A program made the position numbers and the translations under genes. Of a stretch of DNA of 64,000 nt, positions 1 through 64,000 are shown in pieces (within the stretch, counting starts at the first letter, position 1; the number at the start of each line of letters is the position of its first letter). The stretch is from Bacteroidia bacterium (GTDB taxonomy: Bacteria > Bacteroidota > Bacteroidia > SpSt-205), in assembly GCA_025059535.1 (NCBI GenBank), contig JANXCX010000024.1, positions 211,425 through 275,424 of the forward strand. The letters are read 5' to 3'. The notes under the pieces were generated by a model, which was not told where the DNA came from, made no database searches, and saw only the letters and a list, made by a program, of their open reading frames with translations.

Positions 1-2
1 CA

Positions 3-1052
3 GTGGGATTTTCTTTAGAGGAGGTGCGATTTTGGGAGCATTTTATTCACTTAGTATTGGATAGTATGATGGTTCAATCGGCGGAGGTGGATTTTCCGTC
101 GGTTTTTGGGATACGGCGCATGGCCGTGCGCGGGATTCCCGAACCCGGTCCCGAAGGCGAGGTGGAGACGGCAGTGATCCTTCTGCAGGATATTACCGAG
201 CTTCGGCACGCCCAAGAGCAGCTACGGCTACAAAATGAGCGCCTAGAGCAGGCTCGGCGCGCCTTAGAAAGCCAAAAGAAAGAGCTGGAGGAGAAGAACC
301 GGGATATTATGGAGAGCATTAGCTATGCGCGGCGCATTCAAGGAGCGCTTTTACCCGGCGAAGCAGGCCTACGCCAGCTTTTTCCGGATAGCTTCCTTCT
401 ACACTGGTTGCGGGACGTAGTGGGAGGTGATTTCTACTGGTATGGGGAAGTGAAGGAGCAGAAGGTAGTAGCGGTAGTAGATTGTACGGGGCATGGAGTG
501 CCTGGCGCTTTTATGACCTTTCTGGGCTATACGCTCTTAGAAGCGGCTATCCGAGAACGCCAGCTTTTAGACCCCGCGCAAATCTTAGGCTTCATGGATA
601 GGCGGCTGCGGGAACTTCTGGCAGGGCAAGAAACAATGCAGGATGGGATGGATGTGGCGTTATGCGTAGTGGATACGCAGCGGCGGGTATTGCGGTTTGC
701 GGGGGCGCATCGGCCGCTCTTACTTTATCGCGAAGGGCGATGGCAGCTCCTCCCGGGCGCGCCAACGGGCTTAGGCGGCGCAACTTGGCTGGATAGCGTG
801 AAAGCTTTCCATACCCATACGCTCACCTTTGAAAAAGGCGATCAGCTCTACCTTTATACCGACGGCTATTTAGACCAATTCAGTGCGGATGGGCAGCGGC
901 GCTACTCGCACCGACGCTTCCGAAATTTCCTTATGACCTGGGGCCATCTGCCTATGGAAGAGCAGCACAGGCTCCTCTTGGAAGAACTGCGTCAGTGGAT
1001 GGGGAATACCCACCCCACGGATGATATTACGGTAATCGGTTTGCGTTTGTGA
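3..1052 (+). CDS. PAS/PAC-coiled-coil-SpoIIE protein phosphatase (5' partial)
   Basis: Probable PP2C-type serine/threonine phosphatase, the SiaA/RsbU-like member of a partner-switch. The reading frame is open to the left edge, so the true start and N-terminal sensor are probably outside the window; a GTG at 3 is only nominal. Visible parts are the end of a PAS/PAC domain (to about residue 68), a coiled coil (about 70-105) and a SpoIIE phosphatase domain to the end. Metal-binding aspartates appear in GGDFYW, DCTGHGVPGAF, YLYTDGYLDQF and the C-terminal PTDDITVIGL. It lies 24 bp upstream of a SiaB-type kinase gene on the same strand, so it is the likely phosphatase for the SiaC proteins downstream. 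That pairing is inferred from context and from the Pseudomonas SiaA/B/C system. Confidence 0.85.
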   Translation: MGFSLEEVRFWEHFIHLVLDSMMVQSAEVDFPSVFGIRRMAVRGIPEPGPEGEVETAVILLQDITELRHAQEQLRLQNERLEQARRALESQKKELEEKNRDIMESISYARRIQGALLPGEAGLRQLFPDSFLLHWLRDVVGGDFYWYGEVKEQKVVAVVDCTGHGVPGAFMTFLGYTLLEAAIRERQLLDPAQILGFMDRRLRELLAGQETMQDGMDVALCVVDTQRRVLRFAGAHRPLLLYREGRWQLLPGAPTGLGGATWLDSVKAFHTHTLTFEKGDQLYLYTDGYLDQFSADGQRRYSHRRFRNFLMTWGHLPMEEQHRLLLEELRQWMGNTHPTDDITVIGLRL

Positions 1053-1060
1053 GAGTTTGG

Positions 1061-1068
1061 TATATTTG
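1061..1068 (+). promoter_or_regulatory. Bacteroidota -7 box TATATTTG, siaB-like gene 1
   Basis: Perfect TAnnTTTG. It ends 8 bases before the ATG at 1077, so the mRNA leader should be only a few bases. No convincing -33 element was seen. Confidence 0.6.
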
Positions 1069-1076
1069 CACTGGGT

Positions 1077-1652
1077 ATGGTAGCTTCCGCCTCTGAGGTT
1101 GCGCCTTCGGCTGCGCTCTTCCACGCCTATCCCCTGTATCGGAACATGCTGGATAACAGCATTGTCTTTATGTATTACGGTCCTATTACCCCCGACCTTA
1201 TCGTGGATATCCTCAACCTCATAGACTATCGGCTTTCCGGGAGTGGCGAAGAGAAACGGATAAGTAAGAAGTTATTCAATATCATGGTTGAATCTCTTTC
1301 GCTAGGTGAAGATGTAAATAGGGGTCATTCGACGCTGCTGGTGCGCCAGTTACCTTATCTTTACACGGTAAGTATTGGCCGACGCATCAATGCGGCGGCC
1401 GTCTATGAGCTCAAGACCTTTATAGACTGGGTAAATATGCTCTCACCCGAGGATTTACGTGAGGCCTACCACCAGCTTCTTCAGCCTCCTACCTCCGCTG
1501 GGCTTCCCACCTCGGTGGCGGATGTACCCTCTATAAGTATCCTAGACCTAGCCCGCAAGTCCAGTGAATATCTAGACTACCTTTTTGAGTATCTAGATGA
1601 AAATGATGCCTTCTTCTCACTAGAAGCGCGAATAAGAAAAAATCATTCATAG
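1077..1652 (+). CDS. SiaB-family protein, degenerate (predicted pseudokinase)
   Basis: Paralogue of the SiaB-type kinase at 2045. Shared landmarks are an N-terminal Y(Y/R)(K/R)NM segment, an acidic SGSGEEKR / EGEGEDRK loop followed by K-F/V-FN-MVE, ARKS near residue 159, and the C-terminal FFSLEAR. SiaB proteins are GHKL-fold kinases. This copy lacks the ATP-binding features. The N-box ExxxN of the sister protein (E59...N63) here reads E72-S-L-S-L76, so the Asn is gone. The glycine-rich G-box (GTAGLGMIDIARKS in the sister) is replaced by SVADVPSISILDLARKS. The protein is 191 aa and uncut, so it is probably a retained regulator rather than debris. A -7 box lies 8 bases upstream; the next gene starts 3 bases after the stop. 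Confidence 0.75.
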   Translation: MVASASEVAPSAALFHAYPLYRNMLDNSIVFMYYGPITPDLIVDILNLIDYRLSGSGEEKRISKKLFNIMVESLSLGEDVNRGHSTLLVRQLPYLYTVSIGRRINAAAVYELKTFIDWVNMLSPEDLREAYHQLLQPPTSAGLPTSVADVPSISILDLARKSSEYLDYLFEYLDENDAFFSLEARIRKNHS

Positions 1653-1655
1653 CCT

Positions 1656-2039
1656 ATGGAGGCCTTGCGGATAGAATCCACACACAAAACCCCGCGGGTC
1701 ATTTTAGACCCAGAGAATGGTATATTTGAGTTTTCGGGGCGCAGCATTCCCGAAGATTCGGTGGGATTTTATGCGCCTATTTTTGAGTGGTTTGACCAGT
1801 ACGCTAAAAATCCCCTGCCCGTTACCCATGTGCGCTTTGATCTTGAATACTTCAACACCAGTAGCTCTAAGAACATCTTAGAGCTTCTCAAGCGGCTAGA
1901 AGCAATCCATGCGGCGGGGCACGAGGTGCGCGTGACATGGTACTATGACGAAGATGATGAAGATATGGAAGAGACAGGCCAGGATTATCAAGCCCTTCTC
2001 AATCTACCCATAGAACTTTCCGTAAAAATCCAATCCTGA
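1656..2039 (+). CDS. SiaC-family regulatory phosphoprotein (DUF1987), copy 1
   Basis: A 127-aa SiaC-like protein. In Pseudomonas, SiaC is phosphorylated by SiaB on Thr68, dephosphorylated by SiaA, and when unphosphorylated activates the diguanylate cyclase SiaD. The hallmark LEYFNTSSSK is present, and its threonine is also residue 68. The N-terminal region (KTPRVILDPE, FSGRSIPED) is conserved with copy 2 at 2626. The C-terminus carries an acidic stretch and ETGQDYQALL, also shared with copy 2. It lies between the two SiaB-type genes, 3 and 5 bases from its neighbours, so co-transcription is very likely. No diguanylate cyclase is visible in the window, so the output partner is unknown. Confidence 0.85.
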   Translation: MEALRIESTHKTPRVILDPENGIFEFSGRSIPEDSVGFYAPIFEWFDQYAKNPLPVTHVRFDLEYFNTSSSKNILELLKRLEAIHAAGHEVRVTWYYDEDDEDMEETGQDYQALLNLPIELSVKIQS

Positions 2040-2044
2040 AGCCT

Positions 2045-2608
2045 ATGAGCATGACATACAGCTACTATAAGAACATGCAGTTGAACAACATCATCTTCGT
2101 ATATCAGGGAGAGGTTACGGCGGATTTAGTATCGTCTATCCTGCAAATGGTAGAGAATAAGCTGGAAGGTGAGGGCGAAGACCGCAAGGTCAAGAAGCGG
2201 GTATTCAACGTAATGGTTGAGTGTTTGCAGAATGTTTATCACCACTTAGACGCTCTTCCACCTACGGATGCCTCCAGCTCGGTGCGCGACAAGACAGCCC
2301 TTCTAATGATTGGACGGGAAGAGCGGGATTACTATATCATCACGGGTAATCATGTGCTAAACGATCGGATTCCCGATCTTAAGGCACGCTTGGACCGCAT
2401 CAATCGCGCAACGAAGGAAGAACTCAAGCAGCTATACCAAGAGATTCTTACAGGTACGGGCTTCAGCGAAAAGGGCACCGCCGGGTTAGGTATGATTGAC
2501 ATCGCGCGTAAGTCTGGTCAGAAACTGGGATACGATTTTCATCCAGTAAATGATAAGTATTCGTTCTTTAGCCTGGAGGCGCGGGTCTCGCGTATCCCTG
2601 AGAAGTAG
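2045..2608 (+). CDS. SiaB-family protein kinase (intact ATP site)
   Basis: A 187-aa GHKL-like kinase of the SiaB family, predicted to phosphorylate SiaC. The N-box VECLQNVYHH carries E59 and N63, and the G-box GTAGLGMIDIARKSG (about 144-158) is intact. These are the motifs missing from the paralogue at 1077. It sits between two siaC-like genes: the start is 5 bases after siaC copy 1, and its stop is 17 bases before siaC copy 2, which has its own -7 box. It may be the only active kinase for both SiaC proteins. Assignment to the family is firm; substrate choice is inference. Confidence 0.85.
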   Translation: MSMTYSYYKNMQLNNIIFVYQGEVTADLVSSILQMVENKLEGEGEDRKVKKRVFNVMVECLQNVYHHLDALPPTDASSSVRDKTALLMIGREERDYYIITGNHVLNDRIPDLKARLDRINRATKEELKQLYQEILTGTGFSEKGTAGLGMIDIARKSGQKLGYDFHPVNDKYSFFSLEARVSRIPEK

Positions 2609-2609
2609 A

Positions 2610-2617
2610 TAACTTTG
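2610..2617 (+). promoter_or_regulatory. -7 box TAACTTTG, siaC-like copy 2
   Basis: Perfect TAnnTTTG lying one base after the stop codon of the kinase gene and ending 8 bases before the ATG at 2626. It would allow SiaC copy 2 and the following membrane protein to be made independently of the kinases. Confidence 0.5.
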
Positions 2618-2625
2618 CGCCATCC

Positions 2626-3000
2626 ATGCGAAATCTCGTCATAGAGCCTACCTCTAAAACCCCGAAGGTTATCCTAAATGCCGACTTAGGGGTATTTGAG
2701 ATCACAGGACGCAGCATTCCCGAGGATGCGATTGGATTTTATCGGCGGGTACTGGACTGGATAGAGGAATACAGCAAAAGTCCTCTTACTGAGACGGTAT
2801 TCAAGTTCCAACTTGAATACTTCAATACCAGCTCCTCTAAATGCCTGCTGGATATTTTTCGCAAGTTGGAGCGGATGCACAAAAATGGGCATAAGGTGGT
2901 CATTCGCTGGCATTACGATGCGGACGACGAAGACATGGCCGAGACAGGTCAGGACTACCAGGCGCTCTTAGATGTGCCTTTTGAACTGGTGCCTGTATGA
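2626..3000 (+). CDS. SiaC-family regulatory phosphoprotein (DUF1987), copy 2
   Basis: A 124-aa paralogue of the SiaC-like protein at 1656. The phosphosite motif LEYFNTSSSK is conserved with Thr68 at the same number as in copy 1. TSKTPKVILN, FEITGRSIPED and the C-terminal AETGQDYQALLDVPFEL also match copy 1, so the pair arose by duplication. The sequences have clearly diverged outside these blocks, so this is not a recent copy. The stop overlaps the ATG of the next gene (ATGA), which couples it to the coiled-coil membrane protein at 2997. Confidence 0.85.
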   Translation: MRNLVIEPTSKTPKVILNADLGVFEITGRSIPEDAIGFYRRVLDWIEEYSKSPLTETVFKFQLEYFNTSSSKCLLDIFRKLERMHKNGHKVVIRWHYDADDEDMAETGQDYQALLDVPFELVPV

Positions 3001-3458
3001 GCACCAAGGAATCCTACTTTGCTGAGGAGACTACCTTTCTGCTGGAGGCTCGGCAGCGTGCCGAGAAAGGGCAATCTACCACGGAAGAATGGCGCCAAGC
3101 CTATGGCCTACTCATAGAAAAGTATGAGGAATTGCTCAAGGTAGTCCAAGTGCTCACCCATCAGGCTACTCAATTAGAGGCTAAGTTAGAAAAAGCGCGC
3201 ACCCAGCTGGAAATCCAGAAAAAGGCGCTAAGTTCAGAGGTAGAGGGCTTAGAGCGGCAGCTCCAAGTACAGCAAAAAGAAATAACTAAAAAGGCCCAAG
3301 AGCGGGATATCTTATACGACCGAATGAGTCAGACCCGCATGATGCTGCTGGTGATTTTGGCTGTCCTACTCTTAGTTGTAGGCTTCACCCTGTATTACTT
3401 ATTCTGGGACACGGATCGCATGATACAATTCGTGAAAAAAGTACGAGGCCTTGAATAG
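2997..3458 (+). CDS. Coiled-coil single-pass membrane protein, paralogue 1
   Basis: A 153-aa protein with no recognised enzymatic domain. It has an acidic helical N-terminus (to about 30), then a YGLLIEKYEELLKVVQVLT segment like the linkers found next to signalling output domains, a long coiled coil (about 50-112), one hydrophobic membrane segment (about 115-136) and a short basic cytoplasm-like tail ending RMIQFVKKVRGLE. It is translationally coupled to siaC copy 2 by ATGA. The next gene encodes a paralogue with the same layout. By position it is a candidate partner or target of SiaC, but nothing in the sequence proves this. Confidence 0.7.
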   Translation: MSTKESYFAEETTFLLEARQRAEKGQSTTEEWRQAYGLLIEKYEELLKVVQVLTHQATQLEAKLEKARTQLEIQKKALSSEVEGLERQLQVQQKEITKKAQERDILYDRMSQTRMMLLVILAVLLLVVGFTLYYLFWDTDRMIQFVKKVRGLE

Positions 3459-3476
3459 CTGGTGCCCGATACTTCT

Positions 3477-3484
3477 TACATTTG
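3477..3484 (+). promoter_or_regulatory. -7 box TACATTTG, coiled-coil paralogue 2
   Basis: Perfect TAnnTTTG ending 7 bases before the ATG at 3492, in a 33-bp intergenic gap. Confidence 0.55.
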
Positions 3485-3491
3485 TTAAGCT

Positions 3492-3968
3492 ATGGCTAAT
3501 GTAGGAAGCGGTAAGCGTGAGCTTTTTGCGGAGGAGCTTCAGCTTCTGGAGGAAGCGCGCCTTATCCTTGCTCGCATAGATCTTACCGAAGCCCAATGGC
3601 AGCAAGAGTACAAGCGACTTGTAGAGGAATATGAAAAGTTGTTGGGTGAAGCCCGAACCCTCACGCGTATAGCCGACCGCAATCAGCGCCGGCTGGACGA
3701 AATGAATGCCGAATTGGAAAGGCAAACGCAGCTCCTCAAGCAAAAAGAAGAAGAAGCTAAAAAAGCCCAAAAAGCTATTCTCCATAACCGCGAGCGCATT
3801 GAAAAAGAACAAGCCGAGATTGATAAACGCGTCGGGTATGTGCAAATAGCCGTAGTAGTGATGATAGCCGTGCTCGTAGTTGTGATTCTTTTCATGCTTT
3901 ATTACCTCATTTTCAGCCCCTATACGGCGATAGAGATGATGGAACAAATCAAGAAGATACGTGGCTGA
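3492..3968 (+). CDS. Coiled-coil single-pass membrane protein, paralogue 2
   Basis: A 158-aa paralogue of the protein at 2997. Both begin with an acidic segment containing FAEE...LLEEAR, then a linker YKRLVEEYEKLLGEARTLTR, a coiled coil (about 62-112), a single hydrophobic segment (about 117-140) and a short tail ending EQIKKIRG. The linker with LTRIADRNQRRL resembles the helical connectors of SpoIIE, GGDEF and cyclase proteins, but the catalytic domain is absent. It has its own -7 box 7 bases upstream and is followed after 3 bases by a secreted-protein gene. Function unknown; a scaffold or membrane anchor for the SiaBC system is an inference. Confidence 0.7.
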   Translation: MANVGSGKRELFAEELQLLEEARLILARIDLTEAQWQQEYKRLVEEYEKLLGEARTLTRIADRNQRRLDEMNAELERQTQLLKQKEEEAKKAQKAILHNRERIEKEQAEIDKRVGYVQIAVVVMIAVLVVVILFMLYYLIFSPYTAIEMMEQIKKIRG

Positions 3969-3971
3969 TTC

Positions 3972-4570
3972 ATGGTATCTGCGGCGTGGGTGTGGCTCAC
4001 TCTATTCGGCCTCCCAGATAGTAGTCGGCCTGGGGTGTGGCGATGGATAAGTACGGAGGTACAGGCTAATAAAATTTGCGGCCGCATTTCGGTTAAAACG
4101 ATAGAGTGGCCAGCCTTTGTAATTCTTCAGGAGAGCGTTGCCGTAGAAACCTGGCGCGAGGTGCGACGCGTTTTTATTGACCGCTGGACTCTACCCAAAG
4201 AGTATAGCCTTTGCTGGAATGGCGGCCAAATCGGCAAGAAGGTACGCTTCGTTATTACCCTCTCTACGAGACCGAAGCCTTCCTACTTTGTGCTTTGGGA
4301 GGGTTATCCATGGGGGCGCATACCTTTGCCACCTGTTATCCATTTTAGGGAAACTAAGCCCCCCGCTCTCCACTTAGACTTCCCAGATCCAGGCCAGTAT
4401 GTGATGCGCTGCTATAACCGCTTTGGGGAAGAGGTTTTTACTATTCCCTTTGACCTTACGCATCCGACCCAGTTTGATTACATGCTTCCCCCCCAAATGC
4501 GGGGAAATTACCTCATACAGGTGTATAGCTTAGAGCTTAAGCGTGTCGTAGCCGAAAAGGGGATTAGATT

Positions 4571-4574
<4 letters not shown>
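3972..4574 (+). CDS. Secreted protein, possible type IX sorting domain
   Basis: A 200-aa protein I do not recognise. The N-terminus (MVSAAWVWLTLFGLPDS) resembles a short signal peptide. The last 65-70 residues look like a type IX secretion C-terminal domain: a beta-rich PGQYVMRCYNRFGEEVFTIPF, then PPQMRGNYLIQVYS, ending VVAEKGIRL. That is the usual YNxxGxxV...GxYxxxV...K pattern. The middle (about 40-130) has alternating beta-like strands. The ATG lies 3 bases after the coiled-coil gene, and its stop overlaps the next ATG by four bases, so it is in the same transcription unit. The sorting-domain call is by pattern only and needs a profile search. Confidence 0.5.
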
Positions 4575-5420
<846 letters not shown>

Positions 5421-5446
<26 letters not shown>

Positions 5447-6062
5447 TCCGTACCAGGAAAATACTTACCTGCTTATAGGTTCAGGCGGGCGGGGATGGGT
5501 AATTGATCCAGGTTTTTATACGCTAGAGGAGCGGCAGGCCTTTCAGACTATTCTCTCAGAGGAGAAAGTACAGCTTGAGGGCGTATATCTAACGCATGCC
5601 CATATTGACCACATTTTAGGCGTGGCTTGGGTAGCGGCTACGTATGGGGTGCCGGTTTTCTACCATAGGGCAGAAGAGGTGGTCTATCGGCATGCGGCCG
5701 AATGGGCCAGTTATGTAGGTCTGAGGTACGAAGCCGGCCCCGCACCCCAGCGCTACTTGGAAGCAGGGGAGCGGCTTTTATTAGATGGCGAGCCGATTGA
5801 AGTGCTGTATGTGCCGGGCCATTCGCCTGGTCATGTGGCCTTCTATCTCCCTGACTCCAAATGGGTAATCTCAGGGGATGTACTGTTTCGGGGCAGTATC
5901 GGGAATTACGAGCTACCTTTGGCGGACTACGCCACGCTGATGCGTTCGCTTAGGGAAGTGATGCTGCAGCTGGAGCCCGAGACCGTGGTGTGGCCGGGTC
6001 ATGGGGATTCCACCACGATCGGCTACGAGCGCCAGACGAACCCCTTCTTAGTACCTGCATGA
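5421..6062 (+). CDS. MBL-fold metallo-hydrolase, glyoxalase II-like
   Basis: A 213-aa metallo-beta-lactamase-fold hydrolase. Zinc ligands are in THAHIDH (H59, H61, D63, H64), PGHSPGHVAFY, SGDVLF and the C-terminal WPGHGDSTTIGYERQTNPFL. This layout is typical of the hydroxyacylglutathione-hydrolase-like YcbL group of Bacteroidota, whose substrates are mostly unproven thioesters. The ATG at 5421 lies inside the 3' end of the dehydrogenase gene. The next gene starts with ATGA over its stop, so the two are coupled. Confidence 0.85.
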
Positions 6063-6607
6063 AGTATCAGGTGGAGGAGCTTGAGGAGGGGGTAGTGTTT
6101 CGCCCTATGGAGGAGGTCCTGAGCGCCGCGCATACCCCTCAGCTTAAGGCACGGTTTACCCTCCTAGCGCACAGTCATACGGGGGGCGTGGTAATAGACC
6201 TGTCTCAAGTTCGGACGCTGGATAGCTCCGTCCTTAGTGCGCTTCTCCTCTTGCGGCGCATTTTAGGGGAAAGCGGCCGGCCTCTAGCGATCGTAGCCCC
6301 TACTCCAGCCGTTCAGCATATATTTGCCCTTGCCAAACTCAACGAAATCTTCACGCTTATGCCAACAATAGAAGAAGCCTTAGCGTACCTGCAGAAGCAG
6401 GTAGACTTGACAGCTAAACGCGCTGAGGAAGAAGAAATGATGGAAGAGGAAGAATTAGAAGAAGACTGGGAGGAAGAGGAGCTGGAGGACTGGGAGGAGG
6501 AGGATTGGGAAGAAGAAGAAGAATGGGATGAGGAGGATTGGGAGGAAGACTGGGAGGACATTGAGGAGGAGGAGTGGGAGAGTGAAGAAGAGGAGGAAGA
6601 AGGCTAA
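6059..6607 (+). CDS. STAS-domain anti-anti-sigma-like protein with acidic Trp-rich tail
   Basis: A 182-aa protein. Residues 1-115 form a STAS domain like SpoIIAA/RsbV, with the expected phosphorylation motif LDSSVLSA (Ser56/Ser57) after the IDLSQVRTLDSS strand. From about residue 122 to the end it becomes almost pure Glu/Asp with seven evenly scattered Trp (DW or EW units). I chose ATG 6059 because it overlaps the previous stop (ATGA) and begins exactly at the domain; a longer frame from 5990 would add unrelated residues. It lies 6 bases before the RNase Z gene. STAS genes beside RNase Z are familiar to me in Bacteroidota, but the tail is unusual. Its kinase and phosphatase partners may include the SpoIIE proteins of this window. 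Confidence 0.8.
   Translation: MKYQVEELEEGVVFRPMEEVLSAAHTPQLKARFTLLAHSHTGGVVIDLSQVRTLDSSVLSALLLLRRILGESGRPLAIVAPTPAVQHIFALAKLNEIFTLMPTIEEALAYLQKQVDLTAKRAEEEEMMEEEELEEDWEEEELEDWEEEDWEEEEEWDEEDWEEDWEDIEEEEWESEEEEEEG
6424..6606 (+). repeat. Polypurine low-complexity tract coding the acidic tail
   Basis: About 180 bases that are almost only G and A on the plus strand, built from variants of gaggaag and gactgggag. The strong strand asymmetry follows from Glu, Asp and Trp codons and could favour slippage or triplex formation. Confidence 0.7.
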
Positions 6608-6613
6608 GGCGGC

Positions 6614-7528
6614 GTGGGGCCTTTTCGGGTAGGGGTACTGGGCGTAAGTAGCGCCATGCCCCTCCATGGCCGGCACCATTCGGCCCAATGGGTTACCTAC
6701 GGAAAGTGGCACTTCCTAATTGATTGCGGCGAAAGCACCCAAAACCGCTTATTAGCTCTCGGGCTACGCATCCACCGGCTGGAGGGGATTTGCATTTCCC
6801 ACTTGCATGCGGACCATGTGAGTGGGCTTCCGGGGCTTCTCACTACTCTCCATATGCAGGGACGCCAAAAACCCCTCTACCTCTGGGGCCCTCCTGGGCT
6901 GCAAAACTGGATAGAAGCCCAGCTGGCCTCCACACGCCTCCTTTTGCGCTATCCTCTGTACATCTACGAGGCCTTACTTCATGAGCGAAGCGTAGTGATA
7001 TGGGAGTCGGCGGAGCTGCAGATTCAGGCTTTTCCTCTCTACCACGGGGTGCCTACCTTGGGCTATCGCTTCCAAGAACTCCAACCGCCCCAAAGGATGG
7101 ACACCGAAAAGCTTAGCGCCTTAGGTCTTTCACCCGCCGAGGTGGCTGAACTGCGCCAGAAAGGCTCCCTCCATCTAAAAGGCCGAACCATCCAATGGGA
7201 GGAGTTCTTAATAACCCTACCCAGACGCAGCTATGCGTATTGTAGTGATACGGCCTATGCGCCTTCTATCGCCACCTTTGTGGCGGGGGCTACGGTACTC
7301 TACCATGAGGCTACGTTCCTGGCCGCTCATGCGGCGCGCGCTCGAAGTACTTGGCACTCTACGGCTCAGGAAGCCGCCCAAATCGCTCAGGCTGCTGGCG
7401 TACAGCGCCTTTACCTCGGTCACTTCTCTACGCGCTATAAAGACCTTCAGCCCTTTCTCGCCGAAGCCCGATCCATCTTCCCTGAAACCCACCTCGCCGA
7501 AGAAGGCCAATTCTACCCCATCCTTTGA
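6614..7528 (+). CDS. rnz: Ribonuclease Z (tRNA 3'-processing)
   Basis: Zinc-dependent endonuclease that trims tRNA precursors after the discriminator base. The protein is 304 aa, standard for the short RNase Z form. The motif SHLHADH (H63, H65, D67, H68) is present, followed by later ligands in YCSDTAYAP, YHEATF and YLGHFSTRY. The GTG start at 6614 places the first strand and LGVSSAMPLHGRHHSA correctly; no upstream ATG fits. Relevance here: the tRNAs in this window lack an encoded CCA, so this enzyme would define their 3' ends and also the 5' ends of the mRNAs fused to them. Confidence 0.92.
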   Translation: MGPFRVGVLGVSSAMPLHGRHHSAQWVTYGKWHFLIDCGESTQNRLLALGLRIHRLEGICISHLHADHVSGLPGLLTTLHMQGRQKPLYLWGPPGLQNWIEAQLASTRLLLRYPLYIYEALLHERSVVIWESAELQIQAFPLYHGVPTLGYRFQELQPPQRMDTEKLSALGLSPAEVAELRQKGSLHLKGRTIQWEEFLITLPRRSYAYCSDTAYAPSIATFVAGATVLYHEATFLAAHAARARSTWHSTAQEAAQIAQAAGVQRLYLGHFSTRYKDLQPFLAEARSIFPETHLAEEGQFYPIL

Positions 7529-8313
7529 ACAGAGCCAATAAACTTTTTGCCCTTTTAGCGGCTTTCTTTTTGGGTAATGCCCTCATAGCCGAATTCATAG
7601 GGGTCAAGATATTTTCTTTGGAAAAGCTCTTAGGTTTCTCCCCCTCTTCCTTTTACCTATGGGGCGAAGGGCCTCTTTCCTTCTCTCTCTCGGCGGGCGT
7701 ACTCCTGTGGCCATGGGTATTTATCACTACCGACCTTATCAACGAATATTTTGGACTACCGGCGGTGCGCTTTCTCTCCTGGACGGCCGCCGGGATTATT
7801 GCGTATGCCTTCATCATGGTAGCCCTAAGTATCTACCTACCCCCCGCCGAATTTTGGATTTGGCGCTCTACCCCTACGGGCAAGCTCTACATGCCCGACG
7901 CCTTTCGGGCTATATTCGGGCAGAGCCTGTGGATAGTGGTGGGCTCCCTGACGGCTTTCCTAATTGGGCAGCTGGTAGATGTAGTAAGCTTCCATTGGCT
8001 GCGGCGCATTACTAAGGGCAAATACTTAGCGCTGCGGGCTACCGGCTCTACCTTGATAGCCCAGCTTATAGATAGCTTTGTGGTGCTATACATCGCTTTC
8101 TACTGGGGGGCGGGGTGGAGTCTGGCGCAGGTAACCGTTATTGCCTTGCTCAATTACCTCTATAAAGCTGCAGCCGCCCTCCTCCTCACGCCCGTGCTGT
8201 ATGCGATACACTGGCTGGTAGAAGCGTACCTAGGGAAGGAAACCGTCAGTCATCTCGTTGAGGCGGCGGCGCGTCAAAGCCACATATGGGGTAAGTTCCG
8301 CTTGCCAGCTTAG
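7525..8313 (+). CDS. Queuosine precursor transporter (YhhQ/VUT family)
   Basis: A 262-aa integral membrane protein with about six hydrophobic segments. It matches the YhhQ family, which imports preQ0/preQ1 for queuosine tRNA modification. Features are the N-terminal FLGNALIAEFIGVKIF, WPWVFITTDLINEYFG and the C-terminal half LRATGSTLIAQLIDSFVVLYIAF with SLAQ...NYLYK. The TTG start at 7525 overlaps the RNase Z stop (TTGA). Linkage with a tRNA-processing enzyme is consistent with a tRNA-maturation theme. The stop codon interlocks with that of the convergent gene at 8310. Confidence 0.9.
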   Translation: MNRANKLFALLAAFFLGNALIAEFIGVKIFSLEKLLGFSPSSFYLWGEGPLSFSLSAGVLLWPWVFITTDLINEYFGLPAVRFLSWTAAGIIAYAFIMVALSIYLPPAEFWIWRSTPTGKLYMPDAFRAIFGQSLWIVVGSLTAFLIGQLVDVVSFHWLRRITKGKYLALRATGSTLIAQLIDSFVVLYIAFYWGAGWSLAQVTVIALLNYLYKAAAALLLTPVLYAIHWLVEAYLGKETVSHLVEAAARQSHIWGKFRLPA

Positions 8314-9086
8314 GCGGGATCTGAAATGAAAATCTCTAGCCCATCATAGGCCAAGAAGATGGGCGCAGGCAGGCTCGCCTGTACCTCCGCATGAGGTCCC
8401 ATAAGATGGCTGATGTGAATGAAGAAAGCCCTTTGTGGGCGCACCCGTTGAACTACCTCTATAGCAGCCTCCAAATGAAAATGCGCAATATGTGGCTCAC
8501 GTCGCAGCGCATTTAGAATAAGTACTTCCACCCCCTGAAGGTGCGCCCAGGTCTCTTCCGGTATCGCACTGGCATCGGTAATATACACTAGGCCGCCTAT
8601 CCGAAAGCCCAATACAGGCAACCTATAGTGCCACACGAGAAGAGGTACCACCTCCACCCCATGCAGGCTAAAGGGCGCAAAGGCCTCTATTTCCCACAGA
8701 TTCAGCTGAGGTAGGCCAGGATAAGGCGGCCCATCAAAAGCATAAGCAAACTCCGTGCGCAGCTGCTGCAAAGTATGGGCCGCTGCATAAATATTTATGC
8801 GTTTATTTTGGAGGTAATTGAAGGGTCGCACATCGTCCAGACCAGCGATGTGATCCTTATGGGCATGGGTAAGTAGAACGGCATCTATGGTAGGCAGGCG
8901 GGCTCGCAGAATCTGCTGGCGTAAATCCGGCCCCGTATCTATTACCCACACCTTGTCGCGCAGAAAGAGGGCTACAGCCGTGCGCAGGCGCTTATCGCGT
9001 GGGTCGGCAGAAGTACACACCGCACACCCGCAGCCCGCTACGGGCACCCCCTGTGAAGTACCCGTGCCTAAGAATACCAGCTTCAC
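8310..9086 (-). CDS. MBL-fold phosphodiesterase, PhnP-like
   Basis: A 258-aa metallo-beta-lactamase-fold hydrolase. It opens with LGTGTSQGVPVAGCGCAVC, whose cysteine-rich entry is typical of the PhnP/cyclic-phosphodiesterase-like group, followed by THAHKDHIAGLDDVRPFN with the zinc ligands. The C-terminal IHISHLMGPHAEV and LAYDGLEI also fit. The family cleaves phosphodiesters, but the natural substrate in Bacteroidota is unknown. Its ATG overlaps the stop of the small gene upstream (9083), and both follow aspS, so they form one operon. Confidence 0.8.
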   Translation of the reverse strand: MKLVFLGTGTSQGVPVAGCGCAVCTSADPRDKRLRTAVALFLRDKVWVIDTGPDLRQQILRARLPTIDAVLLTHAHKDHIAGLDDVRPFNYLQNKRINIYAAAHTLQQLRTEFAYAFDGPPYPGLPQLNLWEIEAFAPFSLHGVEVVPLLVWHYRLPVLGFRIGGLVYITDASAIPEETWAHLQGVEVLILNALRREPHIAHFHLEAAIEVVQRVRPQRAFFIHISHLMGPHAEVQASLPAPIFLAYDGLEIFISDPA

Positions 9087-9334
9087 GAGGCGTAGCGCTG
9101 AATAAGCTGTTCTTCTTCAGGAGTTAGGGTAAGCTGGGATTTAAGCTGGTCGGCTATAGCTGCTAAGGCTCGCAGCTGCCCAGCCGGCGGATAAAGCGCA
9201 TTGAGCACGATAAGCCGCTCGGCGTAAAGCCGGCAGGGTGCCCCCCGAAAGTGCCCCCGCAAATACCGCAGCTTATACCCATGCCGCTTGAAGAGCGCTT
9301 CCAGCTTCTGAAGGGCTTGAGGGGTCCTAGCCAT
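9083..9334 (-). CDS. Conserved small protein of unknown function
   Basis: An 83-aa protein from the ATG at 9334; an alternative start at 9364 would give 93 aa and overlap aspS. It has an N-terminal helix, a basic segment RGHFRGAPCRLYAERLIVLN and a C-terminal helix LRALAAIADQL. It resembles the short Bacteroidota proteins with a G-x-C-x-L...IVLN core that accompany aspartyl-tRNA synthetase or other housekeeping genes; I know of no function. It sits between aspS and the PhnP-like gene, with overlaps or near-overlaps on both sides. Confidence 0.6.
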   Translation of the reverse strand: MARTPQALQKLEALFKRHGYKLRYLRGHFRGAPCRLYAERLIVLNALYPPAGQLRALAAIADQLKSQLTLTPEEEQLIQRYAS

Positions 9335-9339
9335 GAATA

Positions 9340-11055
9340 TTAGGTGTTTTCCACGGTAAGCCACCTCAGGATTTCGGCCTTTTGCTCTGGGCTAAGCGGC
9401 GCAGGGGCCTGCAGCATAAGGTCCGCTCCGCTGGCGGTTTTGGGAAAAGGTATAACATCCCGCAGGCTCGTACCCCCTGTAAGTAACATAAGCCAGCGAT
9501 CCAGTCCAAATGCACATCCCCCGTGGGGCGGTGCCCCATAGCCTAAAGCCTCCAGAAGAAAACCGAACTGTTGGTAGGCCTCGGCCTCCGATAAACCCAG
9601 AGCACGAAATACCCGCAGTTGGAGCTGGGGCGTATGGCAGCGCAAACTTCCACTCATGATTTCGTAGCCATTAATGACTAAGTCGTAAGCAAGGCTGCGG
9701 ACGCTGAGGGGCTCCTGCTCCAGCCGGTCTAAATCCTCGGGATGTGGCTGTACAAAGGGATGGTGGGCGGCTGTTAGCCGACCTTCTGGCGTAAGCTCAA
9801 AAAGCGGAAAGTCTAGGATCCAAGCTAAGGCCCAGGGCCGTTGAGGGGGTAAGTTTAGATCGTGGATAAGGGTACTGCGCAGAAGGCCCAGCTCTGGCCC
9901 AGGTAGCTTTTCACCAGCTAGCCACAGGCCTAGCCCATCTTCGGAAAGGCCGAGCGTCTCAGGTGCAAAATACTTACTCAGCGTGGTGGTATAGGTTCCC
10001 TCGGCTCGCTGGATAAAAGCCAGGCTTAGGCCGGCTGCTTCCGCTAGGGCCTTCCAGCGCGCCTGGAGGTTACGAGAAGCCTTGACCCCTGCCACCCACA
10101 ACCAAAAAACCCGTTTGTTTTGCCAGAAAGGTACGGCTTGCCGATGGGCCCAGGCCGTCACCTCTTCCCAGGCTAGGTCATAGCGCAAGTCGGGTTTGTC
10201 GCTGCCGTAGCGCTGCATAGCTTCGGCATACGTAAGGCGCTTGATTTCCCCCACCTCTATTCCTAGCAGCTCTGCATACACGTGGCGTACAAGGCCCTCA
10301 AAAATCTCTAAAATCTCCTCGCGCGTTACGAAGCTGAGCTCGCAGTCCAGCTGGGTGAATTCGGCTTGGCGGTCGCCTCGGTAGTCCTCATCCCGAAAGC
10401 AGCGCACGATTTGGAAGTAGCGGTCGCAGCCCGCTACCATAAGGAGCTGCTTAAGCAGCTGAGGCGACTGGGGTAAGGCATAAAAGGTACCTGGCCGCAG
10501 GCGAGCAGGCACGACAAAATCCCGCGCCCCTTCTGGCGTAGAACGAATGAGCATAGGCGTTTCAACCTCCAGGAAACCCTGGGCGGTGAGGTACCGGCGC
10601 AGAATATCCATTAGCCGCGCGCGCTGCTGGAGGCGGCGCTGCATGATGGGCCGACGCAGGTCTAAGTATCTATAGCGCAAGCGCAGTTCCTCCTGCCCAT
10701 CCGTCTCATCCTCCACTAAGAAGGGCGGCGTAGCAGCGGTGTTGAGCACGCGCAGAGCCGTTACTTCCAGTTCCACTTCACCTGTGGGAAGGTTTGGATT
10801 GGGGCTTTCGCGCTGGCGCAGACGACCTTCCGCTTGGATCACCCATTCACGTCCCAGCGCACACAGCGGCTGGTACCAAGGGCTATCCGCAGGGGCATAA
10901 AGCTGCAGAATCCCGCTTCGGTCACGTACATCTACGAAGACAAATTTGCCTAGGTCACGCACTCGGCGCACCCATCCTGCCACCCGTACTATGGTCCCTA
11001 CATCCGAGCTTCGCAGCGTGCCACAGCCATGGGTGCGATAAGAGGTCGGCTGCAC
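9340..11055 (-). CDS. aspS: Aspartyl-tRNA synthetase
   Basis: Class II synthetase charging tRNA-Asp. In order: an N-terminal OB-fold anticodon-binding domain (HGCGTLRSSDVG, VRVAGWVRRVRDLGKFVFVDVRDR), motif 1 around FLEVETPMLIRSTPEGARDF, QSPQLLKQLLM, motif 2 FRDEDYRGDRQAEFTQLD, a bacterial GAD insert, and motif 3 GGCAFGLDRWLMLL. I take the GTG at 11055 as the start (571 aa). It begins right at the family's N-terminus, and a perfect -7 box ends 5 bases upstream. A frame extended to 11169 would run through that promoter and into mazG. First gene of an operon with the two genes that follow it. Confidence 0.93.
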   Translation of the reverse strand: MQPTSYRTHGCGTLRSSDVGTIVRVAGWVRRVRDLGKFVFVDVRDRSGILQLYAPADSPWYQPLCALGREWVIQAEGRLRQRESPNPNLPTGEVELEVTALRVLNTAATPPFLVEDETDGQEELRLRYRYLDLRRPIMQRRLQQRARLMDILRRYLTAQGFLEVETPMLIRSTPEGARDFVVPARLRPGTFYALPQSPQLLKQLLMVAGCDRYFQIVRCFRDEDYRGDRQAEFTQLDCELSFVTREEILEIFEGLVRHVYAELLGIEVGEIKRLTYAEAMQRYGSDKPDLRYDLAWEEVTAWAHRQAVPFWQNKRVFWLWVAGVKASRNLQARWKALAEAAGLSLAFIQRAEGTYTTTLSKYFAPETLGLSEDGLGLWLAGEKLPGPELGLLRSTLIHDLNLPPQRPWALAWILDFPLFELTPEGRLTAAHHPFVQPHPEDLDRLEQEPLSVRSLAYDLVINGYEIMSGSLRCHTPQLQLRVFRALGLSEAEAYQQFGFLLEALGYGAPPHGGCAFGLDRWLMLLTGGTSLRDVIPFPKTASGADLMLQAPAPLSPEQKAEILRWLTVENT

Positions 11056-11060
11056 AATTG

Positions 11061-11068
11061 CAAAGGTA
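11061..11068 (-). promoter_or_regulatory. -7 box TACCTTTG, aspS
   Basis: Perfect match on the minus strand, ending 5 bases before the aspS GTG at 11055. It implies a leaderless or nearly leaderless GTG-start mRNA. Confidence 0.65.
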
Positions 11069-11085
11069 GAAGCGGTAAGGGTTTG

Positions 11086-11093
11086 TATCTTTG
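11086..11093 (+). promoter_or_regulatory. -7 box TATCTTTG, mazG
   Basis: Perfect match ending 4 bases before the mazG GTG at 11098. It is divergent from the aspS box, with 17 bp between the two boxes. Confidence 0.65.
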
Positions 11094-11097
11094 TGTA

Positions 11098-11856
11098 GTG
11101 GAAGTTTTTACGCGCCTGCGTCAGATAGTAGCTGAGCTGCGTCAGCGCTGCCCTTGGGATCGTGCGCAAACCTTAGAAAGTCTCTTACCCCTTACTTGGG
11201 AAGAAGTGGCCGAGCTACAGGAAGCCATTTACGCCGAAAACCCCCAGGCCTTCGCGGAGGAGCTCGGCGATCTCCTTCTTCATGTGTTTTTCTATGCCCA
11301 GCTGGCCGAGGAAAAGCGCTATACCAGTCTGGAAGCGGTAGCCGAAAGGCTAATCCATAAGTTGATTGCGCGCCACCCTCACGTGTATGGCCAGGCTACA
11401 GCGGCAGACGCCCAGAGCGTATTGAAGCAGTGGGAAAATCTGAAGGCGGCGCAGGATGGCACTGCTTCGCCTCTCCGCCTGCCCGAAGGCCTGCCTCCAC
11501 TGGTAGAAGCCTACCGCCTGCAGGAGAAAGCCGCGGCCTTAGGCTTTGACTGGGCTGCCCCCGAAGCGCTCTGGGATAAACTCAGCGAAGAGCTGGAAGA
11601 ACTCCATAAAGCCTTAGCGGCACGGGACTACGCCGAAGCCAGCAAGGAGCTGGGGGATGTCCTCTTCGTCCTTGTGAATCTGGCGCGCCACCTGCACCTA
11701 AGCCCAGAGCAAGCCCTTCGGCAAACTAATCGGAAATTCCGTCAGCGCTTCGCCTGGATGGCGCAGAAGGCAAAGGCAGAGGCCAAAAACCTTCAGACAT
11801 GTTCGCCAGAGGAATTAGAGGCTTATTGGCAAGCAGCCAAATCCTACTATCCCTAA
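11098..11856 (+). CDS. mazG: Nucleoside triphosphate pyrophosphohydrolase MazG
   Basis: Hydrolyses (d)NTPs to NMP and pyrophosphate, a house-cleaning enzyme. The 252-aa protein has two MazG domains. The first has RQRCPWDRAQT, then WEEVAELQEAI and EELGDLLLHV; the second has SEELEELHKAL and KELGDVLFVLVN. The EExxE and ExxD magnesium ligands are seen in both. The GTG at 11098 is chosen because the family starts F-x-x-L-x-x-IV-x-x-LR just after it and a -7 box ends 4 bases upstream. The start at 11029 would overlap the aspS promoter. The 3' end overlaps the next gene by 58 bp. Confidence 0.92.
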   Translation: MEVFTRLRQIVAELRQRCPWDRAQTLESLLPLTWEEVAELQEAIYAENPQAFAEELGDLLLHVFFYAQLAEEKRYTSLEAVAERLIHKLIARHPHVYGQATAADAQSVLKQWENLKAAQDGTASPLRLPEGLPPLVEAYRLQEKAAALGFDWAAPEALWDKLSEELEELHKALAARDYAEASKELGDVLFVLVNLARHLHLSPEQALRQTNRKFRQRFAWMAQKAKAEAKNLQTCSPEELEAYWQAAKSYYP

Positions 11857-12842
11857 GGGCGCAGGAATGGGATACCTTAATCCCGCTGCCTGGGTGTGAG
11901 AGCCTAGCGGCGGATGGGGCTTACCTCTGGGCTTTTTCCTACGATCGCCGCAGCGCTTACCAGGATACACACCTTCAAGGGCGCCTCTATCACTTCCGAG
12001 CGGATGAAGTCACACCCTTCCTCCAGGATGTAACGCCGCCAGAAGTCAGCTGGCATCCTTTCGGACTAGCGTATCAGAAACCCTATCTCTGGTTTATGAA
12101 TGGCCCGCGCGGGCGTCCTACGGAAGTATGGCGCTATACTTGGAGTGGGGGAAAGCTTCACAGCCCACGCGCCTGGCGTCACCCTGCTTTTGTGTCCCTA
12201 CAAGCGATAGTGCCTTTGGGGGCTGAGCAGTTTTATGTGGCCAATGATCGGCAAGGTGCTGGCCGCTGGCACCTAGTAATGGGCTTCTTTGTGCGACGCG
12301 TGCACAGTAACATTCTGTATTGTGCGGGGGACTCTTGTTGGATCAGCGCCACAGGGATACCCTATGCGGCCGGCTTGGCCTATTTGCCCGCGCTACGGCA
12401 GCTTTGGGTGAGCGTAGCTTTTCGGAAGGCCCTATGGATATATGAGCAGGGCGCCTCGCCCGAGAAGCTCTACCGCCTCCGAAAAGTGCGCCTGCCAGGC
12501 TACCCAGATAATCTTTATGTAGTTTCGGATAGCAGCACATGGGTACTCTGCCATCGTAGCCTAAATAAGTGGGCGCGAGCTTTAGCCTTCGGGGGTCAGC
12601 GCAGCCCTTGGTCCGTGGTAGAAGTGCGCTTCAAATCCAATAATACCTACCAGGTGCGCACCCTTTATACGGCTCGGCGCGGCTACGCTACCGCCAGCGG
12701 CGTCTGCCTAATCCCCCCTTACCTTTATGTAGGGAGCGTATTTGAACCGTATCTCTTACGCCTCAGGGTAGCGGAAGCCATCCCCACTGTCCTTGGGCCA
12801 GCCAATACAAGCGCTTTCCCCGCACCCACACATCTTGAATAG
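11799..12842 (+). CDS. Secreted hypothetical protein
   Basis: A 347-aa protein I do not recognise. The N-terminus has a signal-peptide shape (Arg at 4 and 7, then GLLASSQILLSLRAQ, with likely cleavage after RAQ, like other exported proteins here). The body is rich in aromatic residues with repeated short strands and turns (AYLWAFSYD, YLWFMN, LYVGSVF), which suggests a beta-propeller. TTG 11826 is an alternative start. It overlaps mazG by 58 bp at the 5' end and the convergent gene at 12763 by 80 bp at the 3' end. Confidence 0.6.
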   Translation: MFARGIRGLLASSQILLSLRAQEWDTLIPLPGCESLAADGAYLWAFSYDRRSAYQDTHLQGRLYHFRADEVTPFLQDVTPPEVSWHPFGLAYQKPYLWFMNGPRGRPTEVWRYTWSGGKLHSPRAWRHPAFVSLQAIVPLGAEQFYVANDRQGAGRWHLVMGFFVRRVHSNILYCAGDSCWISATGIPYAAGLAYLPALRQLWVSVAFRKALWIYEQGASPEKLYRLRKVRLPGYPDNLYVVSDSSTWVLCHRSLNKWARALAFGGQRSPWSVVEVRFKSNNTYQVRTLYTARRGYATASGVCLIPPYLYVGSVFEPYLLRLRVAEAIPTVLGPANTSAFPAPTHLE

Positions 12843-13572
12843 GCGCCGGGGTCGTGTAATCGCTAGTGCTCTCTGGCGTTTCCCACCAGAGTTGCGTCTC
12901 CCTCCAGAATACCCACCCTTCACCGAAAGCCTTACCCATAGTCGCCTCGGGAGGAAAGGGCTGGCTTTGGAGAAAATTCCCCCACCTATCGTAGAAGTGA
13001 ATCTTACGCGCAGCGGTATCTACGACGGTTACTTTTTCGCCCTCGGCGTAGAGGTGAGCCGCCCCTTGAATCCGCCCTGGCCCATAAACCTTGCCGCCAA
13101 AGCGCAGGAGAACCCGACCAAAGGGGTCTATTTTTACCACTTCCTGCGTTTCGCGCAGAAGTAAGTATAGCTCGGTGGCGCTGCCAGCCGCCAGAAGGGA
13201 AGGGTAATAGCGCTGCACTTCCTCAGGTAGGTCCGCATAGGAAAGCTCCTGAAGCGGCTGGAGATTAGTACCAAGCAGGGATATTTTCTGCGCCGCTGCA
13301 TCCAAAAGATACAGCTGCTGGTTTCCTACGGGCGAGAGGCTACTGGCTTCCAGAAAGCCTTCTGCCCCTGGCACGCCGCCCACTCGGATAACTGAGTCAT
13401 AGGTAGGTGCCCAGAACTTGTAGAGTGCCCGTTCGGCCGGCGCCCAGATGTAGAGATTGTGGAGAGCATCTACCGCGAAGCGCTGAGCTGCAAAGGGCAG
13501 AGAGTAGGTGGCCTGCCCGTGTAGAAAGAGGAGAGTACTCAGGCTAAACCTTAGGAGCCAGTGCGGGCACAT
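12763..13572 (-). CDS. Exported beta-propeller-like protein
   Basis: A 269-aa protein with a signal peptide (LLRFSLSTLLFLHGQA) and about six repeated motifs of the kind ...LYLLDAAAQKISLL..., VVKIDPFGRVLLRFGG, KIHFYDRWGNFL. These look like NHL or six-bladed propeller blades. Bacteroidota often have such a protein near cell-envelope genes; the function is unknown. It is the last gene of the ftsH-lpxH operon and overlaps lpxH by 29 bp. Its 3' end overlaps the convergent secreted-protein gene by 80 bp. Confidence 0.65.
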   Translation of the reverse strand: MCPHWLLRFSLSTLLFLHGQATYSLPFAAQRFAVDALHNLYIWAPAERALYKFWAPTYDSVIRVGGVPGAEGFLEASSLSPVGNQQLYLLDAAAQKISLLGTNLQPLQELSYADLPEEVQRYYPSLLAAGSATELYLLLRETQEVVKIDPFGRVLLRFGGKVYGPGRIQGAAHLYAEGEKVTVVDTAARKIHFYDRWGNFLQSQPFPPEATMGKAFGEGWVFWRETQLWWETPESTSDYTTPAPIQDVWVRGKRLYWLAQGQWGWLPLP

Positions 13573-14356
13573 CCGCCCAGAGCTGCGCTATCTGCGGTAC
13601 CCGTTCGCCCGAGGGTAAAAATTGGAAAAGCCCCCATCCCAAATCGTCCAGCCGCAGAAAGGAATAGCGCCGTATCCAGTCGCCCAGTACGATAAGCTGG
13701 CTTCGGCCGATACGCTCGGCTAGGAGGAGATGGCGATGGGCAAAGATGTACCAGTCGGCCGGCTGGAGGCCCTGCTGCTGGCGCTGGACAAACTGCCGCA
13801 GCCGTTCTTTCGGACCTAAGTCTATGTCATCAAGCGGCAGGTGGGCCTGACGGCTTCGGGCGGAGAAAAGACGTCCTAAAGGCAACCCGACATCCGGGTG
13901 AAGCCAACGGTAAAGGAAAGTAAGGAAGCGATTCTCCATGAGCGCGTAGGTAAGCCGATCCCAGAAGGGTATGGGCCCGCGCCAGTGGCCATGCGAAAGG
14001 TAGAGCTTAAGGCCGCGCCACTCCAGCCAGTAAGGGTCCGAAAGCCGTAGAAGCCCTACCTCTTCCTCTAGATAGCCAGTAAGCCAGCCGTCGTGGTTAC
14101 CGGATTGGAAAAATACGGGGATTCCGGCATCGGTGAGGGCCGCTAAGGCCCCCAATAGGCGCACGTATCCTTTCGGTACGGCATGGCGATACTCAAACCA
14201 AAAGTCCCAGATATCGCCCAGTAGGTAAAAGGCTTGGGCTTCGGCGGCGCTTATTTCTAGCCAGCGTACGAAAAGCCTTTCCCTTTCAGCGCTATGGGCT
14301 CGGGAGGGCGCTCCAGCATGGAGATCACTGGCAAAAAAAAGCGCTTTACCGCTCAT
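13544..14356 (-). CDS. UDP-2,3-diacylglucosamine diphosphatase (LpxH-like)
   Basis: Calcineurin-like phosphoesterase, 270 aa, predicted to cleave UDP-2,3-diacylglucosamine to lipid X in lipid A synthesis at the inner membrane. Metal-binding motifs in order are FASDLHAG, GDIWDFWFEY, SGNHDGWL, LSHGHW and FAHRH. The GDxWDFW form is typical of LpxH and of its Bacteroidota homologues. It overlaps ftsH by ATGA. Its presence supports an LPS-bearing outer membrane. Substrate assignment rests on family resemblance only. Confidence 0.85.
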   Translation of the reverse strand: MSGKALFFASDLHAGAPSRAHSAERERLFVRWLEISAAEAQAFYLLGDIWDFWFEYRHAVPKGYVRLLGALAALTDAGIPVFFQSGNHDGWLTGYLEEEVGLLRLSDPYWLEWRGLKLYLSHGHWRGPIPFWDRLTYALMENRFLTFLYRWLHPDVGLPLGRLFSARSRQAHLPLDDIDLGPKERLRQFVQRQQQGLQPADWYIFAHRHLLLAERIGRSQLIVLGDWIRRYSFLRLDDLGWGLFQFLPSGERVPQIAQLWADVPALAPKV

Positions 14357-16251
14357 TCGGAGGCAGCTGGGGCCTTTTCCAGTTTGGATGCCCCTTGCGG
14401 CCGCGGCCCTAAGATCCGCTCAATTTCCTCTTGGTAGAGTACCTCCTTTTCCAAAAGGTTTTCGGCTAAAACTACGAGGTGATTGTAGTGGGCTTGGAGG
14501 ATGGCTTTGGCTCGGCTGTAGGCCTGCTGGATAATCCGCTGGGCTTCGGCGTCTATGCGGCGCGCCGTGTCCTCTGAGTAAGGACGATGCCAAAAATGCT
14601 CCTCCGACAGCTTGTAGGCTAGCTGGCCCAGCTCAGACATCCCATACTGCGTGACCATAGCGTAGGCCATTTGGGTAACGCGCTCTAGGTCATTCTGAGC
14701 CCCTGTAGAAACTTGACCAAAAATGAGCTCTTCGGCCGCTCGCCCGGCCAGCATCATCGCCATTGTGTCCCGCAGCTGGGCTTCCGTGTAAAGGTACTGC
14801 TCTTTAGGCAGGTACTGCGCATATCCTAGGGCCGCATAGCCCCGAGGAATGATAGAGATTTTGAGCAAGGGGTCGGCATGGTCTAAAAACCAGCCCGCTA
14901 CGGCATGTCCAGCCTCATGGTAGGCTACAATCCGCTTCTCCTCGGGTGAGATTACTTTACTGCGCCGCTCCAGCCCGCCTATTACCTTATCAATAGCCTC
15001 TTGAAAATCCGCCATCGTGATGGCGGGGCGATCCCGTCGCGCCGCTATAAGGGCGGCTTCATTGCATACGTTGGCGATATCCGCCCCCACAAAGCCTGGA
15101 GTCTGCAAGGCAAGCCGATGGATATCTACATCCTTATCCAAAATAAGATGGCGGATGTGCACCCGGAAAATAGCTTCCCGCTCCTTTATATCCGGGCGGT
15201 CAATGTAGATTACGCGGTCAAAGCGCCCTGGCCGCAGAAGCGCCTGATCAAGCACGTCGGGACGATTCGTAGCCGCCATCACAATGATACCCGTTTCGGT
15301 ATTGAAGCCGTCCATTTCTACCAGGAGCTGATTGAGGGTATTTTCTCGCTCATCGTTGGTAAGGGGTACGTTGAGGCGGCTGCGGCTGCGACCCACCGCA
15401 TCTATTTCATCTATAAAGACAATGCAGGGGGCTTTTTCTTTGGCTTGACGGAAAAGGTCGCGCACGCGGGCAGCCCCCACACCCACGAACATTTCCACAA
15501 AGTCCGACCCACTAATGCTAAAGAAGGGCACCCCCGCCTCACCCGCCACGGCTTTAGCGAGAAGCGTCTTACCCGTGCCCGGCGGCCCCACTAAAAGTAC
15601 GCCCTTAGGAATTTTACCGCCCAAACGGGTGAATTTCTGCGGGTTTTTGAGGAATTCTACCACTTCGCGCACTTCTTGCTTGGCCTCTTCCAGCCCCGCT
15701 ACATCTTCAAAGGTTATGGTAACCCGATTTTCTGCGTCAAATATAGCGGCGCGGCTGCGCCCAATATTGAAAATATTCGCTGGCCCTGGCCCCGCTCCTC
15801 GGCTCCCTAACCGCCCCAGCAGGAAAAGCCACACTAGTATAATCAGCAGAATGGGCAGCACGTATTGCAGAAAAATACCAAGGTAGTCGGTGCGCTCCAC
15901 AACTTCATAAGGAATATGCCGCTGCTGAAGAAATTCTTCTAATTTCTCTACTGATACCACCCGAAAGCTGAAGATATCGCGCGGGGTCCAGCCTTGATTG
16001 AGGCGTTCCCTAATCTCTTGCAGCTCCTTAGCCGGCTGGGTGAGATAGACCTCTGCTTCGCCTTTGTTTAGAATCACGACTACTTTTTCCACTAAACGCC
16101 GCTCTACCCATTGCTGAAATTCTAAATACGTGATGGGAACACCGGTGCGTCGGTCTGGCGCCAGAATGAAGGAAAGAATAAGTAGGCCAAAGAGCAGGAG
16201 GTATAGCCAGTAGAGGACATTACCAGAGGTACGGGGCGTGCGCGTACTCAT
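14353..16251 (-). CDS. ftsH: ATP-dependent zinc metalloprotease FtsH
   Basis: Membrane AAA+ protease for quality control and regulated degradation. From ATG 16251 (632 aa) it has a first membrane segment at about 15-33, a periplasmic domain, a second membrane segment at about 128-145, Walker A GPPGTGKT (222-229), Walker B IVFIDEID, the second region of homology [18 protein letters not shown], and the zinc site HEAGH (445-449). The ATG 16251 start is favoured over 16332 because a -7 box lies 18 bases upstream of it and the extra 27 residues are not family-like. Unlike most genes here it keeps a leader of about 15 bases. Confidence 0.95.
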
Positions 16252-16269
16252 AGGCCTTATTGGATAAAA

Positions 16270-16277
16270 CAAAAGTA
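16270..16277 (-). promoter_or_regulatory. -7 box TACTTTTG, ftsH
   Basis: Perfect match on the minus strand, 18 bases before the ftsH ATG at 16251. Divergent from the surE box about 36 bp away. Confidence 0.5.
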
Positions 16278-16312
16278 CACAAACCCTTTGAGCGGTAGAG
16301 AGGGCTTTTTTG

Positions 16313-16320
16313 TACTTTCG
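16313..16320 (+). promoter_or_regulatory. -7-like box TACTTTCG, surE
   Basis: One mismatch to TAnnTTTG, but it sits at the favoured spacing: it ends 4 bases before the surE ATG at 16325. Confidence 0.4.
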
Positions 16321-16324
16321 GGCG

Positions 16325-17080
16325 ATGCGCATACTGGTGTGTAATGACGATGGGATTACGGCACGGGGCCTTCGGGCGCTTGTGGAGGTGGCGAAGGAAT
16401 TTGGGGAAGTGGTCGTCGTGGCCCCGGATCGCCCTCAGAGCGGTATGGGCCACGCCGTAAGCATTGGCATACCCCTACGCCTCTACCCCTCTACCGAATT
16501 TGGCGAGGATGTTACCGCCTGGGCCTGCAGCGGGACGCCGGCCGACTGCGTCAAACTCGCCACAGGGGTATTAGGCGAAAAGCCTGACCTCCTGCTCTCA
16601 GGCATCAACCACGGCGCTAACTTCTCCATAAGCGCCTTCTACTCGGGCACTCTCTCTGCCGCCATGGAGGGCGCCTTTGAAGGCATTCCCGCTATCGGCT
16701 TTTCGCTCCTCAATTATAGCATGGAAGCAGACTTCAGCGCCGCCCAAGCGATCGTCCGCGAGATTCTCCTCCTTTACCTGAGCCAACCCTTTCCCGCTCA
16801 TGTGCCGCTCAATGTGAATATCCCGGATTTACCCCTCAGCGCTATTAAGGGAATCCGGCTTACGCGCCAGGCCCGTGGCCGCTTTGTAGAGCAGTTTGAG
16901 AAGCGGATAGACCCCTACGGGCAGCCCTACTACTGGATGGTGGGCCGCTTTGAGAGTACGGATACAAGCCCCGACACCGATCTATGGGCGCTCCAGCACG
17001 GGTATGTCTCCATATGCCCCCTGCTTACAGACCTTACCGCGCATACCTACCTCAACCACTGGGAAATCATTTATCGCTAG
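16325..17080 (+). CDS. surE: 5'-nucleotidase SurE
   Basis: Metal-dependent nucleoside-5'-monophosphate phosphatase linked to stress survival. The 251-aa length is normal. Signature sequences are VCNDDGITARG (the two Asp ligands), APDRPQSGMGHAVS and LSGINHGANF, with the dimer-forming C-terminal extension present. ATG 16325 is chosen because the protein must begin MRILVCNDDG. It is followed directly by ftsY, whose ATG abuts the TAG. Confidence 0.95.
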   Translation: MRILVCNDDGITARGLRALVEVAKEFGEVVVVAPDRPQSGMGHAVSIGIPLRLYPSTEFGEDVTAWACSGTPADCVKLATGVLGEKPDLLLSGINHGANFSISAFYSGTLSAAMEGAFEGIPAIGFSLLNYSMEADFSAAQAIVREILLLYLSQPFPAHVPLNVNIPDLPLSAIKGIRLTRQARGRFVEQFEKRIDPYGQPYYWMVGRFESTDTSPDTDLWALQHGYVSICPLLTDLTAHTYLNHWEIIYR

Positions 17081-18031
17081 ATGGGGCTTTGGGAATGGTT
17101 AAGGGGAAAGAAGACCGAAGCGCCCTCGCCTGCGCTCTCCCTTCATAAAGGCTTAGAAAAGTCTCGGCGCACTTTTTGGGAACGGCTACGGGATTTTTTT
17201 GGCAGCCGCGCTGGGCTGGAGGCCGCCGACCAAGAAAGCCTGGAAGAGCTGCTCCTCAGTGCGGATGTGGGGCCTACGGCTACTCAAACCCTTCTGCAAG
17301 CCTTAGAAGCGAGTCTGCGTACTACGCCCTTAGGGCCAAATGAGACGCTCTTAGACCGCCTAAAGGTCCTTTTGATTAGGCTGCTGGAGGTGCCCTTTGA
17401 ACCGCCAGAAGGGCAGCCCTACGTAATCCTCTTTGTAGGGGTGAATGGCGTAGGTAAAACTACTACCGTGGCACGTCTAGCCTATCGGCTCAAAACCGAA
17501 GGAAAAAAAGTCCTCTTAGGGGCGGCGGATACCTTTCGTGCGGCGGCGATAGAACAGCTACACGCCTGGAGCACCCGCCTCGGTATCCCCCTCGTAGAAA
17601 AGGGCATGGGCGCTGACCCAGGAGCCGTAACCTATGAAGCTATCCAAAAAGCCATAAAGGAGCAGTACGATGTCGTGCTTATAGATACGGCGGGACGGCT
17701 TCACACACGCACGCCGCTTATGCAGGAGCTCGCCAAGGTCTATCGAGTGGCCGGAAAAGCCTTAGCCGGTGCCCCCCACGAAGTCCTTCTAGTGGTAGAT
17801 GCCACTACCGGCCAAAATGCCCTGCGTCAGGCGGAAGTGTTCCAAGCAGCTACCCACTGCACCGGATTAGTACTTACCAAACTGGATGGCACGGCTAAGG
17901 GGGGTATTGCCTTTGCCCTAGTGGCCCAAACTAAGCTCCCCATACGCTTTATAGGCGTGGGCGAAAGCGCCGAAGACCTCCTACCCTTTTCCGCTCAGGA
18001 CTTTGTGGAAAGCCTCCTCGCCAAAAACTAA
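17081..18031 (+). CDS. ftsY: Signal recognition particle receptor FtsY
   Basis: SRP-receptor GTPase that brings ribosomes to the membrane translocon. It is 316 aa with a very short acidic-domain equivalent. The N domain has the LLSADVG motif (ELLLSADVGPTAT). The NG domain has G1 GVNGVGKTTT, DTFRAAAIEQL, DTAGR and TKLDGTAKGG. It starts at the base following the surE stop, so the two are co-transcribed. The gene after it has its own promoter. Confidence 0.95.
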   Translation: MGLWEWLRGKKTEAPSPALSLHKGLEKSRRTFWERLRDFFGSRAGLEAADQESLEELLLSADVGPTATQTLLQALEASLRTTPLGPNETLLDRLKVLLIRLLEVPFEPPEGQPYVILFVGVNGVGKTTTVARLAYRLKTEGKKVLLGAADTFRAAAIEQLHAWSTRLGIPLVEKGMGADPGAVTYEAIQKAIKEQYDVVLIDTAGRLHTRTPLMQELAKVYRVAGKALAGAPHEVLLVVDATTGQNALRQAEVFQAATHCTGLVLTKLDGTAKGGIAFALVAQTKLPIRFIGVGESAEDLLPFSAQDFVESLLAKN

Positions 18032-18041
18032 GCTAAGGCCG

Positions 18042-18049
18042 TACCTTTG
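18042..18049 (+). promoter_or_regulatory. -7 box TACCTTTG, gene 18054
   Basis: Perfect match ending 4 bases before the ATG at 18054. It predicts transcription starting at about the A of the start codon. Confidence 0.65.
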
Positions 18050-18053
18050 CTTC

Positions 18054-18605
18054 ATGGAGGAAAAGCTGAGCGCAATTAAAGAAGCCGCTCAGCAGGGCAG
18101 TCCGCCCGAAGCTCTGCTCAGCGAACTGGAAGCGCTCCATGAGTCCATCTTAGAAGAACCGGAAGCCCGCCGTCTTTTTGAAAAGGAAGCCCTACAAATC
18201 GCCGATGGGATTTATCTGCCCCATCTTTTTTGGATGTACCTGGCCGCCTTTCTGCAGGATAAGGAAGCCTATCGGCCCGCTATAGAATACCTCCTGCAGG
18301 TATTTGTGCGCCAGCCCTCCAACCCTCTGGTGGAGAAGCGCATGCGTCCGCTCCTCTGCATATATTTCTCCGAAGAGGCCCCCTTTTACAAAGACCGCTT
18401 CTTGGAATACGCCCGCCGCTACGGCTATCCCGAAAAACAGCGCTTCCTTGAAAAGGTACTAGAGTTTATACCCCGAAACCCAAGCACCGTAAGCATATTT
18501 CGGCGCAAGTTTGCCCTCATAGGCGAATACTTTCCGAATTTTGAGCTTTTCGCCCTACCTATTCAGCAAATAGAAGCTGAGCTCAAATCGTCCGCTATTG
18601 AGTGA
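18054..18605 (+). CDS. Helical hypothetical protein
   Basis: A 183-aa protein I do not recognise. It is predicted mostly alpha-helical, soluble and acidic, with a possible helical-repeat (TPR-like) character from about 40 to 130 (YLPHLFWMYLAAFLQDKEAYRPA). The start at 18054 is supported by the -7 box 4 bases upstream; the frame could extend to 18003 but would overlap ftsY. Its stop overlaps the start of the fluoride-channel gene (GTGA), so the two are coupled. Confidence 0.65.
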   Translation: MEEKLSAIKEAAQQGSPPEALLSELEALHESILEEPEARRLFEKEALQIADGIYLPHLFWMYLAAFLQDKEAYRPAIEYLLQVFVRQPSNPLVEKRMRPLLCIYFSEEAPFYKDRFLEYARRYGYPEKQRFLEKVLEFIPRNPSTVSIFRRKFALIGEYFPNFELFALPIQQIEAELKSSAIE

Positions 18606-18985
18606 AAACTTTGATGACTACAGGTGCCATCTCGGCAGGCGCCATAGCCGGCGCACTCCTACGATTTTGGCTTCAGCGCTGGCTCAATATTTCTGCGCTC
18701 ACGCCCTTAGGCACCCTTCTGGCTAACCTCAGCGGAGCTTTCCTACTTGGCCTGGTCCTGCCTCTAATAAGCAGCACGGCGCACCCTAACTGGTTTGCCC
18801 TACTTACAGCGGGCTTCTGTGGCAGCTTTACCACCTTCTCGGCCCTAACTATGGAGCTTTTTGAAATGGCGCGCGTCCAAGCCTGGACCAGAGCAGCCCT
18901 GTATAGCTTTGGCACCCTTGGGCTAGGCCTAATTTGCTTCATAGGGGGCTACTACCTCGGTACCTGGCTAAGTGGGAAGGCCTGA
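18602..18985 (+). CDS. crcB: Fluoride channel FluC/CrcB
   Basis: Small four-helix membrane protein that forms a dual-topology dimeric fluoride channel. The 127-aa length fits. The signatures are GALLRFWLQ, GTLLANLSGAF with Asn42, and GFCGSFTTFS (71-80), which carries the ion-pathway residues. GTG 18602 is coupled to the previous stop; ATG 18614 is an alternative start. No fluoride riboswitch was seen, and none is expected because the gene is internal to an operon. Confidence 0.93.
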   Translation: MKTLMTTGAISAGAIAGALLRFWLQRWLNISALTPLGTLLANLSGAFLLGLVLPLISSTAHPNWFALLTAGFCGSFTTFSALTMELFEMARVQAWTRAALYSFGTLGLGLICFIGGYYLGTWLSGKA

Positions 18986-20219
18986 CATCCTATACCTCAC
19001 GTATGATGGCCTCTTAGACCCCCTAGGCCAATCCCAGATTCTACCCTATCTGCGCGGCTTACAAGAAGCATTAGCCCTGCATTGGCACATTATTAGCTTT
19101 GAGAAAGCCCGCTGGCGCGCGCTACGCGCTTCTTTGGAAGAAGCCTTACGACGCGAGGGAATAAGCTGGTATCCGCTGTCTTTTAGTACTCGCCCGCCGC
19201 TCGTGGCTAAAATGTACGATGCCTGGCGCTTCCTTCGCGCGGGGCAGCGACTGGTGCGCCAGCACGCCTTGCGCCTGCTCCACGCCCGCAGCTATGTAGC
19301 TGGCTGGATAGCTTACCAGCTAAGCCAGCAGTATAGGCTTCCTTGGATATTTGACATGCGCGGCTTCTGGGCAGATGAACGACGAGAAACCCATGCGTGG
19401 CCCAAAGGCCATCCCTTCTACGATTACCTCTACAAAGTATGGAAGCGCCGCGAGCAGGTTATGCTGGAAAGCGCTACGGCTATCGTAGTACTCACTGAAG
19501 CCGCTAAAAAGATTCTGGAGGAATGGGGCGTACCTCCAGAAAAAATCACCGTCATTCCGTGCACGGCCGACTACGACCATTTTCGGCGTCAGGGTCATTT
19601 TAGGGCCCTTTATCGCCAAGCCCTTGGACTACCGCCGGAGGCTTATGTACTCGGGTATGTAGGCTCCATCGGACCCCTCTACGCCTTAGACGCTATGCTG
19701 GAGCTTTTTCGCGTGCTGGAGACCCTACACCCCTCAAGCTATCTGGTATTTTTTACGCCCGCTGTCCCCGCTGCGATTTATACTGCCGCTCAAGCCCAAG
19801 GGATTGCCCCCGAGAAGCTCCGGGTGCATTTTATTCCACGCGTCGAACTGCCCCAGTGGCTAGAGGTTTTGGATGCCTCGATAGTTTTCTACCGCCCTGG
19901 CTTCAGTCGGGCCGGTACATCGCCTACGCGGATTGCTGAACTTCTGGCTATGGACATTCCTGTAATAGCCCAGGCCGACATAGGGGATAATGCGGCGCTT
20001 GCCCAGCAGCTTTCGGGCCTCTATCTCGTGGAAGCCCTGACACCCTCAGCTTATGAGAAGGTCCTAACGCAGCTTTTAGAGAGCCCCCCTCATGGAATGC
20101 GGGCCCTTAGTGCGCCATTCCTTTCTCTTTCCGTAGGGGTGGCCCGTTATAGCGCCCTTTACCAGCGCCTACTCAGCCTCACTACGCCGGACGCTAACGA
20201 CATGGATCAAAAACCCTAA
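18972..20219 (+). CDS. Glycosyltransferase family 4 protein
   Basis: A 415-aa GT-B fold transferase. The N-terminal domain begins DILYLTYDGLLDPLGQSQ. The C-terminal nucleotide-sugar domain carries LGYVGSIGPLYALDAMLELF and the GT4-like REAGTSP-type stretch FSRAGTSPTRIAELLAM, with PVIAQADIGDN. Cytoplasmic or peripheral membrane; probably makes a surface polysaccharide or glycoprotein glycan, acceptor unknown. GTG 18972 overlaps the fluoride-channel gene by 14 bp. Its 3' end overlaps the convergent cytochrome c gene by 51 bp. Confidence 0.85.
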   Translation: MGRPDILYLTYDGLLDPLGQSQILPYLRGLQEALALHWHIISFEKARWRALRASLEEALRREGISWYPLSFSTRPPLVAKMYDAWRFLRAGQRLVRQHALRLLHARSYVAGWIAYQLSQQYRLPWIFDMRGFWADERRETHAWPKGHPFYDYLYKVWKRREQVMLESATAIVVLTEAAKKILEEWGVPPEKITVIPCTADYDHFRRQGHFRALYRQALGLPPEAYVLGYVGSIGPLYALDAMLELFRVLETLHPSSYLVFFTPAVPAAIYTAAQAQGIAPEKLRVHFIPRVELPQWLEVLDASIVFYRPGFSRAGTSPTRIAELLAMDIPVIAQADIGDNAALAQQLSGLYLVEALTPSAYEKVLTQLLESPPHGMRALSAPFLSLSVGVARYSALYQRLLSLTTPDANDMDQKP

Positions 20220-20696
20220 TAAAAGCGTAACCAGCGCCACGGCGCCGGCCAGCCCCCAGAAAACCGCCTTAAGAAAGGCCCAGTCTTTTGGAGGAATAGA
20301 GCGCGCTTGGCCCGGGTAGATAGCCTCGGAAGAAGCCTTGGGTTTTTCCGACTTAGTTTCTGAGGGAAGCGTTACACTGTTTAGGTAGTCCCAGAGGGCC
20401 TTGAGTTCGGCGGAGGAGAGGTCCGCAAAAGGGGGCATGACTTGCTGATTATACTCTCGATAGACCGCCACCGCCTGGGGATCCCCGGCTTGGATTAGGC
20501 TCTGAGAGTTGGCTACAAAGCGGTAAAACCATTCTTCCGAGCGGCGCTGGCCAATCTGGGCTAAGGGCGGCCCAATAAGTTTAGCTTCTAGCTTATGGCA
20601 GGCGGCGCAGCGCTGCGCAAAAAGTACCTGCCCTTGCGGCGTGTCTGCACGCCCGCATAAAGCAAAGAGGAAAAAGCTTAGGACACCGTATCGCAT
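20169..20696 (-). CDS. Membrane-anchored class I cytochrome c
   Basis: A 175-aa exported monohaem cytochrome. It has a signal peptide (to about 17), the haem-binding site CAACH (30-34), a probable Met axial ligand in VMPPFADLSS, and a C-terminal membrane helix (about 145-167) followed by a short charged tail. It is the last gene of the oxidase operon and overlaps the SCO gene by 19 bp, so it is the likely electron donor to the CuA subunit. The C-terminal anchor would keep it next to the oxidase. Confidence 0.85.
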   Translation of the reverse strand: MRYGVLSFFLFALCGRADTPQGQVLFAQRCAACHKLEAKLIGPPLAQIGQRRSEEWFYRFVANSQSLIQAGDPQAVAVYREYNQQVMPPFADLSSAELKALWDYLNSVTLPSETKSEKPKASSEAIYPGQARSIPPKDWAFLKAVFWGLAGAVALVTLLLGFLIHVVSVRRSEAE

Positions 20697-21283
20697 ATTC
20701 GCAGAAGTTGGCGTACATGAGGAAGCAGGCGGGTGTCGGTGCTGCTATAGACTCCCCGCAGGCGTCCCCGGCTATCTAAGAGGAGAATCGCATCGGCGTG
20801 GAGGATTTCACCGGGCGACAGGATCGTGGCATTGAGCCCAAAGACGGTCTTCGCCAGTGCAAAGGCCCATTTCTGCGAGGACGGACGCCAGAAGAGCCAC
20901 GGATGGCCTGGTACCGCATAGCTGTGCTGGTAGGCTAGCCATACCGAGCCCGTATCCCGCTCCGGATCCAGCGAAATAGAAACCGCTACCAGACATGGGG
21001 AAGGCGGGAGAGCTTGAAGCACCGCCCGAAGCTGAGCCTGCAGGCGCGGGCAAACCGAGGGACAACGGGTGTAGATAAAGTTGAGGAGCACGACTTTTCC
21101 TGTGAGGGCGGAGATATCGGCTGGGTAACCTTGGGCATCGGTGAGCGGATAGCGGGCTAAGAGGGGCAGAAGGCTCTGCGCCGACCGAGGCGCTGGAGGT
21201 ATGTAGGTGTGATAGACCCACCACCCGCCGGCTAAGAGTCCAGCTCCCCCTATACCACCCCAAAGAAGCCGGGCGGCTTTCAT
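20678..21283 (-). CDS. SCO1/SenC copper chaperone
   Basis: A thioredoxin-fold, membrane-anchored protein of 201 aa that delivers copper to the CuA site of cytochrome oxidase. It has an N-terminal helix (about 5-24), then FIYTRCPSVCPR with the copper cysteines C74 and C78, and the later His in GEILHADAILLLDSRG. It overlaps the subunit I gene by ATGA and the cytochrome c gene by 19 bp. The context fully agrees with the function. Confidence 0.92.
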   Translation of the reverse strand: MKAARLLWGGIGGAGLLAGGWWVYHTYIPPAPRSAQSLLPLLARYPLTDAQGYPADISALTGKVVLLNFIYTRCPSVCPRLQAQLRAVLQALPPSPCLVAVSISLDPERDTGSVWLAYQHSYAVPGHPWLFWRPSSQKWAFALAKTVFGLNATILSPGEILHADAILLLDSRGRLRGVYSSTDTRLLPHVRQLLRICDTVS

Positions 21284-22983
21284 TTCTCAAGCCGCACTAT
21301 AGGGGCTGGATTATCGGGCTCATAAGGCGGGGCATACTGAAGCGTACGCAAAGCCTGCCGTAAAGGTGCCCAATACGAGACCAGAACAAGTAATAGGGCT
21401 AGCCCCAGCCAAGGCCCCAAGCGGTTCAGAATAGAAGTAGTACTGACATCAGGATGTAGCCCTTCGGCGGTGGGGAAGGCAAGGTAACCCGCAGGCTGCT
21501 CTGCCGGTCCAGCTATTGTAGCCACCCATACGCCTAGGTAAATCAGAAAAGCTATCACTAAAATCACCCCGCCGATAGCCGCTAGGTAGCTTGTTACCAC
21601 CCAATCCAGGCGGAAGTGAGGCGAGCTAGGATCTAAGTAGGACAGGCCCATATTAGTGCGGCGAGGCTGACCTAAGAGACCGCCTACCATCATGGCGGGC
21701 GAGAAAATAAAGAGACCCAACATCCAGAGGTAAGGTACGGCTATATTCCACCCCCTGCCTCGGATAGGCTTCCCCGTAAGCTGAGAGAAAAGCTCCAGGG
21801 ACATGCCCAAAATCACTAAAAACACGGGGCCGCCTACGGTCATGTGGAAGTGACCTGATATAAAGCCTGTATTATGAATGGTTTGATTCAAGTTATACGA
21901 CGCATTCACGATGCCGCTGAGGCCGCCAAAAAGAAAGATAAGTAGCCCCGCTAGGCTATAGGCTACGATTGGCCGGTTGGCGTCAAACCAGGGCAGCCTA
22001 GCCATCCAGCCAAAAAGGCCCTGACCGCCGCGCTGGATGCCCGCATACTCCAGCGAAGCCGCTACAGTGAAGGCCGTAATAAAACTGGGAATAGCTACGG
22101 CAAAAGTCAGAAGCGCATGCACGCCTTTCCAAAAGCGTTCAAAACCGGGTTCGGTATATTGGTGGTGCAGGCCTACGGGGATACTTAGCACAAGGAAGAG
22201 TATAAATACCAGCCGGGCCGCGTAAGGCGAGTAGAGCTTGCCTCCTGCGGCCTTAGGCAGCATAACATAATACACCACGTATGTAGGCAGCAGCCAGAAA
22301 TACACGAGGGGATGGCCAAAGAACCAGAAAAGGGTCCGCGCCAGAGGGATATTGATGCTGGATACCCAGCCTAAGGACCATGGAATAAGCATAAAGAGCA
22401 CCTCTATCGCCAGAGGGATAGTGCAAAGGAACCATATGAGGAAGCTGACCAGGATCCCCATGACCGCTAAGGGGAGCGACGCGTCCGAATGGACACGGTG
22501 CCAGCGGCGCACCAGAGGTAGCCAACCGAAAAAGGCCACCCACGACCCCACCACTAAGATGGCGGCGCCAATATAGAAGGCCGGATGGGCTTTTAGGGGG
22601 GGATAAAAGGTGTAAAGGACATCGGCCTTACCCAGTAGCATAGGTACGGCCGCTGTTAACGTACCTCCTACCATAAGGCCTGTACTCAGGGCATGCACCC
22701 AAGGAATCAAGGGCTGGCGTAGGTAGTACTGCACAATCGCATTTCCGAAGGCTACTCCAAAAAAGGTAGTAAGCACTACCGCATTGATTACGCCGTGGAG
22801 CGTAAGCCCTTGGTAATAGTTCAGGCCGGCGAAGCTAGCGCTTTGCAATAGGCCGGCGCGGTAGAGCGTTTGAAGAAAGCCGTGGTAAATACCCAAAACA
22901 AGTAGGACGAGCGGTAGGCCGACTTCTACCAGCATCAAGCTACGCGTAAGCCGCGTTACGGCAAAACTGCTTGTAAGTTGCAT
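21280..22983 (-). CDS. Cytochrome c oxidase subunit I, B-type (ba3-like)
   Basis: A 567-aa haem-copper oxidase catalytic subunit with about 13 membrane helices. Haem and copper ligands are in YYQGLTLHGVINA (low-spin haem His), FWFFGHPLVYFWLLPTY (CuB His and Tyr), LHHQY and FISGHFHMTVGG. The HPLVYFWLLP form without the A-type PEVY glutamate puts it in the B family with Thermus ba3. B-type enzymes generally have high oxygen affinity and a single K-type proton path. Preceded by the subunit II gene (15 bp gap), followed by SCO. Confidence 0.93.
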   Translation of the reverse strand: MQLTSSFAVTRLTRSLMLVEVGLPLVLLVLGIYHGFLQTLYRAGLLQSASFAGLNYYQGLTLHGVINAVVLTTFFGVAFGNAIVQYYLRQPLIPWVHALSTGLMVGGTLTAAVPMLLGKADVLYTFYPPLKAHPAFYIGAAILVVGSWVAFFGWLPLVRRWHRVHSDASLPLAVMGILVSFLIWFLCTIPLAIEVLFMLIPWSLGWVSSINIPLARTLFWFFGHPLVYFWLLPTYVVYYVMLPKAAGGKLYSPYAARLVFILFLVLSIPVGLHHQYTEPGFERFWKGVHALLTFAVAIPSFITAFTVAASLEYAGIQRGGQGLFGWMARLPWFDANRPIVAYSLAGLLIFLFGGLSGIVNASYNLNQTIHNTGFISGHFHMTVGGPVFLVILGMSLELFSQLTGKPIRGRGWNIAVPYLWMLGLFIFSPAMMVGGLLGQPRRTNMGLSYLDPSSPHFRLDWVVTSYLAAIGGVILVIAFLIYLGVWVATIAGPAEQPAGYLAFPTAEGLHPDVSTTSILNRLGPWLGLALLLVLVSYWAPLRQALRTLQYAPPYEPDNPAPIVRLEK

Positions 22984-22998
22984 AGCGCTAAGGGTTTA

Positions 22999-23439
22999 TT
23001 ATTTTGCTACTAGATAGGCTACCATATTGTGATGGGCGGTGCCGCAGTACTCATGGCAGATGATGGGATAGACCCCAGGCTTTTCTAAGCGGAGCGTGTA
23101 GGCGTTGACCAGGCCGGGAATGGCCATGAGATTGGTATTAGTCCAGCTTAGGTAAAAGCCATGGGTTACGTCGGCGGCGCTAAGGAAAAGGTCTATGGGT
23201 GTATTGAGGGGCACCTCTACAACCTCCGGCTCAAAGCGCCACATGCGCGCTACGTAGAAAATTTGGTGGCGCCCATCCGGTAGCGTATCGTGGCGCGCTT
23301 CGTTGAAGGGGTAAACCGTAGCAGGTAAGCAAGGGGGCACATTTATACCTTGGAGTTCAGCGGCTGCTAGAAGGGCTAGGAAGAATACACCCAAAAGCCC
23401 GCTGGAAAAGAGAAGCACCAGCTTTTCCGTCCGTTCCAT
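22999..23439 (-). CDS. Cytochrome c oxidase subunit II (CuA)
   Basis: A 146-aa protein with a single N-terminal membrane helix (about 7-27) and a cupredoxin domain. CuA ligands are His93 (DVTHGF) and, in the C-terminal CHEYCGTAHHNM stretch, Cys128, Glu130, Cys132, His136 and Met139. The one-helix, short form is characteristic of ba3-type oxidases. It lies between the tiny subunit IIa gene (3 bp gap) and subunit I. Confidence 0.93.
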   Translation of the reverse strand: MERTEKLVLLFSSGLLGVFFLALLAAAELQGINVPPCLPATVYPFNEARHDTLPDGRHQIFYVARMWRFEPEVVEVPLNTPIDLFLSAADVTHGFYLSWTNTNLMAIPGLVNAYTLRLEKPGVYPIICHEYCGTAHHNMVAYLVAK

Positions 23440-23442
23440 AGG

Positions 23443-23562
23443 CTAGCCGCGTTTGAGCATAAGAATATAGCTTCCCAGCCAGATGAATACCGCCAAGAGT
23501 ACAACGAGCCCGAAAAACGCCAGGCTCCCGTAAGGCACGAAGTCGGATTCATTTGGTCTCAT
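23443..23562 (-). CDS. Cytochrome ba3 oxidase subunit IIa-like mini-protein
   Basis: A 39-aa membrane protein found by reading the gap upstream of subunit II. It begins MRPNESDFVPYGSLAFF, continues as one hydrophobic helix (about 12-33) and ends with the positively charged KRG. Thermus ba3 subunit IIa is a 34-residue single helix with a similar P-x-G-x-LA entry, W-LG-Y core and RG end, and its helix packs against subunit I. The gene is at the head of the operon, with a GGAGGTG ribosome-binding site 5-6 bases before the ATG and a -7 box upstream. Identity is by size, position and pattern. Confidence 0.65.
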   Translation of the reverse strand: MRPNESDFVPYGSLAFFGLVVLLAVFIWLGSYILMLKRG

Positions 23563-23575
23563 AAGCACCTCCCGG

Positions 23576-23583
23576 CAAATTTA
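23576..23583 (-). promoter_or_regulatory. -7 box TAAATTTG, oxidase operon
   Basis: Perfect match on the minus strand, 13 bases before the subunit IIa ATG at 23562. A purine-rich GGGAGGTG lies between box and ATG. This is one of the few starts here with a Shine-Dalgarno-like sequence. Confidence 0.55.
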
Positions 23584-23610
23584 TAAAAAATTGAAAGAAG
23601 CCGAGACGAA

Positions 23611-24747
23611 TTAGGGCAAGGGGGCTTTGAGGTAATCGGGTACCTCCTTGCGCGCGCGGATAGCTGAGAGGCGGCGCTCGGCGGCTTCCTTTTGGCCGAG
23701 CCGCTTCTCGGTGATGGCGATCTCACGCATGACGCGTCCCCAGGTTGGCGGCGGAAGGGTAGGCAAGGCTTCCAGGAGGCTATCCGTATGTTGGCATATG
23801 GCATACGCTTCCGGCAGTCGCGCCTCGGCGCGCAGAAGCATATTCAACAGGGAATAGGCCTGGATGGCTTCGGCGGTAGGGTACATACTGTAAATAATGT
23901 GGCAAGGTGGGCGGGGACAAAACGTTTCGTAGGTTTCCAGCCAGGCCTCTATGACAGCGCGCGCTTCGGCATACCGCCCCAGCTCGTAAAGGGCCTCCGC
24001 CCATAGCCGACGGAAGTAAGGATTCATAGGAAAGCGCTGGGTAAGCACACGCAGCCAGTACTCAGCCTGGCTGGGACGCTTAGCTTGGTAGAGGCATATA
24101 TAGCTAAGGAAGTAGGCGGCTTCGTTATGGGTGTAGTTGAGGCTATCACGCGCACACGCCTCCAAGCGCGCCAGCCCACGCGCCTCATCCCCCGGCGGAA
24201 AGAGCTTGAGAAATAGGCGAAAGGCCGGGTAATTGGCCTGAAAAAAGGCTATGTAGTACTCATAGAGGCCCAGCTCAAACTGAAGCTCGGGATACACATT
24301 GGCGTAGCGGCGCACCCCTTCCATAAGGCTGAGTAGCTCACGGGCCCTCCAGATGGCGGCCAAATACTCGCCGCGGTTGTAAAGGCGCCGCACGCGCAGA
24401 GCTGTATGCCCAAAACCTATGAAGTACTTCTCTAAAGGGTCCTTAGCACAGCAGCGCATGAGGGAATCGGTTTCCTTTAGCGCCGCCTCCCAAAAGCTGT
24501 CAAACCACGTGGTAGTCGGGTCTAACTCTATGCGCCAAGAATACATCACGGCCCGCAAATACGAAGTGCCTACGTATTTGCCAAATTCCTTTTCCAGCCT
24601 ATTCAGGAGGCTTTCCGCTCGGCTAAAACGCAGCGCATAGATGGCATTTAGCACCTCCAACGCCAGACTGCGATAAGCCGGCTGATACGGTAGGACTTGC
24701 GCCCATAAAACCCCTATCAGAAGTAGACCTAGCCCCTTTTTAGTCAT
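23611..24747 (-). CDS. Exported TPR-like protein
   Basis: A 378-aa protein with a signal peptide (GLGLLLIGVLWAQ) and an all-helical body with tetratricopeptide-like repeats (for example ALYELGRYAEARAVIEAWLE and the QKEAAERRL segment near the C-terminus). Likely periplasmic; function unknown. ATG 24747 is taken; a GTG one codon upstream (24750) also fits. Divergent from topA, with only 34 bp between the start codons. No clear -7 box was found for this gene. Confidence 0.6.
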   Translation of the reverse strand: MTKKGLGLLLIGVLWAQVLPYQPAYRSLALEVLNAIYALRFSRAESLLNRLEKEFGKYVGTSYLRAVMYSWRIELDPTTTWFDSFWEAALKETDSLMRCCAKDPLEKYFIGFGHTALRVRRLYNRGEYLAAIWRARELLSLMEGVRRYANVYPELQFELGLYEYYIAFFQANYPAFRLFLKLFPPGDEARGLARLEACARDSLNYTHNEAAYFLSYICLYQAKRPSQAEYWLRVLTQRFPMNPYFRRLWAEALYELGRYAEARAVIEAWLETYETFCPRPPCHIIYSMYPTAEAIQAYSLLNMLLRAEARLPEAYAICQHTDSLLEALPTLPPPTWGRVMREIAITEKRLGQKEAAERRLSAIRARKEVPDYLKAPLP

Positions 24748-24768
24748 CACGCGCCGCTAAAAGCCTAA

Positions 24769-24776
24769 TACTTTTG
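24769..24776 (+). promoter_or_regulatory. -7 box TACTTTTG, topA
   Basis: Perfect match ending 5 bases before the topA ATG at 24782. Confidence 0.6.
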
Positions 24777-24781
24777 CAAAG

Positions 24782-27109
24782 ATGGGAAAGACCTTGCTAA
24801 TCGTTGAGTCGCCCACAAAGGCGCAGACCATTAGACGGCTCTTAGGGGGGGATTATGAGGTGGTAGCTTCGCAGGGCCATGTGCGCGACCTACCCAAAAA
24901 GGGGCTTAGCATAAAGATTGAGCGTCAGGCGGAGCGCTATTTATTCACGCCGATCTATCAAGTTGATCCTAAGAAGCATCAGATTATTGAGCGCATAAAG
25001 GCGCTTGTAGCCGAGACATCCACGGTTTATCTGGCGACGGATGAAGACCGCGAAGGTGAAGCTATTGCCTGGCATCTGTGCGAGCTTTTGGGATTAGATC
25101 TTCACGCACCTATACGGATCGCTTTTCATGAGATTACGCAGCGCGCCTTACAGGAGGCTTTGAAAAGCCCGCGTCCTATAAATCTTCATTTAGTTCAGGC
25201 GCAGCAGGCCCGCCGGCTTTTGGATCGGCTGGTGGGGTATGAGGTTTCGCCTATACTTTGGCGTGCCCTGCCGCGCCGAGCGGTCAAAAGCGCCCATTCG
25301 GCCGGCCGCGTGCAGTCTGTGGCCTTGCGTTTAGTAGTAGAGCGGGAGCGGGCAATTGCCAGTTTTGTACCGGAGAAGTCTATTGAGGCAGAAATTGAGC
25401 TCAAGGCTACCCCGCCCTTTCGCGCCTTTCTGGAGGTGCCAGAATTTAGCGATCTGGAAACAGCGCACACTGCCTTAAAAGCCCTCCAAGGCCACTTTCT
25501 GCGGGTAAAAGCCTTACAGAAAAAGCTTCGGCGGCGCAGCCCACCTCCGCCCTTCATTACTTCTACGCTTCAACAGGAAGCCCAGCGCCGCTTAGGCTTC
25601 TCCATCCAACGCACCATGCGGATCGCCCAAAGCCTTTACGAAAAAGGGCTTATCTCCTACATGCGTACGGATTCCACTTATCTCTCGCCAGAAGCGCGGG
25701 AAGCAATAGGGGCAGTAATTGCAGCCAAATTTGGGGCTGAGGCGGTAGTGAGCCGTGCTTGGGAAGAGAAAAAGGCTTTACATGCCCAGGAAGCTCATGA
25801 GGCTATTCGGCCAACTGACCCTAATGAGGTCCAAGCCGGCGATACTCCTGAGGAACAGAAACTTTACCAGCTTATTTGGCGCCGCGCCTTAGCTAGCCAA
25901 ATGGCCGAAGCCCTGTATGAGGACACGGTGGTCGACCTTGTCCCTGAGCCTTCGCTGACCGAACCGGTGCTCTTTCGCGCCAAAGGTCGGATTTTACTCA
26001 AGCCGGGCTTTCTCCAAATGTATGGCTATACGGCCGAGGATGAAGAAGACGCCGCTACTTTGCCCCCCCTCAAGGAGGGCGACCGGCTCGCGTGGCAAAG
26101 CCTGCGTCTGTGGGAAAAATTCTCCGCTCCCCCTCCTCGTTATACCGAAGCCAGCCTCGTGCGCGAGTTGGAGGCTCGGGGAATTGGCCGCCCCTCCACG
26201 TACGCACCCATCCTTGAGACGCTTTTCAAGCGGCAATACGTACGCCGGGCATCCCCCCGCCAACCGCGCCCCAGCTACCATGAGATTTACCTCACCGCCG
26301 ACGGAAGTACCCAAAAAACCTATCACACGCCTCCCCCCGAAATACAAAAAAATCGCCTCGTACCTACTCCCACTGGCATACAGGTTATAGATTTTCTCCT
26401 GCCGCGTTTTCCAGACATCTTGGATTATGGCTTTACGGCCCGAGTAGAGGCGGAGCTGGACCGGATCGCCGCAGAAAGCCTGAACTGGCAAGAAATGCTA
26501 AACCAGTTTTATGTCCATTTTATTCAGGAGATTCAGCGAGCCCGTACGCCCGAGCTGCATCAGCGACTTTTAGGGGAAGACCCTCATACCCACAAGCCTA
26601 TATACCTCCGCTTCGGCCGTGAAAAGGTATTTCTTACCCGGAGCATGCCTGACGAAGCCGACTATAAAGAAGTTAGCCTGCCGTCTATCATTTCCCCCAC
26701 TGAGCTTACGCTGGAGCAAGCGCTGTGGATTCTGAGCCTACCTCGTCAGGTGGGCCTGCATGAAGGCTTACCCATAGAGCTGCGCTTAGGGCCCTATGGG
26801 TACTACCTCCACTGGGCCGGACGCAACTATCCTCTGCCCTCTGGTACTAACCCTTACACCCTCACGGCGGAGATAGCCAGCGCAGCTATCCGCAATTACC
26901 AAACCCGACGTGCCGCCTCGGGACCTCTGCGTACCTTTCCAGAGCTTGGCATAGAAGTGTATAATGGCCGTTATGGCCTTTACCTGCGCCAGGGGCAGCT
27001 TACCCGCAGCTTACCCAAAACGCTTTCCCTGGAGGAGCTCACGCCCGAACTCTGCCAACAGCTTTTAGAAAACGCCAAAGCCAAACGCCGCTCTACGCCC
27101 AAAGCCTGA
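24782..27109 (+). CDS. topA: DNA topoisomerase I
   Basis: Type IA topoisomerase that relaxes negative supercoils. The 775-aa protein has the TOPRIM domain at the N-terminus (LLIVESPTKAQT with Glu9; ATDEDREGEA with D87, D89, E91), the catalytic Tyr293 in ISYMRTDST, and an AHSAGRVQSVALRL segment. The C-terminal third carries three toprim C-terminal repeats (around IYLRFGREKVFLT, LGPYGYYLHWAG, NGRYGLYLRQGQL). I see no four-cysteine zinc fingers of the E. coli type. Its stop shares one base with the next ATG (TGATG). Confidence 0.95.
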   Translation: MGKTLLIVESPTKAQTIRRLLGGDYEVVASQGHVRDLPKKGLSIKIERQAERYLFTPIYQVDPKKHQIIERIKALVAETSTVYLATDEDREGEAIAWHLCELLGLDLHAPIRIAFHEITQRALQEALKSPRPINLHLVQAQQARRLLDRLVGYEVSPILWRALPRRAVKSAHSAGRVQSVALRLVVERERAIASFVPEKSIEAEIELKATPPFRAFLEVPEFSDLETAHTALKALQGHFLRVKALQKKLRRRSPPPPFITSTLQQEAQRRLGFSIQRTMRIAQSLYEKGLISYMRTDSTYLSPEAREAIGAVIAAKFGAEAVVSRAWEEKKALHAQEAHEAIRPTDPNEVQAGDTPEEQKLYQLIWRRALASQMAEALYEDTVVDLVPEPSLTEPVLFRAKGRILLKPGFLQMYGYTAEDEEDAATLPPLKEGDRLAWQSLRLWEKFSAPPPRYTEASLVRELEARGIGRPSTYAPILETLFKRQYVRRASPRQPRPSYHEIYLTADGSTQKTYHTPPPEIQKNRLVPTPTGIQVIDFLLPRFPDILDYGFTARVEAELDRIAAESLNWQEMLNQFYVHFIQEIQRARTPELHQRLLGEDPHTHKPIYLRFGREKVFLTRSMPDEADYKEVSLPSIISPTELTLEQALWILSLPRQVGLHEGLPIELRLGPYGYYLHWAGRNYPLPSGTNPYTLTAEIASAAIRNYQTRRAASGPLRTFPELGIEVYNGRYGLYLRQGQLTRSLPKTLSLEELTPELCQQLLENAKAKRRSTPKA

Positions 27110-27954
27110 TGCTTACGCTTTTTGCCTGTCCGAAGGCCTTTACCGACCCTCAGACCGCCACTATTCAGCGTAAAGCGATCCAGAGTTGGTGCCTGCTCCA
27201 GCCAAGGCCGCAAATCCTCCTTTTAGGCGATGAGCCGGGTATAGCGGAGGTCTGCAAGGAGTTTGATTTAGAGCATGTTCCCCACTTAGCGCGCACGCCG
27301 GCGGGCACACCTCTGCTCAGCGATGTATTCCAGCAGGCGCAGGCGCGCGCAAAGCACCCGATTCTAGCCTATGTGAATGCCGATATTCTCATTAGCGCTC
27401 GCCTACCTGCCGCCATTGAGAAGCTAGCCGCACGCTGGAAAAAGTTTCTGCTGGTCTCCTCTCCGCACATCGTAGATTTTGCTGAACTCCCTATTCGCCC
27501 AGAGTGGGAGGCGGAAGCAATGGACAAAATCCTCTGCGCGCCTACTACGTCGGGGGCAGATTTATTTGTATTTGTGCGCGGGGTATTTCGGCGCCTGCCC
27601 CCCTTGATAGTGGGACGGTTGTACTGGGATGAGTGGCTTATGAGCCATGCAGTGCTCCGCCACATCCCCGTGATAGATGGTACGCGATTTGTTCTGACTT
27701 TTCATCCGCGCGTCGCCTTTACGTCGCACTTACGCCCGCATGCGGTGTATTATAGTCCGGCAGAAAAGGCGCACAATCGCCGTATTGTCGGCTCACTGTA
27801 TTGGATGCCACGCCGGCGCGTGCCCTACTTCTTGGATGACGAAGGCCATCTCCACAGTCGCTACGGCCGCTTCCCTGTGACAAAACTCCAGCTGATTACC
27901 TATATCTTAGGATTCCTGCGCTGGGTAATAGGCATGCGGCCGGGCGAAGGGTAG
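27109..27954 (+). CDS. Glycosyltransferase-like protein (GT-A type)
   Basis: A 281-aa protein that resembles family-2-like GT-A sugar transferases. ILLLGDE in the first half and AYVNADILI (a possible acidic metal motif) are followed by a W-D-E-W segment (YWDEWLMSHAVL). I cannot name donor or acceptor. No signal peptide. Starts on the last base of the topA stop, so the two are coupled. Nucleotide-diphospho-sugar transferase fold is my best guess; hypothetical is the safe label. Confidence 0.5.
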   Translation: MLTLFACPKAFTDPQTATIQRKAIQSWCLLQPRPQILLLGDEPGIAEVCKEFDLEHVPHLARTPAGTPLLSDVFQQAQARAKHPILAYVNADILISARLPAAIEKLAARWKKFLLVSSPHIVDFAELPIRPEWEAEAMDKILCAPTTSGADLFVFVRGVFRRLPPLIVGRLYWDEWLMSHAVLRHIPVIDGTRFVLTFHPRVAFTSHLRPHAVYYSPAEKAHNRRIVGSLYWMPRRRVPYFLDDEGHLHSRYGRFPVTKLQLITYILGFLRWVIGMRPGEG

Positions 27955-27987
27955 CCTTTTCCACATCTTTTCCCCTTAGCCCTCAGC

Positions 27988-27995
27988 TACCTTTG
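27988..27995 (+). promoter_or_regulatory. -7 box TACCTTTG, smc
   Basis: Perfect match ending 4 bases before the smc ATG at 28000. Confidence 0.65.
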
Positions 27996-27999
27996 CGGC

Positions 28000-30900
28000 A
28001 TGGGCCTCCGAGCGCTGGAACTACGAGGGTTCAAGAGCTTTGCCGATCCTACTCGCCTGCCCCTCACACAGGCCCTTATTGGGATCGTCGGACCCAACGG
28101 CTGCGGCAAATCCAACCTCGCCGATGCCATACGCTGGATTCTAGGCCAGCAGAGGTCCCGCAGCCTACGCATAGAAAAAGCCGAACACCTCATCTTTAGC
28201 GGTTCCGAAAAGCGCAAGCCTCTGCCTTTCGCCGAGGTGTCTCTGGAAGTAGAAGGGCTATCCCCTGAAGCGCCGCGCCTTACCTTTACCCGGCGGGTTC
28301 ATCGCTCCGGCGAAACAGAATACCTCCTTAACGGCAGTCCAGTCCGCCTGAAAGATTTTTTGACCTATTTCTGGCAGCTCAACCTTTCAGCTCAGGCCGT
28401 TTTGGATAGCGCTCAGCTAGAGGCCCTTATTCAAGATACCGGCGAGGCCCGCCGAGCGCTGTTAGAGTCCTTAGCGGGAATAGAAAAATACCACTACTAT
28501 CGTCGGGAGGCCTTAGCCGAGCTGGAAAAAACTGCGCAAGCCCTCCAGCAAATAGGGGTAGTTATCCAAGAAGTAGAAAGCCAACTTCAGGTGCTAAGGG
28601 CCCAAGCGGAGAAGGTCCATACCTACCGTAACCTGCAGGCAGAGTACCGAACTACCCTCAGCGAATGGATAGCCTATTCCCTACAGGGGCTCAAGGCACA
28701 GGAAGAGGCTCTCCTAGCAGAGCTACGGCAGCAGAAAGCTTTGCTTGCGGAGCTAGCGGTTAGGCTTCAGGAGATAGAGGCCGATTTAGGCCGGGCGGAG
28801 GCTGAAGATCTTCATTCCGCCTTAGAGGCTTGCCAGGTGGAATACCGTACTCATCAGACAGCCCTTCAAAATCTCCTCCAAACCAAGGCCGCTATACAGG
28901 AGCGACTTCGGCTCCTTCAACAGCAACAGGAGGAGGTACTTTCAGAAAAAGCCCACCGCTTGCGTCAGAAAACGGAACTTACCCACGAGCTTAGCGCGCA
29001 CGCCCAGAAGCAGGCAGACTACGAAAAGGAGTGGCTAGCCCAGCAGCAGCGCACCAGCGACCTAAAGCAAGCCCTGCAAAAGGCCGAATCCGCCCTCCGC
29101 CAAGCCGAATCCGAACTGAACTCCCAGCAGAAACGCTGTGCCTCCTTGGAGCCGAAAGTACGCCAGCTAGAGAGTCGCCGCCAGGCCTTAGAACTTAGTC
29201 GCCAATCCTTACAGGGCCGCTGGGCCAAGCTAAAGGCGGAGCGAGCTGCCCTGGAGGAACGCCTCCGTGCGCTGGAACTTGAGCGGGCTGAGACTCAGGC
29301 CGAACTTACCGCCTTAGAAGCAAAACGCAAGCAGCTCCAAGCTGCCTTAGCCTCCCACCAAAAAACGGCAGCCTACCTCGCCAGCCGCCAGAAAATAGCC
29401 CGCCAAAAGCTAGATTGGAGCGAAAAGCTCAAAGCCCACCTGGAAGGGGAGCTTCTTTTCCTCCAGCGGCTCTCAAGTGAAGCTGCTGGGGTGCCCTCCT
29501 TCCTCCACCGGCTGCGTGCCGAAGGGCAGCTTGAGTTCTGGCGCACAGAGGAGATTTTTTGGGGGACCCCTGAAGTGCTTCGGCTGGTAGCAGTGCTAGT
29601 GTGTCTAGAGCCGCCTACGCTTTGGGTCAGGACGCCAGAAGCCGCAGAGACCTTGCACGCACTTATTCTTCAGCGGGCCGAGGGGAGCTTCAGCGTGCGC
29701 TGGTACCAGCCAAAGCCCCCCTGGACTACCCATACCAGCTGGCGCGCCCATCTGCAAACCCTTCCAGGCTTTGAGGGCCTCGCTGAATATCTATGGGGCG
29801 AGGTAGAAATCGCCAGCGAACCCTTTCCTCACCCTACCGCCCGGCGCTTCGTACATCCAGAAGGCAAGCTAGTATTTTTAGCCGACGGACGCAGCTATCA
29901 CTTCGCCCAACTGCAGATAAGCCAGGTCGGTTTGCCCCATCGTCTCCAGCTTTTGGAGGGTCGGCAGGCCCGCCTTACCCGCTACCAGCGCTTATGGCAA
30001 GCCTACGCCGACGAGCTGGCCGAACGGTTACAACGGCTCCCCCTCAACGAAACCCAAAACCACCTGCGCCTTCTGGAACAAAGGGTACAGGCGCTGGAAA
30101 AGCAGCTCTCCACCACCTCTGCGCGTCAGGAAGAAATGCAGCATAGCCTCCAACTCCTCCAAAAGCAGTTTGCCCAGCTGGATCAAGAAAGCCAAAGCCT
30201 GCAAACCGAGCTGGAGGCCGTGCACGAAGCGCTAGAGGCTGAAAAGGCCCACTTTGAAACCGCCCGCCAGGCCCTAGCCACTCTCCAAGAGTGTGTCCAG
30301 GAAAATACCCGACAGCTCCAGACTCTGCAGCGTGCCTTTCAAGAGGCGCGCCTAGCGCTAGCCCAGCTGGAGCAGGAGAAAAGCAGCTTAATACGCACCC
30401 AGCGGCTCCTCAGCCAGCAGTTAGAGGAAGTAAGTAGACGGCTAATCTTCTTAGAACGGCGTGCTGGGGAACTGGCCGAGGCAATTCCCGGCTTAGCCGC
30501 GCAGGAGGCCAACCTAGCCACGCAGCAAAAAGAACTGGAAGGTCGGCTTCAATCGTTGGAGGCTATACTGGCCGAACAGCGTGCCAAGGTCGAAGCGCAT
30601 CAGGCCCAGCTTTTAGCCCTACATGAGGCCCGAGCTAAATATCAAGCTCAGCGCAGTGCCCTTCAAGAGGCGATTAATAGTCTGGAAAAACGGATAGGGG
30701 AGATCCAGCAAAGCCGCGCCTTGCTGCTTCAACGGTTAGAGGTGGAGCTAGGACTCTCACCTGCTGAGCTACCTCCGCCACCTCAAGCCCCTCTCTCTGA
30801 AGAAGCTGTAGAGCGTCGGTTAGGGCGCTTGCGTCGCGCCATGCAGGCCTTAGGCGAACTCAACTTTGAAGCCGCAGCTCTGCTGGAAGAGCTTACCCAG

Positions 30901-31473
30901 CGCCACGCCCACCTCAGCCAAGAAGAAGCCCAAATCCGCCAGGCCTACACGCGCCTAACCACCCTACTCCAGAACCTAGAAAGAGAGGCTCAGAGCCAGT
31001 TTCAGAGCGTCTTTACCAAAGTGGGTGAGCGCTTTCAGGCCCTCTTCCAAATCCTTTTCGGGGAGGAGAGCAGCGCTACCTTACAGCTCACTCAACCTGA
31101 GTCTCCCCTTACCAGCCCAATAGAAATTTTAGCCCGACCGCCTGGCAAAAAGGTACGCACGCTTCAGCAGCTCTCGGGCGGCGAGAAAACCCTAACGGCG
31201 CTAGCCTTAGTACTGGCCACCTTCAGCGTGCGCCCCTCAGCCTTGTGCGTGCTGGATGAGGTAGATGCCCCCTTGGATGACGCTAATGCCCACCACTTAG
31301 CCCGCCTTCTGCGTAGCTTAGCCGGCGAAACCACCTTCCTCATCATTACGCACAATAAAATCACCATGAGCTACTGCGATGTGCTTTATGGGGTTACAAT
31401 GGCTGAAAAGGGCGTAAGCCTGATTCTGGCAGCGGAATTTGCCTCTATGCCCTCCACCCTTTTAGCCTCATGA
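28000..31473 (+). CDS. smc: Chromosome segregation protein SMC
   Basis: ATPase of the bacterial condensin complex, 1157 aa. The head has Walker A GPNGCGKSN (31-38) and a Q-loop LNLSAQAVLDSAQLE-like region. It is followed by a long coiled coil (about 170-480), a hinge (about 490-640) and a returning coiled coil (about 650-960). The C-terminal half-head has the signature QLSGGEKTLTALALV and Walker B VLDEVDAPLDD. The hinge is less glycine-rich than usual, but the order of domains is complete. It is followed by an ATGA-coupled small methyltransferase-like gene. ScpA/ScpB are not in the window. Confidence 0.93.
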   Translation: MGLRALELRGFKSFADPTRLPLTQALIGIVGPNGCGKSNLADAIRWILGQQRSRSLRIEKAEHLIFSGSEKRKPLPFAEVSLEVEGLSPEAPRLTFTRRVHRSGETEYLLNGSPVRLKDFLTYFWQLNLSAQAVLDSAQLEALIQDTGEARRALLESLAGIEKYHYYRREALAELEKTAQALQQIGVVIQEVESQLQVLRAQAEKVHTYRNLQAEYRTTLSEWIAYSLQGLKAQEEALLAELRQQKALLAELAVRLQEIEADLGRAEAEDLHSALEACQVEYRTHQTALQNLLQTKAAIQERLRLLQQQQEEVLSEKAHRLRQKTELTHELSAHAQKQADYEKEWLAQQQRTSDLKQALQKAESALRQAESELNSQQKRCASLEPKVRQLESRRQALELSRQSLQGRWAKLKAERAALEERLRALELERAETQAELTALEAKRKQLQAALASHQKTAAYLASRQKIARQKLDWSEKLKAHLEGELLFLQRLSSEAAGVPSFLHRLRAEGQLEFWRTEEIFWGTPEVLRLVAVLVCLEPPTLWVRTPEAAETLHALILQRAEGSFSVRWYQPKPPWTTHTSWRAHLQTLPGFEGLAEYLWGEVEIASEPFPHPTARRFVHPEGKLVFLADGRSYHFAQLQISQVGLPHRLQLLEGRQARLTRYQRLWQAYADELAERLQRLPLNETQNHLRLLEQRVQALEKQLSTTSARQEEMQHSLQLLQKQFAQLDQESQSLQTELEAVHEALEAEKAHFETARQALATLQECVQENTRQLQTLQRAFQEARLALAQLEQEKSSLIRTQRLLSQQLEEVSRRLIFLERRAGELAEAIPGLAAQEANLATQQKELEGRLQSLEAILAEQRAKVEAHQAQLLALHEARAKYQAQRSALQEAINSLEKRIGEIQQSRALLLQRLEVELGLSPAELPPPPQAPLSEEAVERRLGRLRRAMQALGELNFEAAALLEELTQRHAHLSQEEAQIRQAYTRLTTLLQNLEREAQSQFQSVFTKVGERFQALFQILFGEESSATLQLTQPESPLTSPIEILARPPGKKVRTLQQLSGGEKTLTALALVLATFSVRPSALCVLDEVDAPLDDANAHHLARLLRSLAGETTFLIITHNKITMSYCDVLYGVTMAEKGVSLILAAEFASMPSTLLAS

Positions 31474-32060
31474 AGTACTGGCTGCGGCAGGTTGGCGGCG
31501 AATGGATTATAGAAGGGCGGCGCGTGCATTACGTCGGGGGCCAGCTCAAGGCTGCTTGGGCGGAAGCGTTCGAGGCTTTCGGCCTTGTAGGGCGCAGCTG
31601 GCCGAAGGTTCTGCTAATTGGCATGGGCGCTAGCCTAGTGCAGATTTTAGCTGCCACGGCTAAGCCGCCCTTCCCCACCATCCACATTATTGAATCCGAC
31701 CCCGAAATGGTAGCCCTCCAAGAGCGCTACTTAGAGTTTCCTCTGCCCTACCACCTCCACTTAGGGCTGGCGGAAGCCCTGCTGCCTACTTTGAAGGAGA
31801 CGTTTGGGGGCATCTTCGTAGATGCTTTCGTGGAGGATAGCGTGCCAGAGCCGCTGCAGCAAGAGGCTTTTGTGGCCGAGCTGGCCCGCTGCTTAGCACC
31901 CTCAGGCCTCCTTTTCTGGAACGTTTTACGACCAAAGGAAGCTACTAAGATAGGAACGCTCCTAAGGCGCTACTTTTCGGCGTTGCGCCTGCGCCGCTGC
32001 GGCCCGCATCGCTTCTACGGAGCGGCCCACCACACCGAAAATTTTCCTCTACCCTATTAG
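31470..32060 (+). CDS. Spermidine-synthase-like methyltransferase-fold protein
   Basis: A 196-aa Rossmann protein. The nucleotide-binding strand VLLIGMGASL, the acidic end of strand two IIESDPEM and the GIFVDAF segment match the spermidine synthase/SAM-methyltransferase fold. It is shorter than true spermidine synthases and lacks their N-terminal sheet, so polyamine synthesis is not implied. Starts in the smc stop (ATGA). Substrate unknown. Confidence 0.65.
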   Translation: MKYWLRQVGGEWIIEGRRVHYVGGQLKAAWAEAFEAFGLVGRSWPKVLLIGMGASLVQILAATAKPPFPTIHIIESDPEMVALQERYLEFPLPYHLHLGLAEALLPTLKETFGGIFVDAFVEDSVPEPLQQEAFVAELARCLAPSGLLFWNVLRPKEATKIGTLLRRYFSALRLRRCGPHRFYGAAHHTENFPLPY

Positions 32061-32061
32061 T

Positions 32062-32069
32062 TATCTTTA
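32062..32069 (+). promoter_or_regulatory. -7-like box TATCTTTA, aminotransferase gene
   Basis: One mismatch (final A) to TAnnTTTG, ending 2 bases before the GTG at 32072. Spacing is tighter than for other genes. Confidence 0.3.
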
Positions 32070-32071
32070 GG

Positions 32072-33274
32072 GTGCGGCTTACTCCAACGCTGAGCATTTT
32101 CGCCCGTATGACGGCCCTGGCGCAGAAGCACCAGGCGTTGAATCTGGCTCAGGGGCTTCTTTGGCTGCCGCCCGACCCGCTTCTTTTAGCCGAGGCCCAA
32201 GCGGCTGTAGCCCAGCAAAGCCTTCTCCAATACACGCCGCCGGCCGGCTCACCGGCCCTACGGGAAGTAGTAGCCCAGCTCAGCCACCATCTTTTCGGCG
32301 TAGCCTACGACCCAGAGAAAGAAGTAACTATCACAGCTGGGGCGACGGAGGCCATTTTCGCTGCCATAATGGCCCTTACACAAACAGGCGATGGGGCGAT
32401 TTTCTTAGAGCCGGCCTATGATAGCTACTTACCTGCCTTTGAAATGGCGGGGGTAAAAGCGCAGGGGGTACGCCTTCAGCTCAGCCCCCACGGCGCCGAA
32501 ATTCCTTGGGAAGCCGTAGCGGCAGCCCTCTCTCCCCATACCCGCCTATTACTTCTCAATTTTCCCCATAATCCGACCGGACGCAGCCTCCGTGAAGCTG
32601 ATGTAGCGTTTTTAGCCGAACTCGTAGAGCGCTATCCCCAACTTACCCTGATTGTGGATGAGGCGTATGAACTGCTTCACTGGGGTGCTGAGGCCCCGAT
32701 GGCGCCCCGCAGCCTGCGACAACATCCAGCCCTACGCGCGCGAAGCGTTATTGTAGGCTCGCTGGGCAAAATGACTGGGCCTACAGGCTGGCGATTGGGC
32801 TATGCCCTGGCGCCTGCTCCCCTTACAGAAGCCTTACGCACCGCGCACCAGTTTGTTACCTTCTGCGCCCCTGCCCCGCTCCAAGAGGCCGTAGCGCGCT
32901 ACCTTGGCTCAGATCTTAGGCGAGCCGCCTACTTCGTCCAGCCGCTGTGGGAACGGCGAAATCGTCTCCTCCAGCTTCTAAGAAAAGCTACCAGCCTTGA
33001 AGTGCTGGCCCCAGAAGGCGCTTACTTTGTTCTCGTGCGGCCGCAGCCACCCCTTCCTGAGGCACCCTTAGCCGAATGGCTCACGCAAGCCGCTGGCGTG
33101 GCCACCATTCCTCTGGGTGCTTTCTATCAAGATGGCAACGGGGAAGGCTGGCTGCGCCTGTGCTTCGCTCGGCCTATGGCCATGCTGGAGGAAGCCGTAG
33201 AACGCCTAGCGCGCGTCTTTCCGGCGCAGGGACCTGCTGCTCTTGCCCTTCCAACGGGCTTGACTTCTTTGTAA
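32072..33274 (+). CDS. Pyridoxal-phosphate aminotransferase, class I/II
   Basis: A 400-aa fold-type I aminotransferase, closest in pattern to the methionine/kynurenine aminotransferase YbdL. Seen are NLAQGLLWLPPD at the N-terminus, TAGATEAIFAAI, NFPHNPTGR (the NPTG motif), VDEAYELL, and the pyridoxal-binding lysine in VGSLGKMTGPTGWRLGY. Arg387-like RLCFARP is near the C-terminus. The start is GTG 32072, 11 bases after the preceding stop. Probably transaminates sulphur or aromatic amino acids; exact substrate unproven. Confidence 0.87.
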   Translation: MRLTPTLSIFARMTALAQKHQALNLAQGLLWLPPDPLLLAEAQAAVAQQSLLQYTPPAGSPALREVVAQLSHHLFGVAYDPEKEVTITAGATEAIFAAIMALTQTGDGAIFLEPAYDSYLPAFEMAGVKAQGVRLQLSPHGAEIPWEAVAAALSPHTRLLLLNFPHNPTGRSLREADVAFLAELVERYPQLTLIVDEAYELLHWGAEAPMAPRSLRQHPALRARSVIVGSLGKMTGPTGWRLGYALAPAPLTEALRTAHQFVTFCAPAPLQEAVARYLGSDLRRAAYFVQPLWERRNRLLQLLRKATSLEVLAPEGAYFVLVRPQPPLPEAPLAEWLTQAAGVATIPLGAFYQDGNGEGWLRLCFARPMAMLEEAVERLARVFPAQGPAALALPTGLTSL

Positions 33275-33299
33275 AACCATTCAGGGCGGTTCCGCTTTT

Positions 33300-35231
33300 T
33301 CAGGCCTTCAGCTCGTCAGCCTCGGCGGGTTCTACCCACCGACCATCCGCCCGAATAAGTTCTACCAAGGCTTCTAAAGCTTCCGATTCTTTGACATTTT
33401 TGCGCACGATTTCTTTACCTCGGTAGAGGTGGATAACGCCGGGGCCGGCGCCGACGTAGCCGTAGTCCGCGTCGGCCATTTCGCCTGGGCCATTTACGAT
33501 GCAGCCCATAACAGCGATTTTGAGGCCCTTGAGGTGGCTCGTACGGGCACGAATGCGTGCCGTAACCTCTTCTAGATTAAAAAGGGTGCGACCGCAGGAC
33601 GGGCAGGCGATGTAATCCGTACGAGTAAGGCGCAGGCGCGCAGCTTGAAGCAGGTCAAAGGCCACTCGCACGCCTACGGCGGGTGAACGCCCCGCCACGG
33701 TCAGCCAGAGCCCATCCACAAGCTGGTCCGGCAAGAGCAGGCTGGTCTGACAGGCCGCTTCTACCGCAAGCTGATGAGCCGGTAAGGGCTCAGGGCTATT
33801 CGTAGGGGGCGTAATCGTTAGGCGTGCTACCATCGGGGCGAAGCAGCCCTGCTCCGCGGCTCGTAGCCGTTGCCAACGCAGGACGCGCGCCGGCAGCTCC
33901 GCCGAACTCTCCAGAACCCATACGACATTTTCGGCTTTGAGGAAATCGGTACGCTCTGCCATCAAATCCTCTACGGTGAGACGCACCCAATTCAGCGTAG
34001 GGTGGCGCAGCGGCGCCGAAAGCCAAGCGGCTACCGAGTCAAAATAGGGCGTATCTAAGGGGCGGGCTACTTTCGCCCAAAGCGTCGCCTCATAGATAAG
34101 TGGCACCGAGGGAAGCTCTTCCGGTACCGTGCGACCCACGTAGATATAGTCGGGCTTTTGCTCGCCCCCATAGAGGCTGAGGCCATACGGGTGCTGGCTG
34201 TGGTCGGCTATAACTACGGCCGGATAGCCTGCGCCGATGTTTTGTACCTTGCCGTGAGTAAGCCGCTGCATCACTAAGCCGTCTCCCGGCCATTTCGGTT
34301 CAGGAAGTTCTAGAGCCACTGAGCGGTACCGCTCCGCAAAGGCTACCAGCGCCCGACAGGTAGGTAGCTCCTGCACGGGCGGCTCTGTAAGCGAGACCCG
34401 CACCGTATCCCCAATTCCATCCAGTAAAAGCGCCTCTATACCTAAGGCAGATTTAATGCGGCCATCCGTGCCATCCCCCGCCTCCGTAACCCCCAGGTGA
34501 ATAGGGTAAATAACGCCGTGCGCCTTTAGCCGCGCCACGAGGTGGCGGTAGGCGGCCACCATCACCACCGGATTAGAGGCCTTCATGGAAATCACCAAAT
34601 TGTAAAAGCCCTCGGCCTCGCAGATGCGGACAAACTCCATAGCCGATTCTACCATGCCCTCGGGGGTGTCGCCATATCTATTGAGGATGCGATCCGAAAG
34701 GGAGCCGTGATTGACACCGATGCGTAGAGCGGTACCGTACTCTTTGCAAAGGCGCACGAGCGGCGCAAAGCGCTCATAAATCCGCTCTAGCTCCGCTTGG
34801 TACTCGGCATCCGTATAGGTGCGCCGCTCAAAGCGCTTTTTGTCGGCGTAATTGCCAGGGTTTATGCGGACTTTTTCTACAAGGCGGGCGGCGATCTCCG
34901 CCGCACGCGGCGTGAAGTGAATATCCGCCACTAGGGGCACCCGACAGCCAGCCTGGCGAAGGCGCTTCTTAATCTCCGCCAGAGCCTCTGCCTCTTTCTG
35001 GCTGGGTACGGCTAAACGGACATACTCGGCTCCAGCCTCCGCCAGCTGAATAACCTGGGCTACGGTGGCTTCTATATCCAGCGTATCGGTGGTCGTCATG
35101 GTTTGAATGCGGATGGGATTATCCCCGCCTACGGGCACCGCGCCAATCGGCACCACGCGTGTAGCAAGCCGCCGCGGCCGTACCAGCGAAGTATAGTAGG
35201 TCTGAAGCGCCTTCAGGGAGCCCTCCACCAT
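33300..35231 (-). CDS. ispG: 4-hydroxy-3-methylbut-2-enyl diphosphate synthase IspG (long form)
   Basis: Iron-sulphur enzyme of the MEP isoprenoid pathway, converting methylerythritol cyclodiphosphate to HMBPP. The N-terminal barrel has PVGGDNPIRIQTMTTTDT, PLVADIHFTPRAAEIAA and KVRINPGNYADKKRF. The C-terminal domain carries the cluster cysteines in IACPSCGRTLFNLEEV and GCIVNGPGEMADADYG. At 643 aa it has the additional central domain of the Bacteroidota/Chlamydia/plant type. ATG 35231 is taken; a TTG at 35237 with a near-match box GATTTTTG 5 bases upstream is possible. Gap of 29 bp to the preceding gene. Confidence 0.93.
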   Translation of the reverse strand: MVEGSLKALQTYYTSLVRPRRLATRVVPIGAVPVGGDNPIRIQTMTTTDTLDIEATVAQVIQLAEAGAEYVRLAVPSQKEAEALAEIKKRLRQAGCRVPLVADIHFTPRAAEIAARLVEKVRINPGNYADKKRFERRTYTDAEYQAELERIYERFAPLVRLCKEYGTALRIGVNHGSLSDRILNRYGDTPEGMVESAMEFVRICEAEGFYNLVISMKASNPVVMVAAYRHLVARLKAHGVIYPIHLGVTEAGDGTDGRIKSALGIEALLLDGIGDTVRVSLTEPPVQELPTCRALVAFAERYRSVALELPEPKWPGDGLVMQRLTHGKVQNIGAGYPAVVIADHSQHPYGLSLYGGEQKPDYIYVGRTVPEELPSVPLIYEATLWAKVARPLDTPYFDSVAAWLSAPLRHPTLNWVRLTVEDLMAERTDFLKAENVVWVLESSAELPARVLRWQRLRAAEQGCFAPMVARLTITPPTNSPEPLPAHQLAVEAACQTSLLLPDQLVDGLWLTVAGRSPAVGVRVAFDLLQAARLRLTRTDYIACPSCGRTLFNLEEVTARIRARTSHLKGLKIAVMGCIVNGPGEMADADYGYVGAGPGVIHLYRGKEIVRKNVKESEALEALVELIRADGRWVEPAEADELKA

Positions 35232-35260
35232 CGCCAAAGGAACAAAAATCCCCTAACCTC

Positions 35261-36505
35261 TCAGGTCTTCATCTTCTTGCGCCGGGCGGCCGGGAAAAGG
35301 ACATTGTTCAAAATAAGCCGATAGCCCGGCGAAGTGGGATACTTACTTACATCGGTGGGCGGCTCCTCCACAAAGTGCTGGTAGTCCTCCGGATCGTGTC
35401 CCCCGTAAAAGGTCCAAAAACCCCGCCCAAGAATGCCATGGATATATTTTCCCTCATTGAGCTCGGGGGTTTCGGCCATGACGACTACTTGAGGTTTGAG
35501 GAGGTGCAGTTCGTAGCCTGTGGTCTGTCCGTAGAAGCCCTTAATGACCGCCGTATGGTTTTGGCAGAGCATGGTAGGGATAGGATCCCATTTCGCCGAA
35601 AACTCCTTCAGTACGAAGTGGTCCTCGCTTTCCCGAAGGTTGCGGCGGCGGTCGCCCGTATCTATGTCAGAAAATTCATAATCGTACGGGCTGAGACGAA
35701 GGGTAAAGCCCTGAAAGGCTATACAGTTTTCGTAGTGGAGGTGGGTATTGGCAAGAGGATCGGCAGGTGTACCATCGTAGGGCTCTCCTACAATGTCTAG
35801 GCCTTCGGCCGCTAAGGCTATATCATAGGTGTCGGTAGCGGAGCACATGGCAAAAAGAAAGCCTCCCCCTTGCACCCACTCCCGCAGCTTTTTGACCACG
35901 GCGAGTTTCAGTTCAGCTACGCGCTTAAAGCCCCATTTGGCCGCTAAGGTAGTCTGCTCCCGCACCATGGCCTTATACCAAGGCTTATCCCGAAAGGTAT
36001 AGAACTTGCCGTATTGACCCGTAAAATCCTCGTGGTGCAAATGCACCCAATCGTACTCGGCCAGCTTGCCCGAGAGAATCTCGTCATCGTAGATAAGGTC
36101 ATAAGGAATCTCGGCGTAGAGGAGGACAAGCTGCACGGCATCATCCCAGGGCTCGGAAGAGCGAGGCGCATAAACGGCGATGCGCGGGGCTTTTTCCAAG
36201 CGCACTACATCCATATTGACTTCGGGCCGGCTGATGTGCTTGAGAATGTCGCCGTATTCCGTCGCACTAAGCACCTGATAGGTAATCTGGCGGCGCTGCA
36301 GCTCTAAGCTCGCCCAGCCATTTTCTATAAAGGCAAAGCTACCCCCGCGATAGTTGAGGAGCCAGTCTACAGGCACCCCTTTAGTCAGCAGGCTATAAAC
36401 TAACCCATAGGCGCGCAAATGCTGCTGCTGTGTCTCATCCATCGGTATCAGCACATACTGCGCCCACAGAAAGCCAAGACTCAGCCCTAGGCGGAGCCAA
36501 CGCAT
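35261..36505 (-). CDS. Bacteroidota secreted protein, often called asparagine synthetase B
   Basis: A 414-aa exported protein (signal peptide LGLSLGFLWAQ). The mature start YVLIPMDETQQQHL and VDWLLNYRGGSF are strongly conserved in a Bacteroidota family that databases tend to label asparagine synthetase B. I see none of the motifs of that enzyme: no N-terminal Cys2 glutaminase and no SGGLDS ATP loop. The middle (IAVYAPRSSEPWDDAVQLVL, YDWVHLHHEDFTG, GGGFLFAMCSATDTYD) resembles a class-I-amidotransferase-like or ThuA-like fold. Function unknown. It lies between an RND adaptor gene (13 bp) and ispG (29 bp). Confidence 0.75.
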   Translation of the reverse strand: MRWLRLGLSLGFLWAQYVLIPMDETQQQHLRAYGLVYSLLTKGVPVDWLLNYRGGSFAFIENGWASLELQRRQITYQVLSATEYGDILKHISRPEVNMDVVRLEKAPRIAVYAPRSSEPWDDAVQLVLLYAEIPYDLIYDDEILSGKLAEYDWVHLHHEDFTGQYGKFYTFRDKPWYKAMVREQTTLAAKWGFKRVAELKLAVVKKLREWVQGGGFLFAMCSATDTYDIALAAEGLDIVGEPYDGTPADPLANTHLHYENCIAFQGFTLRLSPYDYEFSDIDTGDRRRNLRESEDHFVLKEFSAKWDPIPTMLCQNHTAVIKGFYGQTTGYELHLLKPQVVVMAETPELNEGKYIHGILGRGFWTFYGGHDPEDYQHFVEEPPTDVSKYPTSPGYRLILNNVLFPAARRKKMKT

Positions 36506-36518
36506 TCCTTCAAATATA

Positions 36519-37628
36519 CTACTCTTCGCCTATTTGCCAGAGTTGAGCCGCAAGGAAACTGGCTCCCCGTTGGACGATAGGTAGGCCCTCCCGAAGCTCT
36601 GGCGCTTCAATCAGGGCCAAAGTATCTAAAAAAGTAGCCTGTACGGGGATAGGCCAAAATGTACTATCAGGCTTGAGCGCAAAAATGTAAGGCTTATCGC
36701 CGCGGTAGCCTAAGCCGGCCAGTGGTACCGCATAGAAAAGGCCGCGCAGCCGCCGCACATAGCCTTCTGCTGGAATTTGCGCAAAGAGGGGATAAGGCGT
36801 AGGGGGAAGCCGCACATGAGCCACTAAAGCCGTACCCTGGGTATCCTCCACCTGAGCCAGGTATTCAATCCGGCTGGAGAGAAAGCCCATCTCTGGCAGC
36901 GCAGGGAGGCGGAGGCGAATAGGCATCCCCGGCGCCAACCAGCTCAGCTCGCGCTCCGAAATATACAGATCAGCATGAAGGTCAGAAGGATTGACGATGT
37001 GTGCCAGCGGCTGCTCAGGGCGCACGTATTCGCCCATACCTACGGCTATGCGGGTTACATAGCCGGCAATCGGTGCTCGCACAATAAGGAGGCGGATTTC
37101 GCCTGAGGTATCGGGCCTAATCCCCAAAAGTTCTAGCTGCCGCTGAAGTGCCTGCCATTGAACCTCTAGCTGACGCTGCTCAGCACGTACCTGAGCGAGC
37201 TCGGCCGCTGAGACAAGCCCGCCACGGGCTAAGCTCTCCTGAACGTTTAGTCGGCGCGCAGCAGCCTGAAGCCGCGCCCAGACCTCTAAGTACTGCCGCT
37301 GAAGGTCTATCAGCTGAGCGCTGTAAAGCACAAAAAGGGGCTGACCCGCGCTCACATACTGCCCCTCGCGTATGGCTATGTGCTCTATCGTACCCTCTAC
37401 TCGCGCATGCACGCGCGCCTGTGCATGGGCTAAAACTACCGTACGGCCGACTAATTTCACCTCTTCCCACACCGAATCGCGCCGAAGGGGCCCTACCACT
37501 AGGCCTGCCCCCCGCCACTGAAGCGGCGAGAGCCTCAAGGCGTCTTTGCTTGTAGGCTCAACTACAGGGGCTGAACCGCAGCCCGCTAGCCCTAAAAGGA
37601 GGACACCCCAAATCAGCCTACGCCACAC
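36519..37628 (-). CDS. RND efflux periplasmic adaptor lipoprotein
   Basis: A 369-aa membrane-fusion protein of the CusB/HlyD type. The lipobox is LLGLAGCGS (Cys17), and the protein then has an N-terminal barrel half, a lipoyl-like segment around VEGTIEHIAIREGQYVSAGQ, a helical hairpin (about 105-165) and the returning lipoyl half IVRAPIAGYVTRIAVGMGEYV. The C-terminal beta-barrel follows. The usual partners, an RND pump and a TolC-like channel, are not next to it. GTG 37628 is used; a near-match -7 box TTTCTTTG ends 4 bases upstream. Confidence 0.85.
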   Translation of the reverse strand: MWRRLIWGVLLLGLAGCGSAPVVEPTSKDALRLSPLQWRGAGLVVGPLRRDSVWEEVKLVGRTVVLAHAQARVHARVEGTIEHIAIREGQYVSAGQPLFVLYSAQLIDLQRQYLEVWARLQAAARRLNVQESLARGGLVSAAELAQVRAEQRQLEVQWQALQRQLELLGIRPDTSGEIRLLIVRAPIAGYVTRIAVGMGEYVRPEQPLAHIVNPSDLHADLYISERELSWLAPGMPIRLRLPALPEMGFLSSRIEYLAQVEDTQGTALVAHVRLPPTPYPLFAQIPAEGYVRRLRGLFYAVPLAGLGYRGDKPYIFALKPDSTFWPIPVQATFLDTLALIEAPELREGLPIVQRGASFLAAQLWQIGEE

Positions 37629-37632
37629 ACCG

Positions 37633-37640
37633 CAAAGAAA
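37633..37640 (-). promoter_or_regulatory. -7-like box TTTCTTTG, RND adaptor operon
   Basis: One mismatch to TAnnTTTG on the minus strand, ending 4 bases before the GTG at 37628, which is the preferred spacing in this genome. Confidence 0.3.
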
Positions 37641-37735
37641 ATGGCTTGGCGCACATTACTGAAACCCCGGCTAATACGCCCCCACCCAGACCACTTCCAG
37701 TTGGGGAAATACTTTTCTATATTTCTATATTTACG

Positions 37736-37743
37736 TAATTTTG
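37736..37743 (+). promoter_or_regulatory. -7 box TAATTTTG, gene 37750
   Basis: Perfect match ending 6 bases before the ATG at 37750. The upstream 30 bases are AT-rich with repeated tatattt units. The promoter looks intact although the gene carries a stop codon. Confidence 0.55.
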
Positions 37744-37749
37744 CGAGTC

Positions 37750-38880
37750 ATGCACGCCCTACTAATCATGGCTTGCTTCGGTAGTCTCCTGCTAGCCCAG
37801 AATGTGGGTATTGGCACGTCTAATCCCGTTTCACGCCTACACGTAGCGGGCCCTAATGCCACCCTTACGGTAGGACCCTTTGGCATAGGCTAGGCAGAAG
37901 GACGCATAATAGCCACAGGAGCGTCAGCGGAGCTAAGTTTTGTTCGGCGCAGTCTGAATAGCTGGCCTCTTGGGCCTGTGGCGGGTGACCGCTTCGTGTG
38001 GTATAATCCTAACGGCTCAGCGCGCCTCTGGACGGAAGGAAACGGCGACCTTGTAACCATCACCGCAGGCGGAAATGTAGGAATTGGCCAAACCGATCCT
38101 GGTAGTCGCCTCACTGTCCGTTCTGGCTGGTCCAACTGGATTCAGCTAGAGGACAATATCGCAGGTAACCAGTATTACTTCCATAACCCAGCTGATGGGA
38201 GCCGGTTTGAGATAGGTACCTATGACGCAGCGGCTAATACGTTTCGCTGGTGCATATTCACTATCCGGCCAAGTGGAAATATTGGCATAGGCACTTGCGC
38301 TCCCACAGAGCGCCTGCAGGTGAGCGGCAACTTACGCTTAGATGGAGCCTTCATGCCAGGAGGTAATCCCGGGGCTGCGGGCCAAGTGCTACGCTCCCAG
38401 GGCCCCGGGAATGCGCCTATCTGGTTTCCAATGGCCGCTTCTATTGTGTATCAGGGGGCCTTTAATTCTACTGCCAATGTGTGCATCAACTCGCCTAACT
38501 GGACCACCCATCCAGGAGTCTCCGTAACCTTTACGCTTCAGGCTGGTGACTACGTCTGGGCTTGGGCCTCTGGAGCCGCTATGGCTGATGATAACTGCGA
38601 TGGCACGGCAAATGGCCGCTGCGACTTTGATGCACGGATAGCGGTAAATGGAAACGATTTCCCGAACGGTGCCTGGCTGCGCGGTAGCGCAGATTACAGT
38701 GGTTTAAATTACTCTGCTTTTACGCCCTATACACTGGCAGGGATGTACCACGTACCCGCTAACGGCAACTATACCTTTGCGCTTCAAACACGCCGCTATA
38801 GTGGAGGAGGGTGTCTCACAGCAGGCAATAATCTTTCGTCGCTTCAAACTACGATGCTTATCTTAGTGCTTCGGCCATGA
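37750..38880 (+). pseudogene. GIGT-repeat surface protein interrupted by in-frame TAG
   Basis: A reading frame of 377 codons broken at codon 48 by TAG (37891-37893); the frame is the same on both sides, so no frameshift is involved. The first part has a signal peptide (MHALLIMACFGSLLLAQ) and the repeat NVGIGTSNPVSRLHVAG. After the TAG come NVGIGQTDPGSRLTVRSG and NIGIGTCAPTERLQVSG, plus a C-terminal beta domain with several cysteines. This repeat is common in large surface or tail-fibre-like proteins of Bacteroidota. The promoter and the coupled downstream gene are intact, so the stop may be recent, a sequence error, or read through. Confidence 0.7.
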
Positions 38881-39176
38881 GGAATCTAGTGATAGGTTTA
38901 GGACTTGGCTTGGGCTTAGCTACTATATATGCTCAGGCTCAGGAAAAGCAGGCAGTTCCGGCTGTGCGCAGAGTACTTAGGGGGGAGAAAACTTACGAGG
39001 AAGTATCTCCGCCTCCCACGCCAGGCAAGATGCGCATGGCAGCTAAACGCAGCTTAGTAGAAGAAGCGGTGGAAGAAGCCGAGCCCCCTACTTCTACCCC
39101 TCCTTCCCCCACTAAGCCTATTCTCCATTCGCGACGCGCCCTAACGCCCTCTCCCGACTCTTCCGAAAACAAGTAA
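38877..39176 (+). CDS. Small secreted Pro-rich hypothetical protein
   Basis: A 99-aa protein. The signal peptide is clear (LVIGLGLGLGLATIYAQAQ), followed by a basic segment and a proline/serine-rich, probably disordered tail (PTSTPPSPTKP). No domain recognised. It starts in the stop codon of the preceding frame (ATGA), so it would depend on translation of that interrupted gene unless initiated separately. Confidence 0.5.
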   Translation: MRNLVIGLGLGLGLATIYAQAQEKQAVPAVRRVLRGEKTYEEVSPPPTPGKMRMAAKRSLVEEAVEEAEPPTSTPPSPTKPILHSRRALTPSPDSSENK

Positions 39177-39182
39177 GCGGCC

Positions 39183-40886
39183 CTATACCGCAAGCGCCAA
39201 AAGGAGGATATCATCCGTCTGCGGCTGCCCGCCCGCCCAGTGTCGGAGGGCTTGCTGGAGGAGGCTGACCTGTTCGCTTAGAGATAGGTAACTATTAGTG
39301 CGCAGAAAATCCCGCAGCCGGCTAGTGGAGAAGCGCTTCCCCTCGGGATTGAGCTGATCCACTAATCCATCGGAGAAAAGATAGAGTCTATCCTGCGGCT
39401 CAAGCAAGAGTTCCTGCGGTTCAGGCACTTCGGCAGAAGGCATGGAGCTATCAAGTGCGCTAACGCTAATGTCTTGCTTATCTCCAGCCCACACATACAT
39501 CTCACCGCCTCGCAGCACCCAAAGCGGTCGACGCGCGCCTAAATAGAAGGCCTTTCGTGCCTCAGGTAGATACCACAGAAGCGCCAATTCAAACCCTTCT
39601 AAGAGCGGATTATCGCCCCCAAAGACCTCTCCCACTTGCTCACGCAAAAACGTATAAAGGCCTTTGAGGTCGCTTCCATGCCTATCCAACGCACTGCGCA
39701 AAAGCTGACTGCCATAAATGCTTAGCAGGGCTGCTGGCACACCATGCCCAGTACTATCGCCTAAGCCAATCAGTACCCCCCCCTCTAAGGGCTCCAACCG
39801 ATAAAAATCGCCTCCTACCATGCTCTGCGGCGCATACCATACGACGGCATCGCTGAAGTATTTTTTCAGCTCGTCGGGAGAAGAAAAGAAGCGCTGTTGA
39901 ATACGGGCGGCATACCGAAGCGACTCACCCATCTCCTTTTGGTAGAGCTTGAGCTGTTCTTCGCGCTTTTTGCGCTGATCTATATTCAGCATAGCGCCTA
40001 AGTAGTGGGTGGCTTGGCCCAGCTCATCCGTAATAGGCGCGAGGGTCAGAAGCATCCAGTAACCATGCCCCCGCCGGTCATAGGCGTAGATCTCCTCGGT
40101 AAAGGGGGCACGAATAAAATGGTTGACTATCAGCGTATCCTCTGAGGGTTTGTCCTGCGGGCCGTGCAGCAGGTGCGCAAAACTACCGCCTATTTCTCGT
40201 ACATGCTTGCCTTCCAGTTCAGCGGCTGACCACCCCGAGGCCTTTTCAAAAGTGCGATTGACCCAGACAATATAACCGTCTTTATCAAGGATAAACTTCA
40301 TCATGTTAGAGTAAGCCGTAGCGGTACTAAGCAGCCGCAGTTTTTGGTTTTGCTCTTTGAGCTGGGCATTCAGGCGTTCTTTCTCTTCGGACAGCGCCGT
40401 GATGGTAGCCATCTGCTGCTGAAGCTCCTCGGAATATTGCACAAGCTCCTGACGCAGGAGCTCCACCTCGGTAATGTCCTGAAAGACAAACACATACTGG
40501 CAGCAGGTGCCACTTGGCTGCATCAGGCCTATCCAGAGCCCACTTATAAAGCGGAGACCCTCGGGACTACGGAATTGGCCCGTGTAGTGTCCCTCAGGCT
40601 GTCCTGTTTGGTAAAGTTCTACGAGCGGCGCCGCGGGGTCAAAATACTTTTCCAAAAGCTCTAATGGCTTCAGTCGGCGTAGCTCACGCGCCGTAAAGCC
40701 CCCTATTAGTAAAGCCCCTGGACTAGCCCATTCTATCGTATTGTTACGCCGATTCAGCACGAAAACTGGTGCAGGGAAAAATTTAGCCATCATATCGGCC
40801 AGTTCCACGGGCAGGGGCAGCTCGGCCATGCCCAGCATCTCCGCTTGCCCCATCAGCTTAAGCATCATTTCGGCCAGTCGAGCCAT
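39183..40886 (-). CDS. PAS-PAS-SpoIIE protein phosphatase
   Basis: A 567-aa cytoplasmic signalling phosphatase. Two PAS domains (about 35-150 and 190-310; the second with GYIVWVNRTFEKASGW and the PAC-like YLGAMLNIDQRKKREEQ) are joined by a coiled coil (about 145-185). A PP2C/SpoIIE domain runs from about 345 to the end (GGDFYRLE, GDSTGHGVPAALLS, LYLFSDGLVDQL, PQTDDILLLAL). ATG 40886 is selected because a -7 box ends 4 bases upstream; the frame could start at 40934 but would overlap the OmpA gene. It could act on the STAS protein or on the SiaC proteins; this is not shown. Confidence 0.88.
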   Translation of the reverse strand: MARLAEMMLKLMGQAEMLGMAELPLPVELADMMAKFFPAPVFVLNRRNNTIEWASPGALLIGGFTARELRRLKPLELLEKYFDPAAPLVELYQTGQPEGHYTGQFRSPEGLRFISGLWIGLMQPSGTCCQYVFVFQDITEVELLRQELVQYSEELQQQMATITALSEEKERLNAQLKEQNQKLRLLSTATAYSNMMKFILDKDGYIVWVNRTFEKASGWSAAELEGKHVREIGGSFAHLLHGPQDKPSEDTLIVNHFIRAPFTEEIYAYDRRGHGYWMLLTLAPITDELGQATHYLGAMLNIDQRKKREEQLKLYQKEMGESLRYAARIQQRFFSSPDELKKYFSDAVVWYAPQSMVGGDFYRLEPLEGGVLIGLGDSTGHGVPAALLSIYGSQLLRSALDRHGSDLKGLYTFLREQVGEVFGGDNPLLEGFELALLWYLPEARKAFYLGARRPLWVLRGGEMYVWAGDKQDISVSALDSSMPSAEVPEPQELLLEPQDRLYLFSDGLVDQLNPEGKRFSTSRLRDFLRTNSYLSLSEQVSLLQQALRHWAGGQPQTDDILLLALAV

Positions 40887-40890
40887 GAGG

Positions 40891-40898
40891 CAAAAATA
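40891..40898 (-). promoter_or_regulatory. -7 box TATTTTTG, PAS-SpoIIE gene
   Basis: Perfect match on the minus strand, ending 4 bases before the ATG at 40886. Confidence 0.6.
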
Positions 40899-40926
40899 AA
40901 GGAAAGGGATATCCTTTGAATCGGCT

Positions 40927-43464
40927 TTATTCAAAAATCACCTTCATTTCTACGCGTCGGTTACGCGCGCGCCCTTCAGGCGTTGCATTAGAGGCGATGG
41001 GGCGAAGGGGACCAAAATACTCTACTACAAACCGGTGCGCTGAAACTCCCTTGGAGACCAGATAGTTGCGCACGGCCTCTGCCCGCTCTTTAGAAAGGCG
41101 CATGTTATACTCTAATCCGCCCTGGTTATCCGTATGACCAGAGATCTTGAGGTTATAGGTGGGATTTTCCAGCAGAAGATTCGCCAGCGAGTCTAGGTAA
41201 GGGAAGGAGCGGGGGCGGATGATAGCCTTAGCCGTTTCAAACTCTAAGTTGCGGAAGGCCATGTCTAAGATGCGCTTTTGTTCCTTGGGGATTTCGGGGC
41301 AGCCGCGGTTAGCCCGAGGGCCGGGCGTAAAGGGACAGTCGTCTTCTTTATCTGGCACACCGTCCGAGTCCTGATCTGCGTAAGGGCAGCCTTTATTATC
41401 CGGCGGGCCGGCTTCGGTGGGACAGCGGTCTTGGTTATCAGGCAGACTGTCGCCATCGGAGTCAGGGCAGCCTTGGTAGGCTAAGGGACCTGGCTGACGT
41501 GGGCAGGCATCCTCTTTATCGGGTATCCCATCGCCATCGCTATCGGGACACCCCTTGAAGGCGGCTAAGCCGGCTATCTGAGGGCATTCATCGGCTGCAT
41601 CCGTGATACCGTCGCCATCCGCATCGGGGCAGCCCTTCAAAGCTAGCACGCCCGCTACCTCGGGACATGCATCCTCCTGATCAGGTACGTTGTCCTCGTC
41701 CTTGTCGGGGCAACCTTTGAAGCGGGCTAGGCCAGGCGCCTCCGGACAATTATCCTCATGATCGGGAATGTTATCCCCATCCTTATCGGGACAGCCTTGA
41801 AGTTTAGCCAAACCGAACTGAACCGGGCAGGTATCCTCCTTATCGGGGATATCGTCGCCATCGGTATCGGGGCAGCCTTGAAACTTAGCCACGCCCGGGT
41901 CTAAGGGGCAGGCATCGTCCTTATCTGGGATGAGATCACCATCCGAGTCAGCACAGCCCTGATAGGCCCACCAGCCAGGCGTCTTGGGACAAAGGTCTTC
42001 GCGGTCCGGCACACCGTCCTTATCTCGGTCGCGCGGTACCCCCATAAAAGGTATGCCCAGCTTAAGGATTACATAAAAATCCAGCGTGCGGATAGCCTTC
42101 TGACCTATAAACCACCCAAGGCTATTAGAGCCCACGATTAGGGGACCGAATTTGATAGCAGCGCCCAGCAGTCGCTCCCCCAGACTATTTACACTAAATG
42201 GCACCCCTACAGTTAGGTAAGGGGTTTCAAAGCGCGGATAGATCGTAAAAGTTTGCGGCATACGCACATGTTCTACCCGCTGGCCCAGAGGCCAGGTAGC
42301 CATGCCCCCCACAAATAACGGGCCTATTAGGTGCCAATCCAGCTGGAAATTCAGGAGCGTCGGTAGTTGCACGAGAAAATTAGGGGCCGAATCCTGAATC
42401 CCAAAACGGCGTCGGAGCGTATCATTGAAATCACGGACGGAAGAAAACCTCACAGGCCGGATATACCACTCGTGCAGGGTATTCTGAACATTGTTCGGAT
42501 TGATTTCTATCTGATTGCTTAGAGGTCCTTTGACAAAACGCAGGCGTGAGCGAATATCCTGAACCGACACGCCTACCCGTAAGGCATAGCGCGTGCGATC
42601 ACGCCGCTCTAACCCAATGTAGCCTTCTGAATCATAGATATGGCGGTCATAGCGCGGGCGAAATTCATACACTATACCAATATCACCCCCCAAAGAGAAT
42701 ACAGTTTGTTCATCAAGAGGCCGATCGACCAGCTTAGTAATAATATCATAATCTACATTTTGCGCATGACCCCAGTAAAAGCGCGAGCCAGGCTCTATCG
42801 CCAGCGTATCATCGTTATAAAATTGGTAGCGGAAGCGGTATCTATCCACATAGAAGTAGGCCCCGTATATGCCGTGGAGGTATTTCAGCGTAGCGCCCAC
42901 TTTGAGAAGATGCGGACCGGTATTGAGCACTACCTGCGCATAGCTTAGGGCTACGTCGTAGTATCCCACGTACCGAAAACTTAGATCGCGCCCCTCTATC
43001 CAGGTATTCCAATAAGGCGGGTACTCCAGCTGTTCGTAGGCCAACTTGGCCAGAATGGGGTCTACGTTTATCAGGCTTATACGATTGCGTAGGCGTAGGT
43101 TCAACGCTAAGGCCGAGGTACGCCCCAGTGTGAGCAAAAAGCTGGGTAGAAGCACCTGATGCTCAAAAAATACCTGCTTCAGGCTGGGATCCTGATAGTA
43201 GTCCTCAAGGTAAGTCCGCCGAAAGTCGCCGGTATCAGCCAGCTGGCCGTAGTTTAGAAAATCATCCAGCAAACGCCGTTTGAAGCCTATGTAGTTATTG
43301 GTGAGGTTGAGACTTGTGCCCACCACCACGAGGTCAAATAGATAACGGCTATCGGCTAAGAGAGCAGGGTTGACATGAGCGTTTAAAACACCAGCCGAGG
43401 GCCCTAAGCTAAAGGGGTAATACTGCTGAGCCCATATAATTACGAAGGCCCCTAAAAGCCCCAT
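40927..43464 (-). CDS. Outer-membrane OmpA-family protein with nine TSP type-3 repeats
   Basis: An 845-aa exported protein in three parts. After a signal peptide (GAFVIIWAQ) comes a large beta-barrel-like region of about 460 residues (DUF5723-like; LLADSRYLFDL, many aromatic strand ends). Then come nine calcium-binding thrombospondin type-3 repeats of 27 residues (D-x-D-G-D-x-I-P-D-x-x-D-x-CP), and last a C-terminal OmpA peptidoglycan-binding domain (ISGHTDNQGG, RAEAVRNYLVSKGV, EGRARNRRVEM). It probably links outer membrane and cell wall, with the repeats as a rigid spacer. A -7 box ends 7 bases upstream. Confidence 0.9.
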   Translation of the reverse strand: MGLLGAFVIIWAQQYYPFSLGPSAGVLNAHVNPALLADSRYLFDLVVVGTSLNLTNNYIGFKRRLLDDFLNYGQLADTGDFRRTYLEDYYQDPSLKQVFFEHQVLLPSFLLTLGRTSALALNLRLRNRISLINVDPILAKLAYEQLEYPPYWNTWIEGRDLSFRYVGYYDVALSYAQVVLNTGPHLLKVGATLKYLHGIYGAYFYVDRYRFRYQFYNDDTLAIEPGSRFYWGHAQNVDYDIITKLVDRPLDEQTVFSLGGDIGIVYEFRPRYDRHIYDSEGYIGLERRDRTRYALRVGVSVQDIRSRLRFVKGPLSNQIEINPNNVQNTLHEWYIRPVRFSSVRDFNDTLRRRFGIQDSAPNFLVQLPTLLNFQLDWHLIGPLFVGGMATWPLGQRVEHVRMPQTFTIYPRFETPYLTVGVPFSVNSLGERLLGAAIKFGPLIVGSNSLGWFIGQKAIRTLDFYVILKLGIPFMGVPRDRDKDGVPDREDLCPKTPGWWAYQGCADSDGDLIPDKDDACPLDPGVAKFQGCPDTDGDDIPDKEDTCPVQFGLAKLQGCPDKDGDNIPDHEDNCPEAPGLARFKGCPDKDEDNVPDQEDACPEVAGVLALKGCPDADGDGITDAADECPQIAGLAAFKGCPDSDGDGIPDKEDACPRQPGPLAYQGCPDSDGDSLPDNQDRCPTEAGPPDNKGCPYADQDSDGVPDKEDDCPFTPGPRANRGCPEIPKEQKRILDMAFRNLEFETAKAIIRPRSFPYLDSLANLLLENPTYNLKISGHTDNQGGLEYNMRLSKERAEAVRNYLVSKGVSAHRFVVEYFGPLRPIASNATPEGRARNRRVEMKVIFE
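41296..42035 (-). repeat. Nine tandem 81-bp TSP3 coding repeats
   Basis: About 740 bp of diverged 81-base units coding the Asp-rich repeats of the OmpA-family gene. Each unit has one Cys near position 15 and one Cys near the end, giving regular pairs. Boundaries are approximate. Confidence 0.75.
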
Positions 43465-43471
43465 AGCTCTG

Positions 43472-43479
43472 CAAAGGTA
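43472..43479 (-). promoter_or_regulatory. -7 box TACCTTTG, OmpA/TSP3 gene
   Basis: Perfect match on the minus strand, ending 7 bases before the ATG at 43464. Confidence 0.6.
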
Positions 43480-43539
43480 GAATTCCTTTTGGTAGCTGCC
43501 CCAGAACCTGTCGGGCGTTAGAATATGTTTTGATTTCTT

Positions 43540-44268
43540 ATGAGGCTTTATAGGTTAGTTGGGCTAGGAGCTTTACTTTGGGGGCAGGTGGGGCGTCCTT
43601 GGCAAATAGGTTTCCAGATTGGTCCAAACATTCCGGCCTACCGGACGACGCAGCACGTAGATAAGGCGGTGACCCTACCGGGCTTTACGGCTGGCCTTGT
43701 TTTACGCTTTCCCCTCGCTGGTCCATTCTACTTTCAGAGCGGCCTATACTTCAATCGCCGCAGGTCCGCCTATCTCCTCACAGAGAGTACGCCAGAAGAC
43801 ACCGTGATAGGCCGCCTACGTGAGGAGTACATCGTTCATACTACCAACGATGGCCAACTCACCCTAGCACACCTAGAGCTACCTTGCCTTTTAGAGTGGA
43901 ACTTCCTCACGGCGGCCCATGGCCGGTCTTATTTCCTTAGCGGATTTCACTTAGGCTATCTGCTCTATAGCCGTAATGTGGGCACTACGCGCGTAGCTTT
44001 AGAAGGGCTGGATTTCCTACCTCTTTTCGGCTTTCCGCCTCAAACCCGCCTGATCGTAGCCGAAGGCCCAGTGGATAATACGCGCTTACGCTTTCGCCAG
44101 CCAGACCTTGGCGTATGGATGGGCGGCGGCAGCGCCCATAAAATGGGGCCTGGGCAAATGACCTTTGAACTGCGCTTTTTCACCGCCCTCATAAACATCC
44201 TCCAACGGCCCCTAAATCAGCGGTTCTACAACGGCTCGCTTATGCTTTTGATGGGGTATATCTTCTAG
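43540..44268 (+). CDS. Outer-membrane beta-barrel protein (PorT-like fold)
   Basis: A 242-aa exported protein with a signal peptide (LVGLGALLWGQ) and a series of alternating strands (WQIGFQIGPNIP, FTAGLVLRFPL, FYFQSGLYFNRR, LTLAHLELPCLLEW). It ends in a strand with terminal Phe (LMLLMGYIF). It fits the OMP beta-brl-2/PorT-like family of Bacteroidota. A role in type IX secretion is possible but cannot be claimed. Followed after 9 bases by the MFS gene. Confidence 0.7.
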   Translation: MRLYRLVGLGALLWGQVGRPWQIGFQIGPNIPAYRTTQHVDKAVTLPGFTAGLVLRFPLAGPFYFQSGLYFNRRRSAYLLTESTPEDTVIGRLREEYIVHTTNDGQLTLAHLELPCLLEWNFLTAAHGRSYFLSGFHLGYLLYSRNVGTTRVALEGLDFLPLFGFPPQTRLIVAEGPVDNTRLRFRQPDLGVWMGGGSAHKMGPGQMTFELRFFTALINILQRPLNQRFYNGSLMLLMGYIF

Positions 44269-44277
44269 CCCAGTCGC

Positions 44278-45699
44278 ATGGCTGCCTCTCAGAATGCCAG
44301 AGCGATATATTACACGCTGGGGGGGGTACTAACAGGCCTCTTTTTAGCCGCCTTGGACCAGACGATTGTAGCAATAGGGCTGCCTACTATTTTGGCTGAT
44401 TTAGGGGGCGAAAAGTGGTATGGCTGGGTAGGAGTGATGTATCTGGCGGGAAGCACCTTAGCGGCACCGCTTACGGGCCGCCTAGTGGAGATTTTTCCGC
44501 GCCGCCCTATCCTACTGAGCGCCCTAAGTCTATTTGGCTTGGGCTCTCTCCTGTGCGGCCTTGCCAACCATTTTGGTCTCCTCTTGATATTTCGGTTTAT
44601 TCAGGGCTCAGGCGGCGGCGCCCTATTTACTTTAGCCTTCACGACGCTGGCCTGGTTCTTCCCCCCGCGCCAGCGCAGCCGCTGGTCCGCCCTAATCGGC
44701 ATACTTTTCGGAACGGCCTCCGCTATAGGTCCCCTCTTAGGTGGCTACCTCACCCAGCACTTAGGCTGGCAATGGCTCTTTTGGATTAACCTACCTTTTC
44801 TCCTCTTGGGCCTGTATTTTATCTATCGCTATCTACCAGAGGAAGGGCCCTTTACGCCAGCCCCGCTTGATGTAGGTGGGCTGGTGCGTCTGGCAGGTTG
44901 GAGCCTACCCCTGCTACTCACCTTTTCCCTCTGGAACCTCTACGGTACGGCGGCTTTCCTTCCCAGCCTAGGGCTACTAAGCGTAGCCCTTCTCAGCCTT
45001 TACCTATGGATCAGATATGAGGCACGCCATCCCAGCCCACTTTTTGAGCTTCGGCTGGTGCGCGTGCCTACTTTCCGCCATGCGGCCGTGAGCGGCTTTT
45101 TATTCAGCGCCATTTTTTTAGGCGGCGTTACTTTTTTACCGCTTTACCTTCAGCGGGTTTTAGGCCTTGCGCCAGCTCAAAGTGGGCTCTGGCTTCTTAC
45201 CTTTACCCTTGGAGCGATGGTAAGCATAGGCCTTGTAGGCGCATGGGTAAGCCGCAGCGGACGCTATAAGCCCCTCCTTCTTGGCGCTAATATACTTCTT
45301 GCGATTTTGCTAGCGTTTGCGGCGGTGGCCTTGCCTCTTACCTATCGCACTTGGACTCTACCAGCAGCTATGATTGGAGCCGGGGCGGCCTTAGGTCCCT
45401 TTCAAGCCCTACTCAGCGTGATAGGCCAGAATGATGTGCCTTTGGAACGGATTGGCTCTGCTACCAGTGCGCTTCAGTTCATGCGCCAAATGGGCGGTAC
45501 GATAGGGCTGGCTTTCCTAAATACCCTTTATGGCTTAGGGAGTGCGGAAGGGCACATCGCCCGCGGCCTGCAGTGGGTCTTTGGCGGTAGTGTGGTTCTG
45601 GCGCTCCTACTCGGCCTTAGCGTCGCCCAACTCCCGGGGGGACGGCTCCGCACCCGTCATCTGGAAGCAGACCCTACCCGACACCCCCTCCCAGAATAA
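44278..45699 (+). CDS. MFS multidrug transporter, DHA2 (14-helix) family
   Basis: A 473-aa drug:proton antiporter-like protein of the EmrB/QacA type. It has LDQTIVAIGLPTI at helix 1, motif A in the helix 2-3 loop (GRLVEIFPRRP), and the antiporter motif C (GILFGTASAIGPLLGGYL). Hydrophobicity is compatible with 14 helices. Substrate unknown; no adjacent adaptor. Its 3' end overlaps the convergent glycosyltransferase gene by 43 bp. Confidence 0.88.
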   Translation: MAASQNARAIYYTLGGVLTGLFLAALDQTIVAIGLPTILADLGGEKWYGWVGVMYLAGSTLAAPLTGRLVEIFPRRPILLSALSLFGLGSLLCGLANHFGLLLIFRFIQGSGGGALFTLAFTTLAWFFPPRQRSRWSALIGILFGTASAIGPLLGGYLTQHLGWQWLFWINLPFLLLGLYFIYRYLPEEGPFTPAPLDVGGLVRLAGWSLPLLLTFSLWNLYGTAAFLPSLGLLSVALLSLYLWIRYEARHPSPLFELRLVRVPTFRHAAVSGFLFSAIFLGGVTFLPLYLQRVLGLAPAQSGLWLLTFTLGAMVSIGLVGAWVSRSGRYKPLLLGANILLAILLAFAAVALPLTYRTWTLPAAMIGAGAALGPFQALLSVIGQNDVPLERIGSATSALQFMRQMGGTIGLAFLNTLYGLGSAEGHIARGLQWVFGGSVVLALLLGLSVAQLPGGRLRTRHLEADPTRHPLPE

Positions 45700-47324
45700 A
45701 ACCTTTGCCGGTCCAACTCTAAAAATACATACCCGCCCTCCTGGCTAATTACGTGAAGGGGATACGCCTCTAAAAAAGGCTTATAGCGATCTACCCGACT
45801 GACGAAATAGTAGGCAAATGGCAAATCAGCTTCCCCCTTTAGGAGGAGGGTCTGAAAGGCCTCCACATCTTTGGTAAGATGGGGAGAGGTGTGGGGGTAC
45901 ATATTCCCATAAAAGAAGGTTATCGCCGTGCGGAAGCCTAAGGGCCACACGAGAGCCCCTTCACGGGCCTTAGCTTCGGTAAAGGCGCGCAGTGGCCCCT
46001 GCGTATAGGCTTCTATGCGCGGGGCAAAGCTGCTAAGAGCTAGAATTTCCCAAATTATGAGCACAATACCTAAACCGAATAGACGCTGATGGGGCTTAAT
46101 TGATAAAAGGCTTATAAGGGAGATACCGGCTATTAGAAGAATTCCCATCCACCCTTCGCTTCCTTGCCAGTTGAGAGGGGTATTTTGAAGAGCGGCTTGG
46201 GCGAAGGGGTCTCGGATCAGCCCTTCCCAAAGGTGGCGCTGGGTCATGAGCCAGCCTAGAAGTACGGTGCAAAAGCCTAAAAGAATTCCCCCGGCGGCTA
46301 CGCTTGGCCAGCCCCAGCGCCGAAGCCAGCCCTGCTCCTCCTGTCCCACCCGCGCGCCTAAGTAGGCAATTCCATAGTAGGCCAGAGAGGAGTAATGGAT
46401 AATTTTCGTTTGCACGAGGCTAAATAGGAGTATGGTCCAGCCGGTGAGAAAGAGAAGCCCTTGAGCGGGCAGGGGGAAGTGGCGCAGGTGCCAACCGCGC
46501 AAGGCCCAGACAGAAGCGGGAAACATGCCTACCAGAAGCACGACGAGGTGATAGTACCAGGGGCCTTTGTGGCCGCCAAAAGGTCGCAGGAAAAGCCCCA
46601 GCTGATAGTCCCAGAAGTCGCGCAGGACGCCAGCTTTGCCGCTTAAGGTCATGGCCACCAGCCAGCCGCCCACAAGGAGAAGATAGGGAACAATTGCCCC
46701 AAGGGCCACCCGAAAGCCCGCTCTTATTTTACGCCGCCACACCCCTACGCTAGCCACGGCTAGGGCAGGCAAACCCAACCCCACAGGCCCTTTTACCAGT
46801 GTGGCCAGGCCAGTAAGCACCCCGAAGGTTATCCCCGCGCGCAAAGGGGAAGAGACCAAGCCTTGAACCCCCACTACGGTAGCTAAAAGCATAAGGAGAT
46901 TGAAAGTGGGGTCTATAATCGCACTGCGCGCATAGAAGGAGGGAAGCAGCGAAATGGCATACAAAAAGAGCCAGGTCAGTCCGAATACCTCACCGTGCCA
47001 GCGCGCGCCTAGCCTAAAGAGCATAGCAAGCGTTAGCCCCCCTACTACGATATTCGGAAAGCGTGCGCCAAAGCTTCCTACCCCCCATAGGTCAAAGCTG
47101 AGCGACTGCAGCCAGAAGAACCCCGGCGGCTTCTCCCAAAAGGGTAAAAAAGCCATCTGCGCATAGAAATAATTGCGTGTTACCCACATCTCTCGGCTGC
47201 ATTCGGCGTAGGTGGTCTCATCTAGGTCAAAGAGGGGAACTCGCCCAATTCCAATTAGCCAGAAAAGCGGAAAGAACAAGACGAGAATAAAGGCTATTCT
47301 ACGGATGTGCCGGCGCGAGGACAT
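45657..47324 (-). CDS. ArnT/PMT-like glycosyltransferase (GT39 family)
   Basis: A 555-aa integral membrane protein with about a dozen hydrophobic segments. The first periplasmic loop has the acidic motif FDLDETTYAECSREM expected of the GT-C catalytic site, followed by EKPPGFFWLQSL. Such proteins move a sugar from a lipid carrier to lipid A, protein or another lipid. It starts inside the asd gene (26 bp overlap) and follows recA-asd. The C-terminal domain is soluble and small. Confidence 0.85.
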   Translation of the reverse strand: MSSRRHIRRIAFILVLFFPLFWLIGIGRVPLFDLDETTYAECSREMWVTRNYFYAQMAFLPFWEKPPGFFWLQSLSFDLWGVGSFGARFPNIVVGGLTLAMLFRLGARWHGEVFGLTWLFLYAISLLPSFYARSAIIDPTFNLLMLLATVVGVQGLVSSPLRAGITFGVLTGLATLVKGPVGLGLPALAVASVGVWRRKIRAGFRVALGAIVPYLLLVGGWLVAMTLSGKAGVLRDFWDYQLGLFLRPFGGHKGPWYYHLVVLLVGMFPASVWALRGWHLRHFPLPAQGLLFLTGWTILLFSLVQTKIIHYSSLAYYGIAYLGARVGQEEQGWLRRWGWPSVAAGGILLGFCTVLLGWLMTQRHLWEGLIRDPFAQAALQNTPLNWQGSEGWMGILLIAGISLISLLSIKPHQRLFGLGIVLIIWEILALSSFAPRIEAYTQGPLRAFTEAKAREGALVWPLGFRTAITFFYGNMYPHTSPHLTKDVEAFQTLLLKGEADLPFAYYFVSRVDRYKPFLEAYPLHVISQEGGYVFLELDRQRFYSGRGCRVGSASR

Positions 47325-48288
47325 GCTGGGCGATTTGCAGAGCGTTAGTAGCAGCCCCCTTACGGAGATTGTCTGCTACGATCCAGAGGTTTAGGCCGTT
47401 GGGGTGAGAAGTATCGCGACGCAGCCGCCCCACAAATACCTTATCTTGCCCGCCTACATAGCGCGGCATGGGGTAATAGGCGCGCGCCGGTTCGTCTTGT
47501 AGGATTATACCCGGGGCTTCGGCAAGTAAGGCCCGCACCCTCTCTAGCGGGGCCGCCTCTTTGAGGGTAACATTTACGCTCACGCTATGGCCACCTAGAA
47601 CAGGCACACGTACGGCTGTAGCCGTAATGGCCAAATCAGGGAGAGCTAGGATTTTGCGCGACTCGCGGATAATTTTCCACTCCTCCCGCGTATAGCCCTC
47701 TTCGGTGAATTCGTCGCACTGGGGTAGGCAGTTGAGGTCTATGGGGTGTGGGTAGGGGGTAAAGGGCGGCGTGCGCCCTTCGCGTTCGGCGAGAAGCTGG
47801 GCCACGCCCTTTTGGCCCGTGCCCGTTACGGCTTGATAGGTAGAAACCACGACGCGCTCCAATCCAAATTCCCGCGCTAGCGGCGCTAAGACTACCACTA
47901 GTTGGATAGTAGTACAATTCGGATTAGCGATAAGGCGATGGCCCTGCACGCAGGCCATATTTACTTCGGGCACTACTAAGGGCACATCAGGCTCAAGCCG
48001 CCAAGCGGAGGAGTTATCTATTACCAGGCAGCCTTTTTCCACGAACTTTTTCGCCCAGGCTGCACTTACTGTGGCCCCTGCGGAGAAAAAGACTAAATCT
48101 AATGGCAGCTCCAGCAGCGCCTCTATGGGAAGGACTTCCAGGCTGCCCCCACGAAAGGGCAGCTTTTTCCCTACCGAAGCGGGCGAAGCCGCCGCATACA
48201 CTTCCGCTCGGTCAAAGCCAAAAAGCGGGAGAGCCTGTAAAAACGTACGACCTACCAGCCCCGTAGCCCCTACTAGGCCGATTCGCAT
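47299..48288 (-). CDS. asd: Aspartate-semialdehyde dehydrogenase
   Basis: NADP-dependent reduction of aspartyl phosphate to aspartate semialdehyde, the branch point to lysine, diaminopimelate, threonine and methionine. 329 aa. The nucleotide site GATGLVGRTF is at residues 7-16, catalytic Cys125 is in NPNCTTIQL, TYQAVTGTGQKG follows, and the acid/base His is in LGGHSVSVNV. It lies 12 bp after recA and overlaps the next gene by 26 bp. Confidence 0.95.
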   Translation of the reverse strand: MRIGLVGATGLVGRTFLQALPLFGFDRAEVYAAASPASVGKKLPFRGGSLEVLPIEALLELPLDLVFFSAGATVSAAWAKKFVEKGCLVIDNSSAWRLEPDVPLVVPEVNMACVQGHRLIANPNCTTIQLVVVLAPLAREFGLERVVVSTYQAVTGTGQKGVAQLLAEREGRTPPFTPYPHPIDLNCLPQCDEFTEEGYTREEWKIIRESRKILALPDLAITATAVRVPVLGGHSVSVNVTLKEAAPLERVRALLAEAPGIILQDEPARAYYPMPRYVGGQDKVFVGRLRRDTSHPNGLNLWIVADNLRKGAATNALQIAQHVLAPAHP

Positions 48289-48300
48289 GAGGCGCCCCTC

Positions 48301-49377
48301 TTATTCTGGTTCTAAGCCAAAGTCCTCTATCGGTGAAGCGGCTACCTGTAAATCACTGGCCTGAAGGAGAAGGGGCCGAATCTGCGTCTCCAGCTCCCCA
48401 GTTAGCTCGGGATGGTCCCGCAGAAAGGTGCGCAGGTTCTCGCGCCCTTGGGCTAGGCGCTGCCCTTTATAGCTGAACCACGAGCCCGCCTTCTGAATCA
48501 CGCCCAGTTGCACGCCAAGGTCTATTATCTCGCCTATTTTTGAAATACCTTCGCCATAGAGAATGTCAAATTCAGCAGATTTGAAGGGGGGGGCTACTTT
48601 GTTTTTGACTACTTTTACGCGTACGCGGTGTCCGATTATATCGGCGCCTTCTTTGATGGCGGCGATGCGGCGCACATCCAGCCGCACCGAGGCATAGAAC
48701 TTAAGCGCATTACCGCCCGTAGTCGTTTCGGTAGGGCCATACATGGCCATACCCCCAATTTTTTCCCGTAGCTGGTTGATGAAGATAGCGATGCAGCGGG
48801 TTTTAGAAATGCTGGCGGTCAGCTTACGCAGGGCCTGCGACATAAGGCGCGCTTGAAGGCCCATTTTAGCATCGCCCATTTCACCTTCCAGCTCCGCCTT
48901 GGGTACAAGGGCCGCTACCGAATCTATAACTACCACCTCTACCGCTCCTGACCGAATAAGTGAGTCCGCGATTTCTAGCGCCTGTTCCCCATAATCCGGC
49001 TGGGAAATAATTAGGAGATGCGTGTTGATACCTAACTTTTGGGCGTAGAGGGGGTCAAAGGCGTGCTCGGCATCAATAAAAGCGGCTACGCCACCTTGTT
49101 TATTGGCCTCAGCGATCGCATGGAGAGCCAGCGTAGTCTTGCCCGAAGCCTCGGGACCATAGATTTCTACAATGCGCCCGCGCGGCAGCCCACCTACCCC
49201 TAACGCCGCATCTAAAGCCAGCGAACCCGTAGAGATAACCTCTATACTCTGATCGCCGCGTTCATCCAAGCGCATTACGGCGCCTTTTCCGTACTCCTTT
49301 TCTAATCGCTGGAGCGTAGCTTGAAGGATTTTATGACGCTCTTCGGCGGAGGGAGCGGCATTCTTGTCGGCGCTCAT
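48301..49377 (-). CDS. recA: Recombinase RecA
   Basis: Strand-exchange and SOS co-protease, 358 aa. Walker A GPEASGKT is at 74-81, Walker [11 protein letters not shown] follows, then L1/L2 regions with INQLREKIG and the [20 protein letters not shown] segment. The N-terminal helix is normal. A perfect -7 box ends 8 bases upstream and lies over the start codon of the divergent FAH gene (15 bp between the two start codons). No LexA-box-like sequence was seen in that tiny gap. Confidence 0.97.
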
Positions 49378-49384
49378 ATCTTTG
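49377..49384 (+). promoter_or_regulatory. -7 box TATCTTTG, FAH gene; overlaps recA start codon
   Basis: Perfect match ending 8 bases before the ATG at 49393. Its first base is the first base of the recA ATG on the other strand. Confidence 0.6.
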
Positions 49385-49385
49385 C

Positions 49386-49393
49386 CAAAGGTA
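49386..49393 (-). promoter_or_regulatory. -7 box TACCTTTG, recA; overlaps FAH start codon
   Basis: Perfect match on the minus strand ending 8 bases before the recA ATG at 49377. Its first base is the complement of the A of the FAH ATG at 49393. One base separates it from the opposing box. Confidence 0.6.
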
Positions 49394-50385
49394 TGAAGTT
49401 TGTACGCTTTGTGTGGCAGGGGGAGGTAGCTTTAGGCCTACTTAGTCGGGATGAGCAGTTTGTCCTATCGCTAACGGCCGTGGCGCGTGTTACGGGTCGG
49501 GATTTCCCTTTCACCACTTTAGAGCAGTATTTAGCCTATCGGCTGCCCTATGAAGCATGGGTAGAATGGATAGCCCGCCGCTATCATGAACGGGGAGATT
49601 TTGAGGAGCTTCAAGTGCCCTATGCGGTGGTACGGATACTTTCGCCCTTAGCTCAGCCTCCTACGCTACGGGACGGATATGCCTTCCGCCAGCATGTGGA
49701 AGCCGCCCGACGCAGCCGCGGCCTGCCCATGGTACCTGAGTTTGACCAGTTTCCCGTATTCTACTTTTCCAATCCCTTTGCCGTTACAGGGCCGGGCCCC
49801 ATTTATGTGGAGGAGCGCCATTTAGAAAAGTTGGACTTTGAGTTAGAGGTGGCGGTAGTATTGGGCAAGTCGGGGCGCAATATTCCGGCACAGCGGGCCG
49901 ATGAATATATTTTCGGCTACCTTCTAATGAATGATTGGAGCGCACGCGCGCTCCAGGCAGCGGAAATGAAGCTAAATCTGGGCCCAGCTAAAGGTAAGGA
50001 CTTCGCTACGAGTCTGGGGCCGTGGGTAGTTACGCCGGACGAGCTGGCGCCCTATGAGACGGCTCCGCCGTCGGGCCACGTTGGCCGTACTTACCGAATC
50101 GCTCTTCAAGCGGAGCTCAATAACCAGCCAATTAGCTACGGTTACCTTTCGGATATGAGTTGGACTTTTGCGGAGATCCTTGAGCGCGTAAGCTATGGAG
50201 TGGAGGTGCGCCCGGGTGAGGTGATTGGGTCAGGTACCGTAGGTACAGGCTGCCTTCTGGAAATCAATAGTACGCGCCGGCTAGAGGACCCTACCGCCAC
50301 CGAAAGGTGGCTTCAAGTAGGCGATGAGGTGCTTCTCATCGGCCAAGAGCTGGGCATGCTCCGCAATACGATTTGCCGGGCTTAA
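49393..50385 (+). CDS. Fumarylacetoacetate-hydrolase-family protein
   Basis: A 330-aa C-C bond hydrolase or decarboxylase of the FAH family. The core has [18 protein letters not shown] with acidic metal ligands, [18 protein letters not shown] and [22 protein letters not shown]. The C-terminal part ends [13 protein letters not shown] and VLLIGQELG. Larger than simple ureidoglycolate-lyase types, and similar to the fumarylacetoacetase of tyrosine breakdown, but no other catabolic gene is near. ATG 49393 is chosen from the -7 box and the natural [10 protein letters not shown] start. Confidence 0.85.
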
Positions 50386-50387
50386 GG

Positions 50388-50395
50388 TATTTTTG
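50388..50395 (+). promoter_or_regulatory. -7 box TATTTTTG, gcvH
   Basis: Perfect match ending 8 bases before the gcvH ATG at 50404; only 2 bases separate it from the previous stop. Confidence 0.55.
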
Positions 50396-50403
50396 CTCAG
50401 TTC

Positions 50404-50784
50404 ATGCTATTTCCTGAGGATCTGCGCTACACGTCCGAGCATGAATGGCTACGCCTCCTCTCAGAGGATGAGGCGCTTGTAGGCATTACTGATTACGCCC
50501 AGTCCCAGCTGGGGGATATCGTATATGTAGATATCCCTACCGTGGGCCAGCGCTTGCCCGCTGGCGCCGTGTTTGGCACCGTAGAAGCCGTCAAAACCGT
50601 ATCGGACCTCTACCTCCCCGTAAGCGGGACCATCTTAGAGAAAAATCCCCTCCTAGAACAGCACCCCGAGAAGGTAAATCAAGACCCTTATGGCGAAGGG
50701 TGGATGATTAAAATGAAGGTAGAATCGCCGCAGGAGCTGGATCAGCTCTTAGGAGCCGAGGCCTATCGCGCCCTGGTGGAGTAA
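50404..50784 (+). CDS. gcvH: Glycine cleavage system H protein
   Basis: Lipoyl carrier shuttling the methylamine group among the P, T and L proteins of glycine cleavage. 126 aa, the usual size. The lipoylated lysine is K64 in GTVEAVKTVSDLYLP, preceded by GITDYAQSQLGDIVYVD. The other glycine-cleavage genes are not in the window. It may also serve lipoate relay in this lineage. Own -7 box; convergent with the CDGSH gene. Confidence 0.95.
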   Translation: MLFPEDLRYTSEHEWLRLLSEDEALVGITDYAQSQLGDIVYVDIPTVGQRLPAGAVFGTVEAVKTVSDLYLPVSGTILEKNPLLEQHPEKVNQDPYGEGWMIKMKVESPQELDQLLGAEAYRALVE

Positions 50785-50796
50785 AGGACAGCTGGG

Positions 50797-51036
50797 CTAA
50801 GGCGAGAGGGATTTGTGCGTGCCATCACAAAAGGGAGGGTTTTTAGTATGCTTGCAGCCGCATAGCCAGACTTTTTTAGGCTCATTCAGGGTGAAACGCT
50901 GCGGCGTTAGGCCCGTACCCCGGTGGCTGCCATCACAGAAAGGCTGATTGGCGCTACGCCCGCACGCACACCAGAAGTAGGTTCCTGCAGCTAGCTCGAG
51001 GCCATAAGGTGCCCGCTGAGGTATGAGAGGCTCCAT
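50797..51036 (-). CDS. Double CDGSH iron-sulphur domain protein
   Basis: A 79-aa protein made of two CDGSH [2Fe-2S] modules: CACGRSANQPFCDGSH and CGCKHTKNPPFCDGTH. Each holds the three Cys and one His ligand set of mitoNEET-like proteins. I start it at ATG 51036, just before EPLIPQRAPYGLEL. A near-match -7 box (TACTTTTA) ends 4 bases upstream, and the longer frame to 51141 would run through the promoter of the divergent gene. Role in redox or iron handling is likely but unspecified. Confidence 0.88.
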   Translation of the reverse strand: MEPLIPQRAPYGLELAAGTYFWCACGRSANQPFCDGSHRGTGLTPQRFTLNEPKKVWLCGCKHTKNPPFCDGTHKSLSP

Positions 51037-51040
51037 AGGG

Positions 51041-51048
51041 TAAAAGTA
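51041..51048 (-). promoter_or_regulatory. -7-like box TACTTTTA, CDGSH gene
   Basis: One mismatch (final A) on the minus strand, ending 4 bases before the ATG at 51036. Confidence 0.4.
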
Positions 51049-51078
51049 GAGCTTTAGTTTGGTCCCCTCAAAGGCCTG

Positions 51079-51086
51079 TAGATTTG
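51079..51086 (+). promoter_or_regulatory. -7 box TAGATTTG, M23 peptidase gene
   Basis: Perfect match ending 4 bases before the ATG at 51091; divergent from the CDGSH promoter with 30 bp between boxes. Confidence 0.6.
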
Positions 51087-51090
51087 CCCT

Positions 51091-51825
51091 ATGAGACCCT
51101 TCAGCCGGCGGCTGAGCGATTTGTTTTTCGGCTCCTATCACCTCCTTTGGCTAAGTAGTAAAGGCATGGCGCACTGGGAGATACGCCTGCCGGGCCTTGT
51201 ATGGATCATTGTCTGGCTAGGCTTGGCGGGACTCATCTGGTTGGCGTTTGCCTTCACGCCCCTAAAGTACACCCTGCCAGGCTATCCGACGCGCGCCTTT
51301 AGGCAGAAGTATATCCAACTTTTAGAGCGCGTAGAACAGCTGGAGCAGCGCGTACAGCAGCACCTTTTGCTGGTGGAGGAGCTGCGCCGGCTTCAGCCGA
51401 TTGCGCGCCGGGAGCCGCCCTTCCAGGGCTTACCTCTCGTCCCTACCCTCCAATCTGGCGAGTACATGCTACCTATAGAAGGCCAGATAAGCCGCCGCTT
51501 CCACGCTGGACAGGAACATTGGGGCGTGGATATTACCTGTAACGCCGGCGAGCCTGTATTAGCGATGGCCGAGGGCACAGTAATCTTCGCCGAATATTCC
51601 TACCAAAGCGGGTATGTGATTGCGCTGCAGCATCCTAATGGTCTGGTTTCCTTTTACAAGCATAATAGCCGCCTTATGCGCCGGCTAGGCGAGAAGGTAC
51701 GACAGGGAGAAGTTTTAGCCTTATCCGGGGGATTGGGCGCCTATTCCTCAGGCCCGCACCTGCACATAGAAACCTGGATGGGCGGTAAAGCCATAGACCC
51801 CCTCAAGCTACTGGCCTACGAATAG
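51091..51825 (+). CDS. M23-family metallopeptidase, membrane-anchored
   Basis: A 244-aa cell-wall peptidase. A basic cytoplasmic start, one membrane helix (about 34-52) and a coiled coil (about 70-95) precede a LytM/M23 zinc domain. The zinc ligands are in RRFHAGQEHWGVDI and HLHIETW (HxH motif), with GYVIALQHPNGLVSFYKH between them. All ligands seem present, so it may be an active DD-endopeptidase for peptidoglycan remodelling rather than an EnvC-like activator. Its 3' end abuts the convergent TonB receptor gene. Confidence 0.88.
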   Translation: MRPFSRRLSDLFFGSYHLLWLSSKGMAHWEIRLPGLVWIIVWLGLAGLIWLAFAFTPLKYTLPGYPTRAFRQKYIQLLERVEQLEQRVQQHLLLVEELRRLQPIARREPPFQGLPLVPTLQSGEYMLPIEGQISRRFHAGQEHWGVDITCNAGEPVLAMAEGTVIFAEYSYQSGYVIALQHPNGLVSFYKHNSRLMRRLGEKVRQGEVLALSGGLGAYSSGPHLHIETWMGGKAIDPLKLLAYE

Positions 51826-54009
51826 CTAAAAGAAGTCGTATTGAAGTAGCAGCTTTATCTGCAGGCCCGGCTGATGGGCAAAAAAACGTGTTAGGTCTGG
51901 GTAGGCCCGATAGGGGGTGTTGAGGAGGTTTTCGGCTAGTAGCCCTATGCGCCAGCGTGGGCTTAGGAGATATACTTCGGCCTCTAGCAGGCCATACCCG
52001 GGCGGAGGTGGGAGGTATTCGCCGCGGGGGTGGAAACGGGTCTGTTGGAGAACCTGCCGCCAGCGCAGCTGCGCTTCCCATCTTTGGTGCTTATAGAGGG
52101 CGGCCGTAATGAGAACGGGGGGAGGAAAGAGCGGCATGGGCACCCACTGGCCACGGAGCTCGCGCACTTCACCCCACAGGTAGGCGCCCTGCACCATCCA
52201 TTCCCAATGGGCACTCAACGGCACGCGCCAGCGCCCGCTGAAAACAACCCAGCGCGCTGGCCCCTGCCGATATAACAAAGGCAATGCCGCCCCACGCACG
52301 GAAGATATCGGTTCGTCTAGAACGCCATAGACGAAGTCAGGACTATAAAAGAGGGTAAGGTAGAGCTCAAGGAGGCGGCGCGTGTAAGTGGTGCGCAGGG
52401 CCAAGAGGTTTTCTGGCCGCAGGGCCGGCTCGCCAAAAAAGAACGCTGCTTGGGACTGATGAAAACCATATGCATACATCTCTGCCACATTAGGGGCACG
52501 GCGCAAAAAGGCTGCCTGCAAATTCAGGCTCTGGTTTTTTCCTTTCCAACTTCGGCGCACTTCCAGCGCCCAGGGCCAAAAAATCCGGGCCGTATCGTGG
52601 GGAAAGAGGTTGTCCTTATGGACGGCCCGAAAAAAGGCATACCCTAGCGGCTCAACCCTTCCGCCTATCTCCCATCCGAAGCGGTTCCACAGGAGGAAAA
52701 ACCCACCCTGAAGCCGCCTATAATTAGGAACGAAATAGATGTACTGGCGGTAATTCCGTTGATGCTCAAAAAATAGGCCGGCTTTTAGGGTACCGGCTTC
52801 TAGTCCCAGCTCGGCTCGGTAGGTGGTAAGCTGGAGGTCTAAGGCTACTCCGCTTAGGGCATTTGAAAGGCTGGGCGCGTCGTATTCGCGGCGCCGATTG
52901 AACTGGCGGCCCAAAAGTAGGGTAATCATAACCTTTGGTGAAAGCGCATGCGCTAAGTACAGCGAGGCCAATTCATGCACTACGGTTTGGAAGGGGGGAC
53001 GCAGGGGGTAGCTGAACTCCGACCCCACCCGGGGCGTACCAAGGTTTATAGCCTGGATAAAATCGCTAAGGTTACCAACTTGCATGCCTCGGTAAATGCC
53101 GATTTGGGCGTTGTAGAGCGCGTAAAAGAAGCGCCAAGAGGTACGTTCCCAGAGGCGTTCTAGGGTAGCACTGAGGTGGGCCTGGGCGGCGGCGGTACCA
53201 GTGAGAAAGTAGCGGGGCGTCTGGAGGGTGCCCAGGCGGAGGAGCGTACCTTGGGTGCGGTAGCCCCAGTTTTGCCAGCGGCCTTGGAGGCGCGCGCTGG
53301 CAAAACCTCCGCGACCATTCCAAAGTAAGCCCGAAAGGAAACGCCCCTGCTTAGGGGGTAGCTGGCTTAGGCTCGGGACAGGCAGGCGAATAACCCCTCC
53401 TATAGCCTCGCACCCATGCCGCACCGGCGAAGGGCCTGGCTCTACTATGACCTCTTCGCTACTGAGCGGGTCCAGTTCGGGCGGGTGCTCCTCGCCCCAC
53501 TGCTGCGAAGCTAAAGGCAAGCCGCCCTCCCAGTAAGCCAGACGCGTACCGCGCAGCCCCTCCAGTATGGGTTTCTGGATAAGGGGGCCAGCCTGTATCT
53601 GCCATGCACAAGGGAGGGTTTGCAGCACGCCTACTAATCCCTTTTCCAAACTTCGCCCAGCCAGCACCGACGGAATAGTAACCCCCATGGAGTCCTGGCG
53701 TGCCTCTATAACGACGGGACTAAGCTGCCGAGAGATACTTCCCAATTCAATAAGGCGACTGGGTATAGCCACAAGGGTATCTAGGACTAATTCACCCTTC
53801 CACCACACTTGCAGCCGATGCTTTCCTGGGCAGAGGCCCTCCTGACGAAAAAAACCGTTGGTATCCGCTTGCACCCAGAGGCTTTCGGGCAAAGTATATA
53901 GCTGAGCCTGAGGCCAGGGCCCTTTAGCTCTTAGCACTTCCGTGCAGAGAGGCCGCTGAGAAAAAGCGAGGCTAGCCAGGAGACAAGCTACAATGTTGCG
54001 GCAAGCCAT
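51826..54009 (-). CDS. TonB-dependent outer-membrane receptor
   Basis: A 727-aa receptor. It has a signal peptide, then a carboxypeptidase-regulatory-like domain (about 25-90, with ADTNGFFRQEGLCPGKHRL), a plug (about 105-215, with GLRGTRLAYWEGG and GGVIRLPV) and a 22-strand-type barrel ending in the terminal aromatic KLLLQYDFF. Ligand unknown. No SusD-like partner is next to it, so it is more likely for a metal chelate or vitamin than for glycans. A near-match -7 box CAATTTTG ends 4 bases upstream. Confidence 0.88.
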   Translation of the reverse strand: MACRNIVACLLASLAFSQRPLCTEVLRAKGPWPQAQLYTLPESLWVQADTNGFFRQEGLCPGKHRLQVWWKGELVLDTLVAIPSRLIELGSISRQLSPVVIEARQDSMGVTIPSVLAGRSLEKGLVGVLQTLPCAWQIQAGPLIQKPILEGLRGTRLAYWEGGLPLASQQWGEEHPPELDPLSSEEVIVEPGPSPVRHGCEAIGGVIRLPVPSLSQLPPKQGRFLSGLLWNGRGGFASARLQGRWQNWGYRTQGTLLRLGTLQTPRYFLTGTAAAQAHLSATLERLWERTSWRFFYALYNAQIGIYRGMQVGNLSDFIQAINLGTPRVGSEFSYPLRPPFQTVVHELASLYLAHALSPKVMITLLLGRQFNRRREYDAPSLSNALSGVALDLQLTTYRAELGLEAGTLKAGLFFEHQRNYRQYIYFVPNYRRLQGGFFLLWNRFGWEIGGRVEPLGYAFFRAVHKDNLFPHDTARIFWPWALEVRRSWKGKNQSLNLQAAFLRRAPNVAEMYAYGFHQSQAAFFFGEPALRPENLLALRTTYTRRLLELYLTLFYSPDFVYGVLDEPISSVRGAALPLLYRQGPARWVVFSGRWRVPLSAHWEWMVQGAYLWGEVRELRGQWVPMPLFPPPVLITAALYKHQRWEAQLRWRQVLQQTRFHPRGEYLPPPPGYGLLEAEVYLLSPRWRIGLLAENLLNTPYRAYPDLTRFFAHQPGLQIKLLLQYDFF

Positions 54010-54013
54010 CGCG

Positions 54014-54021
54014 CAAAATTG
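54014..54021 (-). promoter_or_regulatory. -7-like box CAATTTTG, TonB receptor gene
   Basis: One mismatch at the first base, minus strand, ending 4 bases before the ATG at 54009. Confidence 0.3.
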
Positions 54022-54043
54022 CGCCGCGTACTGTCATTCTAAT

Positions 54044-54051
54044 TACCTTTG
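54044..54051 (+). promoter_or_regulatory. -7 box TACCTTTG, tRNA-Thr
   Basis: Perfect match ending 7 bases before the first base of tRNA-Thr, so the primary transcript has almost no 5' extension. Confidence 0.6.
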
Positions 54052-54058
54052 TAGGCGT

Positions 54059-54130
<72 letters not shown>

Positions 54131-54137
54131 CATCGCA

Positions 54138-54749
54138 ATGGGCATGCGGTACGGTTTTTTGGCCGTTTTGGGCTTCTCTCTCTGGGCGCAGGTGCGCATT
54201 GGTATCGTAGCCGCTCCCCAAGCTACCACGGCTAAGGGGGAAATGGACAAGGACTATGTAGTCGTAGGGGTAGCTACGGGCGTTACGGGTGAGATGCCCT
54301 TTGCGGAGCGCGCCGCCGTGGGTATGGATATCTTGGCTTCCTTTGCCGGCTGGAAACAAGAAGAATATACCCACATCCAGACAGCTCCCCGCTCCGAACA
54401 CCGCTTTAGTACCCTTCAGGTGCCTTTGTATGTACGAGCTCAGTGGCTGCCTTTTACGGAGACCGCTGGCTTGACTGCCGTAGTAGGCCTACAGTCGGAT
54501 ATCCTCCTCAGCGCTCGGCAAAAGATAGAGGGTAGCCGCTTTGTTCGGAACACCACCTCCTACAGTCGGTTTGCGGGCTCTCTCTTAGCCGGATTAGGGT
54601 TTTCTTATGAGAGCCCGGCGACGGTGGTCACCGTGGATCTAAGAACGGCCTACAGCTTCATCAACATCAAGCAACCTAAGCAAGGGCGCATAAATCCTGC
54701 CTGGTTCATCTTGCGGATAGGGATTTACTTTGGGTCTGGAGGGATGTGA
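54138..54749 (+). CDS. Small exported beta-barrel-like protein
   Basis: A 203-aa protein with a signal peptide ([14 protein letters not shown]) and alternating strands ending in [14 protein letters not shown], consistent with a small outer-membrane barrel. ATG 54138 or 54144 are both possible. It starts only 7 bases after tRNA-Thr, so the mRNA 5' end is probably made by tRNA processing. It interrupts the conserved tRNA-tuf-tRNA-secE cluster and is unusual there. No homologue recognised. Confidence 0.6.
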
Positions 54750-54767
54750 GGTTCGGTTGAATTTTTC

Positions 54768-54775
54768 TACCTTTG
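54768..54775 (+). promoter_or_regulatory. -7 box TACCTTTG, tuf
   Basis: Perfect match 83 bases before the tuf ATG. The predicted transcript start, near 54780, lies about 7 bases before the tRNA-like element. Confidence 0.6.
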
Positions 54776-54786
54776 CCCTGCTTTCG

Positions 54787-54855
54787 GCCACCCGTGCTCG
54801 GGGGAGCGCCTCTGCTGCGTCAGAGGAAAGACCGGTTCGACTCCGGGGTGTGGCA
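54787..54855 (+). other. tRNA-like (degenerate tRNA) element in the tuf leader
   Basis: 69 bases that fold like a tRNA. The acceptor GCCACCC pairs with GTGTGGC (six of seven pairs). The D stem is GCTC/GAGC with only a 4-base loop. The anticodon-like stem CCTCT/AGAGG has an 8-base loop. The T arm is ACCGG-TTCGACT-CCGGG (four of five pairs), with a perfect GGTTCGACTCC consensus, and the discriminator-like base is A. The tiny D loop and wrong anticodon-loop size argue against decoding. Its 3' end is 3 bases before the tuf ATG. It could be a relic of a tRNA once preceding tuf, a processing signal, or an EF-Tu-binding leader. Confidence 0.55.
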
Positions 54856-54858
54856 CTT

Positions 54859-56046
54859 ATGGCCAAAGAGGTTTTCGTCCGCGACAAAGAGCATGTGAAT
54901 GTCGGAACTATTGGGCACGTGGATCATGGAAAGACTACCCTTACGGCCGCCATTACAAAAGTCCTTTCTAAGAAGGGGCTGGCCCAAGAGCGTACTTATG
55001 AATCCATAGACAGTGCGCCAGAAGAAAGGGAGCGCGGGATTACTATAAACACGGCGCATGTTGAGTACAATAGCGAAAAGCGGCATTATGCTCACATAGA
55101 CTGCCCAGGACATGCCGACTATGTGAAAAACATGGTTACGGGGGCTGCCCAAATGGATGCGGCTATTCTGGTGGTAGCGGCTACGGATGGCCCTAAAGCC
55201 CAAACGCGCGAGCATATTCTCCTCGCCCGTCAAGTAGGCGTGCCCTATATTGTAGTATTTCTCAATAAAGTGGATGCCGTAGATGATGAGGAGCTCTTAG
55301 AGCTGGCGGAAATGGAGATTCGGGACCTGCTTAACTTCTACGGCTATCCCGGCGATACTACCCCCATCATTCGCGGCTCCGCCCTGGGGGCCCTCAACGG
55401 CGATCCAAAATGGGAAAAAAAGGTATTGGAGCTCATCGAGACCTTAGATACCTACATCCCCACCCCACCGCGCATTATAGATAAGCCTTTCCTCATGCCC
55501 ATAGAGGATGTAGTTTCTATCACTGGGCGCGGGACGGTGGTCACTGGACGCATTGAACGAGGGCGCATCCGACTAAATGACCCGGTAGATATCGTAGGCC
55601 TGCGCGAGGAGAAACTCACCTCTGTGGTGACGGGCATAGAGATGTTTCGCAAGATTTTGGAAGAAGGTCAGGCGGGCGATAACGTAGGTCTTCTGTTGCG
55701 CGGCATTGAGAAGGATCAGGTGCGTCGCGGGATGGTGGTCTGTGCGCCCAATAGCGTTACCCCTCATAAGAAGTTCAAAGCCGAGGTATATATACTTACC
55801 AAGGAAGAAGGGGGGCGCCATACGCCTTTCACCAGTAATTACCGGCCTCAGTTTTTCTTCCGCACCGCCGATGTGACGGGTACAATCAAGCTGCCTCCCG
55901 AAGTGCCTATGGTAATGCCAGGCGACAATGTAAGCATAGAGGTAGAACTCATCTATCCTATTGCGATGGAGAAAAACCTCCGCTTCGCCATACGCGAGGG
56001 GGGGCGTACAATAGGGGCTGGGCAAGTTACCGAAATTTTGGACTAA
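54859..56046 (+). CDS. tuf: Elongation factor Tu
   Basis: GTPase that brings aminoacyl-tRNA to the ribosome, 395 aa. It starts [21 protein letters not shown]1 is GHVDHGKT, followed by G2 [10 protein letters not shown]3 [12 protein letters not shown] and G4 FLNKVD. Domains 2 and 3 are complete, ending [19 protein letters not shown]. The upstream frame is open to 54730, but ATG 54859 is the family start. The leader carries a tRNA-like element. Its TAA stop is overlapped by the -7 box of tRNA-Trp. Confidence 0.97.
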
Positions 56047-56051
56047 ATTTG
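56044..56051 (+). promoter_or_regulatory. -7 box TAAATTTG, tRNA-Trp; overlaps tuf stop
   Basis: Perfect match whose first three bases are the tuf TAA stop codon. It ends 9 bases before tRNA-Trp and would drive the tRNA-secE-nusG-rpl transcript. Confidence 0.5.
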
Positions 56052-56060
56052 CCGGCCTAC

Positions 56061-56133
<73 letters not shown>

Positions 56134-56136
56134 CAC

Positions 56137-56331
56137 ATGCGCGCTAAGCTGCTGCGCCTGTGGAAAGAATACACTACGGAGTGGCGCGAAAAGGTGGAAT
56201 GGCCCTCGTGGGCCCACCTTTTCAACACCACCGTCACCGTGCTGGTGGGGAGCTTCCTCATCGCCATTGTAATAGGTCTGATAGATTTGGTATTCAGTAC
56301 AATTATGCGCGGCCTTTATTCCCTTTTCTGA
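56137..56331 (+). CDS. secE: Preprotein translocase subunit SecE
   Basis: A 64-aa single-helix subunit of the SecYEG translocon. The conserved EYTTEWREKVEWPSW amphipathic segment precedes the membrane helix (about 35-56). ATG 56137 is the only start that fits the family; an earlier one at 56107 lies inside tRNA-Trp. With the ATG 3 bases from the tRNA 3' end there is no room for a ribosome-binding site. Followed by nusG after 4 bases. Confidence 0.93.
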   Translation: MRAKLLRLWKEYTTEWREKVEWPSWAHLFNTTVTVLVGSFLIAIVIGLIDLVFSTIMRGLYSLF

Positions 56332-56335
56332 GTTC

Positions 56336-56884
56336 ATGAGCTGGTATGCCCTAAAAGTGCGCTCCTCGCAGGAGAAAAAAATAGCCGACCGAATTCTTCA
56401 GGCCTTGCAAAAAGCGGGGGTCTCACACTGGGTACGGGATATTCTTGTGCCGATGGAGCGCGTGCTTGAGGCGCGCAAAGGCGGCAAAAAGCGGGAAAAA
56501 GACAAAATCTTTATGCCAGGCTATCTTTTTCTGGATATAGCCTCGGAGGAAGTGCTGCCTGAGCTCATGACCTTAGTGCGTAGTGTGCCGGATGTACTTT
56601 ACTTCGTTTCACCTGCACGGCGCGCTGCACCTGTGCCCCTAAGCGAGAGTGAAATTCAGCCTATCCTCCAACGCGTGCGGGCTAGCGCCACCGCTCCCAT
56701 AGACGCTACCCAATCGTTTGAGGTAGGCCAGCTCGTGCGTATTATAGAAGGGCCTTTCAAAGACTTTGAAGGCTATGTGGCTGAGGTGTATCCGGAAAAG
56801 CAGCGCATCCAAGTGCGCGTACGGATCTTCAATCGCGAAACTCCTGTAGAACTCCCTTATTCCCAAGCTGAGAAAAGATCATGA
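56336..56884 (+). CDS. nusG: Transcription antitermination factor NusG
   Basis: Binds RNA polymerase and couples it to ribosomes or Rho. The 182-aa protein has the NGN domain ([37 protein letters not shown]) and the KOW motif near the C-terminus ([18 protein letters not shown]). Its stop overlaps the rplK ATG. Confidence 0.96.
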
Positions 56885-57309
56885 AAGAAGTAGCTGCTGT
56901 AGTCAAGCTGCAAATTAGAGGCGGACAGGCTAATCCCGCCCCTCCCATAGGCCCAGCCTTAGGGTCTAAGGGGGTAAATATCATGGAGTTTTGTAAGCAG
57001 TTCAACGCGCGCACGCAAGATCGCCCGGGCGAATTACTGCCCGTCATTGTAACCGTTTATAAGGATAAGTCGTTTGAATTTATTATCAAGACGCCCCCCG
57101 CCACCGAACTCCTCAAAAAAGCCGCCAAAATAGAGAAGGGCTCTGCCGAACCTAACCGCAAAAAAGTTGGTACGATTACATGGGCGCAGATTAGGGAAAT
57201 AGCAGCGAAGAAAATGCCCGACCTCAATTGCTATACCTTAGAGGCTGCCATGCGCATGATAGCCGGAACGGCGCGCAGTTTAGGGTTAGTTATCCAAGGG
57301 GAGAATTGA
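56881..57309 (+). CDS. rplK: 50S ribosomal protein L11
   Basis: 142 aa. The N-terminal domain has [20 protein letters not shown], the C-terminal RNA-binding domain [14 protein letters not shown] and the C-terminal [13 protein letters not shown]. Binds the GTPase-centre rRNA. Coupled to nusG by ATGA; 1 base before rplA. Confidence 0.97.
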
Positions 57310-57310
57310 G

Positions 57311-57997
57311 ATGGCCCGACGCGGAAAGAAGTATATCAACGCTCTAAAGCAGATAGAGAATCGCCTCTATGCGCTACCCGAGGCGATTGATACCCTAAAG
57401 CGCATCCGCTACGAGAAGTTTGATGCTACGTTTGAGCTGGCTATTGATTTGAACATAGACCCGCGCCAGGCTAATCAGCTTGTCCGCGGCACGGTCACCC
57501 TACCCCATGGTACGGGCCGAAGCGTGCGGGTGTTAGCCCTGGTAATGGCTGATAAGGAAAAAGAAGCCCTCCAAGCGGGTGCCGACTACGCGGGTCTAGA
57601 GAATTACATAACCCAAATTGAACAGGGTTGGCTGGAGTTTGACGTAGTGGTGTGCACCCCTGAGGTGATGCCTAAGGTGGCCCGGCTCGGGAAAATTCTC
57701 GGCCCGCGCGGCCTTATGCCCAATCCCAAAAGTGGTACCGTAGCCACCGATATCGCCCGCGCTATCCGCGAGGTCAAAGCGGGTAAAATTGAAATTCGCA
57801 ACGACAAAACGGGCGTTATCCACGTCCCTATCGGCAAAGCCTCTTTTGATACGCAAAAGCTCCGGGAGAATGCTATAGAAGTCCTGCGTACGGTGGAAGC
57901 CCTGCGCCCGACTGGCGTGAAGGGGAATTATATCCTCTCGGTGTATCTCTCCACTACCATGAGTCCCAGCATTCCCATAGACCGAAGCCGCCTATGA
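57311..57997 (+). CDS. rplA: 50S ribosomal protein L1
   Basis: 228 aa. L1 stalk protein and, in many bacteria, translational repressor of its own operon. Contains GKKYINALKQIENRLY near the start, ILGPRGLMPNPKSGTV in the second domain and GVIHVPIGKASFD. Overlaps rplJ by ATGA. Confidence 0.97.
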   Translation: MARRGKKYINALKQIENRLYALPEAIDTLKRIRYEKFDATFELAIDLNIDPRQANQLVRGTVTLPHGTGRSVRVLALVMADKEKEALQAGADYAGLENYITQIEQGWLEFDVVVCTPEVMPKVARLGKILGPRGLMPNPKSGTVATDIARAIREVKAGKIEIRNDKTGVIHVPIGKASFDTQKLRENAIEVLRTVEALRPTGVKGNYILSVYLSTTMSPSIPIDRSRL

Positions 57998-58527
57998 CCC
58001 GAAGCGAAAAAACCCAGCTTATCGCCGAGCTTACAGACTCTTTGAGTCAAGCGCAAGGGTTTTATCTTATCCAACCTGGCCCACTCAATGCGGCGGAGAC
58101 GCTGAACCTGCGCCGGCAGCTTTACGAAAAAGGCCTGCGCCTCCGCTTCGTAAAGAATACCCTTTTAGCCAAAGCCATAGAAAGGTGGGGAAGATGTGCT
58201 TTAGAGTCGTTTCATTCAGCTCTGCAGCAAAGCACCGCCCTAATTCTCTACCATGGCGATCCTAAAGTACCTGCCCAAGTCTTAGAAGATTTTCAAAAGA
58301 AGCTGGGCAAGCCCTTCCCCGTACTTAAAGCGGCCTATGTGGAGGATATGGTATTTGTAGGCGAGAGCGCGTTAGCCGAGCTAACCCGTATCAAATCCAA
58401 GCAGGAACTGCTGGCTGAGGTACTCAGCCAGCTCCAAGCTCCCCTGCACCGCCTCACCCAAAGCCTACAGCAGGCCGGCGCTACCCTACAGGGTATCCTG
58501 CAAGCCTTATCCGAACGCAAATCCTAA
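57994..58527 (+). CDS. rplJ: 50S ribosomal protein L10
   Basis: 177 aa. Anchors the L7/L12 stalk. The N-terminal RNA-binding domain has LNLRRQLYEKGLRLRFVKNTLLAKA-type features, in two parts: NLRRQLYEKGLRLRFVKNT and LLAKAIE. The C-terminal helix that holds L7/L12 dimers is present. 15 bp before rplL. Confidence 0.95.
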   Translation: MTRSEKTQLIAELTDSLSQAQGFYLIQPGPLNAAETLNLRRQLYEKGLRLRFVKNTLLAKAIERWGRCALESFHSALQQSTALILYHGDPKVPAQVLEDFQKKLGKPFPVLKAAYVEDMVFVGESALAELTRIKSKQELLAEVLSQLQAPLHRLTQSLQQAGATLQGILQALSERKS

Positions 58528-58542
58528 AAACTCCCTATACGT

Positions 58543-58932
58543 ATGGCTGACTTGAAAGCCTTAGCGGAAACGCTGGTAAATCTGACCGTGAAAGAGGTAA
58601 ATGAGCTAGCGGCTATCTTGGAGAAAGAATATGGTATTAAGCCCGTAGCCGCTGGACCCGTAGTAGTGGCGGCAGCTGGGCCGGCTACAGCGGCACCCGC
58701 CGAAGCGCCAGCTCCGACTAAAACGGAGTTTGATGTAATCCTCAAGGCTCCTGGTGAGCGCAAACTGGATGTGATTAAGGTCGTCAAAAATATCACCGGC
58801 CTAGGCCTCAAAGAGGCTAAGGAGCTCGTGGATAAAGCGCCTCAACCCATCAAGGAGAAAATATCCAAAGAAGAGGCGGAGCAAATTCGCCAACAGCTGG
58901 CTGAATTAGGAGCGGACGTTGAGGTCAAATAA
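58543..58932 (+). CDS. rplL: 50S ribosomal protein L7/L12
   Basis: 129 aa stalk protein that recruits translational GTPases. The N-terminal dimerisation helix [16 protein letters not shown] is followed by an Ala/Pro-rich hinge (about 38-60) and the C-terminal domain [20 protein letters not shown] with [13 protein letters not shown]. Followed by an 88-bp gap holding a hairpin before rpoB. Confidence 0.97.
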
Positions 58933-58961
58933 GCCTTTCCACTTCTTACCCTCCTCCGCTC

Positions 58962-58988
58962 ACCTAGGCCGCTACTCGGCAGGTAGGT
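58962..58988 (+). terminator. Hairpin with T-rich tail between rplL and rpoB (attenuator?)
   Basis: Stem ACCTA and GCCG pairing with CGGC and TAGGT. A bulged G on one side and AGG on the other separate the two stems; the loop is CTACT. It is followed by the T-rich tattttgttta. The gap between rplL and rpoB is a classic site of partial termination or RNase III cleavage that lowers rpoBC output. Role here is inference. Confidence 0.45.
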
Positions 58989-59020
58989 TATTTTGTTTAT
59001 ACCTTGCCTAAGCCTAATCT

Positions 59021-62000
59021 ATGCGCGAACGGGTTCGTTTCGCTTCTCATCGTCCTGCGGAGTTAGTGCAGGACCTTCTGGGTATTCAGTTAGAATCGTT
59101 TCGCAAATTTATGGACCTGCGCACGCCGCCAGAAAGGCAGGCGAGCGAGGGTCTTTATCAAGTATTTAGGGAGCATTTCCCCGTGCGCGACAGTCGGGAA
59201 GAGTATGAAATAGACTTTGATGGGTATATTTTAGAACCGCCGCGCTATACCCCAGAGGAGTGTAAAATCCGTGGCCTTACGTATGGTGTCCAGCTGAAGG
59301 TACAATTTCACCTGCGCCCCCTCAAGCCCGAAAACACCGTTCTCACCCCTAAGTCGTCTTGGATCTATTTAGGGACGGTGCCTTACATGACGCCCCGCGG
59401 TACCTTTATTGTAAATGGCGTAGAGCGTGTGGTTATTAATCAGCTCCATCGTTCGCCGGGCATTCTTTTTTGGGCTAAGCAGCGGGCTGGCGCCGCAGGA
59501 ATGGCCATAGGCGCAAAGATTATCCCGCAAAAGGGTTCCTGGATAGAATTTGCCACAGATGAGAAAGGCTTTACGCGCGTGTATTTTGACCGCAAAAAGT
59601 GGGTGCCTATTACGTTGCTTTTGCGCGCCATGGGGCTGAGTTCGGATGCGGATATCGTCACCTACTTCGGTTTGGCGGAGGAGGTCAAGCTCAGCCAGAT
59701 GCGCTCAGAGAAGCAGTTTGCCCCCTATATCGGCCGGCGCTTAGCCACGCGGCTCATGTGGATAGGCCATGGGCAAGATATAGCCGACCCCGAATCGGGC
59801 GACATAATCCACCTTGAGCACCGGCTAGAGCGAATTCGGGAAATAGAACATGTGCTGCAGGAAAAGGACTTTCACGAGCTGCGCAGCAAGCACATTGATA
59901 CCATCTATGTTCTGAAGCCTGAGTACGAGCGGACACGCCATATTATCTTGGCCACACTGGCTAAGGATCCCAGCTATTCCCGTACCTCGGCCTGCATAGA
60001 GATCTACAAGCTGCTGCGCGGGTATGAAAATACGACTGATGAGGAAGCGGCGCGCGCCTTTGTTGAAAAGCAGGTACTTACGGATAAGCGGTATGATTTT
60101 GGTCGGGTAGGCCGCTTCCAAATCAATCGCAAGCTTCACGGCGAGCAGCGCTACGAAGATCGTACCCTTCGGCTAGAAGATTTAGCGGCAATTGTAGAGC
60201 GCCTTCAGAAAATCTTCATACGCGAGGCGGAAGGCGATGAAGAAGATCATCTGAGTCACCGGCGCGTGCGGACCGTGGGCGAGCAGATGTACAGCCTTTT
60301 CTCTACGGCGCTAAGCCGGCTTACCCGCAACATTCGCGAAAAAATGAGCACCTACGAAGGGGAGGATTTTCACGTCGAGGATGTTATTCTTACACGCGCC
60401 TTCAATAGCGCCCTCATCAGCTATTTTGCCCAAGGCACGCTCACGCCCCTATTAGACCAAACCAACCCGCTGGCTGAGCTAGCGCATAAGCGCCGCATCA
60501 CGGCCATGGGGCCAGGGGGTCTCAATCGCGAGCACGCTGGCATGGAAGCCCGCGACGTGCATTACTCGCACTACGGCCGCATCTGCCCCATAGAAACGCC
60601 GGAAGGGGCCAACATAGGCCTCATAACCTCCTTAGCTATTTATGCGCGCGTAAATGAGCTGGGATTCCTAGAGACACCCTACTACCCTTATGAATCTAAC
60701 AAGTTACACACGGATAAAGTAGTGTATCTTTCGGCTGATCAGGAAGAAATCGTGCCAATAGCCCCCCTGCGCTCGTTTTTGAATGGCGCAAATGGCAAGC
60801 CACCCAAGTCCCTCCAAGTGCGCTATGGCGGGGAGTATCCCGAGCTCCCGCTGGAAGAGGTCAAATATGTAGATGTAGCACCTGACCAGCTTTTGGGCCT
60901 CTCTGCTAGCCTTATACCCTTCTTAGAACACGATGACGCTAACCGTGCCCTCATGGGGTCCAATATGCAGCGCCAAGCCGTGCCCCTCCTGCGCCCCGAA
61001 GCCCCCATCGTAGGTACCGGCATGGAAAAACTCGTAGCGCGCGATAGCCGCGTCCTGATATACGCCGAGTACGATGGCGAAATAGAATACGTGGACGCTC
61101 AGACCATCCGCATTCGTTACGAAGTACCCCCCGAAGAGCGGCTCGTTTCCTTTGAGGAAGATGTAGTTACCTATAAAATCCCTAAGTTCCATCGGACAAA
61201 CGAAAACACCTGCCTCAATCTCCGACCTATCGTGCGGAAAGGCCAGCGCGTGAAAAAAGGCGAACCGCTCGTAGAAGGCTTCTCCATAGAAAAAGGCGAG
61301 CTCGCTCTGGGCAAAAACCTCCTCGTGGCCTTCATGCCCTGGAAAGGGTACAACTTTGAAGACGCCATCGTTATCTCAGAAAGGCTCGTAAGAGACGATG
61401 TGCTGACTAGCATCACCATTCAGGAATTTGAGGTAGAGGTGCGTGAGACTAAGGCCGGCCCAGAAGAATTCACGCGCGAGCTACCCAATGAATCCGAAGA
61501 TCGTTTGAAGAATTTGGATGAAGAGGGTATCGTGTATGTAGGTACGGAGGTGCGGGAAAGCGATATCCTAGTGGGTAAAATCACGCCAAAGGGCCAAAGC
61601 GCCGAACTTACGCCCGAAGAAAAGCTCCTTCGGCACCTCTTTGGGGAACGCAGCGCCGAGGTCAAAAGTACGCCTTTGGTAGTACCTCCCGCCACCCATG
61701 GCTACGTAATCGCTACCCACCTCTACCGCAAAGATCGCCGCATCCCAAATGCCGAAGAACGCAAACGCAAGGAGCGCGAAATAGATCAGCATTACGAAAA
61801 GCTCATCAAAGAGCTTCGTCGAAAAATGGCTCAAAAGCTGGAGGTTCTCCTAAATGGTAAAGAAATAGTGGCTATCTACGACAAGCGCGGCTTGCAGGTC
61901 TTCCCTCCCGAGCGCACGGTACTCCAGAAGAAAGGGGCGGCCCCCTCTCACCTTTCCGTTCGTGAGCTAGAAACCTGGAAGTTTGAGGAGCTCAATCCTA

Positions 62001-62866
62001 TAGGTTGGACCACCGACCCTCATACTAATCTGCTTATTGAGCGGCTTTTCCAGAATTACATGGCTTTGTATTCCCGCTACTTAGCTGATGCCCAGCGCGA
62101 GAAGGTTTATATAACCTCTGGGGATGAGCTACCTAGCGGGGTACTCAAGATGGCCAAAGTGTATGTAGCCACTAAGCGCAAAATCAAGGTAGGGGACAAG
62201 CTGGCGGGACGGCACGGAAACAAAGGCGTCATCGCCAAAATAGCCCCTATTGAAGATATGCCTTATTTGGAAGATGGGACGCCTGTGGATATTGTGCTCA
62301 ATCCTTTGGGTGTACCCTCTCGCATGAATATTGGGCAGATTTATGAAGCTATACTCGGATGGGCGGGGCAAAAGCTGGGTGTCCACTTTGAGGTTCAGCC
62401 GTTTGCCGGCCCTTCGTATGAGGAGGTAAATGCCTGGCTCGCTAAGGCAGGCCTTCCACCCGATGGGCGGGTCTATCTTTATGATGGCCAGACGGGCGAA
62501 CGGTTTGACCAGCCCGCTACGGTAGGAGTTATTTACATGCTCAAGCTCAACCACATGGTGGAGGACAAGATACACGCCCGCTCGGTGGGTCCTTATGGCA
62601 TCGTAACGTCGCAACCGTTGGGTGGGCGTTCGCATTCGGGCGGGCAGCGCTTCGGGGAAATGGAAGTGTGGGCCTTAGAAGCCTTTGGCGCCGCCAATCT
62701 CCTCCAAGAAATGCTTACCATCAAATCCGATGACATTGAAGGCCGCATGAAGGCCCACGAAGCGATCATCAAAGGCGAAAACATCACCTACTTTGGGGTG
62801 CCCGATTCCTTTCAAGTGCTGGTGAATGAACTACGCGGCCTGGGCTTAAAGGTACAATTTGACTAA
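59021..62866 (+). CDS. rpoB: RNA polymerase subunit beta
   Basis: A 1281-aa catalytic subunit. N-terminal [20 protein letters not shown], then the rifampicin region around [24 protein letters not shown] (Gln/Asp/His residues present, so sensitivity is plausible), [49 protein letters not shown], and the C-terminal [18 protein letters not shown]. Starts at ATG 59021, 32 bp after the hairpin. Followed by rpoC after 25 bp. Confidence 0.98.
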
Positions 62867-62891
62867 CCTTTCCTCAAAAAACCCGATACAT

Positions 62892-64000
62892 ATGGAAGCA
62901 ACGCGCAGTGCGATGACTAAACACGCTGTGGTAAATATACCTATACCTATTCGACGAGTAACACTTTCCCTGGCTTCGCCGGATGAAATACGCGAGTGGA
63001 GCAAAGGGGAAGTCGTGCGCGCCGAAACGATAGACTACCGCACGCACCGGCCCGAGCGGGGCGGGCTCTTCTGCGAGCAAATCTTCGGACCTATCCGGGA
63101 TTACGAGTGCGCCTGCGGCAAATACAAAGGCGCCCGCTACAAAGGCATTCGTTGTGACAATTGTGGCGTAGAGGTTATAGAGAAAAAGTGGCGGCGAGTC
63201 CGAATGGGCCATATCACCCTTCTAGAGCCGGTCGTGCACCCCTGGTTCTTCCGGCATACCCCTTCTAAACTCGGGGCTCTGCTGGGCATCAAGAAGCTAG
63301 AACAGGTGGTGTATTATGAACGCTTTGTTGTTATCCGAGTAGGGGATGCGGCCCATGTCCAAAAAGGCCTTCAAGAAGGGGATACCCTCTCCAGCGAAGA
63401 GTACGAAAAAATTCTGCGCCAGCTCAAAGCCTTAGCCGCCAATGATCCGAACATCCGGGTAGATTCCTTCGTAGCCAAAATGGGGGCCCAGGCGCTTTTG
63501 GAGCTTCTGCGGAATTTAGATCTAGAGGAGCTGGCGCACAGCCTGCGGGCTCAGCTGGAACAGGAGGTTTCGCAGCAGCGGCGTACCGAAATCCTACGTC
63601 GTCTCAAGGTCGTGGAGGAATTCCGCATGGCCAACCGGCGCGTGGAAAATAAGCCCGAATGGATGATTCTGCGCGAGATTCCGGTGATTCCGCCTGAGCT
63701 GAGGCCGCTCATCCCTTTACCCGGCGGACGCTTCACCGCTGCGGATCTCAACGAACTCTACCGCCGGCTTATCCAGCGGAATAACCGGCTTCGACGCATG
63801 CTTGAAACGCGTAGCCCCCTCATCCTCCTCAATAATGAGCGCCGCATGCTGCAGGAAGCAGTAGATGCCCTTCTGGATTCGGCCCGCAAGCGTAACCAGA
63901 CACGTGCAGCCGCTTCCTCCGAAAGCAATACCAGCCGCACCCTGCGCTCACTCAGCGAGAATATAAAAGGCAAACAGGGCCGCTTTCGTCAAAACCTCCT
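62892..64000 (+). CDS. rpoC: RNA polymerase subunit beta' (3' truncated by window)
   Basis: The first 369 codons of the beta-prime subunit. The zinc ribbon near the N-terminus has cysteines in [14 protein letters not shown] and [10 protein letters not shown]. Then come [30 protein letters not shown] and the [13 protein letters not shown] segment with [16 protein letters not shown]. The frame runs open to the end of the window. ATG 62892 is taken; an in-frame ATG lies at 62913, but 62892 gives the more usual length. Confidence 0.97.

Follow-up and report, generated by a model that had tools for sequence, protein, structure and literature searches.

SiaB1, the first of two SiaB-family proteins encoded in a doubled SiaB-SiaC module of a Bacteroidia bacterium, is probably a non-catalytic subunit in a cyclase-free, branched SiaABC partner switch. 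This judgement is drawn from sequence comparison and applies to the claim as a whole; the formation of a heterodimer is not part of it. The module lies at one end of the window, i.e., the stretch of 64,000 nucleotides that was analysed, in a genome of 1.9 Mb that is 98% complete. The related genomes Bacteroidia bacterium KatS3mg025/026 and SKYB/SKW are presumably of hot-spring origin. An earlier note on this DNA had proposed that an inactive first kinase could tether SiaC1, compete with SiaB2 or sense a ligand, which would give a two-channel switch. The idea is partly supported, as the pair is conserved in 18 genomes and the ATP site of SiaB1 is degraded. The motifs make a strong case for an inactive SiaB1 in the source genus only.

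Table 1 Features of the module and its surroundings (positions in the window)
Feature	Position	Strand	Remarks
SiaA-like phosphatase, C-terminal part	3..1052	+	End of second PAS, coiled coil, SpoIIE/PP2C domain
TAnnTTTG, Bacteroidetes -7 promoter-like element, before SiaB1	1061..1068	+	SiaA-SiaB1 gap, 11/11 genomes
SiaB1, SiaB-family protein, degenerate ATP site, 191 aa	1077..1652	+	DUF6272 6.1e-13; SiaB family 9.2e-21
SiaC1, phosphoprotein, YFNTSS (Thr68), 127 aa	1656..2039	+	PF09345 7.9e-42
SiaB2, SiaB-family kinase, intact ATP site, 187 aa	2045..2608	+	NCBIfam NF038262 172 bits, cutoff 85
TAnnTTTG, promoter-like element, before SiaC2	2610..2617	+	SiaB2-SiaC2 gap, 11/11 genomes
SiaC2, phosphoprotein, YFNTSS, 124 aa	2626..3000	+	PF09345 6.4e-43
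CC1, coiled coil, one C-terminal TM segment	2997..3458	+	153 residues; CC2 paralogue, in 11/11 genomes
TAnnTTTG, promoter-like element, before CC2	3477..3484	+	CC1-CC2 gap, 10/11 genomes
CC2, coiled coil, one C-terminal TM segment	3492..3968	+	158 residues; SiaD-like SiaC-docking motif LTRIADRNQRRL

ORF calls together with Pfam and NCBIfam matches bore out the gene order and coordinates given before: SiaA-type phosphatase, SiaB1, SiaC1, SiaB2 and SiaC2 at positions 3-3000. The interval 1077-3000 singled out in the earlier note contains the genes as described and covers only part of a larger operon, since the 907-aa SiaA starts upstream of the window and CC1 overlaps SiaC2. CheR, CheB and a PEBP protein precede the start of SiaA on the same strand. 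The full siaA gene (L004:6329-9052) starts about 1.67 kb before the window, and its product carries two predicted TM segments, a weak GAF match, two PAS domains and a SpoIIE domain. Over the last 272 aa, it matches Pfam SpoIIE (2.5e-26) and NCBIfam SiaA (1.2e-59). SiaC2 is followed by the membrane-anchored coiled coils CC1 and CC2. From SiaA to a 3-hydroxyacyl-CoA dehydrogenase, nine genes stand in identical order in each of the 11 genomes sampled from the genus, and the SiaC2 stop overlaps the CC1 start by 4 bp in each of them. Between CC2 and the dehydrogenase, positions 3972-4574 encode a 200-aa protein with about 35-43% identity within the genus, for which no family was matched in Pfam or NCBIfam. 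Further on, the ORF list holds a reading frame (5990-6607) with a STAS-like-looking start and a long acidic tail rich in Glu, Asp and Trp.

The family assignments are well above chance. The Pfam scores were 142 and 146 bits for SiaC1 and SiaC2 (DUF1987 profile, cutoff 24.5) and 49 and 144 bits for SiaB1 and SiaB2 (DUF6272, cutoff 26.6), which excludes chance matches. SiaB1 scored 74.2 bits in NCBIfam NF038262, below the cutoff of 85. Structure prediction and alignment with characterised SiaB, as the earlier note had suggested, gave the SiaB fold for both proteins and a loss of ATP-site motifs in SiaB1. The best PDB match of the SiaB1 AlphaFold model is the SiaB-SiaC complex 6KKO (E 1.2e-9, TM 0.58-0.60), and SiaB2 likewise matches 6KKO best (TM 0.67-0.76). 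The pLDDT of the two SiaB models is modest (77 and 75); the G-box loop is of low confidence in the SiaB2 model, and SiaB1 is better ordered at this place. According to the models, the SiaB fold is retained in SiaB1.

The ATP site of SiaB2 agrees with the earlier description, with E59 and N63 (ECLQN) and GTAGLGM kept, and it also has the GN motif. In SiaB1, the N-box keeps Glu (E72) and lacks Asn in 11/11 genomes of the genus. The Asn had been reported as replaced by Leu76. Its absence was confirmed, but Leu76 depends on the alignment: the N-box reads ESLS and is then interrupted by a deletion of about 13 residues, which begins at the Asn site and takes out the Asn and the end of the N-box helix. 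The GN motif has become GR in the genus. The loss of all G-box glycines holds for the source genome, where the box reads ADVPSIS and the equivalents of G147 and G149 are both Ser, but the first glycine(s) survive in most other members of the genus, as (G)GVPSIS. The predicted catalytic Glu of Pseudomonas SiaB is E61 (PMC7647112), and its equivalent E72 is invariant in all genomes of the genus. SiaB1 also retains the SiaB-wide residues DxARKS and FFSLEA and has gained a genus-invariant stretch, RQLPY.

A survey of relatives showed that the degenerate copy is not confined to the genus. Among 395 genomes sampled across the class, seven more, from five other families, have SiaB matches about 1 kb apart, all in the order SiaB1-SiaC1-SiaB2-SiaC2. 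The tandem set thus comprises 18 genomes of six families, 11 of them from the source genus, and the earlier concern that close relatives might lack the degenerate copy does not apply. SiaB2 keeps ECLQN and GTAGLG in all 18 genomes, and the glycine-rich box GxxGLG is altered in every SiaB1. The degree of change differs: the box reads GLSSLG in family f49, GLTxLG in f65 and f67, GLTNLA in f71 and NLTKLG in f76, where the N-box Asn is also replaced by Gly. In f49, f65 and f67, SiaB1 still has the Asn and two of the three glycines, so ATP binding is possible there. Across the 18 genomes, the site is most degraded in the source genus.

SiaB1 is present in all genomes with a SiaB2-type protein, and the SiaB2 profile separates these 18 genomes (at least 343 bits) from all others (at most 237 bits). 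One branch of the tree, with a support of 100/100, separates SiaB1 (18 rows) from SiaB2 (12 rows used), and SiaC1 and SiaC2 are also split, with weaker support (96/57). The clean split of the SiaB proteins suggests one old duplication. The simplest reading of these sequences would be a single duplication of a SiaB-SiaC unit, after which the first ATP site was eroded to different degrees. The idea that one site is dead wherever SiaB is doubled was rejected as a general rule. Of about 54 SiaB domains inspected outside the lineage, including many encoded in tandem or fused genes, just two do not keep the Asn and both glycines, namely the second SiaB of a tandem (G017) and the first domain of a fusion (G058). 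Two-domain SiaB fusions, in which both ATP sites are almost always kept, are common in Bacteroidia (L112-L126); the degenerate first domain of G058 belongs to L123. The tandem of G017 (L131, G017:C67) is an independent SiaB-SiaC-SiaB-SiaC arrangement with a degenerate second SiaB, and a pattern search did not find the NTS motif in its SiaC proteins. Another arrangement, L045 (G012:C310), has a single SiaB followed by three consecutive SiaC genes.

Both SiaC proteins carry YFNTSS, as previously noted, and NTSS occurs in 36/36 tandem SiaC copies. SiaC1 is 90-94% identical within the genus, and its Thr68 is kept in 18/18 genomes. In Pseudomonas, SiaC with the single exchange T68A still worked (PMC8457831). 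The retention of Thr68 in spite of this suggests that SiaC1 may still be phosphorylated. SiaB2 is the sole intact SiaB in the operon; a third intact SiaB is encoded elsewhere in the source genome.

A candidate output lies directly downstream. GGDEF domains were found in 0/11 genomes of the genus and in 8/14 control genomes, which indicates that SiaD is absent from the sampled genus. The stalk of Pseudomonas SiaD contains R80 I81 S82 D83 R84 Y85 Q86, of which R80, I81, D83, R84 and Q86 make contacts (PMC8457831). In CC2, R59 I60 A61 D62 R63 N64 Q65 are invariant in 11 genomes and equal SiaD R80-Q86 at five of seven positions, including all five contacts. CC2 also aligns in register with the stalk KISDRMQ of Azospirillum SiaD. 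The docking motif of CC1 has diverged (LTHQATQLEAKL), and this different sequence is conserved within the genus; the hydropathy of CC1 peaks at 2.84 (aa 115). The coiled coil is doubled in the source genus; f65, f67, f71 and f76 have a single one with [SA]D[KR] at the motif site. Docking of SiaC on CC2 may be inferred from this short motif within a coiled coil.

The spacing of the genes suggests how they might be expressed. SiaB1, SiaC1 and SiaB2 are separated by gaps of at most 9 bp and follow one conserved promoter-like element in the 11 genomes. TAnnTTTG is mildly enriched over the whole window (42 vs 29.5 expected), and its placement suggests three putative units, i.e., SiaB1-SiaC1-SiaB2, SiaC2-CC1, and CC2 onward. 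The pairing of SiaC, of SiaB and, in the source genus, of the docking coiled coil makes a two-branch switch plausible. In the proposed mechanism, SiaA would dephosphorylate SiaC and SiaB2 would phosphorylate both SiaC proteins. Unphosphorylated SiaC would dock on the coiled coils, like Pseudomonas SiaC on the SiaD stalk. SiaB1 would dimerise with SiaB2 and bind SiaC1, and the phosphorylation of SiaC1 by SiaB2 would thereby be gated separately from that of SiaC2. Such a switch would be two-branched, independent of c-di-GMP and perhaps methylation-tuned.

Several other explanations have to be weighed against this mechanism. A duplicate decaying without function would fit the lost catalytic motifs and the faster evolution of SiaB1 (median pairwise identity 0.68 vs 0.95 for SiaB2; identity to the source copy within the genus 59-67% vs 91-95%). 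Nevertheless, the SiaB1 ORF is intact in 18/18 genomes, including 11/11 of the genus, 67 residues are invariant across the genus, and a conserved promoter-like element stands at its start. Its dN/dS does not exceed about 0.1 in the comparisons that allowed an estimate of dS, which is saturated in the others. Because of this conservation and dN/dS, decay was rejected as very improbable. The coiled coils could also be unrelated neighbours, with the SiaC targets elsewhere, as the motif is short and lies within a coiled coil. Searches of the PDB with phmmer and profiles did not find SiaD for CC2, so that its kinship with SiaD is based on the motif register and a weak match to the NCBIfam SiaD family (0.0058). 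However, a coiled-coil gene follows SiaC2 in 16/18 tandem loci. The motif pattern matches once in the 45,881 residues of the window ORFs, in CC2, and six of its eight matches in related loci (170,161 residues) are in coiled-coil proteins. On the Azospirillum plasmid pAB510c, a histidine kinase and a cyclase lie next after siaABC, and each of the two begins with the stalk KISDR[LM]Q. Unrelated neighbours are thus unlikely.

The mode of action of SiaB1 is a further matter, for which only rough weights were assigned. The role of a heterodimer subunit is the leading candidate, at somewhat less than an even chance. Pseudomonas SiaB forms dimers (PMC7278518), and in Mycobacterium smegmatis, RsbW3, for which no kinase activity on RsfB was detected, interacts with RsbW1; a heterodimer was assumed by the authors (PMC7693655). 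A stand-alone role is possible and carries less weight: SiaB1 would bind unphosphorylated SiaC1 without ATP, as a rival of the coiled coil (or of SiaB2). SiaB1 and SiaC1 are adjacent in 11/11 genomes, and the retained fold, the kept SiaB-wide residues and RQLPY would suit a holder. On the other hand, nothing points to SiaC1 over SiaB2 as the partner of SiaB1, and the phosphosite kept in SiaC1 would be needless for a pure holder. All other modes together are given a slightly lower weight again. Among them, SiaB1 might still act as a kinase that uses its nucleotide in an unusual way, or it might bind another ligand and serve as a ligand-gated sensor subunit. Pseudokinases sometimes retain activity, the predicted catalytic Glu is invariant and the changes are milder in the other families; however, the Asn, the GN motif and the G-box have all changed in the source genus and the N-box helix is shortened, which makes this quite unlikely. 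The retention of E72 throughout, the possible ATP binding in f49, f65 and f67, the modest confidence of the models, and the third intact SiaB, which could phosphorylate SiaC1, also count against the main reading.

At the head of the operon, CheR and CheB (L004:4429-5840) occupy the stretch between about 3.6 and 2.2 kb before the window start. Both domains keep their conserved motifs. CheB consists of the methylesterase domain only, without a receiver domain, and S16, H43 and D136, which we take to be its catalytic triad, are invariant in seven copies. CheR-CheB is found directly upstream in 8/10 named loci of the genus, and the contig ends first in the other two; the pair adjoins the tandem in f71 and f65 and is unlinked in f49, f67 and f76. 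Each of the 11 genomes of the genus encodes one CheR, and MCP (PF00015) and CheW (PF01584) were found in 0/11 of them, with positive controls. One tandem genome (G347) has MCP matches. CheR of this type (at least 400 bits) occurs in 19/395 genomes, namely all 18 with the tandem plus G011, which belongs to a sister genus and is 66% complete. Common descent may account for some of this co-occurrence. In SiaA, CC1 and CC2, no classical MCP methylation consensus was found, and SiaA has one loose site. Compared by eye, CheR also lies within a few kb of SiaB in several other Bacteroidia (e.g. G026:C8, G027:C50, G038:C38, G053:C54, G167:C163, G226:C70, G256:C12). More tentatively than the other steps of the mechanism, the CheR/CheB pair might set the gain of the SiaA/coiled-coil assembly via glutamate methylation. 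The wider proposal is speculative and less likely than not: CheR and CheB, without chemoreceptors, would methylate either the sensor SiaA or the coiled coils at the membrane and so tune the gain of a two-branch SiaABC with a dedicated SiaB pseudokinase and a scaffolding or mechanical membrane output instead of c-di-GMP.

The module resembles known systems in part. It shares the SiaA, SiaB2 and SiaC families with Pseudomonas aeruginosa SiaABCD (SiaA phosphatase, SiaB kinase, SiaC, SiaD cyclase; PDB 6KKO, 7E6G), as well as the Thr68 phosphosite, and the putative docking motif of CC2 resembles that of SiaD. In contrast, SiaB and SiaC are doubled here, the ATP site of SiaB1 is lost, CheR/CheB lies within the operon, the GGDEF protein is absent from the sampled genus and the TM-anchored coiled coils are the putative output. 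M. smegmatis RsbW1/RsbW2/RsbW3 is similar in having several GHKL switch proteins, of which only RsbW2 showed detectable kinase activity on RsfB and one is proposed to act by heterodimer (PMC7693655); it differs in using RsbW instead of SiaB, in its sigma-factor output and in its unlinked genes. With chemosensory methylation systems, the operon has in common the CheR and CheB domains and their conserved motifs, but here MCP and CheW are absent in 11 genomes, CheB has no receiver and SiaABC is in the operon. In the open-access papers searched, neither a conserved SiaB pseudokinase nor a SiaABC system outside the control of c-di-GMP was found described.

The SiaB1 series, which runs from nearly intact to fully degenerate, provides a natural graded set for testing the role of a dead switch kinase. 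The module also gives a concrete prediction of what SiaC-family proteins may regulate where diguanylate cyclases are absent, and it raises the question of which proteins CheR and CheB target in organisms without chemoreceptors.

Follow-up and report, generated by a model that had tools for sequence, protein, structure and literature searches.

Enzyme-less membrane coiled-coil proteins as probable targets of SiaC in a SiaABC operon of a Bacteroidia bacterium

The DNA analysed here, referred to below as the window, is a stretch of 64,000 nucleotides from a Bacteroidia bacterium whose assembly comprises 1,915,500 bases (GCA_025059535.1, contig JANXCX010000024.1, positions 211,425 to 275,424). At its 5' end lie, in this order, the genes for a SiaA-like SpoIIE phosphatase, SiaB1, SiaC1, SiaB2, SiaC2 and two small proteins, CC1 and CC2 (Table 1). 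All the parts of a SiaABC partner-switching module are present, namely a SpoIIE phosphatase, a SiaB kinase (intact in SiaB2, degenerate in SiaB1) and SiaC with its NTS phosphosite. The phosphatase gene starts upstream of the window; the entire gene (L063:5754-8477) encodes 907 residues with a membrane, GAF, PAS and SpoIIE architecture, and its part within the window is matched by the NCBIfam SiaA model at 1.2e-59 (202 bits, below the model's cut-off of 700 bits). SiaB2 retains both the N-box (VECLQN) and the G-box (GTAGLG). In the alignment of SiaB1 from two members of the genus (including G005; second aligned SiaB1 at L065:6109-6687), the N-box region is missing, leaving a 13-residue gap, and the G-box glycines are lost; in other families, SiaB1 retains the N-box and has G-boxes of the GLTxLG type. 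SiaB1 is probably a pseudokinase, judged from this alignment, and a conserved putative pseudokinase adjoins an intact kinase. SiaC2 matches the Pseudomonas aeruginosa SiaC chain of 6kkp/7e6g (E 1.5e-17), and the N-T-S triplet is kept in SiaC1, SiaC2 and SiaC3; several of the residues by which P. aeruginosa SiaC touches SiaD (I71, D79, R103, L107 and D114) differ in the host SiaCs. A fourth, divergent SiaC-like host protein (L166:3402-3797; G000:C25:80919-81152) has no SiaB gene within its 7-kb stretch. After CC2 follows an ORF (3972-4574) that is conserved in the genus, looks like a secreted protein and matches nothing in Pfam or NCBIfam at E 0.1; further on, an ORF also found in G005 (5990-6607) has a STAS-like start and then a long E/W/D repeat tail (DWEEEEEWDEEDWEE...).

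Table 1. Genes and protein features at the 5' end of the window (window coordinates)
Feature	Position	Strand	Detail
SiaA-like SpoIIE/PP2C phosphatase, C-terminal part	3..1052	+	Pfam SpoIIE 2.5e-26
SiaB1, SiaB-family protein	1077..1652	+	NCBIfam SiaB family 9.2e-21, below cut-off
SiaC1, phospho-switch protein	1656..2039	+	Pfam SiaC 7.9e-42; YFNTSS phosphosite kept
SiaB2, kinase	2045..2608	+	NCBIfam SiaB family 7.3e-51, above cut-off
SiaC2, phospho-switch protein	2626..3000	+	Pfam SiaC 6.4e-43; YFNTSS kept
CC1	2997..3458	+	153 aa; putative docking region, long helix, one membrane segment, no enzyme
CC1 motif LTHQATQLE, residues 53-61	3153..3179	+	altered at the SiaD D83 position
CC1 membrane segment, best 19-residue window, residues 115-133	3339..3395	+	mean hydropathy 2.84
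CC2	3492..3968	+	158 aa; putative docking region, long helix, one membrane segment, no enzyme
CC2 motif LTRIADRNQ, residues 57-65	3660..3686	+	counterpart of SiaD SiaC-contact motif R80-I-S-D-R-Y-Q86
CC2 membrane segment, best 19-residue window, residues 119-137	3846..3902	+	mean hydropathy 3.33

The first-pass annotation, made from the letters of the window, had described CC1 and CC2 as paralogous helical proteins with one C-terminal membrane segment, a short tail and no catalytic domain, CC1 being translationally coupled to SiaC2, and this portrait holds. The two proteins are 33% identical over query residues 3-151 (E 7.8e-14), each has a single strongly hydrophobic segment near the C-terminus, and the short tails end in ..KKVRGLE or ..KKIRG. 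The AlphaFold2 model of CC2, from an alignment of 30 rows, has a mean pLDDT of 90.2 and a pTM of 0.52, with helices at residues 5-11, 13-27, 33-141 and 143-157, that is, a long helix preceded by a two-helix hairpin and followed by a short tail helix. No Pfam or NCBIfam model scored above its curated cut-off for either protein, single-protein scans against both collections returned weak coiled-coil matches only, and no enzymatic domain was detected by them. The acidic N-terminus that had also been proposed needs qualification: acidic residues do exceed basic ones, and the excess is mild, since the first 30 residues hold six of the former and four of the latter in each protein. The CC1 ATG overlaps the SiaC2 stop by 4 nt, identically in all 11 genus genomes examined. 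Both CC genes were found in all 11 genus genomes searched, so the pair is not a chance occurrence; a tblastn search of plasmids with CC1 gave no match.

A resemblance of these proteins to SiaD was initially suggested by the NCBIfam SiaD model, the match of which to CC2 (E 0.0058; over the set, no better than SMC models) is too weak by itself and was discarded as sufficient evidence. Stronger comparisons came from proteins encoded next to siaC elsewhere. Nineteen plasmid records with siaC were listed and eight of them, some unannotated, were opened: a docking-region diguanylate cyclase, a histidine kinase or both follow siaC in six, and no docking-region protein follows it in the records of Bernardetia and Persicobacter (both Bacteroidota). 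Two alignments were made, one of the CC stalk (A2) and one of seven N-termini of SiaC-adjacent outputs from Proteobacteria (A3), which hhalign joins with a probability of 96.8% (E 2.1e-10, 68 columns), co-linear over CC2 residues 8 to 75. When the A2 profile was run over 333 ORFs of the plasmid stretches, eight SiaC-adjacent output ORFs from six loci ranked first (E 3.9e-12 to 8.1e-5, one of them having an over-long mechanical start), the next ORF being at 0.16. Conversely, the best 60 matches listed for A3 among 1495 Bacteroidota ORFs were all CC family, and in 100 whole genomes 29 of its 30 matches were CC family, the other being a small ORF with a coiled coil, next to a zapA-like gene (names given by eye). 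Within the host genome A3 found only CC2 (2.2e-8) and CC3 (2.7e-4), a third family member described below, and CC1 was not matched. Pairwise, CC2 aligns with a SiaC-adjacent diguanylate cyclase of Variovorax (29% over 72 aa, E 1e-5); CC1 by itself matched none of the SiaC-adjacent output proteins. A profile of 30 catalytic members without CC rows did reach both proteins (CC2 at 1.6e-18, CC1 at 1.6e-7), and recovered 48 distinct CC-family ORFs of the 1495, with the CC1 of the window last and the next ORF at 0.47; its 23 Bacteroidota rows had been found via a profile containing CC sequences (A4, below) and its seven plasmid rows via SiaC, the L175 row was trimmed at a wrong position, and the L182 row comes from a GGDEF gene that the assembly interrupts.

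The best match of A3 among 177,635 PDB sequences is P. aeruginosa SiaD as crystallised with SiaC (7e6g, E 4.6e-8), in an alignment that takes in both SiaC-binding stretches, the second of which reads KVARISDRYQQMMRD. With the CC profile itself, a PDB search at E 10 did not recover SiaD, nor did searches with two single N-termini of SiaC-adjacent diguanylate cyclases, so that the sequence tie of the CC proteins to SiaD goes through the A3 profile. Fold comparison adds nothing to it, as the CC2 model had no Foldseek match in the PDB. The homology covers the N-terminal helices and the start of the stalk, and by these profile comparisons the first ~75 residues of CC1 and CC2, a short helical hairpin plus the beginning of the long helix, are homologous to the SiaC docking region of the SiaD type. 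The similarity could in principle be that of one coiled coil to another, CC1 and CC2 being ordinary coiled-coil membrane proteins co-transcribed by chance: long coiled coils yield spurious matches, and weak, unrelated coiled-coil matches did appear in the searches. This reading is strongly disfavoured, as the similarity also covers the non-coiled hairpin, co-linear from residue ~8, is specific against the 333 and 1495 background ORFs and in the 100 genomes, and belongs to a region that tracks SiaC in two genome samples (see below).

The residues used by SiaD within this region point in the same direction for CC2. As reported in PMC8457831, SiaC T68 contacts SiaD S82 and Q86, SiaC N67, S69 and Y65 contact Q86 and D83, the two proteins bind with a Kd of 49.8 nM, and binding is prevented by T68 phosphorylation or by the N67A/T68A/S69A change. 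CC2 RIADRNQ aligns with SiaD RISDRYQ, and the small-D-x-x-Q motif (SiaD S82, D83 and Q86) appears as A61-D62-R63-N64-Q65 in 11 of 11 species. The CC1 counterpart is HQATQLE (exact in 8/11 species), with A-T-Q-L-E in place of the motif in the window; the D83 position is occupied by T in 10 of the 11 species and by D in one, and the Q86 position by E in all. The motif window is nevertheless the most conserved part of both proteins (0.99 in CC2 and 0.94 in CC1, over 11 species). In a census of 66 representatives filtered to no more than 80% identity, every one has S, G or A at the S82 position, the D83 position holds D in 59, T in six and N in one, and the Q86 position holds Q in 51 and E in 15.

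CC2 might accordingly be the SiaC target by itself, CC1 having lost SiaC binding to become a merely structural partner in a mixed coiled coil, or binding a different switch protein. We regard this as possible, though we lean against it. The replacement of D83 by T within a stretch that is still the best conserved of CC1 would fit such a history, as would the tree, in which the CC1 sequences form one long-branched clade attached to the general one-helix family; on the other hand, E at the Q86 position is shared with other one-helix proteins in which this is the sole stalk, and one species keeps D at the D83 position. In the docking-family tree (90 columns, few for its 72 rows; two histidine kinases carry the label 'other' there, and L182 the label '1TM'), CC1 forms one clade (100/100) within the general one-helix group, at 99/90 with its nearest member, and CC2 forms its own clade (100/100) with an uncertain placement. 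From these positions CC1 looks like the positional orthologue, and CC2 does not look like a simple recent copy.

The host genome contains a third member of the family, CC3 (L064:7471-8025), in a separate siaB-siaC-CC3 operon and with an intact D-x-x-Q motif (LTRMGDRLQ). Like CC1 and CC2, CC3 and many other relatives with a two-helix anchor, likewise in siaB-siaC-CC3 operons, have the docking region and coiled coil and no enzyme; unlike them, they are anchored by two membrane segments, which come with a K-P-[IL]-E stretch. The two-helix C-terminal part of CC3-type proteins is an unannotated membrane module. This part, with K-P-[IL]-E or a similar stretch, also terminates a response-regulator protein and two TPR proteins (L113:2659-3297, L096:1366-2778 and L097:463-1935).

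The distribution of the family was examined by searching 395 genomes of the class with the 13-member profile A1. Strong enzyme-less genes, at E 1e-17 or better, number 57 and come from 24 genomes in 12 genera. The E 1e-17 split was picked after seeing the match list, and 15 of the 39 matched genomes, with matches only between E ~4e-6 and 1e-3, were dropped; the five weak-match loci inspected (L094-L098) contain a 66-aa ORF in one case and large unrelated ORFs in the other four, among which two TPR proteins share only the two-helix membrane part, and the remaining weak matches were treated alike. SiaC is present in all 24 genomes with strong CC genes, compared with 212/395 genomes and 88/197 genera overall (Fisher p 1.7e-7 by genome, the genomes not being independent, and 4.1e-5 by genus), and 50 of the 57 genes sit in a siaB-siaC operon, the seven unlinked ones being at G059:C75, G240:C117, G012:C101, G012:C371 (contig start), G051:C86, G090:C307 and G123:C177. 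The first-pass annotation had called for a co-occurrence check with SiaB/SiaC and had named homologues mostly without SiaC neighbours as one of two outcomes that would refute it; the opposite was found, and the other such outcome, a conserved enzymatic domain, was not seen in CC1 or CC2 either. Its proposal that the pair is the output of the SiaBC module stands in part: that the pair is targeted by SiaC is very probable, given the SiaD-type N-terminus and an operon linkage of homologues that extends far past this genus, no enzyme is attached, and the supposed match between two CC proteins and two SiaCs fails. One single one-helix protein follows the SiaB1-C1-B2-C2 set in families f65 (two genomes), f71, f76 and f67, and therefore two SiaCs do not require two outputs; 'one output per SiaC' is ruled out by these four families, and the altered motif of CC1 also speaks against the number match. 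Nor does the linkage hold strictly: of the 30 best SiaC loci in relatives, 28 are without a CC-type gene within 1.5 kb, and many SiaBC pairs therefore use something else or an unlinked target.

The second sample comprised 395 genomes of the phylum and was searched with the 30-row profile A4 at an E limit of 1e-8 that had been fixed beforehand. Matches occur in 14 genomes, and outside the host they amount to 24 genes in 13 genomes of other classes: 11 histidine kinases, seven class III cyclases, three GGDEF proteins, one GGDEF gene broken in the assembly, one SpoIIE phosphatase and one two-helix membrane protein (domains confirmed by Pfam for 7/24 and read by eye for the others). Fourteen of these 24 genes lie within 1.5 kb of siaC, and SiaC was found in 13/14 matched genomes against a background of 22/395 (p 9e-18 by genome; by genus, 7/8, p 3.5e-8). 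The exception, G624, has a docking-region class III cyclase (L180:1462-2385) and no SiaC match in a genome that is 97% complete.

As to what such proteins could do in the host, several candidates were discarded. Pfam found no GGDEF domain in CC1, CC2 or the host genome (the same search being positive in 8/14 genomes), in agreement with the earlier observation that no diguanylate cyclase is visible; the P. aeruginosa-type output is therefore unavailable, and a diguanylate cyclase is ruled out as the host output. A chemoreceptor identity for CC1 and CC2 is ruled out as well, no MCPsignal domain being found in them or in the host genome. In three families, SiaA/SiaB genes have a CheR-CheB pair encoded upstream of them, at L063:3854-5265 (which precedes the window), L109:1442-2881 and L110:192-1658. 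The CC proteins could then be methylated coiled-coil adaptors that replace chemoreceptors as substrates of this orphan pair, given that it lies upstream in the same cluster in the host genus, f65 and f71, that the cluster CheR is the only CheR found in the genome, and that no MCP domain was found. We hold this to be very improbable: the short docking proteins scanned have no strict match to what we take to be the MCP-type methylation consensus, which rules them out as clear CheR substrates, the coiled coil of SiaA itself is an equally good candidate, and f76 is without CheR-CheB in the stretch fetched.

The CC proteins might also be no output at all, serving instead as a membrane anchor or sink that holds unphosphorylated SiaC near SiaA or titrates it away from another, unlinked target. 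A docking region with nothing catalytic attached would suit this role, SiaA is a membrane protein, and CC genes outnumber SiaC genes in G051, G090 and G123 (two CC, one SiaC). We nonetheless find it unlikely, because the docking region of the other members always leads into an effector, and because CC1, CC2 and CC3 are the only docking-region proteins found in the host, which leaves no further candidate for the real target.

Taken together, we think it likely, on sequence grounds, that CC1 and CC2 are enzyme-less, membrane-anchored members of a SiaC-target family and carry the docking region that SiaC uses on SiaD; both are very probably targets of SiaC. SiaC-type (DUF1987) proteins have been suggested to modulate adjacent proteins (PMC8457831). 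The simplest reading would be that SiaC docks on the CC2 stalk as it does on SiaD, with a mechanical or positional consequence at the membrane; SiaC binding, phosphorylation control, dimerisation and everything downstream are what we infer for this pair. Signals would arrive at the SiaA-type phosphatase; SiaB2, and not SiaB1, would phosphorylate SiaC on the NTSS threonine, and SiaA would strip this phosphate. Unphosphorylated SiaC would then dock on the CC2 stalk at the conserved small-Asp-x-x-Gln motif and clamp a pair of stalks together, at the inner membrane, as a parallel coiled coil. The output would be the assembled or released stalk, borne by its single membrane helix, either through SiaC and its partners being held at the membrane or through a changed pairing of the membrane helices. 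CC1, beside SiaC2 and with a motif that is altered yet conserved, may be a specialised partner, e.g., one that forms a heterodimer with CC2, or a stalk adapted to one of the SiaCs.

A broader proposal, to which we give about even chances, is that of a general, unannotated SiaC docking region by which one phospho-switch serves many outputs, the Bacteroidota version being a phosphorylation-controlled, SiaC-gated membrane coiled coil with no enzyme or second messenger. No paper describing CC-type proteins was found in the full-text SiaC/SiaB/DUF1987 literature, among openly licensed papers. SiaB-SiaC pairs are common in Bacteroidota (the 212 genomes of the class given above), many of them without a known output, and the docking region would offer a sequence handle for their targets. 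The statement that SiaC activates one diguanylate cyclase would become a general rule, with one docking region, several catalytic outputs and one enzyme-less membrane form, and the role of SiaBC in genomes without c-di-GMP enzymes becomes directly testable.

Among known systems and relatives, the docking-region class III cyclases, histidine kinases and SpoIIE phosphatase of other Bacteroidota classes (L169-L193) share the docking region of CC1 and CC2 and, unlike them, carry catalytic domains. The SiaC-adjacent histidine kinase of Azospirillum (L115:4396-5298, L120:4414-5349) has the same region directly after siaC, and its output is HisKA-HATPase, where CC1 and CC2 have a membrane anchor instead. 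The diguanylate cyclase SiaD belongs to the P. aeruginosa SiaABCD system (7e6g, PMC8457831), and with it CC2 shares the N-terminal helices, the long stalk helix, the contact motif and a gene downstream of siaC. CC1 and CC2 differ from SiaD in having no GGDEF domain and a membrane helix after the stalk, and the CC proteins have one motif where SiaD has two, so that a 2:2 rather than a 2:4 stoichiometry would be expected for the CC-SiaC complex.
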